Below are positions 1 through 46,333 of a stretch of DNA of 46,333 bases, in pieces (the stretch's first letter is position 1; each line of letters opens with the position of its first letter). The stretch comes from an uncultured Candidatus Saccharibacteria bacterium (lineage in GTDB: Bacteria; Patescibacteriota; Saccharimonadia; Saccharimonadales; Saccharimonadaceae): contig CAMNAJ010000003.1 in assembly GCA_946530935.1 (NCBI GenBank), positions 1-46,333 of the forward strand, written 5' to 3'. Made by a program: the position numbers and the translations under genes. The notes beneath the pieces are model-generated. The model did not search any database. It had not been told where the DNA came from and was given only the letters and a program-made list of their open reading frames with translations.

Positions 1-3000
1 TAACCGCTCTTACAGATACACGTGATAATAATACGTATGCAATTGCAAAACTTGCTGATGGCAACTGTTGGATGATTGAAAACCTTCGTCTTGACGCGGC
101 GAACTCCACGGATTCTACTAAATCCCAAGGTGTTGGCGGTGTATTTGAAGGGCTCGCAAACTCAGAACTCACTACATTTATAAAAACGTCTATACTTGCA
201 AATTCAGTTTATACTACAGATACCACTTCAAATCTATTAACTGTTATTCAAGGTGACGATCTAGAGTATCGCATTCCAAGATACTATAGCAATATATCCT
301 ATGTTGTTTCATCAATGAAGTCAAAGGACGAAAACATCTATTCTTATGGTAATCTTTATAACTCTTCAGCCGCGCTTGCTAACACCAGTTATACAGATAG
401 AACTAGTCGTGATGCGGGCGCATCAATTTGTCCTGCTGGGTGGAGATTACCAACCGGTGGTACTGCCGAAGCAGAATTTGGAACCTTAAATGACGCAGTA
501 AACGCCGGTTCAACCACGACAAGCGCTGGTCTTAGAGCTTATCCAAATAACATGCTATTTTCAGGTTACGCATGGGAAGCCGAAATAATGAATCGCGGTA
601 CATCAGGGTATTACTGGAGTAAAACCATTAATAGTAACAGTGGAACATACATTTATAAAATAGATAGCGGCGTCACCAGCTTCTCAGTTTTCAAATCCGT
701 AGGGTCGTCAGTTAGATGTATTTCCGCTCCAGGATTAGAAATTAAGCTTGATTCTAATGATGGTACTGACAGGGTAGCCAGAGTATATGGAGCATCTGGT
801 GATACAATCTCGCTTCCATTTGAAGAAAGTTTCTACAATGAAAACTACAAGATTTCATCATGGAACACTAGCGCGGATGGTACAGGGACTAGCTATACTG
901 ATACATACACGATTTCAACAAGTACCACCCTTTACGCACAATGGGATACTGCCGCATATACGATTACATACCATGGCAATGGTGCAGAAAGCACTTATAA
1001 CATGAATAACATTTCTATTCCAAATGTTGCAGTCGGCACCACCATAAAACTTAATACGTCAAATTATCATCGCTCTGGTTATGGCTTCCTTGGCTGGTCC
1101 ACCACTCAGATTAACCCAGATGCGTCAAATGCATCTACGCTTATTGCCAATGCCAAAATCTTTGGTCCAAACGAGGATATTAAGGTAAATTCAACCAATC
1201 TAGGTGTTGACGCACCAGCAAATGTGACGCTCTATGCGGTTTGGCTTAAAGCTTCTGGTCTTATCCAAGACTGGACTGCCGCTAGCTGTGAAAGTATGAC
1301 CGCTGCTACTTATTCAGATGGAACAATCACGCCAGGAAGTGTGATTGCCCTTAGAGACTATCGTAATGACGAAACTTATGCTATTGCTAAACTTACTGAC
1401 GGCCAATGTTGGATGATTGAAAATCTCCGTCTAAATACTAGCACAGCAAGCATCACTACTATCACAACGAATAACCCTACAGCGGAATTCCTTTCAAAAA
1501 GATCAAATACGTATTCTTGGTGTAGTACAACGGACGAAGAATGTGCAACTAGAGTTTTGAGCGCAAATACAACCGGCGGCATAAGCAATGGGTACTTCTA
1601 TAACTGGTATACTGCAACAGCAGGAAACGGCGCTTACGAAACGCTAGATGCATCATCAGGCGATATTTGTCCAGCTGGGTGGCATTTGCCAACGGGTGGC
1701 CAGTATGGTGAAACTGGTTTACTAGTCACCTCTCTTGGATCGATCACTGATATAGTGGTATCTGAACCTGCGAAGTTAGCCATATCAAAGTCGTTAAGGG
1801 CATATCCTAATAACTTCATATATGGAGGCCATAAAGATGATTCAACGGTTTACGACCTGAACTCTGAGGGCGGATATTATACATCAACAGGTTTCGAATC
1901 ATCAGGTTCCTCCTTCAAATACGCTTATAACCTAATAATTAGAGATAATGCTCTTTATACAAGTAGCGGGTACCCTACAACGGTTGGCCTTAGCGCTCGC
2001 TGTGTGAAGAACGCTATGCTTATTAGTTATAACGGTAATGGCGCAACCGGTGGAACCACAATGGATATAACGCATAAAGTTAGAAATGGCCAAGAAGTTA
2101 CTCTAGCTGCGTCCAACTATTCTCGCTCCGGCTATGGCTTCCTCGGTTGGTCAACTACTCAAATCAACCCTGATTCATCAAATTTCTCCACGCTCCTTGC
2201 TAATGCTACGGTTTATGGTCCGAACGAAACTATCACAGTAGAAGGAACTACAGATATTACTCTCTATGCCGTCTGGATAAAGTCCGCCGGTGACATGCAA
2301 GGCTGGACCGGCTGTTCATCAATGTCAATCGGTGACGTGACTGCTAGAAAAGATACTCGCGATAACCAGATTTATGCCATCGCCAAGCTCGCTGATGGTA
2401 ACTGCTGGATGATTGAGAACTTACGTCTTAATAACACCAACTCATCCGATTCTACAAAGGCGCAAGGTTTTAGTGGTGTGTTCTATGGTCTGGCAGATTC
2501 TGAAACCTCGTCATTCACAACTTCCACATTAGCCAATACGCTTTATGCTTCAGATCAAAGCTCGCAATCTCTAAACATTGTAACCGGGGATAATATCTCA
2601 TACAGAATTCCTAGATATAATAACCAAAGCACTGCCAATACGGTATCGGCCATGACTGGGAATGCACAAAACGTATATTCTTATGGTAATTATTATAATT
2701 TCCCAGCCGCTAAGGCAAACACAAACTACAATAATATGTCTGGAACATCAATCTGCCCAGCTGGGTGGAGAATACCAACCGAGAGCATTACTAATGAGAT
2801 AGAAAACGAACTAGACAGCTCTAGTGAGACATTTGATTTAGACGTGTCTAAGAGAACTAGGGAATACCCGAACAACTTTATTCTTTCAGGATATATTTAT
2901 GAATCATCCGTGTCGGCAAGAGGAAGCACTGGTCGTTATTGGCTTGATGCACCAACATCATCAACATATGTTCCTTATATTGCAGTTACTTCTCAACAGG

Positions 3001-6000
3001 CATATCAAAATACATTATTAAGGTCTGTAGGCGCATCGGTAAGATGCATTGTAGCCACCGGATTAGAAATCAAGCTTGAAGCCAACGACGGAAGCAGTAG
3101 GGTTATGAGATTATACGGGAACGCTGGCAGTACTGTCTCAATCCCAAGCGAATCCTTCGCAAGATCCGGCTACGTTGTTGCATCCTGGAACACTAATAGT
3201 GCAGGTACCGGCACGTCATATTCCTCGTCTTATTCAATTCCAAGCAGTGCTACTACTGGTATAACACTATATGCACAATGGGCACCAACTTATTCAATAG
3301 TCTACGATGGCAATGGCGCGACGGGTACCACTAGTATGGCCGTAAAAAACGAAAACGTTACCGAAGGGTCTACGACGAATCTATATGCCTCTAATTATTC
3401 TAGATCTGGCTACGGCTTCCTCGGCTGGTCCCTCACTCAAATTGACCCAGATGCTTCAAATGCGTCTAGCCTCATCGCCGCTACAACCATTTTCGGACCT
3501 AATGAAACTATTACCGCAAACTCAACCACCCTTGGTCAATCGCTGAGTGGTTCACCGAAAGCCATTACGCTTTATGCTGTCTGGATTAAATCCGCTGGCA
3601 ATATGCAAGACTGGTCTGGTTGCTCATCTATGGCCACCGGTGAAGTCACAGCTAGAAGAGATGTTCGTGATGGTAACGTTTATGCCATCGCCAAGCTCGC
3701 CGATGGTAACTGCTGGATGATTGAAAACCTTAGGTTAAATAACAATACTACAAGTACAAACTGGGGCGACGCTACTCTCTCGCAAGGTTTTGGCGGCGTA
3801 TTTAATGGTCTAGCAAACTCAGAAACGACTGTTTATACTACCTCGGTCAATGCCAACTCGCTGTATACCACCAATAGTTCAACGAGTGGGTTAATATATG
3901 TATACTCCGATGGCAGTGAGAATTATAGCCTCATCCCAAGATATCGCGCAACCTCCTCTAGTGCTGACTCAGTCATGTATAGCGGTGATTCAACGGTGTA
4001 TTCATATGGAAACTATTATTCATCCTCAGCTGCGTACGCGAATACCACAAAATATACTACATCCTCTGGCACTAATGGCGTTGAAAGCGCCGGCACTTCA
4101 ATTTGCCCAGCCGGATGGATCTTACCTACTTATACAGTGTCAACCCAACTTGAAAATGCGATAAAAACCACTGGCGTATATGAAGCGACTGGTGGAGATT
4201 ACACAAAGTATCCAAATAACTTTGTCTATTCTGGCGAAGTATACTCTAGCACATTCCATAAGAGAGGTACGCAAGGTCGCTATGTAGTCCAGGGTATTTC
4301 CACATCCCCAAGGACAATGAGCTTCGCAACGACTAACAGCTGGAGTGGTTACTCCTTTGCATTCACGGTTCGTTGTCTCGCCGCTTCTGGTGTCCCAGTA
4401 ACCCTGAACGCTAATGATGGTAGCGGCAGGGTTGCACGTATCTATGGTACTGCAGGATCGGCGATTACGCTTCCAACTAGGAACTTCTCACAAACGGGAC
4501 AAGCCGTGAATTCCTGGAACACAAATGCCGCTGGTACTGGTAATGACTATACTACTTCCTACACTATTCCATCCGGTTCTACCGGTGTGACACTTTATGC
4601 TAAATGGGCCAGTACATATGTCATTAATTATGATCCTAATAACGCTGATGGCGGCGGCGGAATGGATATTACTATACAACAAGTGGTCCCAGGAACCGAA
4701 ATTACCCTCCATGCTCCGAATTATTCTCGTTCTGGCCACGGCTTCCTAGGCTGGTCCACTACTCAAATTAATCCAGCTGCCTCTGATTATGCAACTCAGC
4801 TCGCTAGTGCAACTATCTATGGGCCGAACGAGACTATTACTGCCCCGGCTAGAACCGGCGGCACGCTCACTCTTTACGCCGTTTGGATCAAGTCTTCTGG
4901 TAATATCCAAAACTGGACTGGATGTTCATCACTCTCAAGTGGTGGCGTCATTGGCTTAACTGATCTTCGCGATGATAATGTTTATGCGGTCGCCAAACTC
5001 GCCGACGGCAAATGCTGGATGATTGAAAACCTTAGATTAAGTAACAATACTACAAATTCAAACTGGGGCGACCCGACTCTTTCTCAAGGCTTCGGTGGTG
5101 TATTTAACGGCTTGGCAAACTCAGAAACTACGAACTTCAACTCAAGCACTATTGGTAATAGTCTTTATAGCATTGGTGGCAATACACAATATGTCTTAAG
5201 TCCTAGTGACTATTATACTAGACAGTCTAACTTCTCTGGTGAGTATATGCCAAGATTTAATAATTCCGCCACCACTAACACTTCATCTATGACCCAAAAC
5301 ACTAGCTTGGCCTACGAGTATGGTAATTATTATACAATGGCTGCAGCTATAGCTAACACAAGATACCATGGTACATCCTATGCTATGATGTCTGATGCCG
5401 AATCTGGTACTTCACTCTGCCCAGCTGGTTGGCAACTACCAACATCCGGTCCAACTTCAACCACCTCTGATTATAATACGCTCATTCAAACAGTTAACCC
5501 AAGTTCTACATACCCATCATCTTCAGCTGGTCTCAGAAAGTACCCAAATAACTTTGTTTATTCAGGATATAGGAACTATAGTTCACATACTGGCGCTGGC
5601 TCCAATGCTCGCTATTGGTCTAGAAAGTATTCTAGTTCAACCTCAAATTACGCACTAAGCTTTGGAGACTCTTATCCAAGTTATACGTCTTCAAGCTATC
5701 TCGGGTTCTCAATCCGCTGTATTGTTGCTACTGGTGTTCCAGTAACACTATATGCAAATGATGGTAGTAATAGAGTGTCGCGTATCTATGGCACTGCGGG
5801 CTCATCAATCAATCTCCCTGATAATGAATTCTCACAAAGTGATTATAAACTAACATCATGGAACACAAACGCGGCAGGCACTGGAACCACCTACACATCA
5901 ACATACACCATTCCTTCAGGATCTACAGGAGTAAGTTTATATGCTGTTTGGTCTCCATCCTACTCAATAGTCTACAACGGTAATGGTGCAACCGGCGCTA

Positions 6001-6986
6001 CCACTATGGCCGTAGAACATAGTAATGTTGCTGAAGGTGGTGATGTATTACTATATGCATCCAACTATTCTCGCTCCGGTTACGGCTTCCTGGGCTGGTC
6101 ATTTACTCAGATTGATCCAGATGCTTCAAATGCCACCACTCTTATTACAAATGCTACAGTTTATGGTCCTAATGAAATCATCACTGCTCCTGCTAAGACT
6201 ACAGACACCAGAACTCTCTATGCTGTTTGGGTAAAGTCTGCCGGTAATATGCAGAACTGGTCCGGGTGTCTATCTCTACCAAATAACGGCTTTACTGCTC
6301 TTACCGACACAAGAGACGGCAATACCTACGCAGTGGCACTTCTAGCAGACGGTAGATGCTGGATGATTGAAAACCTTCGCTTGAACCATACTGCCACTAT
6401 CAATACAACAAACTCACAGGGCTTCGGTGGTGTATTCTCTGGGCTAGCGGCATCAGAGAGTAATCTTAGTGGCACGACTGCCAATACACTTTATTCTACT
6501 TCAAATATCACAGGAGATAATCAGACTTATCGTTTCCCACGTTACAATAATATAAACACTAGCTCAACAGTTAGTTCAATGACTAGTGGTAACCAGAGTA
6601 TTTATTCATACGGTAACTATTACACGTGGGCTGCTGCGGTAGCCAACACCACAGATGTTGGGAGCGCAACAGATTCTGAAGCATTTGGTACTTCAATTTG
6701 TCCAAAAGGATGGCATATCCCAACCGGTGGCACAGATGGCACGAAAGAGTACTATAATCTCGGCGCACTCAATGATCTAATTGCGTATCCAAACAACTTC
6801 GTTTATTCGGGTTATCGTTCTTCAACAAGCACACCTTATCGCGGCAATGAAGGATTCTATTGGTCTCAAACTGCATCAAACTATACACAATCATACTATC
6901 TTGGTTTATCTGATTCCGGGCGGCGCTTATCAGGTGCGTATACTAAGAACTACGGTTTTGTGGTTCGCTGTATCGCCGGCTCCTAA
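1..6986 (+). CDS. Large secreted/surface repeat protein with six FISUMP-like modules alternating with InlB/Listeria-Bacteroides-type repeats; 5' end outside window
   Basis: The frame is open from position 3 (TALTDTRDNNTYAIAKLADGNCWMIENLRL), before the track's Met at 72. CWMIENLRL occurs six times; recurrent S/T-I/L-C-P-A-G-W, YPNNF and VRC motifs; repeated RSGYGFLGWSTTQINPDASN and W(N/K)T-AGTG-Y-T-SLYAQW blocks. Stop TAA at 6984-6986. Confidence 0.9.
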   Translation, partial: TALTDTRDNNTYAIAKLADGNCWMIENLRLDAANSTDSTKSQGVGGVFEGLANSELTTFIKTSILANSVYTTDTTSNLLTVIQGDDLEYRIPRYYSNISYVVSSMKSKDENIYSYGNLYNSSAALANTSYTDRTSRDAGASICPAGWRLPTGGTAEAEFGTLNDAVNAGSTTTSAGLRAYPNNMLFSGYAWEAEIMNRGTSGYYWSKTINSNSGTYIYKIDSGVTSFSVFKSVGSSVRCISAPGLEIKLDSNDGTDRVARVYGASGDTISLPFEESFYNENYKISSWNTSADGTGTSYTDTYTISTSTTLYAQWDTAAYTITYHGNGAESTYNMNNISIPNVAVGTTIKLNTSNYHRSGYGFLGWSTTQINPDASNASTLIANAKIFGPNEDIKVNSTNLGVDAPANVTLYAVWLKASGLIQDWTAASCESMTAATYSDGTITPGSVIALRDYRNDETYAIAKLTDGQCWMIENLRLNTSTASITTITTNNPTAEFLSKRSNTYSWCSTTDEECATRVLSANTTGGISNGYFYNWYTATAGNGAYETLDASSGDICPAGWHLPTGGQYGETGLLVTSLGSITDIVVSEPAKLAISKSLRAYPNNFIYGGHKDDSTVYDLNSEGGYYTSTGFESSGSSFKYAYNLIIRDNALYTSSGYPTTVGLSARCVKNAMLISYNGNGATGGTTMDITHKVRNGQEVTLAASNYSRSGYGFLGWSTTQINPDSSNFSTLLANATVYGPNETITVEGTTDITLYAVWIKSAGDMQGWTGCSSMSIGDVTARKDTRDNQIYAIAKLADGNCWMIENLRLNNTNSSDSTKAQGFSGVFYGLADSETSSFTTSTLANTLYASDQSSQSLNIVTGDNISYRIPRYNNQSTANTVSAMTGNAQNVYSYGNYYNFPAAKANTNYNNMSGTSICPAGWRIPTESITNEIENELDSSSETFDLDVSKRTREYPNNFILSGYIYESSVSARGSTGRYWLDAPTSSTYVPYIAVTSQQAYQNTLLRSVGASVRCIVATGLEIKLEANDGSSRVMRLYGNAGSTVSIPSESFARSGYVVASWNTNSAGTGTSYSSSYSIPSSATTGITLYAQWAPTYSIVYDGNGATGTTSMAVKNENVTEGSTTNLYASNYSRSGYGFLGWSLTQIDPDASNASSLIAATTIFGPNETITANSTTLGQSLSGSPKAITLYAVWIKSAGNMQDWSGCSSMATGEVTARRDVRDGNVYAIAKLADGNCWMIENLRLNNNTTSTNWGDATLSQGFGGVFNGLANSETTVYTTSVNANSLYTTNSSTSGLIYVYSDGSENYSLIPRYRATSSSADSVMYSGDSTVYSYGNYYSSSAAYANTTKYTTSSGTNGVESAGTSICPAGWILPTYTVSTQLENAIKTTGVYEATGGDYTKYPNNFVYSGEVYSSTFHKRGTQGRYVVQGISTSPRTMSFATTNSWSGYSFAFTVRCLAASGVPVTLNANDGSGRVARIYGTAGSAITLPTRNFSQTGQAVNSWNTNAAGTGNDYTTSYTIPSGSTGVTLYAKWASTYVINYDPNNADGGGGMDITIQQVVPGTEITLHAPNYSRSGHGFLGWSTTQINPAASDYATQLASATIYGPNETITAPARTGGTLTLYAVWIKSSGNIQNWTGCSSLSSGGVIGLTDLRDDNVYAVAKLADGKCWMIENLRLSNNTTNSNWGDPTLSQGFGGVFNGLANSETTNFNSSTIGNSLYSIGGNTQYVLSPSDYYTRQSNFSGEYMPRFNNSATTNTSSMTQNTSLAYEYGNYYTMAAAIANTRYHGTSYAMMSDAESGTSLCPAGWQLPTSGPTSTTSDYNTLIQTVNPSSTYPSSSAGLRKYPNNFVYSGYRNYSSHTGAGSNARYWSRKYSSSTSNYALSFGDSYPSYTSSSYLGFSIRCIVATGVPVTLYANDGSNRVSRIYGTAGSSINLPDNEFSQSDYKLTSWNTNAAGTGTTYTSTYTIPSGSTGVSLYAVWSPSYSIVYNGNGATGATTMAVEHSNVAEGGDVLLYASNYSRSGYGFLGWSFTQIDPDASNATTLITNATVYGPNEIITAPAKTTDTRTLYAVWVKSAGNMQNWSGCLSLPNNGFTALTDTRDGNTYAVALLADGRCWMIENLRLNHTATINTTNSQGFGGVFSGLAASESNLSGTTANTLYSTSNITGDNQTYRFPRYNNINTSSTVSSMTSGNQSIYSYGNYYTWAAAVANTTDVGSATDSEAFGTSICPKGWHIPTGGTDGTKEYYNLGALNDLIAYPNNFVYSGYRSSTSTPYRGNEGFYWSQTASNYTQSYYLGLSDSGRRLSGAYTKNYGFVVRCIAGS

Positions 6987-7011
6987 AACATAATGCTATA
7001 ATATATATAAT

Positions 7012-7701
7012 ATGGGTGGTAAGCTAAAAGAGAAGATTAAGAAGCGAAAGAAAATCAAGATCAAAACTTGGGTTCTCATTTTGCTACTTATTCCTCTGAC
7101 TTTTGCCGATATCTGGCTACTTCGTCAGAATCATATCAAAATGACCGAGCTCCGTGATGCTGTACTCCAGGCTGACGCCGATGAAGATGACGAAAAGCTA
7201 GAAGCTGCGCTGATTGAGCTTCGCGACTATACCTTTAATAATGTTGTCATCAACGTCGTAGAAGAAAACGGCACTCAAAAAATTACCTTCGGTACTGGTC
7301 CGTTTTATCTTGAACACCAATATCTAAAAGCCGCCAAAAAAGCTCTCGAAGAGGCTGAAAAGAAGATGTCTGGCGACAATAACCCATATGGCAACGTCTA
7401 TGGCAAAGCGGGTGAAATATGCCGTGCCCGTGCTCTCGAAAATGGCTGGACTTGGGACAACGTGAACTTCATTAACTGTATGTTAACTGAAATCCAAAAA
7501 TACCCCTCCGCTAGTGAAATCCAGGATACCATCATCGCGAGTCTCCCGTCAACCGAATTGTATAGAAGAAATTACGCCTCACCTCTCTGGGCTCCAAGCC
7601 TTGTTGGGTTCGCACTTCTATTAACAGTGCTCGTCATCGTTGTAATTTTTATACGTTTTCTTATCTGGCTGGTATTACGCTTATCTCTATTATTTATTTA
7701 G
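7012..7701 (+). CDS. Hypothetical membrane protein (N-terminal and C-terminal TM segments)
   Basis: 229 aa ORF; hydrophobic WVLILLLIPLTFADIWLL and LVGFALLLTVLVIVVIFIRFLIWLVL. Confidence 0.75.
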   Translation: MGGKLKEKIKKRKKIKIKTWVLILLLIPLTFADIWLLRQNHIKMTELRDAVLQADADEDDEKLEAALIELRDYTFNNVVINVVEENGTQKITFGTGPFYLEHQYLKAAKKALEEAEKKMSGDNNPYGNVYGKAGEICRARALENGWTWDNVNFINCMLTEIQKYPSASEIQDTIIASLPSTELYRRNYASPLWAPSLVGFALLLTVLVIVVIFIRFLIWLVLRLSLLFI

Positions 7702-7739
7702 TACCCCTAAAAATATATAAAATTAGCACTCTAAACCTC

Positions 7740-7768
7740 TTGACAATCCCTCTCCCTAGTCATAAGAT
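7740..7768 (+). promoter_or_regulatory. Sigma70-type promoter of the 67 aa gene
   Basis: TTGACA (7740-7745), 17 bp spacer, TAAGAT (7763-7768); SD AAGGAGG precedes the ATG at 7801. Confidence 0.6.
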
Positions 7769-7800
7769 AAAATTATACTAACTTAAGGAGGAAAGCTTAA

Positions 7801-8004
7801 ATGGCTTACGAACATACTAATGGCAAGGGAGTAAAGTACTACCTTCATAAATCAGAAGTTACTCTTCGCGGTGGCAAACCTCAGACTATTTATTTCTTTA
7901 CTAAGGAAGAAAAAGGCGGCAAAGGTACTCCATGTGATCTTCCAGCAGATCGCAAGGTTTGTGAGAACCCACGCAACGGTTTCTTGACTCTCAAGAAGAA
8001 ATAA
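7801..8004 (+). CDS. Small conserved-looking basic protein of unknown function
   Basis: 67 aa ORF with strong SD (taaggagg), its own promoter and a terminator. Confidence 0.8.
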   Translation: MAYEHTNGKGVKYYLHKSEVTLRGGKPQTIYFFTKEEKGGKGTPCDLPADRKVCENPRNGFLTLKKK

Positions 8005-8029
8005 TAACGCGAGTTATTTAGGTGCTAAA

Positions 8030-8057
8030 ATGCCGCCTCTAAGGGCGGTATTTTTAT
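8030..8057 (+). terminator. Rho-independent terminator
   Basis: tGCCGCC-tctaa-GGGCGGta followed by TTTTTATTT. Confidence 0.75.
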
Positions 8058-8078
8058 TTAACGTGATATTATATAAAT

Positions 8079-8744
8079 ATGGTAGATTCAAAAGCTTGGG
8101 ATTGGAAAATAGTAAAAGGTAAACTTGAGAAGTATTGGCTAGAACCAGCCATCGAATCATATTGGCTAATAGATCGCTGGAAGAGCCAAAAGAAAAAGGA
8201 CTTTCTTGATCTTGGCTGCGGGTTAGGCCGCCACACTATTCAATTTGCTAAAAACGGGTTTGAAACTTCAGGATTTGACCTCAGCAAAAATTCCATAGAA
8301 AGAACCAAAGAATATGCCGACGCCGCAGGCGTTAAGATAGATTTGAAAGTCGGCGATATGCTAAATCTCCCCTACGAAGACAACAGTTTTGACTGTATCT
8401 ATTGTCGAAACGTCATCTCTCACACCGATACAAACGGAGTTCGCCAAATTGCAGCTGAACTAAAACGCGTCATGAAAAAGAACGGAGAATGTTACTTCAC
8501 CCTTGGTTCTAAAGACACTTGGGGCTTTAAGCAAGACTGGCCAAAAGTCGACGAAAACACTAAAATTCGCGTCGAAAATGGCCCTGAAAATGGCATTCCG
8601 CACTTTTTCGCCGACTACGACTTAATATTAGAGCTCTTTAAAGACTTTAAAATCATCAAAGTCTTCCAGGTAGAAGATTTCATAGAGAAGAACGGCAAAA
8701 CGCTAAATTCCCATCACTATCACGTCTTAATTCAAAAGAAATGA
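8079..8744 (+). CDS. Class I SAM-dependent methyltransferase
   Basis: FLDLGCGLGRHTIQFAKNGFETSGFDLSKNSIERTKEYA and GDMLNLPYEDNSFDCIYCRNVISH motifs. Confidence 0.85.
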   Translation: MVDSKAWDWKIVKGKLEKYWLEPAIESYWLIDRWKSQKKKDFLDLGCGLGRHTIQFAKNGFETSGFDLSKNSIERTKEYADAAGVKIDLKVGDMLNLPYEDNSFDCIYCRNVISHTDTNGVRQIAAELKRVMKKNGECYFTLGSKDTWGFKQDWPKVDENTKIRVENGPENGIPHFFADYDLILELFKDFKIIKVFQVEDFIEKNGKTLNSHHYHVLIQKK

Positions 8745-8778
8745 AAAATCCAGCTCGAAAGAGCTGGATTTTCTTTAG
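8744..8778. terminator. Bidirectional terminator between convergent genes
   Basis: AAAATCCAGCTC-GAAA-GAGCTGGATTTT perfect inverted repeat with A/T tails. Confidence 0.8.
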
Positions 8779-9542
8779 TTTAGTATCGATTGAGCTTTTT
8801 TGATTGCTTCTTTTACATAAAGCTTTGTTGCGGCATTCTCAGTTGTATTAAAGATTCTCATCGCAAAAGCTTTAAAAAAGGGAAATGCGGCTTTCTGGCA
8901 CGAAACGCTGTTCAGCTGGAAGAACCAACCGAGGTAAAGAATCGCTTCCTCATTGAAATTCTGCATTTCTGCATATTTCATTGGAGTTCCAGCGAGGCAA
9001 CGCATCGCAAATTCATGACGCACACTACCGTCAAACTCGAGCGGTCTCTGAAAGACATTTTCCAGAGGTTCAGTAGACTGCCTTCTATAGCAGTCAACTT
9101 TATCGCAGTCCCTGAGCATGAAGGTCAGAGTCTTGCAAAAACCCTCAAGCCCTTCCGGTTCTGCACCGTCATGATTGGTGATCGCGGTAGTAATAGTCTG
9201 GATTTCCTCTCGAGAAAACCCATCGTAGTACTGAGTCAGAATACCAAAGGTGATGATGGCACCTCTGGCGCCGTGCTGTGGACCGTATTCCTTACCGGTA
9301 AGTGCGATGTCATTAATGCACGCGATGTCATGGAATTGCCCGACCGTAAAAGCCATCAGTTTCTCTTTTTCAGAGAATCCAGCTTCTTCAGCAGCCGATT
9401 CCATCAGTTTTGCCACATTCTCAATGTGACGGAACTTTGCCCACAGTCTCGAAGCATGGTCTTCGAGATGTTTCAGCCCATCGATTGTGAAAGGACAAGT
9501 TTTGAACAGATTGATAATCCGTTCTTTCTCAGTTTGATACAC
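8775..9542 (-). CDS. HD-domain phosphohydrolase-like protein
   Basis: FRHIENVAKL...GQFHDIACINDIALTG...ITNHDGAE...RDCDKVDC HD-type motifs; GTG start with an AGGGGGTG SD-like sequence. Confidence 0.7.
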   Translation of the reverse strand: MYQTEKERIINLFKTCPFTIDGLKHLEDHASRLWAKFRHIENVAKLMESAAEEAGFSEKEKLMAFTVGQFHDIACINDIALTGKEYGPQHGARGAIITFGILTQYYDGFSREEIQTITTAITNHDGAEPEGLEGFCKTLTFMLRDCDKVDCYRRQSTEPLENVFQRPLEFDGSVRHEFAMRCLAGTPMKYAEMQNFNEEAILYLGWFFQLNSVSCQKAAFPFFKAFAMRIFNTTENAATKLYVKEAIKKAQSILN

Positions 9543-9616
9543 GATTACACCCCCTAACCAATATCATTACTAATTATATCACAAAAAGCATAAAAAGTCA
9601 ATATGGGCACAAAAAA

Positions 9617-9693
9617 TGGTGGGGGTACTTGGACTCGAACCAAGGACACTGCGTGTATAAGACGCATGCTCTAACCAGCTGAGCTATACCCCC
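9617..9693 (-). tRNA. tRNA-Ile (anticodon UAU)
   Basis: Reverse complement folds as GGGGGTA TA GCTC AGCTGGTTA GAGC A TGCGT CTTATAC ACGCA GTGTC CTTGG TTCGAGT CCAAG TACCCCC A CCA; the anticodon loop gives TAT at 34-36; CCA is encoded. Confidence 0.93.
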
Positions 9694-9732
9694 AGCTACT
9701 CTATTTTAACACAAAATGCTATAATAGTAAGC

Positions 9733-10161
9733 GTGAACACCTTGAAAACCAAGTTTCGCCAAATAAAGTACAACCTAAAACACGGTTTTTTTTCGATAGA
9801 AAATGTCGTTTTAATTCTAGCTATCATCCTCTGTCTTACCTGGACTTACCAATCTATCCAGGCTATGTCCAGAAACTGGGAACTTACCGAACGTCTCAGT
9901 GCCGACAAAAAGAGTCTCGAACTCCTACAGATCGAAGTTGAAACCGCTGAACTGGAAAATGAATATTATCGCACCGATGAATACAAGGAATTATCCGCCC
10001 GTCGTCTAGCCAATAAGCAACTGCCCGGCGAATACATGGTATACTTACCGCCTAATTCCGAATCCGCCAAAAACAAGCATCAAGTTGCCACCATCATCAA
10101 AGGGGAAAAGCGATATTCCAATTTTGAAAAATGGATGATGTTTCTATTTCCAAATGTATAA
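9733..10161 (+). CDS. FtsB/DivIC-like membrane coiled-coil protein
   Basis: One TM segment (VVLILAIILCLTW) followed by a coiled coil (ADKKSLELLQIEVETAELENEYYRTDEYKELSARR); GTG start. Confidence 0.55.
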   Translation: MNTLKTKFRQIKYNLKHGFFSIENVVLILAIILCLTWTYQSIQAMSRNWELTERLSADKKSLELLQIEVETAELENEYYRTDEYKELSARRLANKQLPGEYMVYLPPNSESAKNKHQVATIIKGEKRYSNFEKWMMFLFPNV

Positions 10162-10184
10162 AAAACTTATGCTATAATTAAAGT

Positions 10185-10997
10185 ATGAAAAAGGTTAAGC
10201 TTGGTTTCACCTTAATTGAAGTGTCTTTATTTTTGGCAATTACTGGCGCTTTATTTGTCAGCATTATTGTAGGCACCCAAAATTCAATCTGGCAACAAAA
10301 ATATAATGATTCCGTGCAAAACTTCACTAACTTTATTCGTAATGCTTATGCTCAAGTTTCGAATCCGCAGGGAATTGGCGATGGCCGTAGTGACCAAGCC
10401 ATTTACGGTAAACTTATCGTCTTTGGCCAAGAATATGATTTAAAGGGCGAAAAGATCCCAAGTGACGAACAAAGAATATTTATCTATGATGTAGTTGGTG
10501 ATGCTTCGAGCGTTGGCACTGGTTCAGTAATCGAAACCTTTAAAGCTTTAAGAATCAATGTGGTCGTTGAAGAAGTTAACGGTGGCACCACCAACGTTTC
10601 TCCGGCCGGTCTTGCAGATAGCTATGTACCAACCTGGGCCTCAGTAATCGAAAAAACCAGAGTCACTGCTGGTGCAGATAATAACTTCAAAGGTTCCATT
10701 TTGATTGTCCGCCATCCACGCTCTGGAATTATCAATACTCTATTTGCTGATCGCATTATCAAAGTCAATGAAGAAGTTAGAAATGCTCGCTTAAGCGGCA
10801 ATTATAGCGGCACCAGAACGCTTCTTACTAGCAAACTAGATTTCTTCTCAGTTGGACAAATCGATCTCTGTGTCAATCCTTATGGCATGGGTGAAATGGG
10901 TACATTTAGGCGTAATATCCGCATTGTCAAAAACGCCCGCAACTCATCTGGTGTCGAAATTATCGACCAAGACGCATCAGACAATTATTGCAAATAA
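10185..10997 (+). CDS. Type IV pilin/pseudopilin-like protein (GFTLIEV)
   Basis: Class III prepilin signal KLGFTLIEVSLFLAITGALFVSIIVG. Confidence 0.85.
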   Translation: MKKVKLGFTLIEVSLFLAITGALFVSIIVGTQNSIWQQKYNDSVQNFTNFIRNAYAQVSNPQGIGDGRSDQAIYGKLIVFGQEYDLKGEKIPSDEQRIFIYDVVGDASSVGTGSVIETFKALRINVVVEEVNGGTTNVSPAGLADSYVPTWASVIEKTRVTAGADNNFKGSILIVRHPRSGIINTLFADRIIKVNEEVRNARLSGNYSGTRTLLTSKLDFFSVGQIDLCVNPYGMGEMGTFRRNIRIVKNARNSSGVEIIDQDASDNYCK

Positions 10998-11037
10998 AAT
11001 CTGGGTAAAAACATAATCATTATGATATAATAATAGT

Positions 11038-11970
11038 ATGTCGAAAAAGGCTTATCGGGATGGGTTTACTTTGATTGAGCTGACGTTAGCTATGCTTTTT
11101 ATCGGTCTTCTTTCGATCTCGATTGTTCTTATCATTAGTAATACTGTTTCGGCCTTTCAGCGCGGTATGAAACTTAGCCGCGTTAACGCAGTTGGTACCG
11201 ACATTGTAGACGATATGCGCGCCTCAATTCAAAGCTCCTCCGCTAGAGGGTTACTAAATAGCTGTTATTCAAATGTTTTTGCTTCTGGCGTACCACTAGG
11301 CCCAGAACAACGTGATAAATGTGTAAAAGATAACGCAAAAAACTATGTGGCAGTATCCAAAGTTGCCAAAGTTAAAGTTAACGGTGTAGAACAAGAAGTC
11401 CCGATTCTTGGCGCCTTTTGTACCGGTTCATACACTTATATTTGGAACAGTGGCTACTTTGAAGCCGAAAACGTCACTTTCCCAGAAAGAACCAACAAAG
11501 ATTGGGCTAAAATCCGTTATATGGATGCTGGCGATATTAAAGAATATCCAGCCGCCGGTGCTAGACCGTTCCGTCTACTTCGCATCCAAGATGAAGCACG
11601 CATCTTTTGTCTTGCTGCAGTAGATAATACTGGTAATTCCTACGATTTACCAAATAACGGCATCAGCAACGTCTTTGATATTAGCACCATTAGCTACGGC
11701 CAGCTTCGCGATGATTTAGTTGATTTACTCCCACCAGACAGCGGGAACGATCTCGCCGTCTATGATATTTCAGTGGCACGTCCAGCCGTTAGTGAAAACG
11801 GCGACAATGCCTTCTATTCAGTTTCGTTTATTCTCGGCACCGTAACCGGTGGTGTAAACATTGTTGCTAACGGCAACTCGTGTGCTGCACCAAACGATTT
11901 GATGCCAGGGAATTACAATTATTGCGCGATTAATAAATTTAATTTTGCCGTACAGGTAAATGGAGGATAG
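11038..11970 (+). CDS. Type IV pilin/pseudopilin-like protein (GFTLIEL)
   Basis: Class III prepilin signal DGFTLIELTLAMLFIGLLSISIVLIISNTV. Confidence 0.85.
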   Translation: MSKKAYRDGFTLIELTLAMLFIGLLSISIVLIISNTVSAFQRGMKLSRVNAVGTDIVDDMRASIQSSSARGLLNSCYSNVFASGVPLGPEQRDKCVKDNAKNYVAVSKVAKVKVNGVEQEVPILGAFCTGSYTYIWNSGYFEAENVTFPERTNKDWAKIRYMDAGDIKEYPAAGARPFRLLRIQDEARIFCLAAVDNTGNSYDLPNNGISNVFDISTISYGQLRDDLVDLLPPDSGNDLAVYDISVARPAVSENGDNAFYSVSFILGTVTGGVNIVANGNSCAAPNDLMPGNYNYCAINKFNFAVQVNGG

Positions 11971-13302
11971 ATGAGAATAAAGGAAAAATTTAAATCAGGT
12001 GCTGCGTCATTCTACATTGTCGCATTTTCAACCTTGATTTTAATCATTATTGCAACAAGCTTTGCAGTTGCAATTGTGGCAGAAGTGACGCGTTCGTCAA
12101 ACGACGACCTTTCCCAATCTGCTTACGACGCCGCTCTTGCTGGTATTGAAGATGCCAAACTAACTTTTATGAATTACCAGAACTGTATTAATTCTGGTAA
12201 AACCTTTACCGACGATGCTCCAAACGATAATGGCGTAGTCACCTGCGACGATATCGTTTACTGGATGAATCACCCGGATTGTGACATGGTTGGTCATATT
12301 CTTGGACGCATCGATAAGACTGATAGCGGTGAAGTATTTGTTGAAGAAACTGAAAATTCCTCCGATTCGGGCAACAACGAGATGAACCAAGCTTACACCT
12401 GTGTGACGATTAAAACCAAACTAAATGACTACCGCGCAAGTCTTTCCTCAATGAATCCATATCGTATTGTTAAAGTCGATCTCGACAAGGCAAATGCCTC
12501 AGATATTCAAGCTGTAAAAATTAGCTGGTTCTTAAACGGCGGCACTCTTGCCCTTGATTACACCAACTATACTTCTGGACGCGTAGCTTTCCAGCCACTT
12601 AATTTAGTTAATGCTTCAACTCCTCCAACTCTCGCTGTTGAATTAATTCAAACCGCACAAAACTTCACCATGGCTCAACTAAACGGCACTACTTCAAGTA
12701 ACCGTACCGACCGTGCAACCGTTTATCTAGTTCCAACCGGCAGCGTCTCCCACGCTACTGGCACCACCCAAACCTACGTTGGCGCCTATGACTCCACAAA
12801 TCATCTCAACACGCTATCTGCTGCTCAAATTGCTGCCACTAACGATCATAGAAAGGATCTTCCATTTACCGTTTATTGTCCAGGTGACACAGTAACTGAC
12901 GAATACGTCTGTTCAACCACCTTGAATTTGCCAAAGCCAATTGGTGGGGAACGAAGTAAAGATACCTTCATGTTTGTCGTTTCTTTGCCTTATGGCCAGC
13001 CAGAAACCGATTTCTCACTTGAATTCATCTGTGCTGATGGCAAAGATTGTGGTTCTGCTACCGCTGGTGGTGGTTCAATGGGCGATACCTCTATTGCCTC
13101 TTTGAATGGTGTCCAGGTCCTCATCGACTCAACCGGCCGTGCTAACGATCTCTTCCGCCGCGTCGAAGTTCGTCTTGAGCCTGCTGACAACGCCTTTGCA
13201 TATCCGTTCTACGCAGTCCAAGTTGGCGAAAAACTCGAGAAAGACCTTACCGTTACTACAGAATGTAGCCTTCCATATAGCGCAGCAACCTGTCCACGTT
13301 AA
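11971..13302 (+). CDS. PilX-like minor pilin-type protein
   Basis: FKSGAASFYIVAFSTLILIIIATSFAVAIVAEVTRSSNDDLSQSAYDAALAGIEDAK resembles a PilX N-terminus; starts directly after the preceding pilin gene. Confidence 0.6.
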   Translation: MRIKEKFKSGAASFYIVAFSTLILIIIATSFAVAIVAEVTRSSNDDLSQSAYDAALAGIEDAKLTFMNYQNCINSGKTFTDDAPNDNGVVTCDDIVYWMNHPDCDMVGHILGRIDKTDSGEVFVEETENSSDSGNNEMNQAYTCVTIKTKLNDYRASLSSMNPYRIVKVDLDKANASDIQAVKISWFLNGGTLALDYTNYTSGRVAFQPLNLVNASTPPTLAVELIQTAQNFTMAQLNGTTSSNRTDRATVYLVPTGSVSHATGTTQTYVGAYDSTNHLNTLSAAQIAATNDHRKDLPFTVYCPGDTVTDEYVCSTTLNLPKPIGGERSKDTFMFVVSLPYGQPETDFSLEFICADGKDCGSATAGGGSMGDTSIASLNGVQVLIDSTGRANDLFRRVEVRLEPADNAFAYPFYAVQVGEKLEKDLTVTTECSLPYSAATCPR

Positions 13303-13356
13303 TAGTCTTTACAAAACATCAAAATTGGTGTATAATAACACCCGTACCTTAAATAT

Positions 13357-13433
13357 CGCGGGGTAGAGCAGCCTGGTAGCTCGTTTGGCTCATAACCAAA
13401 AGGTCGTTGGTTCAAATCCAACCCCCGCCACCA
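13357..13433 (+). tRNA. Initiator tRNA-fMet (CAU)
   Basis: CGCGGGG TA GAGC AGCCTGGTA GCTC G TTTGG CTCATAA CCAAA AGGTC GTTGG TTCAAAT CCAAC CCCCGCC ACCA; closely resembles E. coli initiator tRNA, with unpaired 1:72. Confidence 0.93.
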
Positions 13434-13453
13434 AGTTCTAAATTTTTTAGAAT

Positions 13454-13499
13454 AAAAATCGGCCCGGGTTACCCCCCTAACCCAGGTCGATTTTTGTTT
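13454..13499. terminator. Bidirectional terminator
   Basis: AAAAATCGgccCGGGTTA-cccccc-TAACCCAGGTCGATTTTT. Confidence 0.8.
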
Positions 13500-14858
13500 T
13501 TAAAACAATTCACTAATTTCTGTAATCATCGAAGCGTAACTATTTGCAATATGTGGCGTATTATCGATGTCATCAATAGTAAGATTACGCTTTATAGCAA
13601 GAGCAAATTCGGCAATCATTAAACTAGCATTCGGCGCTACAATAGAAGCACCAAGGATCCTTCGATTATTTCCGATTAATACCTTAATCATTCCAGAATT
13701 AAATCTTTCAATTCTACTGATTGGAAGATCGCGTAAAACTAAGGATGCTTTTTTAAACTTTATACCTCGTTTCTTTAGCTCAGCCTCTGTTTCACCCACA
13801 ACTGCCACCTCAGGATAAGTATTAGTGACACGGCAAAAACCGCGGTAGTCTGGATAAATTCTACTCTTTTCTAACAGATTAGTTGCCAAAATCTTGCCCT
13901 GATATTCGGAGCGTTCTGTGGACGAGTCTCCACCTAATGCATCGCCGATTGCATAGATGTTCTTTTGTGAGGTTTGGAATAGCTTATTAACCTTAATGCC
14001 GTTTTTGTCGTATTTCACATTGGCATTTTCAAGCCCAAAATCTAGTACTGGTTTAGACCCAGTTGCAAGAATAATGCAATCAATCCTGAGTGATTTTTCG
14101 TGTCCTTCCGAAGATAAAATAACCTTTTTGCTAACATTATCTCGTTCTAACGCTACTACCTTTGTCTTTGTAGCAATCTTAACACCTAATTTCGTTGTAA
14201 GGTGCTCGGTAATTGCGGCGCTAACCTCAGAATCTTCTTTTGGCAGAATTCTATCCGCCGCCTCAACCATGAATACAGATGTGCCAAGCTCAGCTAAATA
14301 CGACGTAATTTCGCAGCCTGTTGCACCACCGCCAATTACCAAAGCATACTTCGGTAGCTTCCTCAGCTTAATGGCTGATTCTGGTGTCAAGAAGGGAACA
14401 GTATCAACTCCTACTATGTCACCAGTATCAAGCTTTGCACCAGTAGCTATAATGAAATTTTCAGAGGTAACCTGTTCTTGGCCCATAGCAATTGTATGGA
14501 CATCAAGAAAATGCGCATTGCCAAACATCGGGATTATGCCAGCTGAATCGTATATCTCTGTTGAACCGCCACCGAGTGCTGAAACAATTTGGTTTTGGTG
14601 CATCGTTACTGAAGGGAAATTAAAGTGTAGTTCCTGGCTATTTATCTCTGGATAGTTAGAAAGCCTTGAAAAAGTATGAGAAAAACCAAGGTTTACAAGA
14701 TATGGGATATCACGGGTATTTAGATTGTTGCCGCCAAAGGCATAACCTTCTACGATAGCAATTCTGTTCTTAGTTTTTTTAGCAAGATTTAAAGCGGCAG
14801 TAGTACCAGCCGGTCCACTACCGATTATTACATAATCAAAATTGTATTTTTTCCCCAT
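13500..14858 (-). CDS. FAD-dependent pyridine nucleotide-disulfide oxidoreductase family protein lacking the redox Cys pair
   Basis: IIGSGPAGTTAALNLAKK, VIGGGATGCEITSYLAELG, NIYAIGDALGGDSSTERSEYQGKILATNL and a Lpd-type dimerisation domain; the canonical CLNVGC motif is replaced by GGNNLNTRDIP. Confidence 0.85.
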   Translation of the reverse strand: MGKKYNFDYVIIGSGPAGTTAALNLAKKTKNRIAIVEGYAFGGNNLNTRDIPYLVNLGFSHTFSRLSNYPEINSQELHFNFPSVTMHQNQIVSALGGGSTEIYDSAGIIPMFGNAHFLDVHTIAMGQEQVTSENFIIATGAKLDTGDIVGVDTVPFLTPESAIKLRKLPKYALVIGGGATGCEITSYLAELGTSVFMVEAADRILPKEDSEVSAAITEHLTTKLGVKIATKTKVVALERDNVSKKVILSSEGHEKSLRIDCIILATGSKPVLDFGLENANVKYDKNGIKVNKLFQTSQKNIYAIGDALGGDSSTERSEYQGKILATNLLEKSRIYPDYRGFCRVTNTYPEVAVVGETEAELKKRGIKFKKASLVLRDLPISRIERFNSGMIKVLIGNNRRILGASIVAPNASLMIAEFALAIKRNLTIDDIDNTPHIANSYASMITEISELF

Positions 14859-14866
14859 ACTTACCT

Positions 14867-15106
14867 CTATATTATTTTATCACGGTTTTGATAAACATAA
14901 GCAAAATCCGCATTGTACTTCTTCAACTCTTTTACTACCAACCGATCTAAATCAGCCCTTGTAATTACTGTTTTCTTCTTTAAGTTATTCTTTACGACCT
15001 TAATTGTAGCATCAATAAATGACTCCGCTGCACCTACCGGAATTCTCAGCGCTCTGGCGTGGATTTTTAGTTCTTTTCTTAATTCTTTCTCAGTATTACT
15101 ATCCAT
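14867..15106 (-). CDS. Small uncharacterised helical protein
   Basis: 79 aa ORF overlapping the upstream gene by 8 bp and closely followed by the oxidoreductase gene. Confidence 0.7.
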   Translation of the reverse strand: MDSNTEKELRKELKIHARALRIPVGAAESFIDATIKVVKNNLKKKTVITRADLDRLVVKELKKYNADFAYVYQNRDKII

Positions 15107-15803
15107 ATTGCACTCCTAGCCAAGCCATCGTACCTGCGAGTAATGTAAAGGTTATAAATAGGCCAATCTTAATAAATGCTTTTCTTTTTACCCGTTTTTT
15201 CTCAATTTCCGCCAGATTATGGTCTAGCCTGAATAGCGTCCTCATATAGAAAAGTGGAATCACCGAAATAACCACGTATAAAATCATAATTGCAGCGCGT
15301 GGTAAAGCAGGAGACTCTAGCAAGGCAATCACGCCGGCAATATAAATTGGAAGAGTAAACACCAATTCGAATGCCCCCACGATAAAGCCAAGCACAAACG
15401 CATCGGAACGTGTTTTGATGCTTTTAGCTTTGACAGTTATACCATTTGTAATGGAGCGCGGTACATATAATTCTGTAAGCTTACCCTTCCTATAATAAAA
15501 CAACAAACTAGTAATTGCTTCTGCAATAAAAACACCAAATAACACCCAAGGGACAATCTTGAACGCAATACCAGATGTTTCGCCAATTAGATTTGATAGC
15601 AGAAGATAAACTATCAGCCACATCCCGCCAATAAATATTTCCGCCCCTAGAATAAAATAAAGGCAAAAATTGTCAGCTTTAACAAATGTATTTTTACCTA
15701 GAGCGTAATGATAAAAAAGCGCTAGCGTACCAGGTGTCAGTTGCATGAATAGTTGAATAAGCGTAATCAGTATCAGAATAATTACAGAGATGAAGATGCC
15801 CAT
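15099..15803 (-). CDS. Polytopic membrane protein, possibly LysE/CcdA-like transporter fold
   Basis: 234 aa with about six hydrophobic segments; SDAFVLGFIVGAFELVFTLPIYIAGVIAL has the position and shape of a CcdA/LysE-type core helix. Fold assignment is tentative. Confidence 0.6.
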   Translation of the reverse strand: MGIFISVIILILITLIQLFMQLTPGTLALFYHYALGKNTFVKADNFCLYFILGAEIFIGGMWLIVYLLLSNLIGETSGIAFKIVPWVLFGVFIAEAITSLLFYYRKGKLTELYVPRSITNGITVKAKSIKTRSDAFVLGFIVGAFELVFTLPIYIAGVIALLESPALPRAAIMILYVVISVIPLFYMRTLFRLDHNLAEIEKKRVKRKAFIKIGLFITFTLLAGTMAWLGVQYG

Positions 15804-15863
15804 GCTTTGATTATAACATGTAGAGGGTTGTATTTCTAGGAACGTTTTGTTACCGTCGTGAGC

Positions 15864-17243
15864 ATGAAAAACTATTTATTCATTTTAAGTATCCTGTCTG
15901 CGTTAGTTCTGGGTTTGTTCATGCCATTTCCGCCAGTTTTTGCCGAGACTATGGAGCCAGAGTACCCTGAAATCTTTATCTATGCCATCAATCCAGGTTA
16001 TACCATTGATGGTGTTAGCAACACCGGTGAAATGATAGAGCTGCGTCGCTCTAAGCCAGGTGATCCTATTTCGCTCGCTGGCCTATCCATAGGCTATACT
16101 AATACAAGCGGAGAATCTACCACGCTGATAGAATTCCCCGAGAACAGTTGGTTGGTCGGCGAGAGCATCCTCCTTCGCTTGGCCAGCTCGCCCGGGAGCG
16201 AGCTGGCTGCCGTAAACTATAAGACTACCAAAACATTTCGTGGTATTGGCTTTTCCGCTAGTCTTGATTTAAAACGCGGTGAAGAAATACTTGATGTAAT
16301 TTGTTGGACGGGGAAGAACAATTGCTACCCAGCCTTTAAATCTGCCACACCGAAGGTCCTTTTACGGGATTCTCCTACTAGTTTTATAGAGGTCGAATCT
16401 TACATGCCGGACTATGATGAAAAATCATTTTTTATTAAGGAAGAAGAAAAAGAAGAAATAAAAAGCCAGTGTAAAGGCCTAGTCTTCTCTGAAATCTTGA
16501 GTTATTACGAGGAACTTCAGAGCGAGCAATTCATTGAACTTTATAATTCAGCCGAAGAACAAATATTAATGGATGGCTGTACGCTAGAATATAAGAATAA
16601 ATCTTACCCCCTTCAGGGTATTTTAAAACCTGAATCATATTACAAGAGAGTACTATATGATTTTTCCATTACTAAAAATCCAACCAACATTGGTATCGTC
16701 TCTTTAATAGACACAACTGGCGAAGTATTAGATAAGCTCGAATATCCAAATGGCCAGAAAAAGGCCACTTCTTACGCTCTAGTTGGATATCAGAATAATG
16801 GCGAAGAACTCTGGCGAACAACTTTTTTACCCACGCCCGGAGAACCAAACATCTACCAAGAATTCCGCACTTGCGAAGATGGAAAAGTAATCAACGAAAC
16901 CACTGGCAACTGTGTAAAGCCAACCGTTATTAAGATTAAAACTTGTCCTGAGGGCCAGTTTTTGAATCCTTTAACAAATCGTTGCAATAAAATCCCCGTC
17001 ATAACTACTAAAACTTGCAAAGAAGGTTACGAACTAAACCCAGATACTGGTAAATGTAAAAAGATTAAAGTGAATAACGGCGCAGATTATAGTCTAGCCA
17101 CCTCAACTTTTGAAGAAAAAACGTCTTTTATTGCTCTTTATGCAGTTCTTGGTGTTGTTTTGCTTGGTCTAATCTATATTATCTATGAATTTAGGCAGGA
17201 GATTGCGAAGCTTTTTCGTAAAGTTTTTCGACAATCTCATTAA
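15864..17243 (+). CDS. Secreted/anchored protein with two lamin-tail-like (LTD) domains, Cys-rich repeats and a C-terminal TM
   Basis: N-terminal signal peptide (YLFILSILSALVLGLFMPFPPVFA); PEIFIYAINP..GEMIELRR and GLVFSEILSYY..EQFIELYNSAEEQILMDGCTLEY; KTCPEGQFLNPLTNRCNK / KTCKEGYELNPDTGKCKK; C-terminal FIALYAVLGVVLLGLIYIIYEF. Confidence 0.7.
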   Translation: MKNYLFILSILSALVLGLFMPFPPVFAETMEPEYPEIFIYAINPGYTIDGVSNTGEMIELRRSKPGDPISLAGLSIGYTNTSGESTTLIEFPENSWLVGESILLRLASSPGSELAAVNYKTTKTFRGIGFSASLDLKRGEEILDVICWTGKNNCYPAFKSATPKVLLRDSPTSFIEVESYMPDYDEKSFFIKEEEKEEIKSQCKGLVFSEILSYYEELQSEQFIELYNSAEEQILMDGCTLEYKNKSYPLQGILKPESYYKRVLYDFSITKNPTNIGIVSLIDTTGEVLDKLEYPNGQKKATSYALVGYQNNGEELWRTTFLPTPGEPNIYQEFRTCEDGKVINETTGNCVKPTVIKIKTCPEGQFLNPLTNRCNKIPVITTKTCKEGYELNPDTGKCKKIKVNNGADYSLATSTFEEKTSFIALYAVLGVVLLGLIYIIYEFRQEIAKLFRKVFRQSH

Positions 17244-17814
17244 ATACATCTTCTCGTTTTTGGTTGCCATTAACTTCAATTAAGAGGTCTAAATCTCTAT
17301 AATGATATAAAACCGGCAAGGTCTTTTCGCGAAACTCTTTTAATCTGTTACGAAATACCTCAATATTATCATCATCTTTGCGATCGCCTCTATCGTTTAG
17401 TATTTTAGAAGTTTCAAACCTAGCCTCAACATCAGCCTCAGATACATTCAGCAGAATCACGGCCATTATTTCATGCCCAGCTCCCGCTGCGGCAGACATT
17501 ACAGCGTTCTCTTCACCAAACCACCTGCCAATCGAAGAAAGAATCAAGGGTTGTTTAAATAACTCTGGTCTTTCAAAATAAGGCAGAACCCAGTCATAAA
17601 AGACATTCGTTGGGATAAGATTCCCATCATCTGTATAATCCTTCTTTGTTTCAGCCTCCTTCTGTCTAATGATGTCCCCAGATGACAAAAATACTGCACC
17701 CAGTGCCTCTTTTAGCATCATTCCTTGGGTATCTTTACCGGACATCGGCAAACCGAAGATGTTAATTGAGCCATACCCTAGCCAATCTTTAATTTTTTCA
17801 ATCTTTTTTTCCAT
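17191..17814 (-). CDS. Adenylate kinase-like nucleoside monophosphate kinase
   Basis: NIFGLPMSGKDTQGMMLKEALGAVFLSSGDIIRQ P-loop and NMP-binding motif; 53 bp tail-to-tail overlap with the preceding CDS. Confidence 0.75.
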   Translation of the reverse strand: MEKKIEKIKDWLGYGSINIFGLPMSGKDTQGMMLKEALGAVFLSSGDIIRQKEAETKKDYTDDGNLIPTNVFYDWVLPYFERPELFKQPLILSSIGRWFGEENAVMSAAAGAGHEIMAVILLNVSEADVEARFETSKILNDRGDRKDDDNIEVFRNRLKEFREKTLPVLYHYRDLDLLIEVNGNQKREDVFNEIVEKLYEKASQSPA

Positions 17815-17830
17815 GCTTTAATCATATCAC

Positions 17831-17858
17831 AAAAAGGCCCTGACTAAGTCAGGGCCAG
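17831..17858 (-). terminator. Terminator of the 69 aa gene
   Basis: GGCCCTGACTtaGTCAGGGCC followed by TTTTT on the minus strand. Confidence 0.8.
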
Positions 17859-17862
17859 GAGA

Positions 17863-18072
17863 TCAGCCAAAAATGGCTTCCATTTGAAGCTTCACAGGCA
17901 AGGGCAGGGTATCATTATGCCAAAACCCGTCAATCGGATCGAAAACACCTACCAGCATATTCTGGCCACGAGCAGTACGCTTAACGCGCACATGGACCTT
18001 GCCAGCTTTCATGACCCCCATGTAATGAGAGCCCTTGTACTCGATAGTCTTCTGCTTGGAATTCTTTGCCAT
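17863..18072 (-). CDS. Small basic protein of unknown function
   Basis: 69 aa ORF, SD AAGGAGG, structured 5' leader, strong terminator. Confidence 0.75.
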   Translation of the reverse strand: MAKNSKQKTIEYKGSHYMGVMKAGKVHVRVKRTARGQNMLVGVFDPIDGFWHNDTLPLPVKLQMEAIFG

Positions 18073-18257
18073 AGCTAAAACCTCCTTATAATGTGCACCG
18101 CTTTTTATTGAGCGGCTGGGTTATCCCAAGCAACTATTGCTTGGGGGGTTTTATAATTGTAACACAGATTGATAGATAAGTAAACCCCTATAACGGTCTT
18201 GTTTGTTTATTTCAAGATAACTATTAGCGATAGTGTTTACTTGTTCCAAGACCGCTA

Positions 18258-18284
18258 TTGGCGGTCTTGACGTACGAGTGCTAA
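18258..18284 (+). promoter_or_regulatory. CIRCE-like HrcA operator inside the hrcA promoter
   Basis: TTGGCGGTC-N9-GAGTGCTAA; the right half matches the CIRCE half-site exactly, the left half matches 6/9. Lies between/over TTGACG (18267-18272) and TATAAT (18290-18295). Confidence 0.65.
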
Positions 18285-18301
18285 TTTTGTATAATGAAAC
18301 C

Positions 18302-19030
18302 ATGGAAATCACTGAGCGTCAAAAGCAAATATTGTGCCAGATTATAGAGGAATATGCCGAAACCGCATCACCAGTTGGTAGTGTCACCATGGCAAAACTT
18401 TTTGGTGTTTCTCCAGCTACTGTTAGATCCGAAATGGCTCGTCTTGAAGCTCTTGGCCTTATTGCTCAGCCACACACTTCTGCTGGCCGCGTGCCAACAG
18501 ATGCTGGCTACCGCTTTTATGTGAATAATCTTGATGGCTCAGGTAATCAAACTGTCGAATCAGAAACCGAAAGAAATTCTCTCGAGCGTAGCACTCATGC
18601 TCTCGAGGTACGTGTATCATCCCAATCTCGTGCTGATGCCGCAATTCGCGGTGCCGTTGACACTCTTGTCGAACTCACTGGCAATCTTGGTCTCGCTACT
18701 ATTGATGGTCAACTATATCTTTCTGGCATTTCTCGTCTCTTTACCCAACCAGAATTTGGCGACACGCGCCGTGTACAGGCAGTGGCAAAACTCCTTGATA
18801 ATCTTGAGCCTTGGCTTCGTGAGGCAGCCCCAGGCGAAGCATTAAATATCTTTATTGGCCAGGAGAATCCTATTGGTAAAAACTCTGAAGTTTCTCTAAT
18901 CATTTCGAAATTCCGCTCCCCATTCTCTGATCGTAGTTATATTGGCGTCCTCGGTCCAACTCGCCAAAACTACTCCCGCGTCATGGCCCTAGTTCGTCAT
19001 GCCGGCCAAATGCTTGAAGAAATCTTATAA
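18302..19030 (+). CDS. hrcA: Heat-inducible transcription repressor HrcA
   Basis: MEITERQKQILCQIIEEYAETASPVGSVTMAKLFGVSPATVRSEMARLEALGLIAQPHTSAGRVPTDAGYRFYV; followed by grpE. Start moved to the ATG at 18302. Confidence 0.92.
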   Translation: MEITERQKQILCQIIEEYAETASPVGSVTMAKLFGVSPATVRSEMARLEALGLIAQPHTSAGRVPTDAGYRFYVNNLDGSGNQTVESETERNSLERSTHALEVRVSSQSRADAAIRGAVDTLVELTGNLGLATIDGQLYLSGISRLFTQPEFGDTRRVQAVAKLLDNLEPWLREAAPGEALNIFIGQENPIGKNSEVSLIISKFRSPFSDRSYIGVLGPTRQNYSRVMALVRHAGQMLEEIL

Positions 19031-19041
19031 AAGGAGGCTAA

Positions 19042-19497
19042 ATGCATAAAAAAGAATCGCAAAAACCGGAAGCTGTTGAGGCAGCACAAGAAATAGAACA
19101 AAGAATTACTGAACTTACCAATGATCTTCAGCGTACCCGTGCCGATTTCGAAAACTTCCGTAAGCAAACTGAAATTCAAAAGGAAAACGAGAAGAAAGCC
19201 ACTCGTCTTGCCACTGTTTACAAAGTATTGCCTCTTTTAGACGACATCGACCGGGCCATCTCGACCTATGAAGAGCTAAAACCGCTTGAAAAATCCCTTG
19301 AAAAAACCCTAAAAGAGCTAAATCTTGAGAGAATCGATTCAGGCGTCGGCACCGAGTTTAATCCGGATCACCATGAGGCTGTTATGGCCGAAGGAGACGG
19401 GGAAAAAGAAACAGTTTCAGAGACTCTCCGACCAGGCTATTACTATGAAGGAGAAGTACTTCGCCCAGCTATGGTTAAAGTTAAGAGGATATCTTGA
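19042..19497 (+). CDS. grpE: Nucleotide exchange factor GrpE
   Basis: RTRADFENFRKQTEIQKENEKKATRLATVYKVLPLLDDIDRAI...GTEFNPDHHEAV...VLRPAMVKV. Confidence 0.92.
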   Translation: MHKKESQKPEAVEAAQEIEQRITELTNDLQRTRADFENFRKQTEIQKENEKKATRLATVYKVLPLLDDIDRAISTYEELKPLEKSLEKTLKELNLERIDSGVGTEFNPDHHEAVMAEGDGEKETVSETLRPGYYYEGEVLRPAMVKVKRIS

Positions 19498-19548
19498 AAA
19501 ATCACCTCTAAAGTGGTAAAATATATCAAACAGTAGAAAAGGATTTAT

Positions 19549-20214
19549 ATGGCTGAACATAAACTAGTATTAGAAAAACGTGAATTAACTGGGAAAAAAC
19601 TAAAAGCTCTTCGCGAAAAGGGCCTCATTCCGTCAGTTATTTATGGTGGTAAAGATCCAGTGCTTACTGCTTCAGAGTACGTTCCAACCGAAAAAGTACT
19701 TGAAAAAGCTGGTTACCACTCACCAATTGATCTTGATATCGCTGGCAAGAAGCAACTTGCTATCGTTAAAGACATTCATATTGACCCAGTCTCTCGTCGT
19801 ATTATCAATTTAGAGTTCCAGGCAATTAAGGCTAATGAAGTTGTTGAAGCAACTACCCCAATTACTATCGTAAACTTTGAAGCTTCCGATGCTTCTAAGA
19901 TTTACCACTTTGAGATGAATCAGGCTATGGAGGAAATTGATATCAAAGCAAAGCCTGCTGATCTTCCAAACGAGCTTGTTATTGACGCCTCAGCGCTTAA
20001 AGAAGTTGACGACAAAATTACCATTTCTGATCTCGTTCTCCCTAGCGGTGTTGAACTAGCTAACAAAGAACTTGATGAAGAACAAGTAATCGCTTCACTT
20101 TATGACCCAGCCGCTGAAGCTGCAGCTCGTGAAGCTGAAGCTGAAGGAGAGCCAGTTGATGCTGCCGATGTTCCAGCCGACAATGGCACAAAACCAGAAG
20201 AGTCTGCTGAATAA
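19549..20214 (+). CDS. rplY: 50S ribosomal protein L25 (CTC family)
   Basis: LEKRELTGKKLKALREKGLIPSVIYGGKDP...VKDIHIDPVSRRIINLEFQAI. Confidence 0.92.
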   Translation: MAEHKLVLEKRELTGKKLKALREKGLIPSVIYGGKDPVLTASEYVPTEKVLEKAGYHSPIDLDIAGKKQLAIVKDIHIDPVSRRIINLEFQAIKANEVVEATTPITIVNFEASDASKIYHFEMNQAMEEIDIKAKPADLPNELVIDASALKEVDDKITISDLVLPSGVELANKELDEEQVIASLYDPAAEAAAREAEAEGEPVDAADVPADNGTKPEESAE

Positions 20215-20230
20215 TCAGCTGAATAAAAAA

Positions 20231-20258
20231 CTAACCCCCGAAAGGGGGTTATTTTTTT
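20231..20258. terminator. Terminator between convergent rplY and the aldolase fusion gene
   Basis: AACCCCC-GAAA-GGGGGTT followed by ATTTTTTTAT. Confidence 0.8.
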
Positions 20259-22050
20259 ATAATACTTTAGTGTTTTCTATCAGTCTATCTCTAAATGCAG
20301 TACGTGCGGCATCAGCATTGTTGATATCACCGTGCCAAGCATAAAGTGCTGGGTCCTGCAAAGCCCTTGCAAAAGAGAAAGTCACCGCCCAAGGGAACGG
20401 ACCATTCTTTTTAACCTCTGCCAAATTATTGGTAGCTTGTTCAACCGTCTGGCCACCAGAAAGGAATACAACTCCAGCCAGTTCTTCTGGCACGTGATTT
20501 TTTAGCACGTCAGCGGTAGCTTTACCCACTTCTTCTGGGGTTGATTGTACTTCTTGTTTTTTGCCAGCCAGCACCATATTAACTTTCAAAATACACGCCT
20601 CAAGTTTTACGCCGAACTTCTTTAGTTCGCTAAACAGGGAATCAAGGATTCTGCTAGTAACCTCTATGTTCTTTTCAATCGGATAATCCCCGTCATAAAC
20701 TACTTCCGGTTCGACAATTGGCACCAAGCCTGCCGACTGGCAATCCTTGGCATATTCAGCAAGGATATGGCAATTCTCGGTAATCGCGTAATCAGTAGGT
20801 GTTAAAATTTCACCACTATCGGATAAGGTTATATTAAACGCTGCGCGCCACTTTGCAAATCTTAGCCCCATACCATAGTATTCGCGAAGCCTCTCTGGTA
20901 AATCATCTAGACCCTTAGTATAGGTTTCTTCAGAACCTTCAATTTTTTCTAGGCCTTTATCAACTTTAATTCCTGGAATAATCCGCTTTGAAATAAGATA
21001 GTCTACATTAGTCATACCATTATCCGCTTTGTCACGGGCAGTCTCATCAAACAAAATCACACCATTTACGTATTTTTCGAGATCCGGTGTCGTAAAGAAG
21101 ATATTTCTATAATCATGTCTGTTCTCAAAAGTATCTTCAATATTTAGCTCAGCAAATTTCTTTTTGATTGAACCGCCAGACTCGTCTGCTGCAAGAATAC
21201 CTTTTTTCTTAGCAACCAAACTTGCTGCAATCAGCTCAAGGTCTTCCTCTGGCATATTAGCGAGGTTTTTCATTTCATCGAGACTTAATACTGAATCAAG
21301 ATTTGAATTTTCTACATTAACTTTTGCCATCTTTAAGCTTTCTTCCACAGTATTCCCAAGAACAAAACCACCTAACACGGTCGCCGCAATAATTGAATAA
21401 GCCGAAAGATGCGTAAGTTTATCAATCCTATCAATCGTAATTGGCTCTGTAATATCGTGATATGAAATCATGTTTTCAGTGATATAAATCAGATTATTGT
21501 GCTCAATTCCTTCTGCCGACTCCGCAAAAACTAGGTCAGCTCTGTGCATTAACTCTCTAACGTATGGGTCATTATTGTTTTTTACATATAAAACAAATTT
21601 AGTTTCTTTGTGCTCTTCGAGATAAGAAGCAATTCTTTCTGCCGTATCTTGTGACAGATGTGCCGACCTATCAACAAAAACATAATCATACGTTTTTCTT
21701 GGTGTATTGAAAGAAGATATCACATCTTTAGTCGGGGCAAGATATGAAACTCCATCATCTGAAATTAAAATATACCTTCTAAGCGCCGTGTCAACTAATC
21801 TATCACCATCTTCCTTTAAGTCAAAATCAGAAGCCGAAATCTTCGCTTCAATCCCCATCTTTTTCAACACCTCAAGAGAAACCGCGGCGCCACCAAGACT
21901 CGAGTGGCGACTGTAAAAAAAGTGTTCAGATGCATCAAAGCTTACATTCAGCCAAGTTACGTTGTGTTTATCTTTTTCAAAATCCGACGAACGTCCATCA
22001 AGATTAAGATAGACGTCCTTCAGGACATTGCCCACGATCAAAATATTCAT
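20257..22050 (-). CDS. Fusion: N-terminal PfkB/ribokinase-like domain + C-terminal class I fructose-bisphosphate aldolase
   Basis: N-term MNILIVGNVLKDVYLNLDGR...SSLGGAAVSLEVLKKMGIEAKI; C-term KGILAADESGGSIKKKF...GVILFDETARDK...PIVEPEVVYDGDY...LKVNMVLAGKK...AVTFSFARALQDPALYAWHG. Confidence 0.88.
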   Translation of the reverse strand: MNILIVGNVLKDVYLNLDGRSSDFEKDKHNVTWLNVSFDASEHFFYSRHSSLGGAAVSLEVLKKMGIEAKISASDFDLKEDGDRLVDTALRRYILISDDGVSYLAPTKDVISSFNTPRKTYDYVFVDRSAHLSQDTAERIASYLEEHKETKFVLYVKNNNDPYVRELMHRADLVFAESAEGIEHNNLIYITENMISYHDITEPITIDRIDKLTHLSAYSIIAATVLGGFVLGNTVEESLKMAKVNVENSNLDSVLSLDEMKNLANMPEEDLELIAASLVAKKKGILAADESGGSIKKKFAELNIEDTFENRHDYRNIFFTTPDLEKYVNGVILFDETARDKADNGMTNVDYLISKRIIPGIKVDKGLEKIEGSEETYTKGLDDLPERLREYYGMGLRFAKWRAAFNITLSDSGEILTPTDYAITENCHILAEYAKDCQSAGLVPIVEPEVVYDGDYPIEKNIEVTSRILDSLFSELKKFGVKLEACILKVNMVLAGKKQEVQSTPEEVGKATADVLKNHVPEELAGVVFLSGGQTVEQATNNLAEVKKNGPFPWAVTFSFARALQDPALYAWHGDINNADAARTAFRDRLIENTKVL

Positions 22051-22057
22051 GCTTATA

Positions 22058-22822
22058 TTATATCACACCAAGAATACCGCGTAGTGCGAATGCGGTGTCT
22101 TCGTGATTGCGCACCGTAATTGTATCAATCCCCATTTGTACAACAGGGTAATCATTGCCGCCAGGTTGTGTCATATCGCCAAAGTATAAGACATCAGATT
22201 TTTCAACCTTGAGTTCCTCTAATAGATGCGTCATACCAAAAGTTTTATTCATTCCAGGAGTAATTGCATTAATAGAAGTTGTTCCGCCTATCTCGTAATC
22301 AAACTCTGGTGCTAGTTCCTTACATCTTTTTACAATCTGTTCACGTTTTTTATGATCTGGATCCCATGCGTACTTCTCCTCCGTACCAGCGCTCTGCCCA
22401 AGTGCCGAGAAAGTAACTTGCGAAAGACGGTTCTCGATTATTTCATCACCCGGTTTTAGTTTATCCTCTTCCCAATAACCAAGTTCTTTTGCAGATTGCT
22501 CAATTGTTGCGGAAATCTTAGCGACCTGCTCCTCAGTTAGTGGATAACTATATACCTGCTCCCAATCACTTTTCTCGACATTAAAGCGATAATACTGTGT
22601 ACCTTGTGCTACAAAAAGATGTAAATGGCTTAAAAGTTCCGGAGAAGGGTTAGGCAACCGATTTACAATTTGAATCAAGAATTGGTCAAATTTTTGGCCG
22701 GAAATTGGGCAAATCTCGAATTTTTCTAAACACTTTGTCAGTAATTCCGCGATTTCATCGGTAATTGGCGTTTTAGCCACATTTAATGTTTGGTCAATAT
22801 CGAATGCTAGAACTTTTTTCAT
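22058..22822 (-). CDS. HAD-superfamily phosphomannomutase of the eukaryotic PMM type
   Basis: FDIDQTL DxDxT motif; ENRLSQVTFSALGQSAGTEEKYAWDPDHKKREQIVKRC; YEIGGTTSINAITPGMNKTFGMTHLLEE; YFGDMTQPGGNDYPV matches the PMM signature. Confidence 0.8.
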   Translation of the reverse strand: MKKVLAFDIDQTLNVAKTPITDEIAELLTKCLEKFEICPISGQKFDQFLIQIVNRLPNPSPELLSHLHLFVAQGTQYYRFNVEKSDWEQVYSYPLTEEQVAKISATIEQSAKELGYWEEDKLKPGDEIIENRLSQVTFSALGQSAGTEEKYAWDPDHKKREQIVKRCKELAPEFDYEIGGTTSINAITPGMNKTFGMTHLLEELKVEKSDVLYFGDMTQPGGNDYPVVQMGIDTITVRNHEDTAFALRGILGVI

Positions 22823-22852
22823 GATTTCATTATAGCATGATATAATTAAGAC

Positions 22853-23623
22853 ATGAAATCATATATTGTGGGCAACTGGAAGCTGAATTTTACGGTCGGC
22901 GAAGCTTCTATCTATCTTCATAAACTCCAAAAGAAAATACCAAATTATCGTGATGTTGAGGTCATAGTTGCGCCAAGCGCACTAGCCCTTCAAACTTTAT
23001 CTCTTCAAATAGACCGTCACAAAATGAAACTCGCTGCTCAAAACGCTTATCATCGTGATTACGGTGCATTTACTGGCGAAATTTCATTCTCACAACTTCG
23101 TGGTATAGCAGATTATTGTATCATCGGCCACTCCGAACGCCGTTATATCTTTCGTGAAGATGACAAGGTTATTCAAAAGAAAGTCGAAGCCGCTGTCCGC
23201 AATAAAATCACACCAATCCTATGTGTTGGCGAGACCGAATCCGAACGTGCTTTTGGTGAAACAGCCGACGTAATTCGTGATCAAGTTATCGGTGGTTTAG
23301 CTGAAGTATCAGAAGAAGATATCGATAAAGTTATCATCGCTTATGAGCCAGTCTGGGCTATTTCTAGTACGAAATCCGCTAAACTAGCTGCCCCAGATGA
23401 AATTGCCGAAGTCGTAAAACTTATCCGCAAGATTTTGAAAGATGCCTACGGTGAAAAAACCGCCGAGAATGTACCAATCCTCTTTGGCGGTAGTGTCAAC
23501 CCTTCGAATGCTGGCGCTTATCTTACCGTGCCAGGCGTAAACGGCCTCCTTGTCGGCGGCTCTAGCTTGATTCTTACCGAGTTTGCTGATATAATCGAGG
23601 TAGCAAAAAGAGTGAAATCATGA
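22853..23623 (+). CDS. tpiA: Triosephosphate isomerase
   Basis: VGNWKLN, IGHSERR, AYEPVWAI, LFGGSVNPSNA motifs. Confidence 0.97.
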   Translation: MKSYIVGNWKLNFTVGEASIYLHKLQKKIPNYRDVEVIVAPSALALQTLSLQIDRHKMKLAAQNAYHRDYGAFTGEISFSQLRGIADYCIIGHSERRYIFREDDKVIQKKVEAAVRNKITPILCVGETESERAFGETADVIRDQVIGGLAEVSEEDIDKVIIAYEPVWAISSTKSAKLAAPDEIAEVVKLIRKILKDAYGEKTAENVPILFGGSVNPSNAGAYLTVPGVNGLLVGGSSLILTEFADIIEVAKRVKS

Positions 23624-24222
23624 ACAGACGATACATCGATTTCGTGCCGGCGCACAAAGTAGAAAAAACCGATGATAAGCCTACCAAGGCAAAATCTACT
23701 AGTGCCAAAAAACAGGAAATCGATGAATTAAGAATCAGCGAAATGTTCGCTGTTCGTGAAGATAAACCTCGTGCCGGTGTTACTATTTCAAAGCATCCAC
23801 AAAAAAAGCCGGTAGCTTATGAAGAAAAATTTGTTAAGACTAATATTGCTAAACGCCCGCTCGGCGAAGATAAAGATGTAGCAGCTGCAAAAGCCCGCAA
23901 GCTTACTAAAATGCCTCTACCGGCCCAAAAAGCTGCCCCAAAAGCTGCCCCGGCGCCTACTCCAGCTGAGAAAAAAGCTGCCGAGACTATGAAAGTACCA
24001 AAAACCAATTTTGTTAATACCGAAAAAGTTGCAAAGCGCCCACTTTCTAAAAACGTCTATCAAAAGAAAATCGTTGTGCCAGATGAAGAGCCTACCGGCC
24101 CAGTTACAATCATTAATAAACCAGAAAAAGATTCTCGCGTCGGTCTTATCGTGACGATTATTATCACTATTATTCTTGGCGCTACCGCCGGGACCGTTGC
24201 ATTCTTACTCTTGCCAAAATAA
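23620..24222 (+). CDS. Lys/Ala/Pro-rich protein with C-terminal TM anchor
   Basis: Basic low-complexity N-terminal region, then VGLIVTIIITIILGATAGTVAFLLLPK; overlaps the tpiA stop. Confidence 0.7.
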   Translation: MNRRYIDFVPAHKVEKTDDKPTKAKSTSAKKQEIDELRISEMFAVREDKPRAGVTISKHPQKKPVAYEEKFVKTNIAKRPLGEDKDVAAAKARKLTKMPLPAQKAAPKAAPAPTPAEKKAAETMKVPKTNFVNTEKVAKRPLSKNVYQKKIVVPDEEPTGPVTIINKPEKDSRVGLIVTIIITIILGATAGTVAFLLLPK

Positions 24223-24223
24223 A

Positions 24224-24493
24224 ATGAGCAGTCTACTAAGAAAATATATCATCAAGGGAAACAGGGAAGACGTTTTCCATTCTTCTGCTTATAGCAAAGT
24301 TCAAAGTGGCAGTAGTATGGGCTCAGCTTCAACTGAATCCTTTTCGGCTCGTCAAGCTATTGAAAGAAATCGTCGGCACATTAAAGGGTATCACCATTCG
24401 AATCTAATGGGCAGAAATATCACTAGTGGCTCACCACGTCCAAAAACTTACACTAGAGAGCAGAGACCTGGCCCTACTCGTCCACCAAAATAA
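24224..24493 (+). CDS. Hypothetical basic protein
   Basis: In-frame ATG at 24224 (MSSLLRKYIIKGNREDVFHSSAYSK...) directly after the previous stop. Confidence 0.5.
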   Translation: MSSLLRKYIIKGNREDVFHSSAYSKVQSGSSMGSASTESFSARQAIERNRRHIKGYHHSNLMGRNITSGSPRPKTYTREQRPGPTRPPK

Positions 24494-24534
24494 TCCTAGC
24501 ATTTAAAGAGAAAAAATGATATAATAAGCTCCAT

Positions 24535-24612
24535 GGTGGGATTAGCTCAGATGGTTAGAGCGTCTGATTGTGGTCCAGAAGGTCGTCGGTTCGATCCCGA
24601 TATCCCACCCCA
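24535..24612 (+). tRNA. tRNA-His (GUG)
   Basis: Encoded G-1 opposite C73; GTGGGAT...ATCCCAC acceptor; loop TTGTGGT; CCA encoded. Confidence 0.92.
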
Positions 24613-24619
24613 TTAACAA

Positions 24620-24694
24620 GCGGGTATAGTACAGTGGTTAGTATGCAAGTTTTCCAAACTTGAGATGAGAGTTCGATTCTCTCTACCCGCACCA
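24620..24694 (+). tRNA. tRNA-Gly (UCC)
   Basis: GCGGGTA...TACCCGC acceptor; CAAGT TTTCCAA ACTTG anticodon arm; CCA encoded. Confidence 0.92.
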
Positions 24695-24706
24695 GATGAA
24701 AAAGAA

Positions 24707-24736
24707 GATAAGAATTTATTCTTATCTTATTTTTTA
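24707..24736 (+). terminator. Terminator after the tRNA pair
   Basis: GATAAGAAT-tt-ATTCTTATC followed by TTATTTTTTA. Confidence 0.75.
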
Positions 24737-24787
24737 TCGCCTGTACGGGAAAGCGCGAAGCGCTTACCCGTACCAAAGAATGAAAAA

Positions 24788-24811
24788 CGAGAGCTTGCTC
24801 TCGCTTTTTGT
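24788..24811. terminator. Bidirectional terminator
   Basis: CGAGAGC-tt-GCTCTCG with CTTTTTG on + and TTTTTC on -. Confidence 0.7.
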
Positions 24812-24826
24812 TACCCGTGGCCTGTA

Positions 24827-25060
24827 TTAGTTTGTTAGTTTCGCCACCAATTTATTGATTGTATCCTCGCTCATCCCAATCGAAACGAGGTATTTCTTTA
24901 CATAAGTAGCGTAATCAGAGATCTGAGTCAAGTCTTTTTCTTCTTTCTCGTCACCAATTACATAATGGAGCATTAAATCGATGTTTTTCTCTTTAATCGT
25001 TTGGTAGCGGCTTCTATCGCTAGAAGATGTAATATCATAATAGTTTTTATATGTAATCAT
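24827..25060 (-). CDS. Hypothetical 77 aa protein
   Basis: ORF with nearby bidirectional terminator. Confidence 0.5.
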   Translation of the reverse strand: MITYKNYYDITSSSDRSRYQTIKEKNIDLMLHYVIGDEKEEKDLTQISDYATYVKKYLVSIGMSEDTINKLVAKLTN

Positions 25061-25067
25061 ATAATCA

Positions 25068-25181
25068 TTAATTTACGCCGACATTTTTAATTAATCTATC
25101 TACAACCGGGTCACTACGCGGTATTAAAATAAGGGTGGCTAAAAGTGCTATTGCTGCTATGACAAAAGAACAGAAAAGCAT
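25068..25181 (-). CDS. Possible 37 aa single-TM small protein
   Basis: MLFCSFVIAAIALLATLILIPRSDPVVDRLIKNVGVN read on the minus strand directly upstream of the 77 aa ORF; not in the ORF track (too short). Confidence 0.35.
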   Translation of the reverse strand: MLFCSFVIAAIALLATLILIPRSDPVVDRLIKNVGVN

Positions 25182-25256
25182 AACTTTGTTTCCGTCCCAG
25201 TTATTTTGCTTTTCACTCTATATGTAGTAAAATAAACCTATAATTAAAGAGTTGAA

Positions 25257-26231
25257 ATGGCTAAAAAATTAATTACAATTATCATTCCTGCCTTTAATGA
25301 AGAAGAGGCTCTGCCAAAATGTCTTAGTCGTATTACGAAGCTAATCGATAAAGAGAAGGCCTATGATTTTGAAGTTCTATTAGTTGACGATGGCTCAAAA
25401 GATAAAACCATCGAGATTATCAAGAATAAACGTAAAGAAGACAAACGCTTTTGCTACTTAACCTTCTCTCGTAACTTTGGCAAAGAAATCGCTATCATGG
25501 CTGGCCTAGATTACGCCAAAGGTGATGCCGTGATTTTTATTGATGCCGACCTTCAAGATCCACCAGAAGTCATCCCAGAACTCATTAAATACTGGGAAGA
25601 AGGGTACGACGATGTTTACGCCAAACGCCGCTCTAGAAAAGGAGAGACCTGGCTCAAAAAATGGACTTCTAAAATGTATTACAAAGTCCTTCAAAAGATG
25701 TCTAGCGTCGAAATCCAAAAAGACACTGGTGATTTCAGGTTACTAGACCGTCGTTGCGTTAACGCTCTGAAAAAAATGCGCGAAACTTCTCGTAATTCTA
25801 AAAGCATGTTTAGCTGGATTGGCTACAAGAAAAAAGAGGTTCTCTACGATCGCGATCCGCGAGTGGCAGGGAAGACTAAATGGCGATACGGTCGTCTCAT
25901 AGATCTTGCCATCGATGGTATTACCTCTTTCACCACATCTCCACTAAAAATCTCTACCTACCTTGCCATTCCAACATTTGTTTTATTCATTGGTTATTTT
26001 ATCTACGTTATTATTAAAGCCATCATCGTTAAGATGCCGGTTCAGGCCTATCAAGCCATTATCCTCTTGATCCTATTCTTCGCCGGAGTTAATATCATGC
26101 TTTTTGGTATTATCGGCGAATACCTCGGCCGAATTTTCAAAGAATCTAAAGGACGCCCACTTTATTTCGTCGACGAATATAATGGTAAAAAAGAGATGAA
26201 TGATGGCAAAGAAAAAATTTCAAAAGAATAA
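25257..26231 (+). CDS. Family 2 glycosyltransferase (DPM1/GtrB-like, two C-terminal TMs)
   Basis: IIIPAFNEEEALPKCL, LLVDDGSKDKT, FSRNFGKEIAIMAGLDYAKGDAVIFIDADLQDPPEVIPEL. Confidence 0.93.
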   Translation: MAKKLITIIIPAFNEEEALPKCLSRITKLIDKEKAYDFEVLLVDDGSKDKTIEIIKNKRKEDKRFCYLTFSRNFGKEIAIMAGLDYAKGDAVIFIDADLQDPPEVIPELIKYWEEGYDDVYAKRRSRKGETWLKKWTSKMYYKVLQKMSSVEIQKDTGDFRLLDRRCVNALKKMRETSRNSKSMFSWIGYKKKEVLYDRDPRVAGKTKWRYGRLIDLAIDGITSFTTSPLKISTYLAIPTFVLFIGYFIYVIIKAIIVKMPVQAYQAIILLILFFAGVNIMLFGIIGEYLGRIFKESKGRPLYFVDEYNGKKEMNDGKEKISKE

Positions 26232-27804
26232 TACAGAAAAGACTTGCTTTGTTAAAAAGCACAAAACTCTTCTTCTTTTAGCTCTTGCTATTCTCATCCA
26301 AACTATCGTCTTTTTCTTAGTTGGTACCGAAAAACAGTATTTTCATATGGACGAAGCCTATTCGTTTGGTCTTTCGAGTTACGACAAAGTTGAAATTCAA
26401 GATAACGAAGATTTTTATAATACTTGGCACGACGGGTCGTATTATGCAGATTACCTAGAAATAAACGACGACGAACGTTTTAATTTCGCTCCAGTTTATG
26501 AGAATCAGAAAAATGATGTCCATCCGCCGTTTTATTATCTCCTTCTCCGTACTTTTATGGAATTTTCGCCAAATCGTATCACAAAATGGGGCGGCATTAT
26601 TCTAAACATTATTATTTACGCTCTTATATCTTTCTTTACCTTTTTAATTGCAAAATATCTTTGGGCTGGTAAACCACATGCCGATGCTATTGCCGTAGCT
26701 GTATCCTTCGTCTCATCAGTGACATTAGCTGCTTTAACCAGTGTTGTCTACATCAGAATGTACGCTCTCTCTACACTTAATATCGCTATTATTACTTATC
26801 TACATTTAAGATTAATCAAAAACTATGATAGAAAGACGCTTATTTTTATTTCATTATCAGCACTTATCGGCTCGCTCACGCACTACTTCTTCCTATTCTA
26901 CCTTGCAATCCTTTTTATAATGACTCTAGTTCGTCGTATCAAAAACAAAGAAAAAATCACTGGCTACATCATAGCTATTACTGTGGCAGCACTGCTATCT
27001 CTTGCAATTTTCCCATATTCAATTCAGCACATTCTCTTTAGCAATCGTGGCACAGGTGCAGTAAGCGGTATATTCAGTCTAGATTCATTATCCCATATTG
27101 GAAACTTTCTTAGCCTTACGCAAATCTATGCCTTTAACGGTATGCTTATTCCAATTACTCTAGCCATATTATTATTGTTGGTAGTTTTCTTTAAGCACTT
27201 ATCGAAATTTAAGATAAATAAATCATTCTGGTACGTTTTTAATCCAACCATCTTCTATTTTATTCTTACAGCCGTAGCGTCACCATTTATAGAATTAAGG
27301 TATATCATGCCAATTTGCGGCCTATTCTTTGTAGCAATCATCTATTTATTAACAGCATCGCTTGAGATTAAGGCTTCCACAAAGATTACTGGAATAATAA
27401 CAGCCGCGACTCTAGCCGTTACTTTAATAACACCATTTATCACTAAAACCGAGCCGATGCAGATTCTCTATCGCGACAAAAAAGAAATTGTTAGTCAAGT
27501 TGAAAACGAATTAAATCTCCCAACAATTTATTGGTTTAACCAAGATGAAAACCGTTTCCTAGACGATATTTATTTGTTTACTAAACTAAATAACTCTTTT
27601 GTTTCAAGGGATAACGAGCTAACGGAAGAAAGCATCAAAAAGATACTGATAAACAAAGATTATTCAAATGGATTACTGTTATTTATCAATAGCAACCAAG
27701 ATAACGACAAAATATTAGAGACCTTCAAAAAAGCTACCAAATTCGATCTCGCCATTCACCAAGAACACATGAACGCCTGTGATATCTATCTGTTAAAAAA
27801 CTAA
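26200..27804 (+). CDS. Multi-pass membrane glycosyltransferase (GT-C/PMT-like)
   Basis: HMDEAYSFGLSSYDK luminal Asp-Glu motif and many TM segments; overlaps the GT2 gene by 32 bp. Confidence 0.7.
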   Translation: MMAKKKFQKNNTEKTCFVKKHKTLLLLALAILIQTIVFFLVGTEKQYFHMDEAYSFGLSSYDKVEIQDNEDFYNTWHDGSYYADYLEINDDERFNFAPVYENQKNDVHPPFYYLLLRTFMEFSPNRITKWGGIILNIIIYALISFFTFLIAKYLWAGKPHADAIAVAVSFVSSVTLAALTSVVYIRMYALSTLNIAIITYLHLRLIKNYDRKTLIFISLSALIGSLTHYFFLFYLAILFIMTLVRRIKNKEKITGYIIAITVAALLSLAIFPYSIQHILFSNRGTGAVSGIFSLDSLSHIGNFLSLTQIYAFNGMLIPITLAILLLLVVFFKHLSKFKINKSFWYVFNPTIFYFILTAVASPFIELRYIMPICGLFFVAIIYLLTASLEIKASTKITGIITAATLAVTLITPFITKTEPMQILYRDKKEIVSQVENELNLPTIYWFNQDENRFLDDIYLFTKLNNSFVSRDNELTEESIKKILINKDYSNGLLLFINSNQDNDKILETFKKATKFDLAIHQEHMNACDIYLLKN

Positions 27805-27856
27805 TAGTCAGCTTTCCAGGTGGTCTCCTCACTCTGTTTTATGTTATAATATATAC

Positions 27857-29497
27857 ATGGAAAAAATTAGGGAGCAATTAAAAAACACTATAAAAGAATT
27901 ATACGGAATTGATTTTGATGTCGACTTATCAGAAGCTCCAGAGAACATTTCCGCCGATTATTCCACGAATGCCCCTCTAAAACTTGCCAAAGATTTACAT
28001 AAACCACCAATGGTTATCGCTGAAGAATTAAAAGAAAAAATAGATGGCGCTTCCGTATCGGCTCCTGGATTTTTAAATTATACCGTTGATGATGAATATC
28101 TAAATCACGAGATTGCCGAATTGTCTGAAAATTTTGAAAGCATTGTATCGTCCGACGAATACGCTGGAAAGACGATCATCTGCGAGTTTTCTGATCCAAA
28201 TCCATTCAAAGTATTGCACGTCGGCCATCTTTACACATCTATCGTTGGTGATTCGATTTCGCGTCTTTTTGAAAACGCCGGTGCCAAAGTCATTCGAGCA
28301 AATTTTGGTGGCGATGTTGGTCTCCACGTTGCTAAGACCATGTACGTCTTAAGGCAAAAATCTATTGAAGAGCTTACAATCGAAGACATTGCAAGATGCT
28401 ATGTTGAGGGAACTGCGCTTTACGACGAAGATGAAGCTGCCCACGAAGAAATAACTAAACTAAACAAAGAAATATATAAGATTAATAGCGAAAATTTCCA
28501 CGATTCCGATCTTGCTAGGCTATATTGGCGCGGCCGCGAGCTGTCGTATGATTATTTCAACGATTTTTATGCCAAAATCGGTGTTAAATTTGACAAATAC
28601 TATCCAGAATCCACCGTCGCTGCGCTTGGTCTGAACACCGTTAAAGACCAGCTTGGCAGAGGTGTATATGAAATAAGCGATGGAGCCACCATCTTTAATG
28701 GTGAAAAATTTGGTCTTCATACCCGTGTCTTTATTAATAAAGAAGGCGTTCCAACATACGAAGCAAAAGATGTTGGCCTTATTCTCACCAAATGGCAAGA
28801 CTATCATTTTGATAAATCAGTTGTAATTACTGGTAGCGAACAACTTGATTATATGAAAGTTGTTTTAAAATCTATCGAACAATTTGAGCCAGATTTAGTA
28901 GCAAGAACCAGCCATCTGATTCATGGCCTCGTGAAGCTACCAGGAAACGTCAAGATGTCCTCCAGAAAAGGTAATTTTCTAAAAGCCGTCGATGTTCTCG
29001 ACATGATTAAAGACGAGCTGAAGGCTGAATATAATTCCGAAGACGAAAAGGTTATCTTAGCCGCCACCAAATATGCATTTCTAAAATATAAGATGGGCGG
29101 CGATATTATCTTTGATCCAAAGGAATCCGTTAAAATGACTGGTAATTCTGGTCCATATCTTTTATATTCTGCTGTTCGTGCCAAAAAGATTCTTCAAAAG
29201 AGTGAAGCTAAAGGTGAACAAAAAGAGAATTACAAACTAGAGCCAGCCGAAAGAAATCTTATTAAGAAAATCTTAGATTATAAAACCGTACTAAAGGATG
29301 CCACCGACGAAATGTCTCCACATAAAGTCGCAAACTATTTGTACGGACTTGCCCAAGACTTTTCTCGTTTTTACGAAAACTGCCAAGTTAATGGTTGCGA
29401 CAAAGAGATTGAACGCCTAAGATTGGTTCGCACTTATCTTCATGTCATGACACATGGCTTAAATATTCTCGGCATTAATATTCCGGAGGAAATGTAA
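27857..29497 (+). CDS. argS: Arginyl-tRNA synthetase
   Basis: EFSDPNPFKVLHVGHLYTSIVGDSISRLFENAGAKVIRANFGGDVGLH; KMSSRKGN. Confidence 0.95.
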   Translation: MEKIREQLKNTIKELYGIDFDVDLSEAPENISADYSTNAPLKLAKDLHKPPMVIAEELKEKIDGASVSAPGFLNYTVDDEYLNHEIAELSENFESIVSSDEYAGKTIICEFSDPNPFKVLHVGHLYTSIVGDSISRLFENAGAKVIRANFGGDVGLHVAKTMYVLRQKSIEELTIEDIARCYVEGTALYDEDEAAHEEITKLNKEIYKINSENFHDSDLARLYWRGRELSYDYFNDFYAKIGVKFDKYYPESTVAALGLNTVKDQLGRGVYEISDGATIFNGEKFGLHTRVFINKEGVPTYEAKDVGLILTKWQDYHFDKSVVITGSEQLDYMKVVLKSIEQFEPDLVARTSHLIHGLVKLPGNVKMSSRKGNFLKAVDVLDMIKDELKAEYNSEDEKVILAATKYAFLKYKMGGDIIFDPKESVKMTGNSGPYLLYSAVRAKKILQKSEAKGEQKENYKLEPAERNLIKKILDYKTVLKDATDEMSPHKVANYLYGLAQDFSRFYENCQVNGCDKEIERLRLVRTYLHVMTHGLNILGINIPEEM

Positions 29498-30025
29498 ATG
29501 AAAAAAGCAAAACTGCTCTGGATCGACCTAGAAATGACTGGTTTAGATCCAGAAAAAGATAAAATTCTAGAGGTTGCAGCTATTGCCACCGACATGGAGC
29601 TTAACGAAATTGCTCACATGGAAGCAGTAGTAGGGGTTGACGAAGCTCTCATGAAAGAGCGTATGGTCGGTGAATTTTGGGTCAAAAACCAAAGTAGTTA
29701 CGACGCTTTATTTAAACAAAATGCTACAGGTCAAGATATCAAAGACGTTGAAAAACTTCTCTTGGAATTCCTGGACCAGTATTTTGGTGCAGAAATCTAT
29801 CTTGCAGGCAATTCTATCCATCAGGATCGCAGATTCATTGAAAGGGAAATGCCAGAGCTAAATAAAAGACTCCATTACCGCATGCTCGATGTTTCGGCTT
29901 GGAAGATTTATTTCGAAAATGCTTTGAATAAAAAATTTATTAAACCAGACAATCACCGTGCCTTAGATGACATTAATGGTTCGATTGAAGAGTTCAAGTG
30001 GTATTTGTCATTTATTAAAAGGTAG
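29498..30025 (+). CDS. orn: Oligoribonuclease
   Basis: LLWIDLEMTGLDPEKDKILEVAAIATD; LAGNSIHQDRRFIEREMPELNKRLHYRMLDVSAWK; HRALDDINGSIEEFKWY. Confidence 0.93.
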   Translation: MKKAKLLWIDLEMTGLDPEKDKILEVAAIATDMELNEIAHMEAVVGVDEALMKERMVGEFWVKNQSSYDALFKQNATGQDIKDVEKLLLEFLDQYFGAEIYLAGNSIHQDRRFIEREMPELNKRLHYRMLDVSAWKIYFENALNKKFIKPDNHRALDDINGSIEEFKWYLSFIKR

Positions 30026-30030
30026 GGAAT

Positions 30031-30309
30031 ATGAAAATAGAAGAAGTCACCGGTATCGGGAAATATGATGAGAAAATCGAAAAAGAACGAACATTATATT
30101 TAAAAGACGAAAAAGTCTTTCTTGTTGTCAATAAAAACACCATTGAAGTCCGTACGGATAGCGAACTCAGTAAACTTCTCAAGGAAAAATATGAATCCGT
30201 CATGGAGTCACGTTATTTTGGCCGCGGTGGCATCGAAATTGTGTTAGCCGGTCAGCTAACAAAAAGCGAACTAGAAGATCTAGTTCGCTTAAGCTACAAT
30301 CTTAGCTAA
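30031..30309 (+). CDS. Hypothetical 92 aa protein
   Basis: ORF directly after orn; abuts the convergent mscL stop with no spacer. Confidence 0.65.
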   Translation: MKIEEVTGIGKYDEKIEKERTLYLKDEKVFLVVNKNTIEVRTDSELSKLLKEKYESVMESRYFGRGGIEIVLAGQLTKSELEDLVRLSYNLS

Positions 30310-30717
30310 TTATTTTTCTTTCTTAGCTTCACGACGGCGATTCAAACGATTCATCGCCTTAACTATCATAAAGATTACCCAAGCGATAATCAAGAATTGA
30401 ATCACATTTTGGATAAAGCTACCGTATCTAATTACTGCTTCGTCACCAGTGCCGAAGAAGTTAGGAATTGTGATAACAAGACCAGTGAAATCAACGCCAC
30501 CAGCAATTAGCCCCACGATTGGCATAACGATATCATTCACAAGGGAATTAACAATCGCCGTGAATGCGCCACCTACTGCCACACCTACGGCGAGTTCAAC
30601 TACCGATCCGCGGTTAATGAATTCTACAAACTCTTTTTTTAGGCCATGGCTTTTCTCGCGTGCAGCTGCTAGTTTCTCTTTTGCTTTTTCTGACTTTTTC
30701 TCGGTTTTTTCTGCCAT
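30310..30717 (-). CDS. mscL: Large-conductance mechanosensitive channel MscL
   Basis: [44 protein letters not shown]...[26 protein letters not shown]. Confidence 0.93.
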
Positions 30718-30729
30718 TTGGCTCCTTTC

Positions 30730-31344
30730 TTATTTTGCTTCTGAGAAATTTTTAAATTGTTCACTGAGATTATCTAAACTCTTAAACGAAGCATTCAAAA
30801 AATCCTTGTACGATTGATCACTCACCGCACCATAGATAGTTTTCATCTCCGTTTGAATTAGAGAAATCTCAGACGACATCTTGGCTGCAAAGATACGGTC
30901 AAGCATCCCGTTAATCTTTGCTTCAAATAACTCATTATGAAGCTCTTGTTGAGATGCTTCAAACTTTGCTTTGGTTTTCTTATTTTCAGAACCACTCTTA
31001 TAGGAATATTTAGTCGTGATATATTTAGTAAGCTCGCTATTCGTATTAGAAAGAACTGTGTTCAAAGACGCACCGTTCGCTCTTAAACCAGAGTTTTTAA
31101 TGTAAGGTTGGAAGTTAGTAATCTCCTGAGTTGTGCCATCAAGATGAAGCTTAAGTGCTACAGATAAGTCTTTTGCGCTCTTTTTATTGCCACCCACAAT
31201 TGAACCAAAAATAATAATACCAATTACTGCTACCACCCCAATCAATGCTATTTTAAAAATCGGTGAAGAAAGTAGTCCTGATTTTGGTGCCTTTGGTGGG
31301 CGAACATTATTAGAGATTTGCGAGAGATACTCTTGTTGGTTCAT
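30730..31344 (-). CDS. Hypothetical single-TM protein
   Basis: 204 aa ORF with FKIALIGVVAVIGIIIFGSIVGG TM; leaderless promoter shared with dnaG. Confidence 0.7.
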   Translation of the reverse strand: MNQQEYLSQISNNVRPPKAPKSGLLSSPIFKIALIGVVAVIGIIIFGSIVGGNKKSAKDLSVALKLHLDGTTQEITNFQPYIKNSGLRANGASLNTVLSNTNSELTKYITTKYSYKSGSENKKTKAKFEASQQELHNELFEAKINGMLDRIFAAKMSSEISLIQTEMKTIYGAVSDQSYKDFLNASFKSLDNLSEQFKNFSEAK

Positions 31345-31361
31345 GCTATAATTATACCATG
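31342..31361. promoter_or_regulatory. Divergent promoter with overlapping palindromic -10 (TATAATTATA)
   Basis: CATGCTATAATTATACCATG: TGC-TATAAT-N6-ATG on + and TGG-TATAAT-N6-ATG on -. Confidence 0.7.
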
Positions 31362-32993
31362 AACGATGCGAAGGAGGAAATTAAATCTCGGCTTAGCATT
31401 GAAGATGTGGTTGGGCGCTATGTGGAGCTGAAACGGGCCGGCCGTAACTTAAAAGGCCATTCACCTTGGGGAGTAGACAAAACTCCAAGTTTTATGGTTT
31501 CTCCAGAAAAAGGCATTTGGCATGATTTTTCCGCCAACAAAGGCGGCGATATTTTCACCTTTGTTATGGAAGTTGAGGGAATCAGTTTCAAAGACGCAAT
31601 GGAAAAGCTTGCTGCTGAAGCCGGGGTTGATTTAACTAAATATCGTGGCGGTGATCCAAATATCACCAGGCGAAAACTTCGCGCTAAAGAAGCCTTAGAA
31701 CTTGCCACTCGTTATTATCAAGCCTGTCTTGCCCGTAATCGCAACGTCTGTGAATACGTTTTTTATAAACGAAACTTAAATCGCGGCACCGTAAGAGAAT
31801 TCAAAATTGGCTATTCTCCAGCAAGCGGCAAAGCCCTTTACGACGTCTTAACAAAACGCGATTTTAAAGATCAAGAGCTTCGCGACGCCGGTCTTTTAAA
31901 CCAATACGGAAAAGATATGTTTAGAGATCGCATGATGATACCATTTATTGATACTACCGGCAACATTATCGGGTTTACTGCTAGGATTGTTGGTAAAGGT
32001 GAACCAAAATACTTGAACACCCAAGATACAATTCTATTCAATAAATCACGCTTTATCTTTGGTTTGCACAATGCCAAAGAATCTATCCGAAAAAATGGCT
32101 TCGTAGTCATTGTGGAAGGAAATATGGATGTCATTTCGTCTCATCAAGCAGGTGTCAAAGAGGCAGTTGCTACATCCGGCACTGCTATGACGGAACAACA
32201 AATCAAAGCTCTTTCAAATCTCACATCAGATATTCGTCTTGCCTATGATGGCGATGAAGCTGGCGTTAAAGCGACAGAACGTGCTATCATGCTAGCCGGT
32301 GATCTCGGCATTGATCTAACTGTAATTTCCGATTATCACGGTGCCAAAGACCCAGACGAACTAATTCAAAAAGACCCAAAGCTTTGGCAACAAGCTGTCG
32401 AAGAGCGTGTGCCAGCTGTTGATTGGCTTCTTCAAAAATATGAAGAAAATCTCAACCTCCGCCTCGCCCCCGACAAAAAGAAATATTCCGATGTCGCCTT
32501 AAAACTTCTCGGTTATATTAAAGATGAAGTTGAACGTGCCACCTATGAAGAAAAAGTTGCCAAAAAACTTGGTATCGAGGTTGAAATACTGCGAAAAAAA
32601 GGCACTCGCTTGACTAAAAAACTTGAGGAATCTGCAAATAGTAAGTTCTATAAGAAACCAAAAACTACTATTATTCCAGACCATATTAAGAAAATGGAAA
32701 ATAGTCTTCTGGCTCTAAAAATTTTCGGCGGAGTCACAAAAACTAAAATCCCATTTGATGTTCCAGAAGAAGAAACTAAAATTGATGAACTTGAATTAAT
32801 CTTTTCGAGCGACCATGAAAACATCAAAGACCCAGATTACGAAAAAGAGGCCGCCGAATTAATGGGGCGCTATAACGCTGAATATAAAAAAGAACGTATC
32901 AAAGAACTAAACGAAAAACTATCCACCGTTGACGAAGAATCTACAGAGTACGACAAGATACTGCGAGAGATTACTGACTTGCAAAAATCCTAA
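31359..32993 (+). CDS. dnaG: DNA primase DnaG (zinc-ligand-less N-terminal domain)
   Basis: IEDVVGRYVELKRAGRNLKGHSPWGVDKTPSFMVSPEKGIWHDFSANKGGDIFTFV; TOPRIM IVEGNMDVISSHQAGVKEAVATSGTAMT. Confidence 0.93.
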   Translation: MNDAKEEIKSRLSIEDVVGRYVELKRAGRNLKGHSPWGVDKTPSFMVSPEKGIWHDFSANKGGDIFTFVMEVEGISFKDAMEKLAAEAGVDLTKYRGGDPNITRRKLRAKEALELATRYYQACLARNRNVCEYVFYKRNLNRGTVREFKIGYSPASGKALYDVLTKRDFKDQELRDAGLLNQYGKDMFRDRMMIPFIDTTGNIIGFTARIVGKGEPKYLNTQDTILFNKSRFIFGLHNAKESIRKNGFVVIVEGNMDVISSHQAGVKEAVATSGTAMTEQQIKALSNLTSDIRLAYDGDEAGVKATERAIMLAGDLGIDLTVISDYHGAKDPDELIQKDPKLWQQAVEERVPAVDWLLQKYEENLNLRLAPDKKKYSDVALKLLGYIKDEVERATYEEKVAKKLGIEVEILRKKGTRLTKKLEESANSKFYKKPKTTIIPDHIKKMENSLLALKIFGGVTKTKIPFDVPEEETKIDELELIFSSDHENIKDPDYEKEAAELMGRYNAEYKKERIKELNEKLSTVDEESTEYDKILREITDLQKS

Positions 32994-33014
32994 ATCTAGT
33001 CTATACTTTATTCA

Positions 33015-33989
33015 ATGAATTCTAATAGTGATGATATTTTGAATCCAAGCGATTTAGCGCTTGATTTTGATGAGCCAGAATCATCTGATCTCGAAGGAGA
33101 AGAAGAGCTTAGCGACGAAGATCTCGCCATTACGGCCGAGAATGTCGACGCTTTTGCTGATGATTCTGTTCGCCTCTATCTTCGTGAAATTGGTAAAATT
33201 CCACTTCTCACCCCAGAAGAGGAAGCCGATCTCGCACAGCGTATTGTAAAAGGTGACAAAAAAGCTAAAGACAAAATGGTTGAATCAAACATGCGTCTTG
33301 TTGTTTCAATTGCTAAACGCTATGGTGGTCGTGGTCTCGACTTCCTTGATCTCATCCAAGAGGGAAATACTGGTCTTCTTCGTGCTGTTGAAAAATTTGA
33401 TCCAGAAAAAGGCTTTAAATTTTCAACCTACGCCACTTGGTGGGTTCGCCAAGCCATCACTCGTGCTATTGCTGATCAGGCTCGTACCATTCGTATTCCA
33501 GTCCATATGGTTGAAACGATTAATAAGGTTCTTCGTACCACTCGTAAGCTCACTTCCGAGCTAAATCGCGAACCAACCAATGAAGAAATCGCTAAAGAAC
33601 TCGATATGGAGCCAGAAAAAGTAGACTATGTCATGCGCATCAAACAGGACATCGCCTCTCTTGATGCTTCCGTCGGTCGTGAAGGTGATGATGAAGATTC
33701 CGTACTCGGTGATTTTGTTGAAGATGAAGAACGCGATTCGCCAGAAGATTCTGCCGCTAACCAAATTTTAAAAGAACAATTATCAGAAATAATTGCAACC
33801 CTCACCGACAGGGAACAAAAAATCATTCGCCTCCGTTTTGGTATCGGTGGCGGTCGTCCTCATACTCTTGAAGAAGTCGGTAATGAATTTGATGTTACCC
33901 GTGAGCGTATCCGCCAGATTGAAGCAAAGGCTCTCTCAAAACTTCGCAAGAATAAAGATACGAAAAAACTACACGAATATCTAAAATAG
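33015..33989 (+). CDS. rpoD: Primary RNA polymerase sigma factor (sigma70/RpoD family)
   Basis: [95 protein letters not shown]. Confidence 0.96.
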
Positions 33990-33996
33990 GAGGTAT

Positions 33997-34467
33997 ATGT
34001 TAAAAAAACTAACTATATTTGTAGCAACACTCGTAATGGGTATTGCTGTTTTGGCCGTACCGACCGCTAATGTTATGGCAGATGGCCCTAGTCAGCACAG
34101 CCAGACTACTCACCAAAACGTAGCAGTTAATGACGGCGGCACAAAAACAGCTATTTTAAACAAATGTGGTTCGCAAGCTGACGATGAAAACGGCGGCGGC
34201 ATCATGTGCCTTCTAAGAGAAGGTCTTAATATCATGACTTACGTCGTTGGTGCTCTTGGTTTTGCTGCCATTGTTTGGTGTGGCATCCTCTATCTCACCG
34301 CTGGCGACAATGAAGAACAAGTCAAAAAAGCCAAACGTCGTATCTTTGAAGTGATTGTTGGCGTTGCTCTATTTATTCTTGCTAACGCCATTGTTCAATG
34401 GCTCACCGGTGATACCCCAGATACTGGCAATATCTTTCCTCCAGCAATTTACTCTATTATCGGGTAA
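33997..34467 (+). CDS. VirB2/TrbC-like pilin or small two-TM secreted protein
   Basis: Signal peptide; NIMTYVVGALGFAAIVWCGILYLTAGDNEEQVKKAKRRIFEVIVGVALFILANAIVQWL. Confidence 0.6.
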   Translation: MLKKLTIFVATLVMGIAVLAVPTANVMADGPSQHSQTTHQNVAVNDGGTKTAILNKCGSQADDENGGGIMCLLREGLNIMTYVVGALGFAAIVWCGILYLTAGDNEEQVKKAKRRIFEVIVGVALFILANAIVQWLTGDTPDTGNIFPPAIYSIIG

Positions 34468-34470
34468 ATT

Positions 34471-35382
34471 ATGCGTCGTCTATTAGTTGTTTATAATCCA
34501 AACTCTTCAAATTATATTCGTGTAAAAAACGAAGTTTTAGATAGGTTGCCAGAATTAAATGGCTTCATTATTGGTAAATTTATCATCGAAAAAGCACCTT
34601 TTGAAAAAAACGTTGATCGTTTAATTAAGGTCTTACAAGATGGCGATATCGTTCTTTCTGCTGGCGGTGACGCTACGGCTTCTGTTTGTGCAAACGCCAT
34701 TTTAATCTCCGAGAAAGACGCTTCGCTCTCAGTCTTACCTTACGGAAACTTCAACGATCTAGCAAGAACCTTGAGAACATTTGAATTAGACGACGTTTTA
34801 AAGAATGATTTTAAAACTGTGAATCTTTATCCTCTAGATATTATTGCTGATGGAGAACATTGGCGCTACGCAACCTGTTATGTCACAATCGGCATGACTG
34901 CCGAAGCTGTCGAGCTATTTGATAATCAAAAGATTCGTAAAAAACTTCAAAAAGGCCACAAAAGCTCTTGGCGTTCATACATTTATCTGGCTAAATGGTA
35001 TTTTAAAAATCGTCGCAAAAAAACATTTATCCCAGAATTTAAGCTAAATGGCGTGTTACAGCACAAAAAAACTTCAGATTATGCCGCCGTGAATGGTCGT
35101 TCAATGTCTCGTATTATGAAGGGCGGGGAAGACTATTTGAAACCAGTTATTTTTAGAAGCGAAACCGACCGTCTCGCTACAAATCTATGGCGTCTAGTAA
35201 AACTAATGACGAAAAGTATTCTTTCGCGCGTGCCTGGACACGACACCAAGGGTGACGTACTAGAATTTTTGGAACCATCAGATGTAGAACTTCAAGCCGA
35301 AGGCGAGTATAAGACCTTCGAAAAGGTTAATAAAATTGAGATTAGGAAAACCAAAAAATGTCTGAAAGTAGTTCAAAACTAG
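34471..35382 (+). CDS. Diacylglycerol/lipid kinase family protein
   Basis: VVYNPNSSNYIRVKNEV; GDIVLSAGGDATASVCANAIL; LSVLPYGNFNDLARTL. Confidence 0.8.
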   Translation: MRRLLVVYNPNSSNYIRVKNEVLDRLPELNGFIIGKFIIEKAPFEKNVDRLIKVLQDGDIVLSAGGDATASVCANAILISEKDASLSVLPYGNFNDLARTLRTFELDDVLKNDFKTVNLYPLDIIADGEHWRYATCYVTIGMTAEAVELFDNQKIRKKLQKGHKSSWRSYIYLAKWYFKNRRKKTFIPEFKLNGVLQHKKTSDYAAVNGRSMSRIMKGGEDYLKPVIFRSETDRLATNLWRLVKLMTKSILSRVPGHDTKGDVLEFLEPSDVELQAEGEYKTFEKVNKIEIRKTKKCLKVVQN

Positions 35383-36158
35383 AGCAAATCATCGCCTACA
35401 TGAAGACGCACTGGCCTAGCCAGGTCAAACCAGAGTGGCAAGTGGGTTTAAATGACTATGCTACAATTCTCCCAAAAGTTCTAAAGGACTTAACTATATC
35501 AAAAACCAAGAGTCGTAATTTAATTCGCATTGCTGGGCTATCCGGTTCCGGTAAAACCACTCAACTTCTTCCTGCTACCGAAAGCTATTTTAAGAATAGG
35601 GAATTAGACCCAGTTTTAGTTGCAGCCCGTGTTTTCGTAGAATATCACCCCCATTTTAAAGAAATCAGGGACTACTACGGTGAAGAAAACCTTCGCAAGA
35701 TGACTGATGAGTTTTCAACAATTATGCTCTTTCTCGCTATTACGGAGCTAATTAAAAATGGCTACGACATTATTCTAGATGTAACTCTCCTTGATCCAGC
35801 GATGGAAAAAATCCTTCAGGAGATGCTTGAGGCGGCCAAATATAATCAGATCATTTTAATGATTGCCATTTCTCCAGTTATTACGGAAAAGTTTTTAAGT
35901 GGCCGCGCTTGGCGACACACCAAAGAAACCGAAGAGGAATTCATTCGCGCGACCAAAAAGTCACTTGTTTACTATGCAGAAAACCATCCAGATACGCATA
36001 TTATTCTTTGGAGTGTTTATGATAAACCACCAATCTTTGATGGCAAAATCAAGGACTGTTTGGGGATATTTGAAGATTATCAAATGCGTACGCTTCCTCC
36101 GAAAAAAGATGATGATGAGCGCCGTGAGGCTAAAATAGAATATCTTAAAAATCTTTAA
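35358..36158 (+). CDS. P-loop kinase with zeta-toxin-like architecture
   Basis: LIRIAGLSGSGKTTQLLPATESYF Walker A; NGYDIILDVTLLDPAMEKIL; SGRAWRHTKETEEEFIRATKKSL. Confidence 0.6.
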   Translation: MSESSSKLEQIIAYMKTHWPSQVKPEWQVGLNDYATILPKVLKDLTISKTKSRNLIRIAGLSGSGKTTQLLPATESYFKNRELDPVLVAARVFVEYHPHFKEIRDYYGEENLRKMTDEFSTIMLFLAITELIKNGYDIILDVTLLDPAMEKILQEMLEAAKYNQIILMIAISPVITEKFLSGRAWRHTKETEEEFIRATKKSLVYYAENHPDTHIILWSVYDKPPIFDGKIKDCLGIFEDYQMRTLPPKKDDDERREAKIEYLKNL

Positions 36159-36971
36159 TTAAAGCTCTGGTAAAGTGATTTCTGGAAAATTAGTTCTAAT
36201 ATGGTCGGCGTAGCCAGCATCGATGTTTTTCCAGGCTTCTTTCATACGGTCGATATCGGCCGTATCTTTAAACTGTGACAAAAATGCCGATTCAAAATCC
36301 TTTGGTACTGGACGAGAAAGTATTCTCGCCTCATCCATCTGTGGGTTACCTGTACCAGCAAAGCAGAAATCAATTACGCCAATCACTTTATCATTCTCAT
36401 CGAGAAGGATATTTCCAAGATTTAAATCTCCGTGCACCAGTTTATTTTGCTCTGTCGCTTTGATAAAATCATGGTCTGCATCGATGTGTTTAGCGTAGTG
36501 CTCGTAATCTAGCTCTTTTAAAAAATTCGACAAAGGATATTTTACTTCTTTTGGTGCACCGCGAAGATCAATTCCAGAAAGTTCCTTAATAAACTTTGCA
36601 ACATCATATGCTGCCCCAGTTAAAGCGGTGTGCGATAGATGATAAATCCTATCTCCAAGCGTATACCCCTCAATTTTTTGATGTACTGAATACGGGCGGT
36701 GTTTTTTATCATAATAAAGTTTCATCTGTGGAGTATAAAAACTAGTTTTACCATCCACAAAATTACAAACGGCCGCATCTTTTATAATCATTTTTGACCA
36801 AAAAGGGTTTCTCGGAAATCTGAAAAAATACGATCCTTCGTTTGTAGTAACTTCAATTACGATATTTGTCCACCCAGTTAGAATATGCTCGGTCTGTACA
36901 ATTTTTTTCTCTGGGAAAGTCTCGGCAATAATCTTATCTAACGGGTCCTTGGTAGTAAAAAAACTCACCAT
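36159..36971 (-). CDS. Aminoglycoside/choline kinase-like phosphotransferase (APH fold)
   Basis: LVHGDLNLGNILLDENDKVIGVIDFCFAGTGNPQMD. Confidence 0.85.
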   Translation of the reverse strand: MVSFFTTKDPLDKIIAETFPEKKIVQTEHILTGWTNIVIEVTTNEGSYFFRFPRNPFWSKMIIKDAAVCNFVDGKTSFYTPQMKLYYDKKHRPYSVHQKIEGYTLGDRIYHLSHTALTGAAYDVAKFIKELSGIDLRGAPKEVKYPLSNFLKELDYEHYAKHIDADHDFIKATEQNKLVHGDLNLGNILLDENDKVIGVIDFCFAGTGNPQMDEARILSRPVPKDFESAFLSQFKDTADIDRMKEAWKNIDAGYADHIRTNFPEITLPEL

Positions 36972-37001
36972 ATATATATTATATCATGTTATACTTAAGA
37001 T

Positions 37002-37568
37002 ATGGAAAATGTAAAAATCCTCGCTATTGTTGGCATGAGCGGTAGTGGTAAATCCGTCATTGTCGACCATCTTACCGATAAAGGCTATCCTAAAGTATAC
37101 TTTGGGGGCATGATCTATAAAGAAATGGAAAAACGCGGCATCGTGCGCACCGAAGATGGTGAATCTGAAAAAGAATTCCGCGAAATGATTCGCGAAACAG
37201 AAGGCAAAGACTGGGTAGTTCGCCAAGTCATCGCCGAGACTAAAGATCTTATCTCTGCCGGCCAAAAGCGAATCATTCTAGATGGCGTTTATTCATGGAC
37301 CGAATACAAAACTTTAAAACATGAATTTCCGCAGTGTTTAACCTTCATCGCCATTGTTGTAGATAAAAAACTTCGCTATAAGCGTGTAGCTGTTCGTCCA
37401 AACCGTCCTTTTGATACTACTGCCATCCGTGAACGCGACCGCTCTGAAATTGAAAACCTAGAAAAAGGTGGGCCAATCGCCGCCGCGGATTATTATGTAC
37501 TAAATAACGGCACCATCGAGGATGTAAAAACTCGCGTGGACGAAATACTAAAGGAGATTGAGTTTTGA
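37002..37568 (+). CDS. P-loop kinase, dephospho-CoA kinase-like / UPF0200-like
   Basis: ILAIVGMSGSGKSVIVDHLTDKGYPKVYFGGMIYKEMEKRGI; REMIRETEGKDWVVRQVI; IILDGVYSWTEYKTLK. Confidence 0.7.
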   Translation: MENVKILAIVGMSGSGKSVIVDHLTDKGYPKVYFGGMIYKEMEKRGIVRTEDGESEKEFREMIRETEGKDWVVRQVIAETKDLISAGQKRIILDGVYSWTEYKTLKHEFPQCLTFIAIVVDKKLRYKRVAVRPNRPFDTTAIRERDRSEIENLEKGGPIAAADYYVLNNGTIEDVKTRVDEILKEIEF

Positions 37569-38011
37569 GTAATCTAGACAACATATCAAACGTTGCGTAC
37601 AAAAAAGGGAACTGGATGCGCTATTCTTTCTGGGCAATCGCCGCTGCCGCCATCTTTATCCTTTTTTCAATGTTTTTTAATACGATGTTTAATAATGGCG
37701 AAATCTCTGCTGCCGTACCAGAAGGTTACACTTTTGCGGTAACTGATCATTACGCTGAAGGAAGTAACCTTCGTACAACCTATTATGTCTATAAAGACCA
37801 TATTATCGTTGAAGACGAAAGCGTCTATAATAACGTCGTAAACCGTACTCTTTTAATCTATGACAACATTAGTACTGCAAATTTGAAGTTAGATGAAAAC
37901 GATACCACAGAAGTCTGCGAGCTCGGTGCATGCTACCAACGCCCAAAGGTTCTAGCGGTCATCAAAAAACTAATTTCGCGTAGGGTTGGCCGCGAGTATA
38001 TAGGATTGTAA
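37565..38011 (+). CDS. Hypothetical single-TM protein
   Basis: TTG start overlapping the previous stop; YSFWAIAAAAIFILFSMFF TM. Confidence 0.65.
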   Translation: MSNLDNISNVAYKKGNWMRYSFWAIAAAAIFILFSMFFNTMFNNGEISAAVPEGYTFAVTDHYAEGSNLRTTYYVYKDHIIVEDESVYNNVVNRTLLIYDNISTANLKLDENDTTEVCELGACYQRPKVLAVIKKLISRRVGREYIGL

Positions 38012-38013
38012 TC

Positions 38014-40392
38014 ATGAAACGCCTGGTTTTAATCGATGGAAAATCGGTTTTTTACCGTGGCTACTATGCAATGGGCGCCCTTAGCCTCTCAGATGGTACT
38101 CCGACTGGTGGCATCTATGGCTTCGCTGCTATTGCTATGGAAATTGTTAAGAAGATTAATCCTACTAAGGTCGTTGTGGCATGGGATTCTCATACTTCAG
38201 TGTCAAAGCGTCGCGCCATTTATCCAGACTACAAAGCTGGTCGCGTCAAGCCAGGCGAAGATTTTTACGCTCAAATTCCACTTCTAAAAGAGCTGATAAA
38301 AGATTTAGGTTGGGATTTTGTCGAATTAGACAATTACGAGGCTGATGATATTATCGGCACACTTAGTCAAAAAGCCGACGAAGCCGGCGACTATGAAACA
38401 TTCATTATTTCTTCTGATCTCGATATGCTCCAAATCATCGATGATAATACTCATATGTGGCGTATTCTTAAAGGCTTTACAAATATTGAAAAAATCGATG
38501 TTAAGGAATTTGAAGAGAAATACGGCATTAAAAAGAATCAATTTCTTGATCTTAAATCGCTTAAAGGCGATTCTTCTGATAACATTCCGGGCGTCCCGGG
38601 AATTGGCGAAAAAACCGCCGCAAAGCTCTTAAACGATTACGGCACACTAGATAATATTTATGACAATCTAGACAAAATTTCTGGTGCGCTAAAAGAAAAA
38701 TTATCATCTGGAAAAGATAGTGCCTACATGTCTAAACAGATTGCAAAAATCATGTTCGACGCCCCAGTTGAATTAAACGATATCCCAGATTTTGAATTTA
38801 ATAAAGATCAAATCATCTCTGGCTTAAAGAAACTCCAATTTAATTCGCTTATCCGTAAAATCGAAAAAGAAGCTTCTATTAAAAAAACAGAAAAAGCGCC
38901 AGACAGTCCTGCACTAATCACGGATGCTCCAGTTGCTCCAACTCCAGTAAAAGTAGTAGAATCTGCTGATTTGCCTCTTATTAGTTACGACATAAAAAGC
39001 GATATGCATAAAAATGCAGCCCTCGCAAAAAAAGTCCTTTCAGGCGAAAAATTTTGGGATCTTTCTCAAGCAGCATTTCTCATTAACCCGCTCGCTCGTA
39101 GCACTGAAGAGGAACGCTCTTCCAATTTAGTTGCAGTTTATCACGAGCAAGTCGAAGCCTTTAAAGATGCCCCAAGGCTTTATTGGGTTTTAACAGAGCT
39201 TGATTTACCACTTATTCCAATTCTTTACAAGATGGAAGAAAAGGGCATGCTAATTGATAAAAATTATTTCAAAAATCTCCAAGAAGAGTATTTAGAAGAA
39301 GTAAAAAAACTCGAAAAAGAAATCTATGCTCTTGCGAACAAAGAATTTAATGTAAATTCACCAATTCAACTTTCAGAAGTGTTATTTACTGATCTCAATT
39401 TGCCGACCAAAGGCATCAAAAAGACCTCCCGTGGTTATTCTACTGGCGCCAAAGAACTTGAAAAGCTAAAAGATTTGCATCCAGTTATTCCAAAAATTAT
39501 GGAATATCGCGAAGCTGCAAAACTCCTCTCTACCTACATCACCCCAATTCCGGACCTTGCCGATAATAATAATCGTATTCATACTACCTTTACCCAAAAT
39601 GTGACTGCCACTGGCCGGTTGTCCAGTTTAAACCCAAACCTTCAAAATATTCCAGTTCGTACTGAAGAAGGAAAACGCATTCGCACTGGCTTCGTAGCAC
39701 CAGAAGGGAAAGTCCTAGTTTCTGCCGACTATTCGCAGTTTGAACTCCGCCTGGCCGCAGTTTTATCAGGCGACAAAAAGCTCATCGACGATTTTAATTC
39801 CGGTATCGATATTCATACAAAAACCGCCTCAGAAGCATTTCATGTACCGTTTTCCGAGGTTACTAAAAATCAGCGCCGCGCTGCAAAAGTAATCAATTTC
39901 GGCATTATTTACGGTATGAGCGTTAAAGGATTGTCCGATGCAGCTGGCATGCCATTTTACGAAGCTAAGAAGTTTATTGAGGATTACTTTAAACTTCGTG
40001 CTCCTATCAAGCAAAAATTAGATAGTTTCTTAAAGCAGGCAAGGGAACAAGGTTACGTAGAAACATTTTACGGTCGTCGCCGTCCGACTCCAGATGTTAA
40101 ATCCACCAATTTCATTATCCGCCAGGCCGCTGAACGTGCCGCTGCTAACATGCCAATCCAGGGAACAGAAGCCGACCTGATGAAACGCGCTATGATTAAT
40201 GTCGATCAATCTTTACCAGCTGGTGCTGAACTTGTAATGCAGGTGCACGATTCGCTGATTGTTGAATGTGACGAGAATATTGCAAATGAAATTGCAGTTT
40301 TGTTAAAGCATAAAATGGAATCCGTTGCACCGGAACTCGCCATCAAACTTGCCGTAGAAGTTACAATCGGCAAGAATTGGGGCGAACTTTAA
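38014..40392 (+). CDS. polA: DNA polymerase I (5'-3' exonuclease + polymerase; 3'-5' exo region degenerate)
   Basis: DNYEADDIIGTL, LKGDSSDNIPGVPGIGEKTA; TATGRLSSLNPNLQNIPVRTEEGKRIR, SADYSQFELRLAAVLSGD, RRAAKVINFGIIYGMS, QVHDSLIVE. Confidence 0.95.
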   Translation: MKRLVLIDGKSVFYRGYYAMGALSLSDGTPTGGIYGFAAIAMEIVKKINPTKVVVAWDSHTSVSKRRAIYPDYKAGRVKPGEDFYAQIPLLKELIKDLGWDFVELDNYEADDIIGTLSQKADEAGDYETFIISSDLDMLQIIDDNTHMWRILKGFTNIEKIDVKEFEEKYGIKKNQFLDLKSLKGDSSDNIPGVPGIGEKTAAKLLNDYGTLDNIYDNLDKISGALKEKLSSGKDSAYMSKQIAKIMFDAPVELNDIPDFEFNKDQIISGLKKLQFNSLIRKIEKEASIKKTEKAPDSPALITDAPVAPTPVKVVESADLPLISYDIKSDMHKNAALAKKVLSGEKFWDLSQAAFLINPLARSTEEERSSNLVAVYHEQVEAFKDAPRLYWVLTELDLPLIPILYKMEEKGMLIDKNYFKNLQEEYLEEVKKLEKEIYALANKEFNVNSPIQLSEVLFTDLNLPTKGIKKTSRGYSTGAKELEKLKDLHPVIPKIMEYREAAKLLSTYITPIPDLADNNNRIHTTFTQNVTATGRLSSLNPNLQNIPVRTEEGKRIRTGFVAPEGKVLVSADYSQFELRLAAVLSGDKKLIDDFNSGIDIHTKTASEAFHVPFSEVTKNQRRAAKVINFGIIYGMSVKGLSDAAGMPFYEAKKFIEDYFKLRAPIKQKLDSFLKQAREQGYVETFYGRRRPTPDVKSTNFIIRQAAERAAANMPIQGTEADLMKRAMINVDQSLPAGAELVMQVHDSLIVECDENIANEIAVLLKHKMESVAPELAIKLAVEVTIGKNWGEL

Positions 40393-40428
40393 TTGTGGAA
40401 AAATTCCATATTTAGTGTTAAAAAGTCC

Positions 40429-40458
40429 TTGACAACCGCTATATATAGCGTTTATAAT
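40429..40458 (+). promoter_or_regulatory. Promoter with palindromic operator in the spacer
   Basis: TTGACA (40429-40434), 18 bp spacer containing CGCTATATATAGCG (40437-40450), TATAAT (40453-40458). Confidence 0.65.
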
Positions 40459-40514
40459 GAATTTCAGGTAATGCTTATAATAAATACTAAGTCCACTGGA
40501 CAGAAAGAAAACCA

Positions 40515-40952
40515 ATGAAGAAAATCATCTACAAGAATCCGAACGACGCCTGCAATTTCGATCTCAAGCGCTTCGTGAAATCGCTCGAAAGGTATGCTAA
40601 AGTTGACGAAAAAGAAGTTAAGGCTGCTCTCGAAGATTTCGAACAATACGAAACTATGCACGTTTCATGCCTTGTAGAAGTGGGTATGAATTTGATTGCT
40701 AAGAAGGAAGGAGAAGCCGCCGCTAAAGAGTATTTCAAAGAATACGCTGAATACTTTGATGAGGGCAAATTTGAGCGCCTTCGCCGCATTACTGGCTATC
40801 TAGTAGGCACGCTTGATCGTTGGAACGATGCTAAAAAAGCCGAGGAACACGCCCGCGTCAAGCACTCTGTAAACTCTGCCATCGATGATGCTGAGCGTTT
40901 AGCTGCACTTGAGACTCAAGCCATGGAGCAGAACATCGCCTACGCTCACTGA
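40515..40952 (+). CDS. Hypothetical helical charged protein
   Basis: 145 aa ORF with its own promoter and about 50 nt leader. Confidence 0.75.
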   Translation: MKKIIYKNPNDACNFDLKRFVKSLERYAKVDEKEVKAALEDFEQYETMHVSCLVEVGMNLIAKKEGEAAAKEYFKEYAEYFDEGKFERLRRITGYLVGTLDRWNDAKKAEEHARVKHSVNSAIDDAERLAALETQAMEQNIAYAH

Positions 40953-40971
40953 GGTGTGATATAATACGGGT

Positions 40972-41820
40972 ATGCCAGAGCTACCCGAGGTTGAAACAAT
41001 TAAACGTGGTCTAAGTAAGTTTATTATAAATAAGAAGCTTACAAAGACCACGATTTTGTGTGGTAAATCTTTTATTGGCGCCCCAGTTACCGGTACAGTT
41101 AAAACTATTCGTCGCTTCGGAAAAGCTTTAATCATTGACCTAGATAATGGCAAATCTCTCATGATTCATCTCCGCATGACTGGCCAATTAATTTACGATG
41201 GCAAAGAGCGCTACGCTGCTGGGCACCCAAGTGATAATTTTACCGATAAACTCCCTAATAAGCAGACCCGTGTTATTCTTGAATTTGATTCCGGACCGCT
41301 TTATTTTAATGACCAACGTAAATTTGGTTTTATTAAAGTTGTTGATACAGATAAAGTAGAAAAAGATGATTTCATCAAAAAACTTGCCAAAGAACCATGG
41401 GTAATGACGCCAGAAGAGTTCTATGAAAAACTCCAAAAACACAAGAATTCTCTAATCAAAGCCACGATTCTTGATCAAACGATTATCTGTGGGCTCGGCA
41501 ACATTTATGCCGACGAAGCTCTATTTGCATCTAAAATCCATCCAGAAAGAAGATGCTCAACTATCACAAAAAACGAGGCTAAGCTTCTTCTAGAATCCGC
41601 CAGAAAAGTAATGGACGAGTCCATCGCCTCAGGCGGCTCCACCATGGCCACTTACGTAAAAGCTGACGGCACAAAAGGGGATTATCTCGAGAAATTCGCT
41701 CAAGTTTTTCGCCACGAAGGTAGACCTTGTGTAAGATGCGGTGAAAAAATAATTAAGATTCGTGTCGCTGGTCGCGGCACCCACATTTGTCCTAACTGCC
41801 AAAGGAAAAACCATGATTAG
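40972..41820 (+). CDS. mutM: Formamidopyrimidine-DNA glycosylase
   Basis: MPELPEVETIKRGL; GLGNIYADEALFASKIHP; intact C4 zinc finger CVRCGEKIIKIRVAGRGTHICPNCQ. Confidence 0.96.
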   Translation: MPELPEVETIKRGLSKFIINKKLTKTTILCGKSFIGAPVTGTVKTIRRFGKALIIDLDNGKSLMIHLRMTGQLIYDGKERYAAGHPSDNFTDKLPNKQTRVILEFDSGPLYFNDQRKFGFIKVVDTDKVEKDDFIKKLAKEPWVMTPEEFYEKLQKHKNSLIKATILDQTIICGLGNIYADEALFASKIHPERRCSTITKNEAKLLLESARKVMDESIASGGSTMATYVKADGTKGDYLEKFAQVFRHEGRPCVRCGEKIIKIRVAGRGTHICPNCQRKNHD

Positions 41821-42418
41821 AATCTTTTACGGAGACGACCGCGTCAAAGCTAACGCTGAAATTAAAAGGCTGCTAGGCGATAACTACGAAATCATGGACG
41901 GTCAAGACTTAGAACTTGGCGATCTCCCAAACATTTTTATGGGAGTATCACTCTTTGCCGACAAAAGAAACATCCTTATTCGTGATTTCACAGTTAATAA
42001 AGCCGCTTTCGAACAACTAATAAACTATCTAAAAACTCCTCATAATATCATTCTCCTAGAATCGAAGCTTGATAAAAGATCAAGTATTTTTAAAGAGTTA
42101 AAAGATAAAATTGAAATTAAAGAGTTTAATCTTCCAGAAGACCCTAATTTTAAACTTGTTTTTGATATCTTTCACACTGCTAGACGCGACGGCAAGAAAG
42201 CCATTGAAATGCTTGAAAAAATAAAAGAAATAGAAGACCCTATGATGTTTTCTGGTCTTATGTTTTCACAAGCAATTAAGGACTATTCCTCTCATCAGGG
42301 AATTAAAGAAAAAAATATCTTAAAAGAACTATCCAAACTTGATTTAGATATGAAATCAGCCAAGGTAGAACCTTGGCTGCTAATTGAATCTTTTTTGCTT
42401 AGGCTAGCGTCTATTTAG
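41813..42418 (+). CDS. DNA polymerase III delta subunit-like (HolA) protein
   Basis: ATG at 41813 overlaps the mutM stop; MIRIFYGDDRVKANAEIKRLL...LFADKRNILIRDF...NIILLESKLDKRSSIFKELK. Confidence 0.65.
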   Translation: MIRIFYGDDRVKANAEIKRLLGDNYEIMDGQDLELGDLPNIFMGVSLFADKRNILIRDFTVNKAAFEQLINYLKTPHNIILLESKLDKRSSIFKELKDKIEIKEFNLPEDPNFKLVFDIFHTARRDGKKAIEMLEKIKEIEDPMMFSGLMFSQAIKDYSSHQGIKEKNILKELSKLDLDMKSAKVEPWLLIESFLLRLASI

Positions 42419-42668
42419 CTAGTTTTACACCAGCTTTTTTTGCAAACTCGTGAAGATTGGCTTTGCGACGTGAAGCAGTATTCTTCTTAAGAAGGTCTTT
42501 TTTCACGGCTTTATCGTACTCAGATTGAGCAGCAGCCAAAGTCTTGGCGTTAGGATCAGCTTTAAAAGCCTTTACAGCAGCCTTGATATCCTTCTTGATT
42601 TCTACATTATGCTTCGTGCGCTTGTCAGCTTGACGAGCAGCCTTCTTGGCAGATTTAATAATCGGCAT
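42411..42668 (-). CDS. rpsT: 30S ribosomal protein S20
   Basis: MPIIKSAKKAARQADKRTKHN...AQSEYDKAVKKDLLKKNTASRRKANLHEFAKK. Confidence 0.92.
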   Translation of the reverse strand: MPIIKSAKKAARQADKRTKHNVEIKKDIKAAVKAFKADPNAKTLAAAQSEYDKAVKKDLLKKNTASRRKANLHEFAKKAGVKLAK

Positions 42669-42816
42669 TTTTTTCCTATATAGATTAAAAATTAATTACT
42701 TTTACACATTATAACCCTTTTCTCTCTAAAAGTAAAGAGTAGATTATTCGGCAGATTAATTAAAAAGCTTGCACTTACGTCAAGCTTATGGTAATATGAA
42801 GGTTAGAAAGGTAAAA

Positions 42817-44547
42817 ATGCCTGATCAGGATAACACAAAAACACAGCCAGTAGACTCGCCTACTCCTGCAAAAGACACAGGAGACGATAATCCGACTCCA
42901 ATCATTCCAGGTGATGCTGTTTCTGATGCTGGAAAACCTGATGATAAGGATGCACCAAAAGAAGAAGCGCAGGATAATACCGAAATAATGTCCTCCGTTG
43001 CTTCAAAGATCGGCGAATCTCATAATATTCTTGTTGCTTTATCTTCTGATCCATCTATCGACGAGCTCGCTGCCGCAATCGGCCTTTCTTTATTCCTCGA
43101 TCGTATCGGCAAACGTGTTACCGCCATTTATTCAGGTAATACTCCGAATGTCCTCAAGTTTTTAAAACCAGAAGAAACCTTTGAACAATCTGCAGATATC
43201 TTACAGGATTTCGTTATTGCTCTTAATAAGGAGAAGGCAGATCATCTACGTTATAAACTCGACGGTGACTATGTCAAAATTTTCATTACCCCATATCGTT
43301 CTCGCATTACTGCTGACGATCTTGAATTCTCATATGGTGACTTCAACGTTGACCTCGTGATTGCACTTGACGTAGCAAATGGTGTCGACCTTGATGATGC
43401 GCTCCGCGAACATGGTCGTATTATGCATGACGCCGTTGTCGTAAACGTTACTACTGGTAAGCCAGGCAAACTTGGTGAAATCGAGTGGAGCGACAAAACT
43501 GCCAGCTCGGTATCTGAAATGATTGCCGAACTTCTTTATGGTATCAATAAAGAAGGTCTCCAAAAAGAAGAAGCCACCGCATTCCTCTCAGGTATCGTTG
43601 CTTCTACTAACCGTTTTGCTACTGCTAGCACCACTTCCCGCACGATGAAGCTATCCGCTCGTCTCATCGATTCCGGCGCCAATCAACAGCTGATTTCAAA
43701 GAATATTACCTCTGATATTGATAACGAAATGTTTAGTTATGCTGGCGGATTTGAACAATCCGATCGCGATAGAACCAAACTTGATATTGCCCATGGCAAC
43801 GAAGAAGGTGTCGACGAATCTGTCGAGATTGATGCTTCAGTTAATGAAAAAGAATCAACACTTTTAAACGACTTAAAAGCCGCTGAAGCCAGCCTTTCCG
43901 GTGTTGCTGCAGAGGTTACGCCAGATGATAGCAATAAACCAGTTCGCATTGATAATAATGAAGTAAAAGAAGAAAAAGAAGAGGAAGAAAAACCTGAAGC
44001 TCCTGAAATAGTCGCAGAAGAAAAAGCTCCAGAAGTTGAAGAACCAGAAGTTACTGGCACTGAATACACCGCAAGTAATTCCTCTGTTCCAGAGCACGAA
44101 CAAAGCGTTGAAGAACAATCTGCTGCTAACAATTTTGAAGCCGCAGTAAAGCCAGAAAAAGTCATTGCACCACCAACAGATTTCGCTCCAGAGACTCTAG
44201 GCGAGGGAACTAATAAATACGGTCGCATGCTTGAGGATGCACTCGCTGAAGCTCAAGCTGAGCTCTCCGCTCCAGGCGCGATTATCGCTAGCCCGTCCGA
44301 GATGCCAAATCCGGCCGCCGCCGCCGCTCCATTTGCTGCCGCTAGACCAGAAATTAACGGCGTCCCAGATATAAATTACATGCCACTTCCAGGTGATGAA
44401 GTTTTGCCTCCACCTCCAACCCCACCAATCGGCATGGATGGTGCCGGTGCCCCAATTGTCGGTGTTGGCCCACAGCCAGCCATGCAAGACCAAGTCTATG
44501 GTGCCCAGGCCGCCAACCCTGGTGCTTTCCAGATCCCAGGTGTTTAA
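42817..44547 (+). CDS. DHH/NrnA-like fold protein with degenerate motifs and a long acidic/Pro-Ala-rich C-terminal tail
   Basis: NILVALSSDPSIDELAAAIGLSLFLDRIGKRVTAIYSG; VDLVIALDVANGVDLDDALREHGRIMHDAVVVNV; EEKEEEEKPEAPEIVAEEKAPEVEEPEV tail. Start set to ATG 42817 after the SD-like AGAAAGG. Confidence 0.65.
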   Translation: MPDQDNTKTQPVDSPTPAKDTGDDNPTPIIPGDAVSDAGKPDDKDAPKEEAQDNTEIMSSVASKIGESHNILVALSSDPSIDELAAAIGLSLFLDRIGKRVTAIYSGNTPNVLKFLKPEETFEQSADILQDFVIALNKEKADHLRYKLDGDYVKIFITPYRSRITADDLEFSYGDFNVDLVIALDVANGVDLDDALREHGRIMHDAVVVNVTTGKPGKLGEIEWSDKTASSVSEMIAELLYGINKEGLQKEEATAFLSGIVASTNRFATASTTSRTMKLSARLIDSGANQQLISKNITSDIDNEMFSYAGGFEQSDRDRTKLDIAHGNEEGVDESVEIDASVNEKESTLLNDLKAAEASLSGVAAEVTPDDSNKPVRIDNNEVKEEKEEEEKPEAPEIVAEEKAPEVEEPEVTGTEYTASNSSVPEHEQSVEEQSAANNFEAAVKPEKVIAPPTDFAPETLGEGTNKYGRMLEDALAEAQAELSAPGAIIASPSEMPNPAAAAAPFAAARPEINGVPDINYMPLPGDEVLPPPPTPPIGMDGAGAPIVGVGPQPAMQDQVYGAQAANPGAFQIPGV

Positions 44548-44591
44548 TCCTTGCAATTTGATTAAAAGTACGATATAATAACGAATACAGT

Positions 44592-44668
44592 GGAATCGTA
44601 GCTCAGTTGGTTAGAGCGCTGCCCTGTCACGGCAGAGGTCGCGAGTTCGAGTCTCGTCGGTTCCGCCA
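44592..44668 (+). tRNA. tRNA-Asp (GUC)
   Basis: GGAATCG TA GCTC AGTTGGTTA GAGC G CTGCC CTGTCAC GGCAG AGGTC GCGAG TTCGAGT CTCGT CGGTTCC G CCA. Confidence 0.93.
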
Positions 44669-44706
44669 TTTTTTTGTTTCTAAAATATGGTACAATATAA
44701 CCATAA

Positions 44707-46333
44707 ATGTCATATAAAAAGTTAGTTTTAGGTGTAATATTGTTGCTACCTGCTATATTTATGCAGGGTGCATACGCAGAGTCCACTGCTACGGATAATA
44801 TTTCCGTTAATATACCAGTTTCTTGCTCTATGACCAGCACTATCGGGAGTGCCCATACCGCCGTTGTGGAACTTGGTACATATGAAGATGAAATAGGTGA
44901 AACTACTTTTAGTGTCTTTTGTAATGACGCTGGTGGGTTTGCTGTTTATGCGGTAGGGTATAGCGATAATACATATGGGAACACTGTGATGAAGCCATCT
45001 GTATTAGATGCTTCAAATGGTATAGTTACTGGAACGGCAATTTCCGGAAACACATCTAACTGGGCAATGAAATTAACCGCTGTTTCTGGGACTTACGCCC
45101 CTACATTAGCAACGGGTTTTAATAATTATCATGCAATACCAAATGAATACACAAAAGTTGTTTCATTTGCAGCCAATACAGATTCCGTATCAGGGTCATC
45201 ATTCAAATCTACTTACGCTGCATATGTATCTCAAGCACAAGCCGCTGATACGTATACGGGAAAAGTAAAATATACTATAGTTCATCCAAGTACTCCAGCC
45301 ACACCAGAAAATCTAAGTATTATGCAAAATTTTTCACCATCTGAATGCACTTCTACTCCAACTAGAGTAGTTGATAACCGTGATAATCACATATATACTA
45401 TCCAACGCCTCGCCGACGATCATTGCTGGATGATGGATAATCTAGATCTCGGGAGAGAAGATTTAACAGTAGACCTCACAAGCCAGAATACTAACCTCGT
45501 AACTACCATTTCGGCAGATACCTTTAATAGTTGGCGAACGACAGAAGGAACGAATACGACTGCCACTGGCGAGTTTATTCCATTAGAGGGCACCGATCCT
45601 ATAGCAAATACTACCTATGGCACCCTATATAATTATTACGTGGCTTCAGCAGGTACCGTCTATGGTGATAACGGCGCCATCAAGACAGATTCCGATATCT
45701 GTCCTGCGGGATGGAGATTGCCTACAGGAAGTACTTATAAAGAATATTATAGTCTAGCAATAATATACAATGAGTCTATAAATTCTTTCCGATCCCCGAT
45801 CCACGGAGGTGGGCTCGCTTTTACTTTTTCTGGGTCTTTCGGAAACGGGGCACCGAGTGGCATGGGCAATACTGGTAAATATTGGGGAGCAAACAGGATG
45901 AATGACGCCGTTGATTATATGACTTTTTTGTCATTAACTAAAACAATGGTTAGCCATGGAGGAGGCGGACGTGGTTATGGCTACTCAATTAGGTGTATAC
46001 TAGATGAGCCAAAGTCAATCACTAATTTGGTGCACTTACAAGATTTTTCAAAGCTTTCCGAAGAAGAAAAAAGCTTAGTAGTGTCCTCTATGCAAGGAAA
46101 CACTAACTATGAATTAATGGATTCTCGTTATAAGGGTGTATCATATAGTATCGCTAAATTAAAAGATGGCAATCTCTGGATGACAAGTAATCTGGGCGCA
46201 ATTGACGTTTCGTCATCGTATGCTAGCTATATCAATACTTCAACAAATATATCAGAGAATGCGCCCATAAGTTATACTACAATTAGAAATTGGTTTAAAA
46301 CATCTGGTTCGGCGGCTCTCACTAGCGGTGAAC
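44707..46333 (+). CDS. Secreted FISUMP-domain surface protein, 3' end outside window
   Basis: Not in the ORF track because it runs off the end. MSYKKLVLGVILLLPAIFMQGAYAESTATDNISVNIPVSCSMTSTIG... signal peptide; NHIYTIQRLADDHCWMMDNLDL, SDICPAGWRLPTGS, GYSIRCILDEP; a second divergent unit begins YSIAKLKDGNLWMTSNL. Confidence 0.85.
   Translation, partial: MSYKKLVLGVILLLPAIFMQGAYAESTATDNISVNIPVSCSMTSTIGSAHTAVVELGTYEDEIGETTFSVFCNDAGGFAVYAVGYSDNTYGNTVMKPSVLDASNGIVTGTAISGNTSNWAMKLTAVSGTYAPTLATGFNNYHAIPNEYTKVVSFAANTDSVSGSSFKSTYAAYVSQAQAADTYTGKVKYTIVHPSTPATPENLSIMQNFSPSECTSTPTRVVDNRDNHIYTIQRLADDHCWMMDNLDLGREDLTVDLTSQNTNLVTTISADTFNSWRTTEGTNTTATGEFIPLEGTDPIANTTYGTLYNYYVASAGTVYGDNGAIKTDSDICPAGWRLPTGSTYKEYYSLAIIYNESINSFRSPIHGGGLAFTFSGSFGNGAPSGMGNTGKYWGANRMNDAVDYMTFLSLTKTMVSHGGGGRGYGYSIRCILDEPKSITNLVHLQDFSKLSEEEKSLVVSSMQGNTNYELMDSRYKGVSYSIAKLKDGNLWMTSNLGAIDVSSSYASYINTSTNISENAPISYTTIRNWFKTSGSAALTSGE

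Follow-up and report, generated by a model that had tools for sequence, protein, structure and literature searches.

A PfkB-derived pseudokinase fused to a class I FBP aldolase in Saccharibacteria is retained under selection where the aldolase is eroded or lost

The DNA stretch analysed here (the window; 46,333 nucleotides, positions 1 to 46,333 of contig CAMNAJ010000003.1 from an uncultured Candidatus Saccharibacteria bacterium) carries on its minus strand (20257..22050) an open reading frame of 597 amino acids, with an ATG start, in which a pseudokinase is fused to a class I FBP aldolase, an enzyme of glycolysis. Saccharibacteria are very small bacteria that depend on a host. In genera g1 and g32 of this family the pseudokinase domain is under strong purifying selection on its own account, independently of the aldolase to which it is fused, and the dead kinase very probably serves a function in its own right. 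What we propose, tentatively and with slightly less than an even chance of being right, is a metabolite-sensing pseudokinase that arose from a PfkB-aldolase fusion, is selected independently, has survived the loss of the enzyme in several lineages and, in one lineage, overlaps the gene of a non-homologous (class II) aldolase. No report of a pseudokinase-class I FBA fusion with such a history was found in the open-access papers searched.

The N-terminal domain (residues 1-265; 21256..22050, minus strand) has no credible Pfam or NCBIfam family match and no PDB sequence match, even when searched as a profile. Against Pfam PF00294 the window domain gives no match at E <= 1 and the best of 29 members reaches only E 0.19, so that any relation to PfkB is invisible to ordinary profiles. 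Profile searches of the domain alone being uninformative, its origin is revealed solely by structure and by sequences from sister genera. An AlphaFold2 model built from a 29-sequence alignment (pLDDT 84.9, pTM 0.85) matched ribokinase, ketohexokinase and PfkB structures in Foldseek, with a PfkB-type PFK among the best (top E 7e-11, probability 1.00; 246 matches at E <= 0.001), and hhalign aligned the window-type domain with intact PfkB kinases, both the g30 and g127 fusions and the unfused g34 kinases, over 264 columns (E 9.8e-17). The modelled domain is thus of the ribokinase/PfkB fold. A reading of the sequence alone had described the protein as a PfkB-like domain with a degraded kinase motif fused to a class I aldolase, and had named structure prediction as the check on its N-terminal part; both the fold and the fusion are as it described them.

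Where DTxGAGD would be expected, residues 211-221 read KLTHLSAYSII, as that reading had noticed (degraded site DKLTHLSAYSII, residues 210-221, 21388..21423, minus strand). T213, H214, L215 and S219 are invariant across 29 relatives, which argues that the kinase motif was replaced and then conserved rather than randomly decayed. The conserved replacement for GAGD is THLxxYS, and in the window protein (THLSAYS) the position of the catalytic Asp is occupied by Ser; throughout g1 and g32 the motif is mostly THLxxxS, with Ser at the catalytic position in most members examined. In these two genera the nucleotide segment (the VxxTDGxxG strand and the neighbouring helix) is deleted, while it is partly kept in the g105 and g132 intermediates, and by alignment the domain also lacks the sugar-binding Asn region and the anion-hole glycines of PfkB kinases. 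Other residues were gained or fixed along with this decay (R92, D127-R128-S129, T213-H214-L215 and S219). The first kinase motif, VGNVLKDVYL (residues 6-15; 22006..22035, minus strand), aligns with GDIVTDAFI of the intact kinases and retains its Asp, D12, with G7, N8, D12, Y14 and L15 all invariant. Also invariant is an ExDxxxxxWxxxxF stretch (E25, D27, W33, F38), whose counterpart in the alignment is the insert that comes after the first motif in the intact kinase. Several of the residues gained or fixed with the decay sit at old active-site motifs and, judging from the kinase alignment, would line one cleft. ATP-dependent phosphotransfer by a domain of this sequence is very unlikely.

The C-terminal half (residues 271-593; 20272..21240, minus strand) matches PF00274 at E 8.9e-104 (347 bits, cut-off 22) and the NCBIfam equivalog NF033379 at 385 bits (cut-off 250). 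All catalytic residues checked by alignment are present, namely D289, K362, K400, R402, E447, E449, R562 and the Schiff-base lysine K489 (codon 20584..20586, minus strand), in line with the earlier claim that the class I motifs are kept, and this half is predicted to be an intact class I FBP aldolase. The alignment runs as far as residue 335 of the 363 in the rabbit enzyme, and three more residues follow in the fusion protein, which ends about 28 short and lacks the C-terminal tail with its Tyr, as found in vertebrate aldolases. It is by this absence, and by the 265 residues of pseudokinase in front, that the protein differs from a usual class I FBP aldolase, its C-terminal half otherwise resembling the NF033379 family. 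A full-length AlphaFold2 model (pTM 0.61) does not reliably place the two halves with respect to each other.

Seven nucleotides upstream of the fusion lies a gene for a HAD-IIB hydrolase (PMM-like; 22058..22822, minus strand), followed by a divergent triosephosphate isomerase gene (22853..23623, plus strand), both identified by Pfam and NCBIfam profiles. About half of the loci checked have the hydrolase gene close to the fusion. We considered these two genes as functional parts of the system and left them as neighbours, since their adjacency to the fusion is not constant. The HrcA, GrpE and bL25 genes (18233-20214) are convergent to the fusion gene and often lie near it in relatives; a bidirectional terminator-like hairpin (20232..20251, no strand assigned, consensus match only) may be common to the bL25 gene and the fusion. 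An extended -10-like site, TGATATAAT (22057..22065, minus strand), ends 6 nt before the ATG and, as a match to consensus, is a possible leaderless promoter. A TGnTATAAT ending exactly 6 nt before the start codon occurs at 11 of the 38 window ORFs checked (for example at 22057-22065 on the minus strand and at 22838-22846 and 31344-31352 on the plus strand), a placement suggesting that leaderless transcripts, with +1 at the ATG, are widespread.

The fusion is found in dozens of independent assemblies and is therefore no assembly artefact. When named genomes were scanned for the N-terminal domain, 80 loci were kept, nearly all from Saccharibacteria (including Candidatus Nanosyncoccus alces), and at most of them the domain is fused to aldolase. 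Whether the fusion is lineage-wide, a check proposed at the outset, was addressed along with the other questions of genome content by family searches on sampled genomes: the protein has a match in 33 of 35 same-genus relatives, and within the family sample the fused form is again the rule in g32 and occurs in g28, g111, g112 and g105 as well. Long fused frames were seen only in this family in a phylum-wide sample; elsewhere in that sample class I aldolase and PfkB kinases are encoded separately, by genes that in some genomes are neighbours by coordinates (G458, G480, G583, G627 and G661).

In sister genera g30 and g127 the kinase half of this fusion is still intact, the frames being 669-708 amino acids long; one of them, L176, matches PF00294 at 120 bits and has both the ITDG strand and DRTGAGDAF. 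A series of decay can be followed from L176-L180, in which DRTGAGDAF is intact, through L181, L192 and L193, which keep the VVV.DG strand and have GAGD replaced, to the short forms devoid of that strand. The intermediate forms belong to g105 and g132 and no longer match PF00294. With an intact fused kinase in sister genera and two intermediate genera, it follows that the kinase died after the fusion took place. In the kinase tree all decayed forms sit on a single branch (SH-aLRT 100, 3.0 changes per column) and the g30 and g34 kinases on short ones; branches among the decayed forms are long, as the tree program itself flags, and leave the deep order of decay uncertain. The placement of g28 is likewise uncertain in the class I aldolase tree.

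The family has two PfkB paralogues to consider as ancestors, PfkB1 and PfkB2, the latter being the kind of kinase found in the fusions. These are clearly related to each other (E 2e-33), but hhalign gave no significant match between the domain and the PfkB1 alignment; as the domain matches the PfkB2 type and not PfkB1, descent of the pseudokinase from PfkB2 is supported by these alignments. Two unfused intact PfkB2 kinases (L194:880-2406 and L214:1003-2502) have an extra N-terminal part of about 170 amino acids, for which, in L194, no Pfam or NCBIfam family match was found.

The aldolase has been eroded or lost in several independent lineages, at least five: the tree of aldolase states needs nine changes, of which at least five are forced by well-supported branches. 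The domain stands alone at L196, L200, L201, L202, L203 and in the g132 pair L192/L193, and is followed by an eroded aldolase at L197, L198, L199, L208 and L063 (L082, L093 and L085 are duplicate contigs of L201, L196 and L208, respectively). None of four searched genomes with eroded or absent aldolase has an intact PF00274 gene elsewhere. The domain itself is preserved, with 20-21 of 21 invariant residues kept in ten g1 and g32 proteins whose aldolase is eroded or absent. Divergence between the aldolase-less L196 and L200 is saturated at synonymous sites (pS 0.77) with pN at 0.08, and in the eroded-aldolase pair L197/L199 the pseudokinase part has a dN/dS of 0.07; such ratios could be estimated for few pairs, most being saturated. 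For fused pairs, pN is 0.14-0.27 in the pseudokinase versus 0.09-0.15 in the aldolase. The domain's retention under purifying selection in genomes with an eroded or missing aldolase means that it must do more than regulate the fused aldolase. The idea of a sugar-phosphate sensor regulating the aldolase, one of the two offered in the sequence-only reading, therefore survives in modified form. The independent role is firm for g1 and g32 only, as the domain keeps just 9-16 of the 21 residues in g28, g111, g112 and the g105 and g132 intermediates.

Eroded aldolase remnants, seen in the C-terminal parts of L197:2017-3333 and L199:1635-2936, have lost most catalytic residues; their dN/dS is still about 0.12, and their last part is an Ala/Ser-rich tail. 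In G346, a g32 genome, a class II FBA gene starts within the last codons of a stand-alone pseudokinase gene (L202:1513-3355), overlapping its 3' end and standing where the fused class I domain would be. Genomes of g1 with lost or eroded aldolase more often have no detected PfkB gene (3/8 versus 3/62 of the others; Fisher p 0.017) or no detected PGI-like gene (3/8 versus 1/62; Fisher p 0.004), in a hand tally of the g1 genomes of the family sample that ignores kinship (G005 and G429, for instance, are closely related).

The window's genome, which is 83% complete, has no canonical PFK (PF00365); in the order, three of 149 genomes have one, none of them in the genus sampled. The suggestion that 6-phosphofructokinase is missing thus holds for the canonical enzyme, here and in nearly all of the order, but the genome does contain one intact PfkB kinase, PfkB1 (locus L001, with TGAGD), adjoining genes which by eye resemble rpe and rpiB. 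PF00294 genes typically number one per genome in the decayed genera and two in g30, and PfkB1 and PfkB2 can be adjacent. Going by coordinates, the PfkB1 counterpart in sister genera has class II FBA and transketolase nearby (e.g. G157 and G313), and in one genome from another family of the order PfkB2 adjoins a gene resembling class II FBA by sequence. For TM7x, a 'ribokinase' that shares an operon with FBA has been put forward as the PFK (PMC12815258); it is likely the PfkB1 counterpart. PfkB1 is accordingly a candidate PFK, and any phosphofructokinase activity in the cell is more likely to come from it than from the fusion; a complete lack of PFK in the decayed clade is not claimed here. Searches of the family sample picked up transketolase (PF00456) in g30, in g127 and in most of the other genera, and in none of the genomes of g1, g32, g28, g111, g112, g105 or g132; class II FBA (PF01116) has the same distribution, with G346 the single exception. 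Kinase decay in the sampled family thus coincides with the absence of transketolase and of the usual class II aldolase. The decayed genera also commonly have a divergent PGI-like gene.

To the general reading that the pseudokinase was reused as a ligand-binding regulatory module, binding an anionic ligand and acting allosterically or by recruiting a partner, mostly while tethered to aldolase, we give about an even chance. The kinase line leading to the present clade lost the nucleotide-binding segment, the anion hole and the catalytic Asp and fixed a new invariant set, which would leave the old substrate cleft with three conserved basic residues (R92, R128 and H214) and no ATP site. A small anion, plausibly a sugar phosphate, may bind in this cleft and not be phosphorylated there, and the domain could act as an allosteric or partner-recruiting module, tethered to aldolase in most species. 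The main rival, which we hold to be unlikely, is a structural role: the domain would keep the dimerising lid of PfkB and either assemble the aldolase or, paired with PfkB1 as an inactive subunit, hold kinase and aldolase together, with no small ligand involved. The invariance of ExDxxxxxWxxxxF, in the insert after the first motif, speaks for such a scaffold, as do the relatedness of PfkB1 to the fused kinase and its presence in most of the genus. Many of the invariants, however, fall at old active-site motifs and not just in the lid, and the domain persists without aldolase and, in G005, G429 and G448, without a detected PF00294 gene, so that neither partner can be the sole reason for its retention.

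New catalysis, with D12, D127, R128, T213, H214 and S219 forming an active site for some reaction other than ATP-dependent phosphorylation, is somewhat less probable than a scaffold; strong purifying selection on a fixed set of polar, catalytic-type residues would fit it, but this is purely suggestive, no matching family has such a function and the ancestral chemistry requires the very nucleotide segment that is deleted. The domain evolves faster than the aldolase in fused pairs and is poorly conserved in g28, g111 and g112, as would be expected of a decaying passenger kept merely because the fused aldolase would fold poorly without it. This may apply to g28 and g111 and is hard to hold for g1 and g32, where the domain is kept alone or with an eroded aldolase, its invariants intact, and has few amino acid changes despite saturated synonymous divergence; overall we consider it improbable. 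Most improbable of all is that the domain is still a phosphofructokinase, with a rearranged active site, channelling FBP to the aldolase. Such a diverged PFK was the other possibility raised from the sequence, and it could draw on descent from an intact aldolase-fused kinase and on the absence of a PF00365 enzyme. With the catalytic Asp changed to Ser, the anion-hole glycines replaced and the adenine-binding segment gone, with an intact PfkB1 in the same genome and with the domain kept in genomes that have no aldolase to channel to, this proposal fails for the window's protein; the kinase-intact fusion occurs instead in g30 and g127.

PfkB fusions with other aldolases and regulatory carbohydrate-kinase folds are already known. 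NF047869 (5-dehydro-2-deoxygluconokinase/DKGP aldolase) and NF041633 (KDPG aldolase/sugar kinase) are likewise fusions of a PfkB-family kinase with an aldolase, but are named for other aldolases; the intact sister kinases match both weakly, far under cut-off, and the window protein matches neither at E <= 1. With PF00294 kinases, especially PfkB2 of sister Saccharibacteria, the window domain shares fold and descent, but not GAGD, the sugar-binding Asn region or the nucleotide segment. In plant FLN1 and FLN2, which are PfkB-type and belong to the plastid RNA polymerase, and in yeast Gal3p, a galactokinase-like sensor, a carbohydrate-kinase fold serves regulation or structure and is not directly catalytic (PMC3409070). 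Like such regulators (FLN1, Gal3p), the window domain has lost its kinase motifs while the fold is retained and selected; unlike it, they have unrelated partners and pathways and no aldolase fusion, and Gal3p still binds ATP.

For glycolysis in Saccharibacteria, which runs without canonical PFK, these results mean that the tempting 'hidden PFK' of this clade is dead, and they point to PfkB1 instead. They also place within one bacterial family a graded series, uncommon for metabolic enzymes, from intact fusion through intermediates to conserved pseudokinase, and provide a case of a dead enzyme domain outlasting the live one once fused to it.
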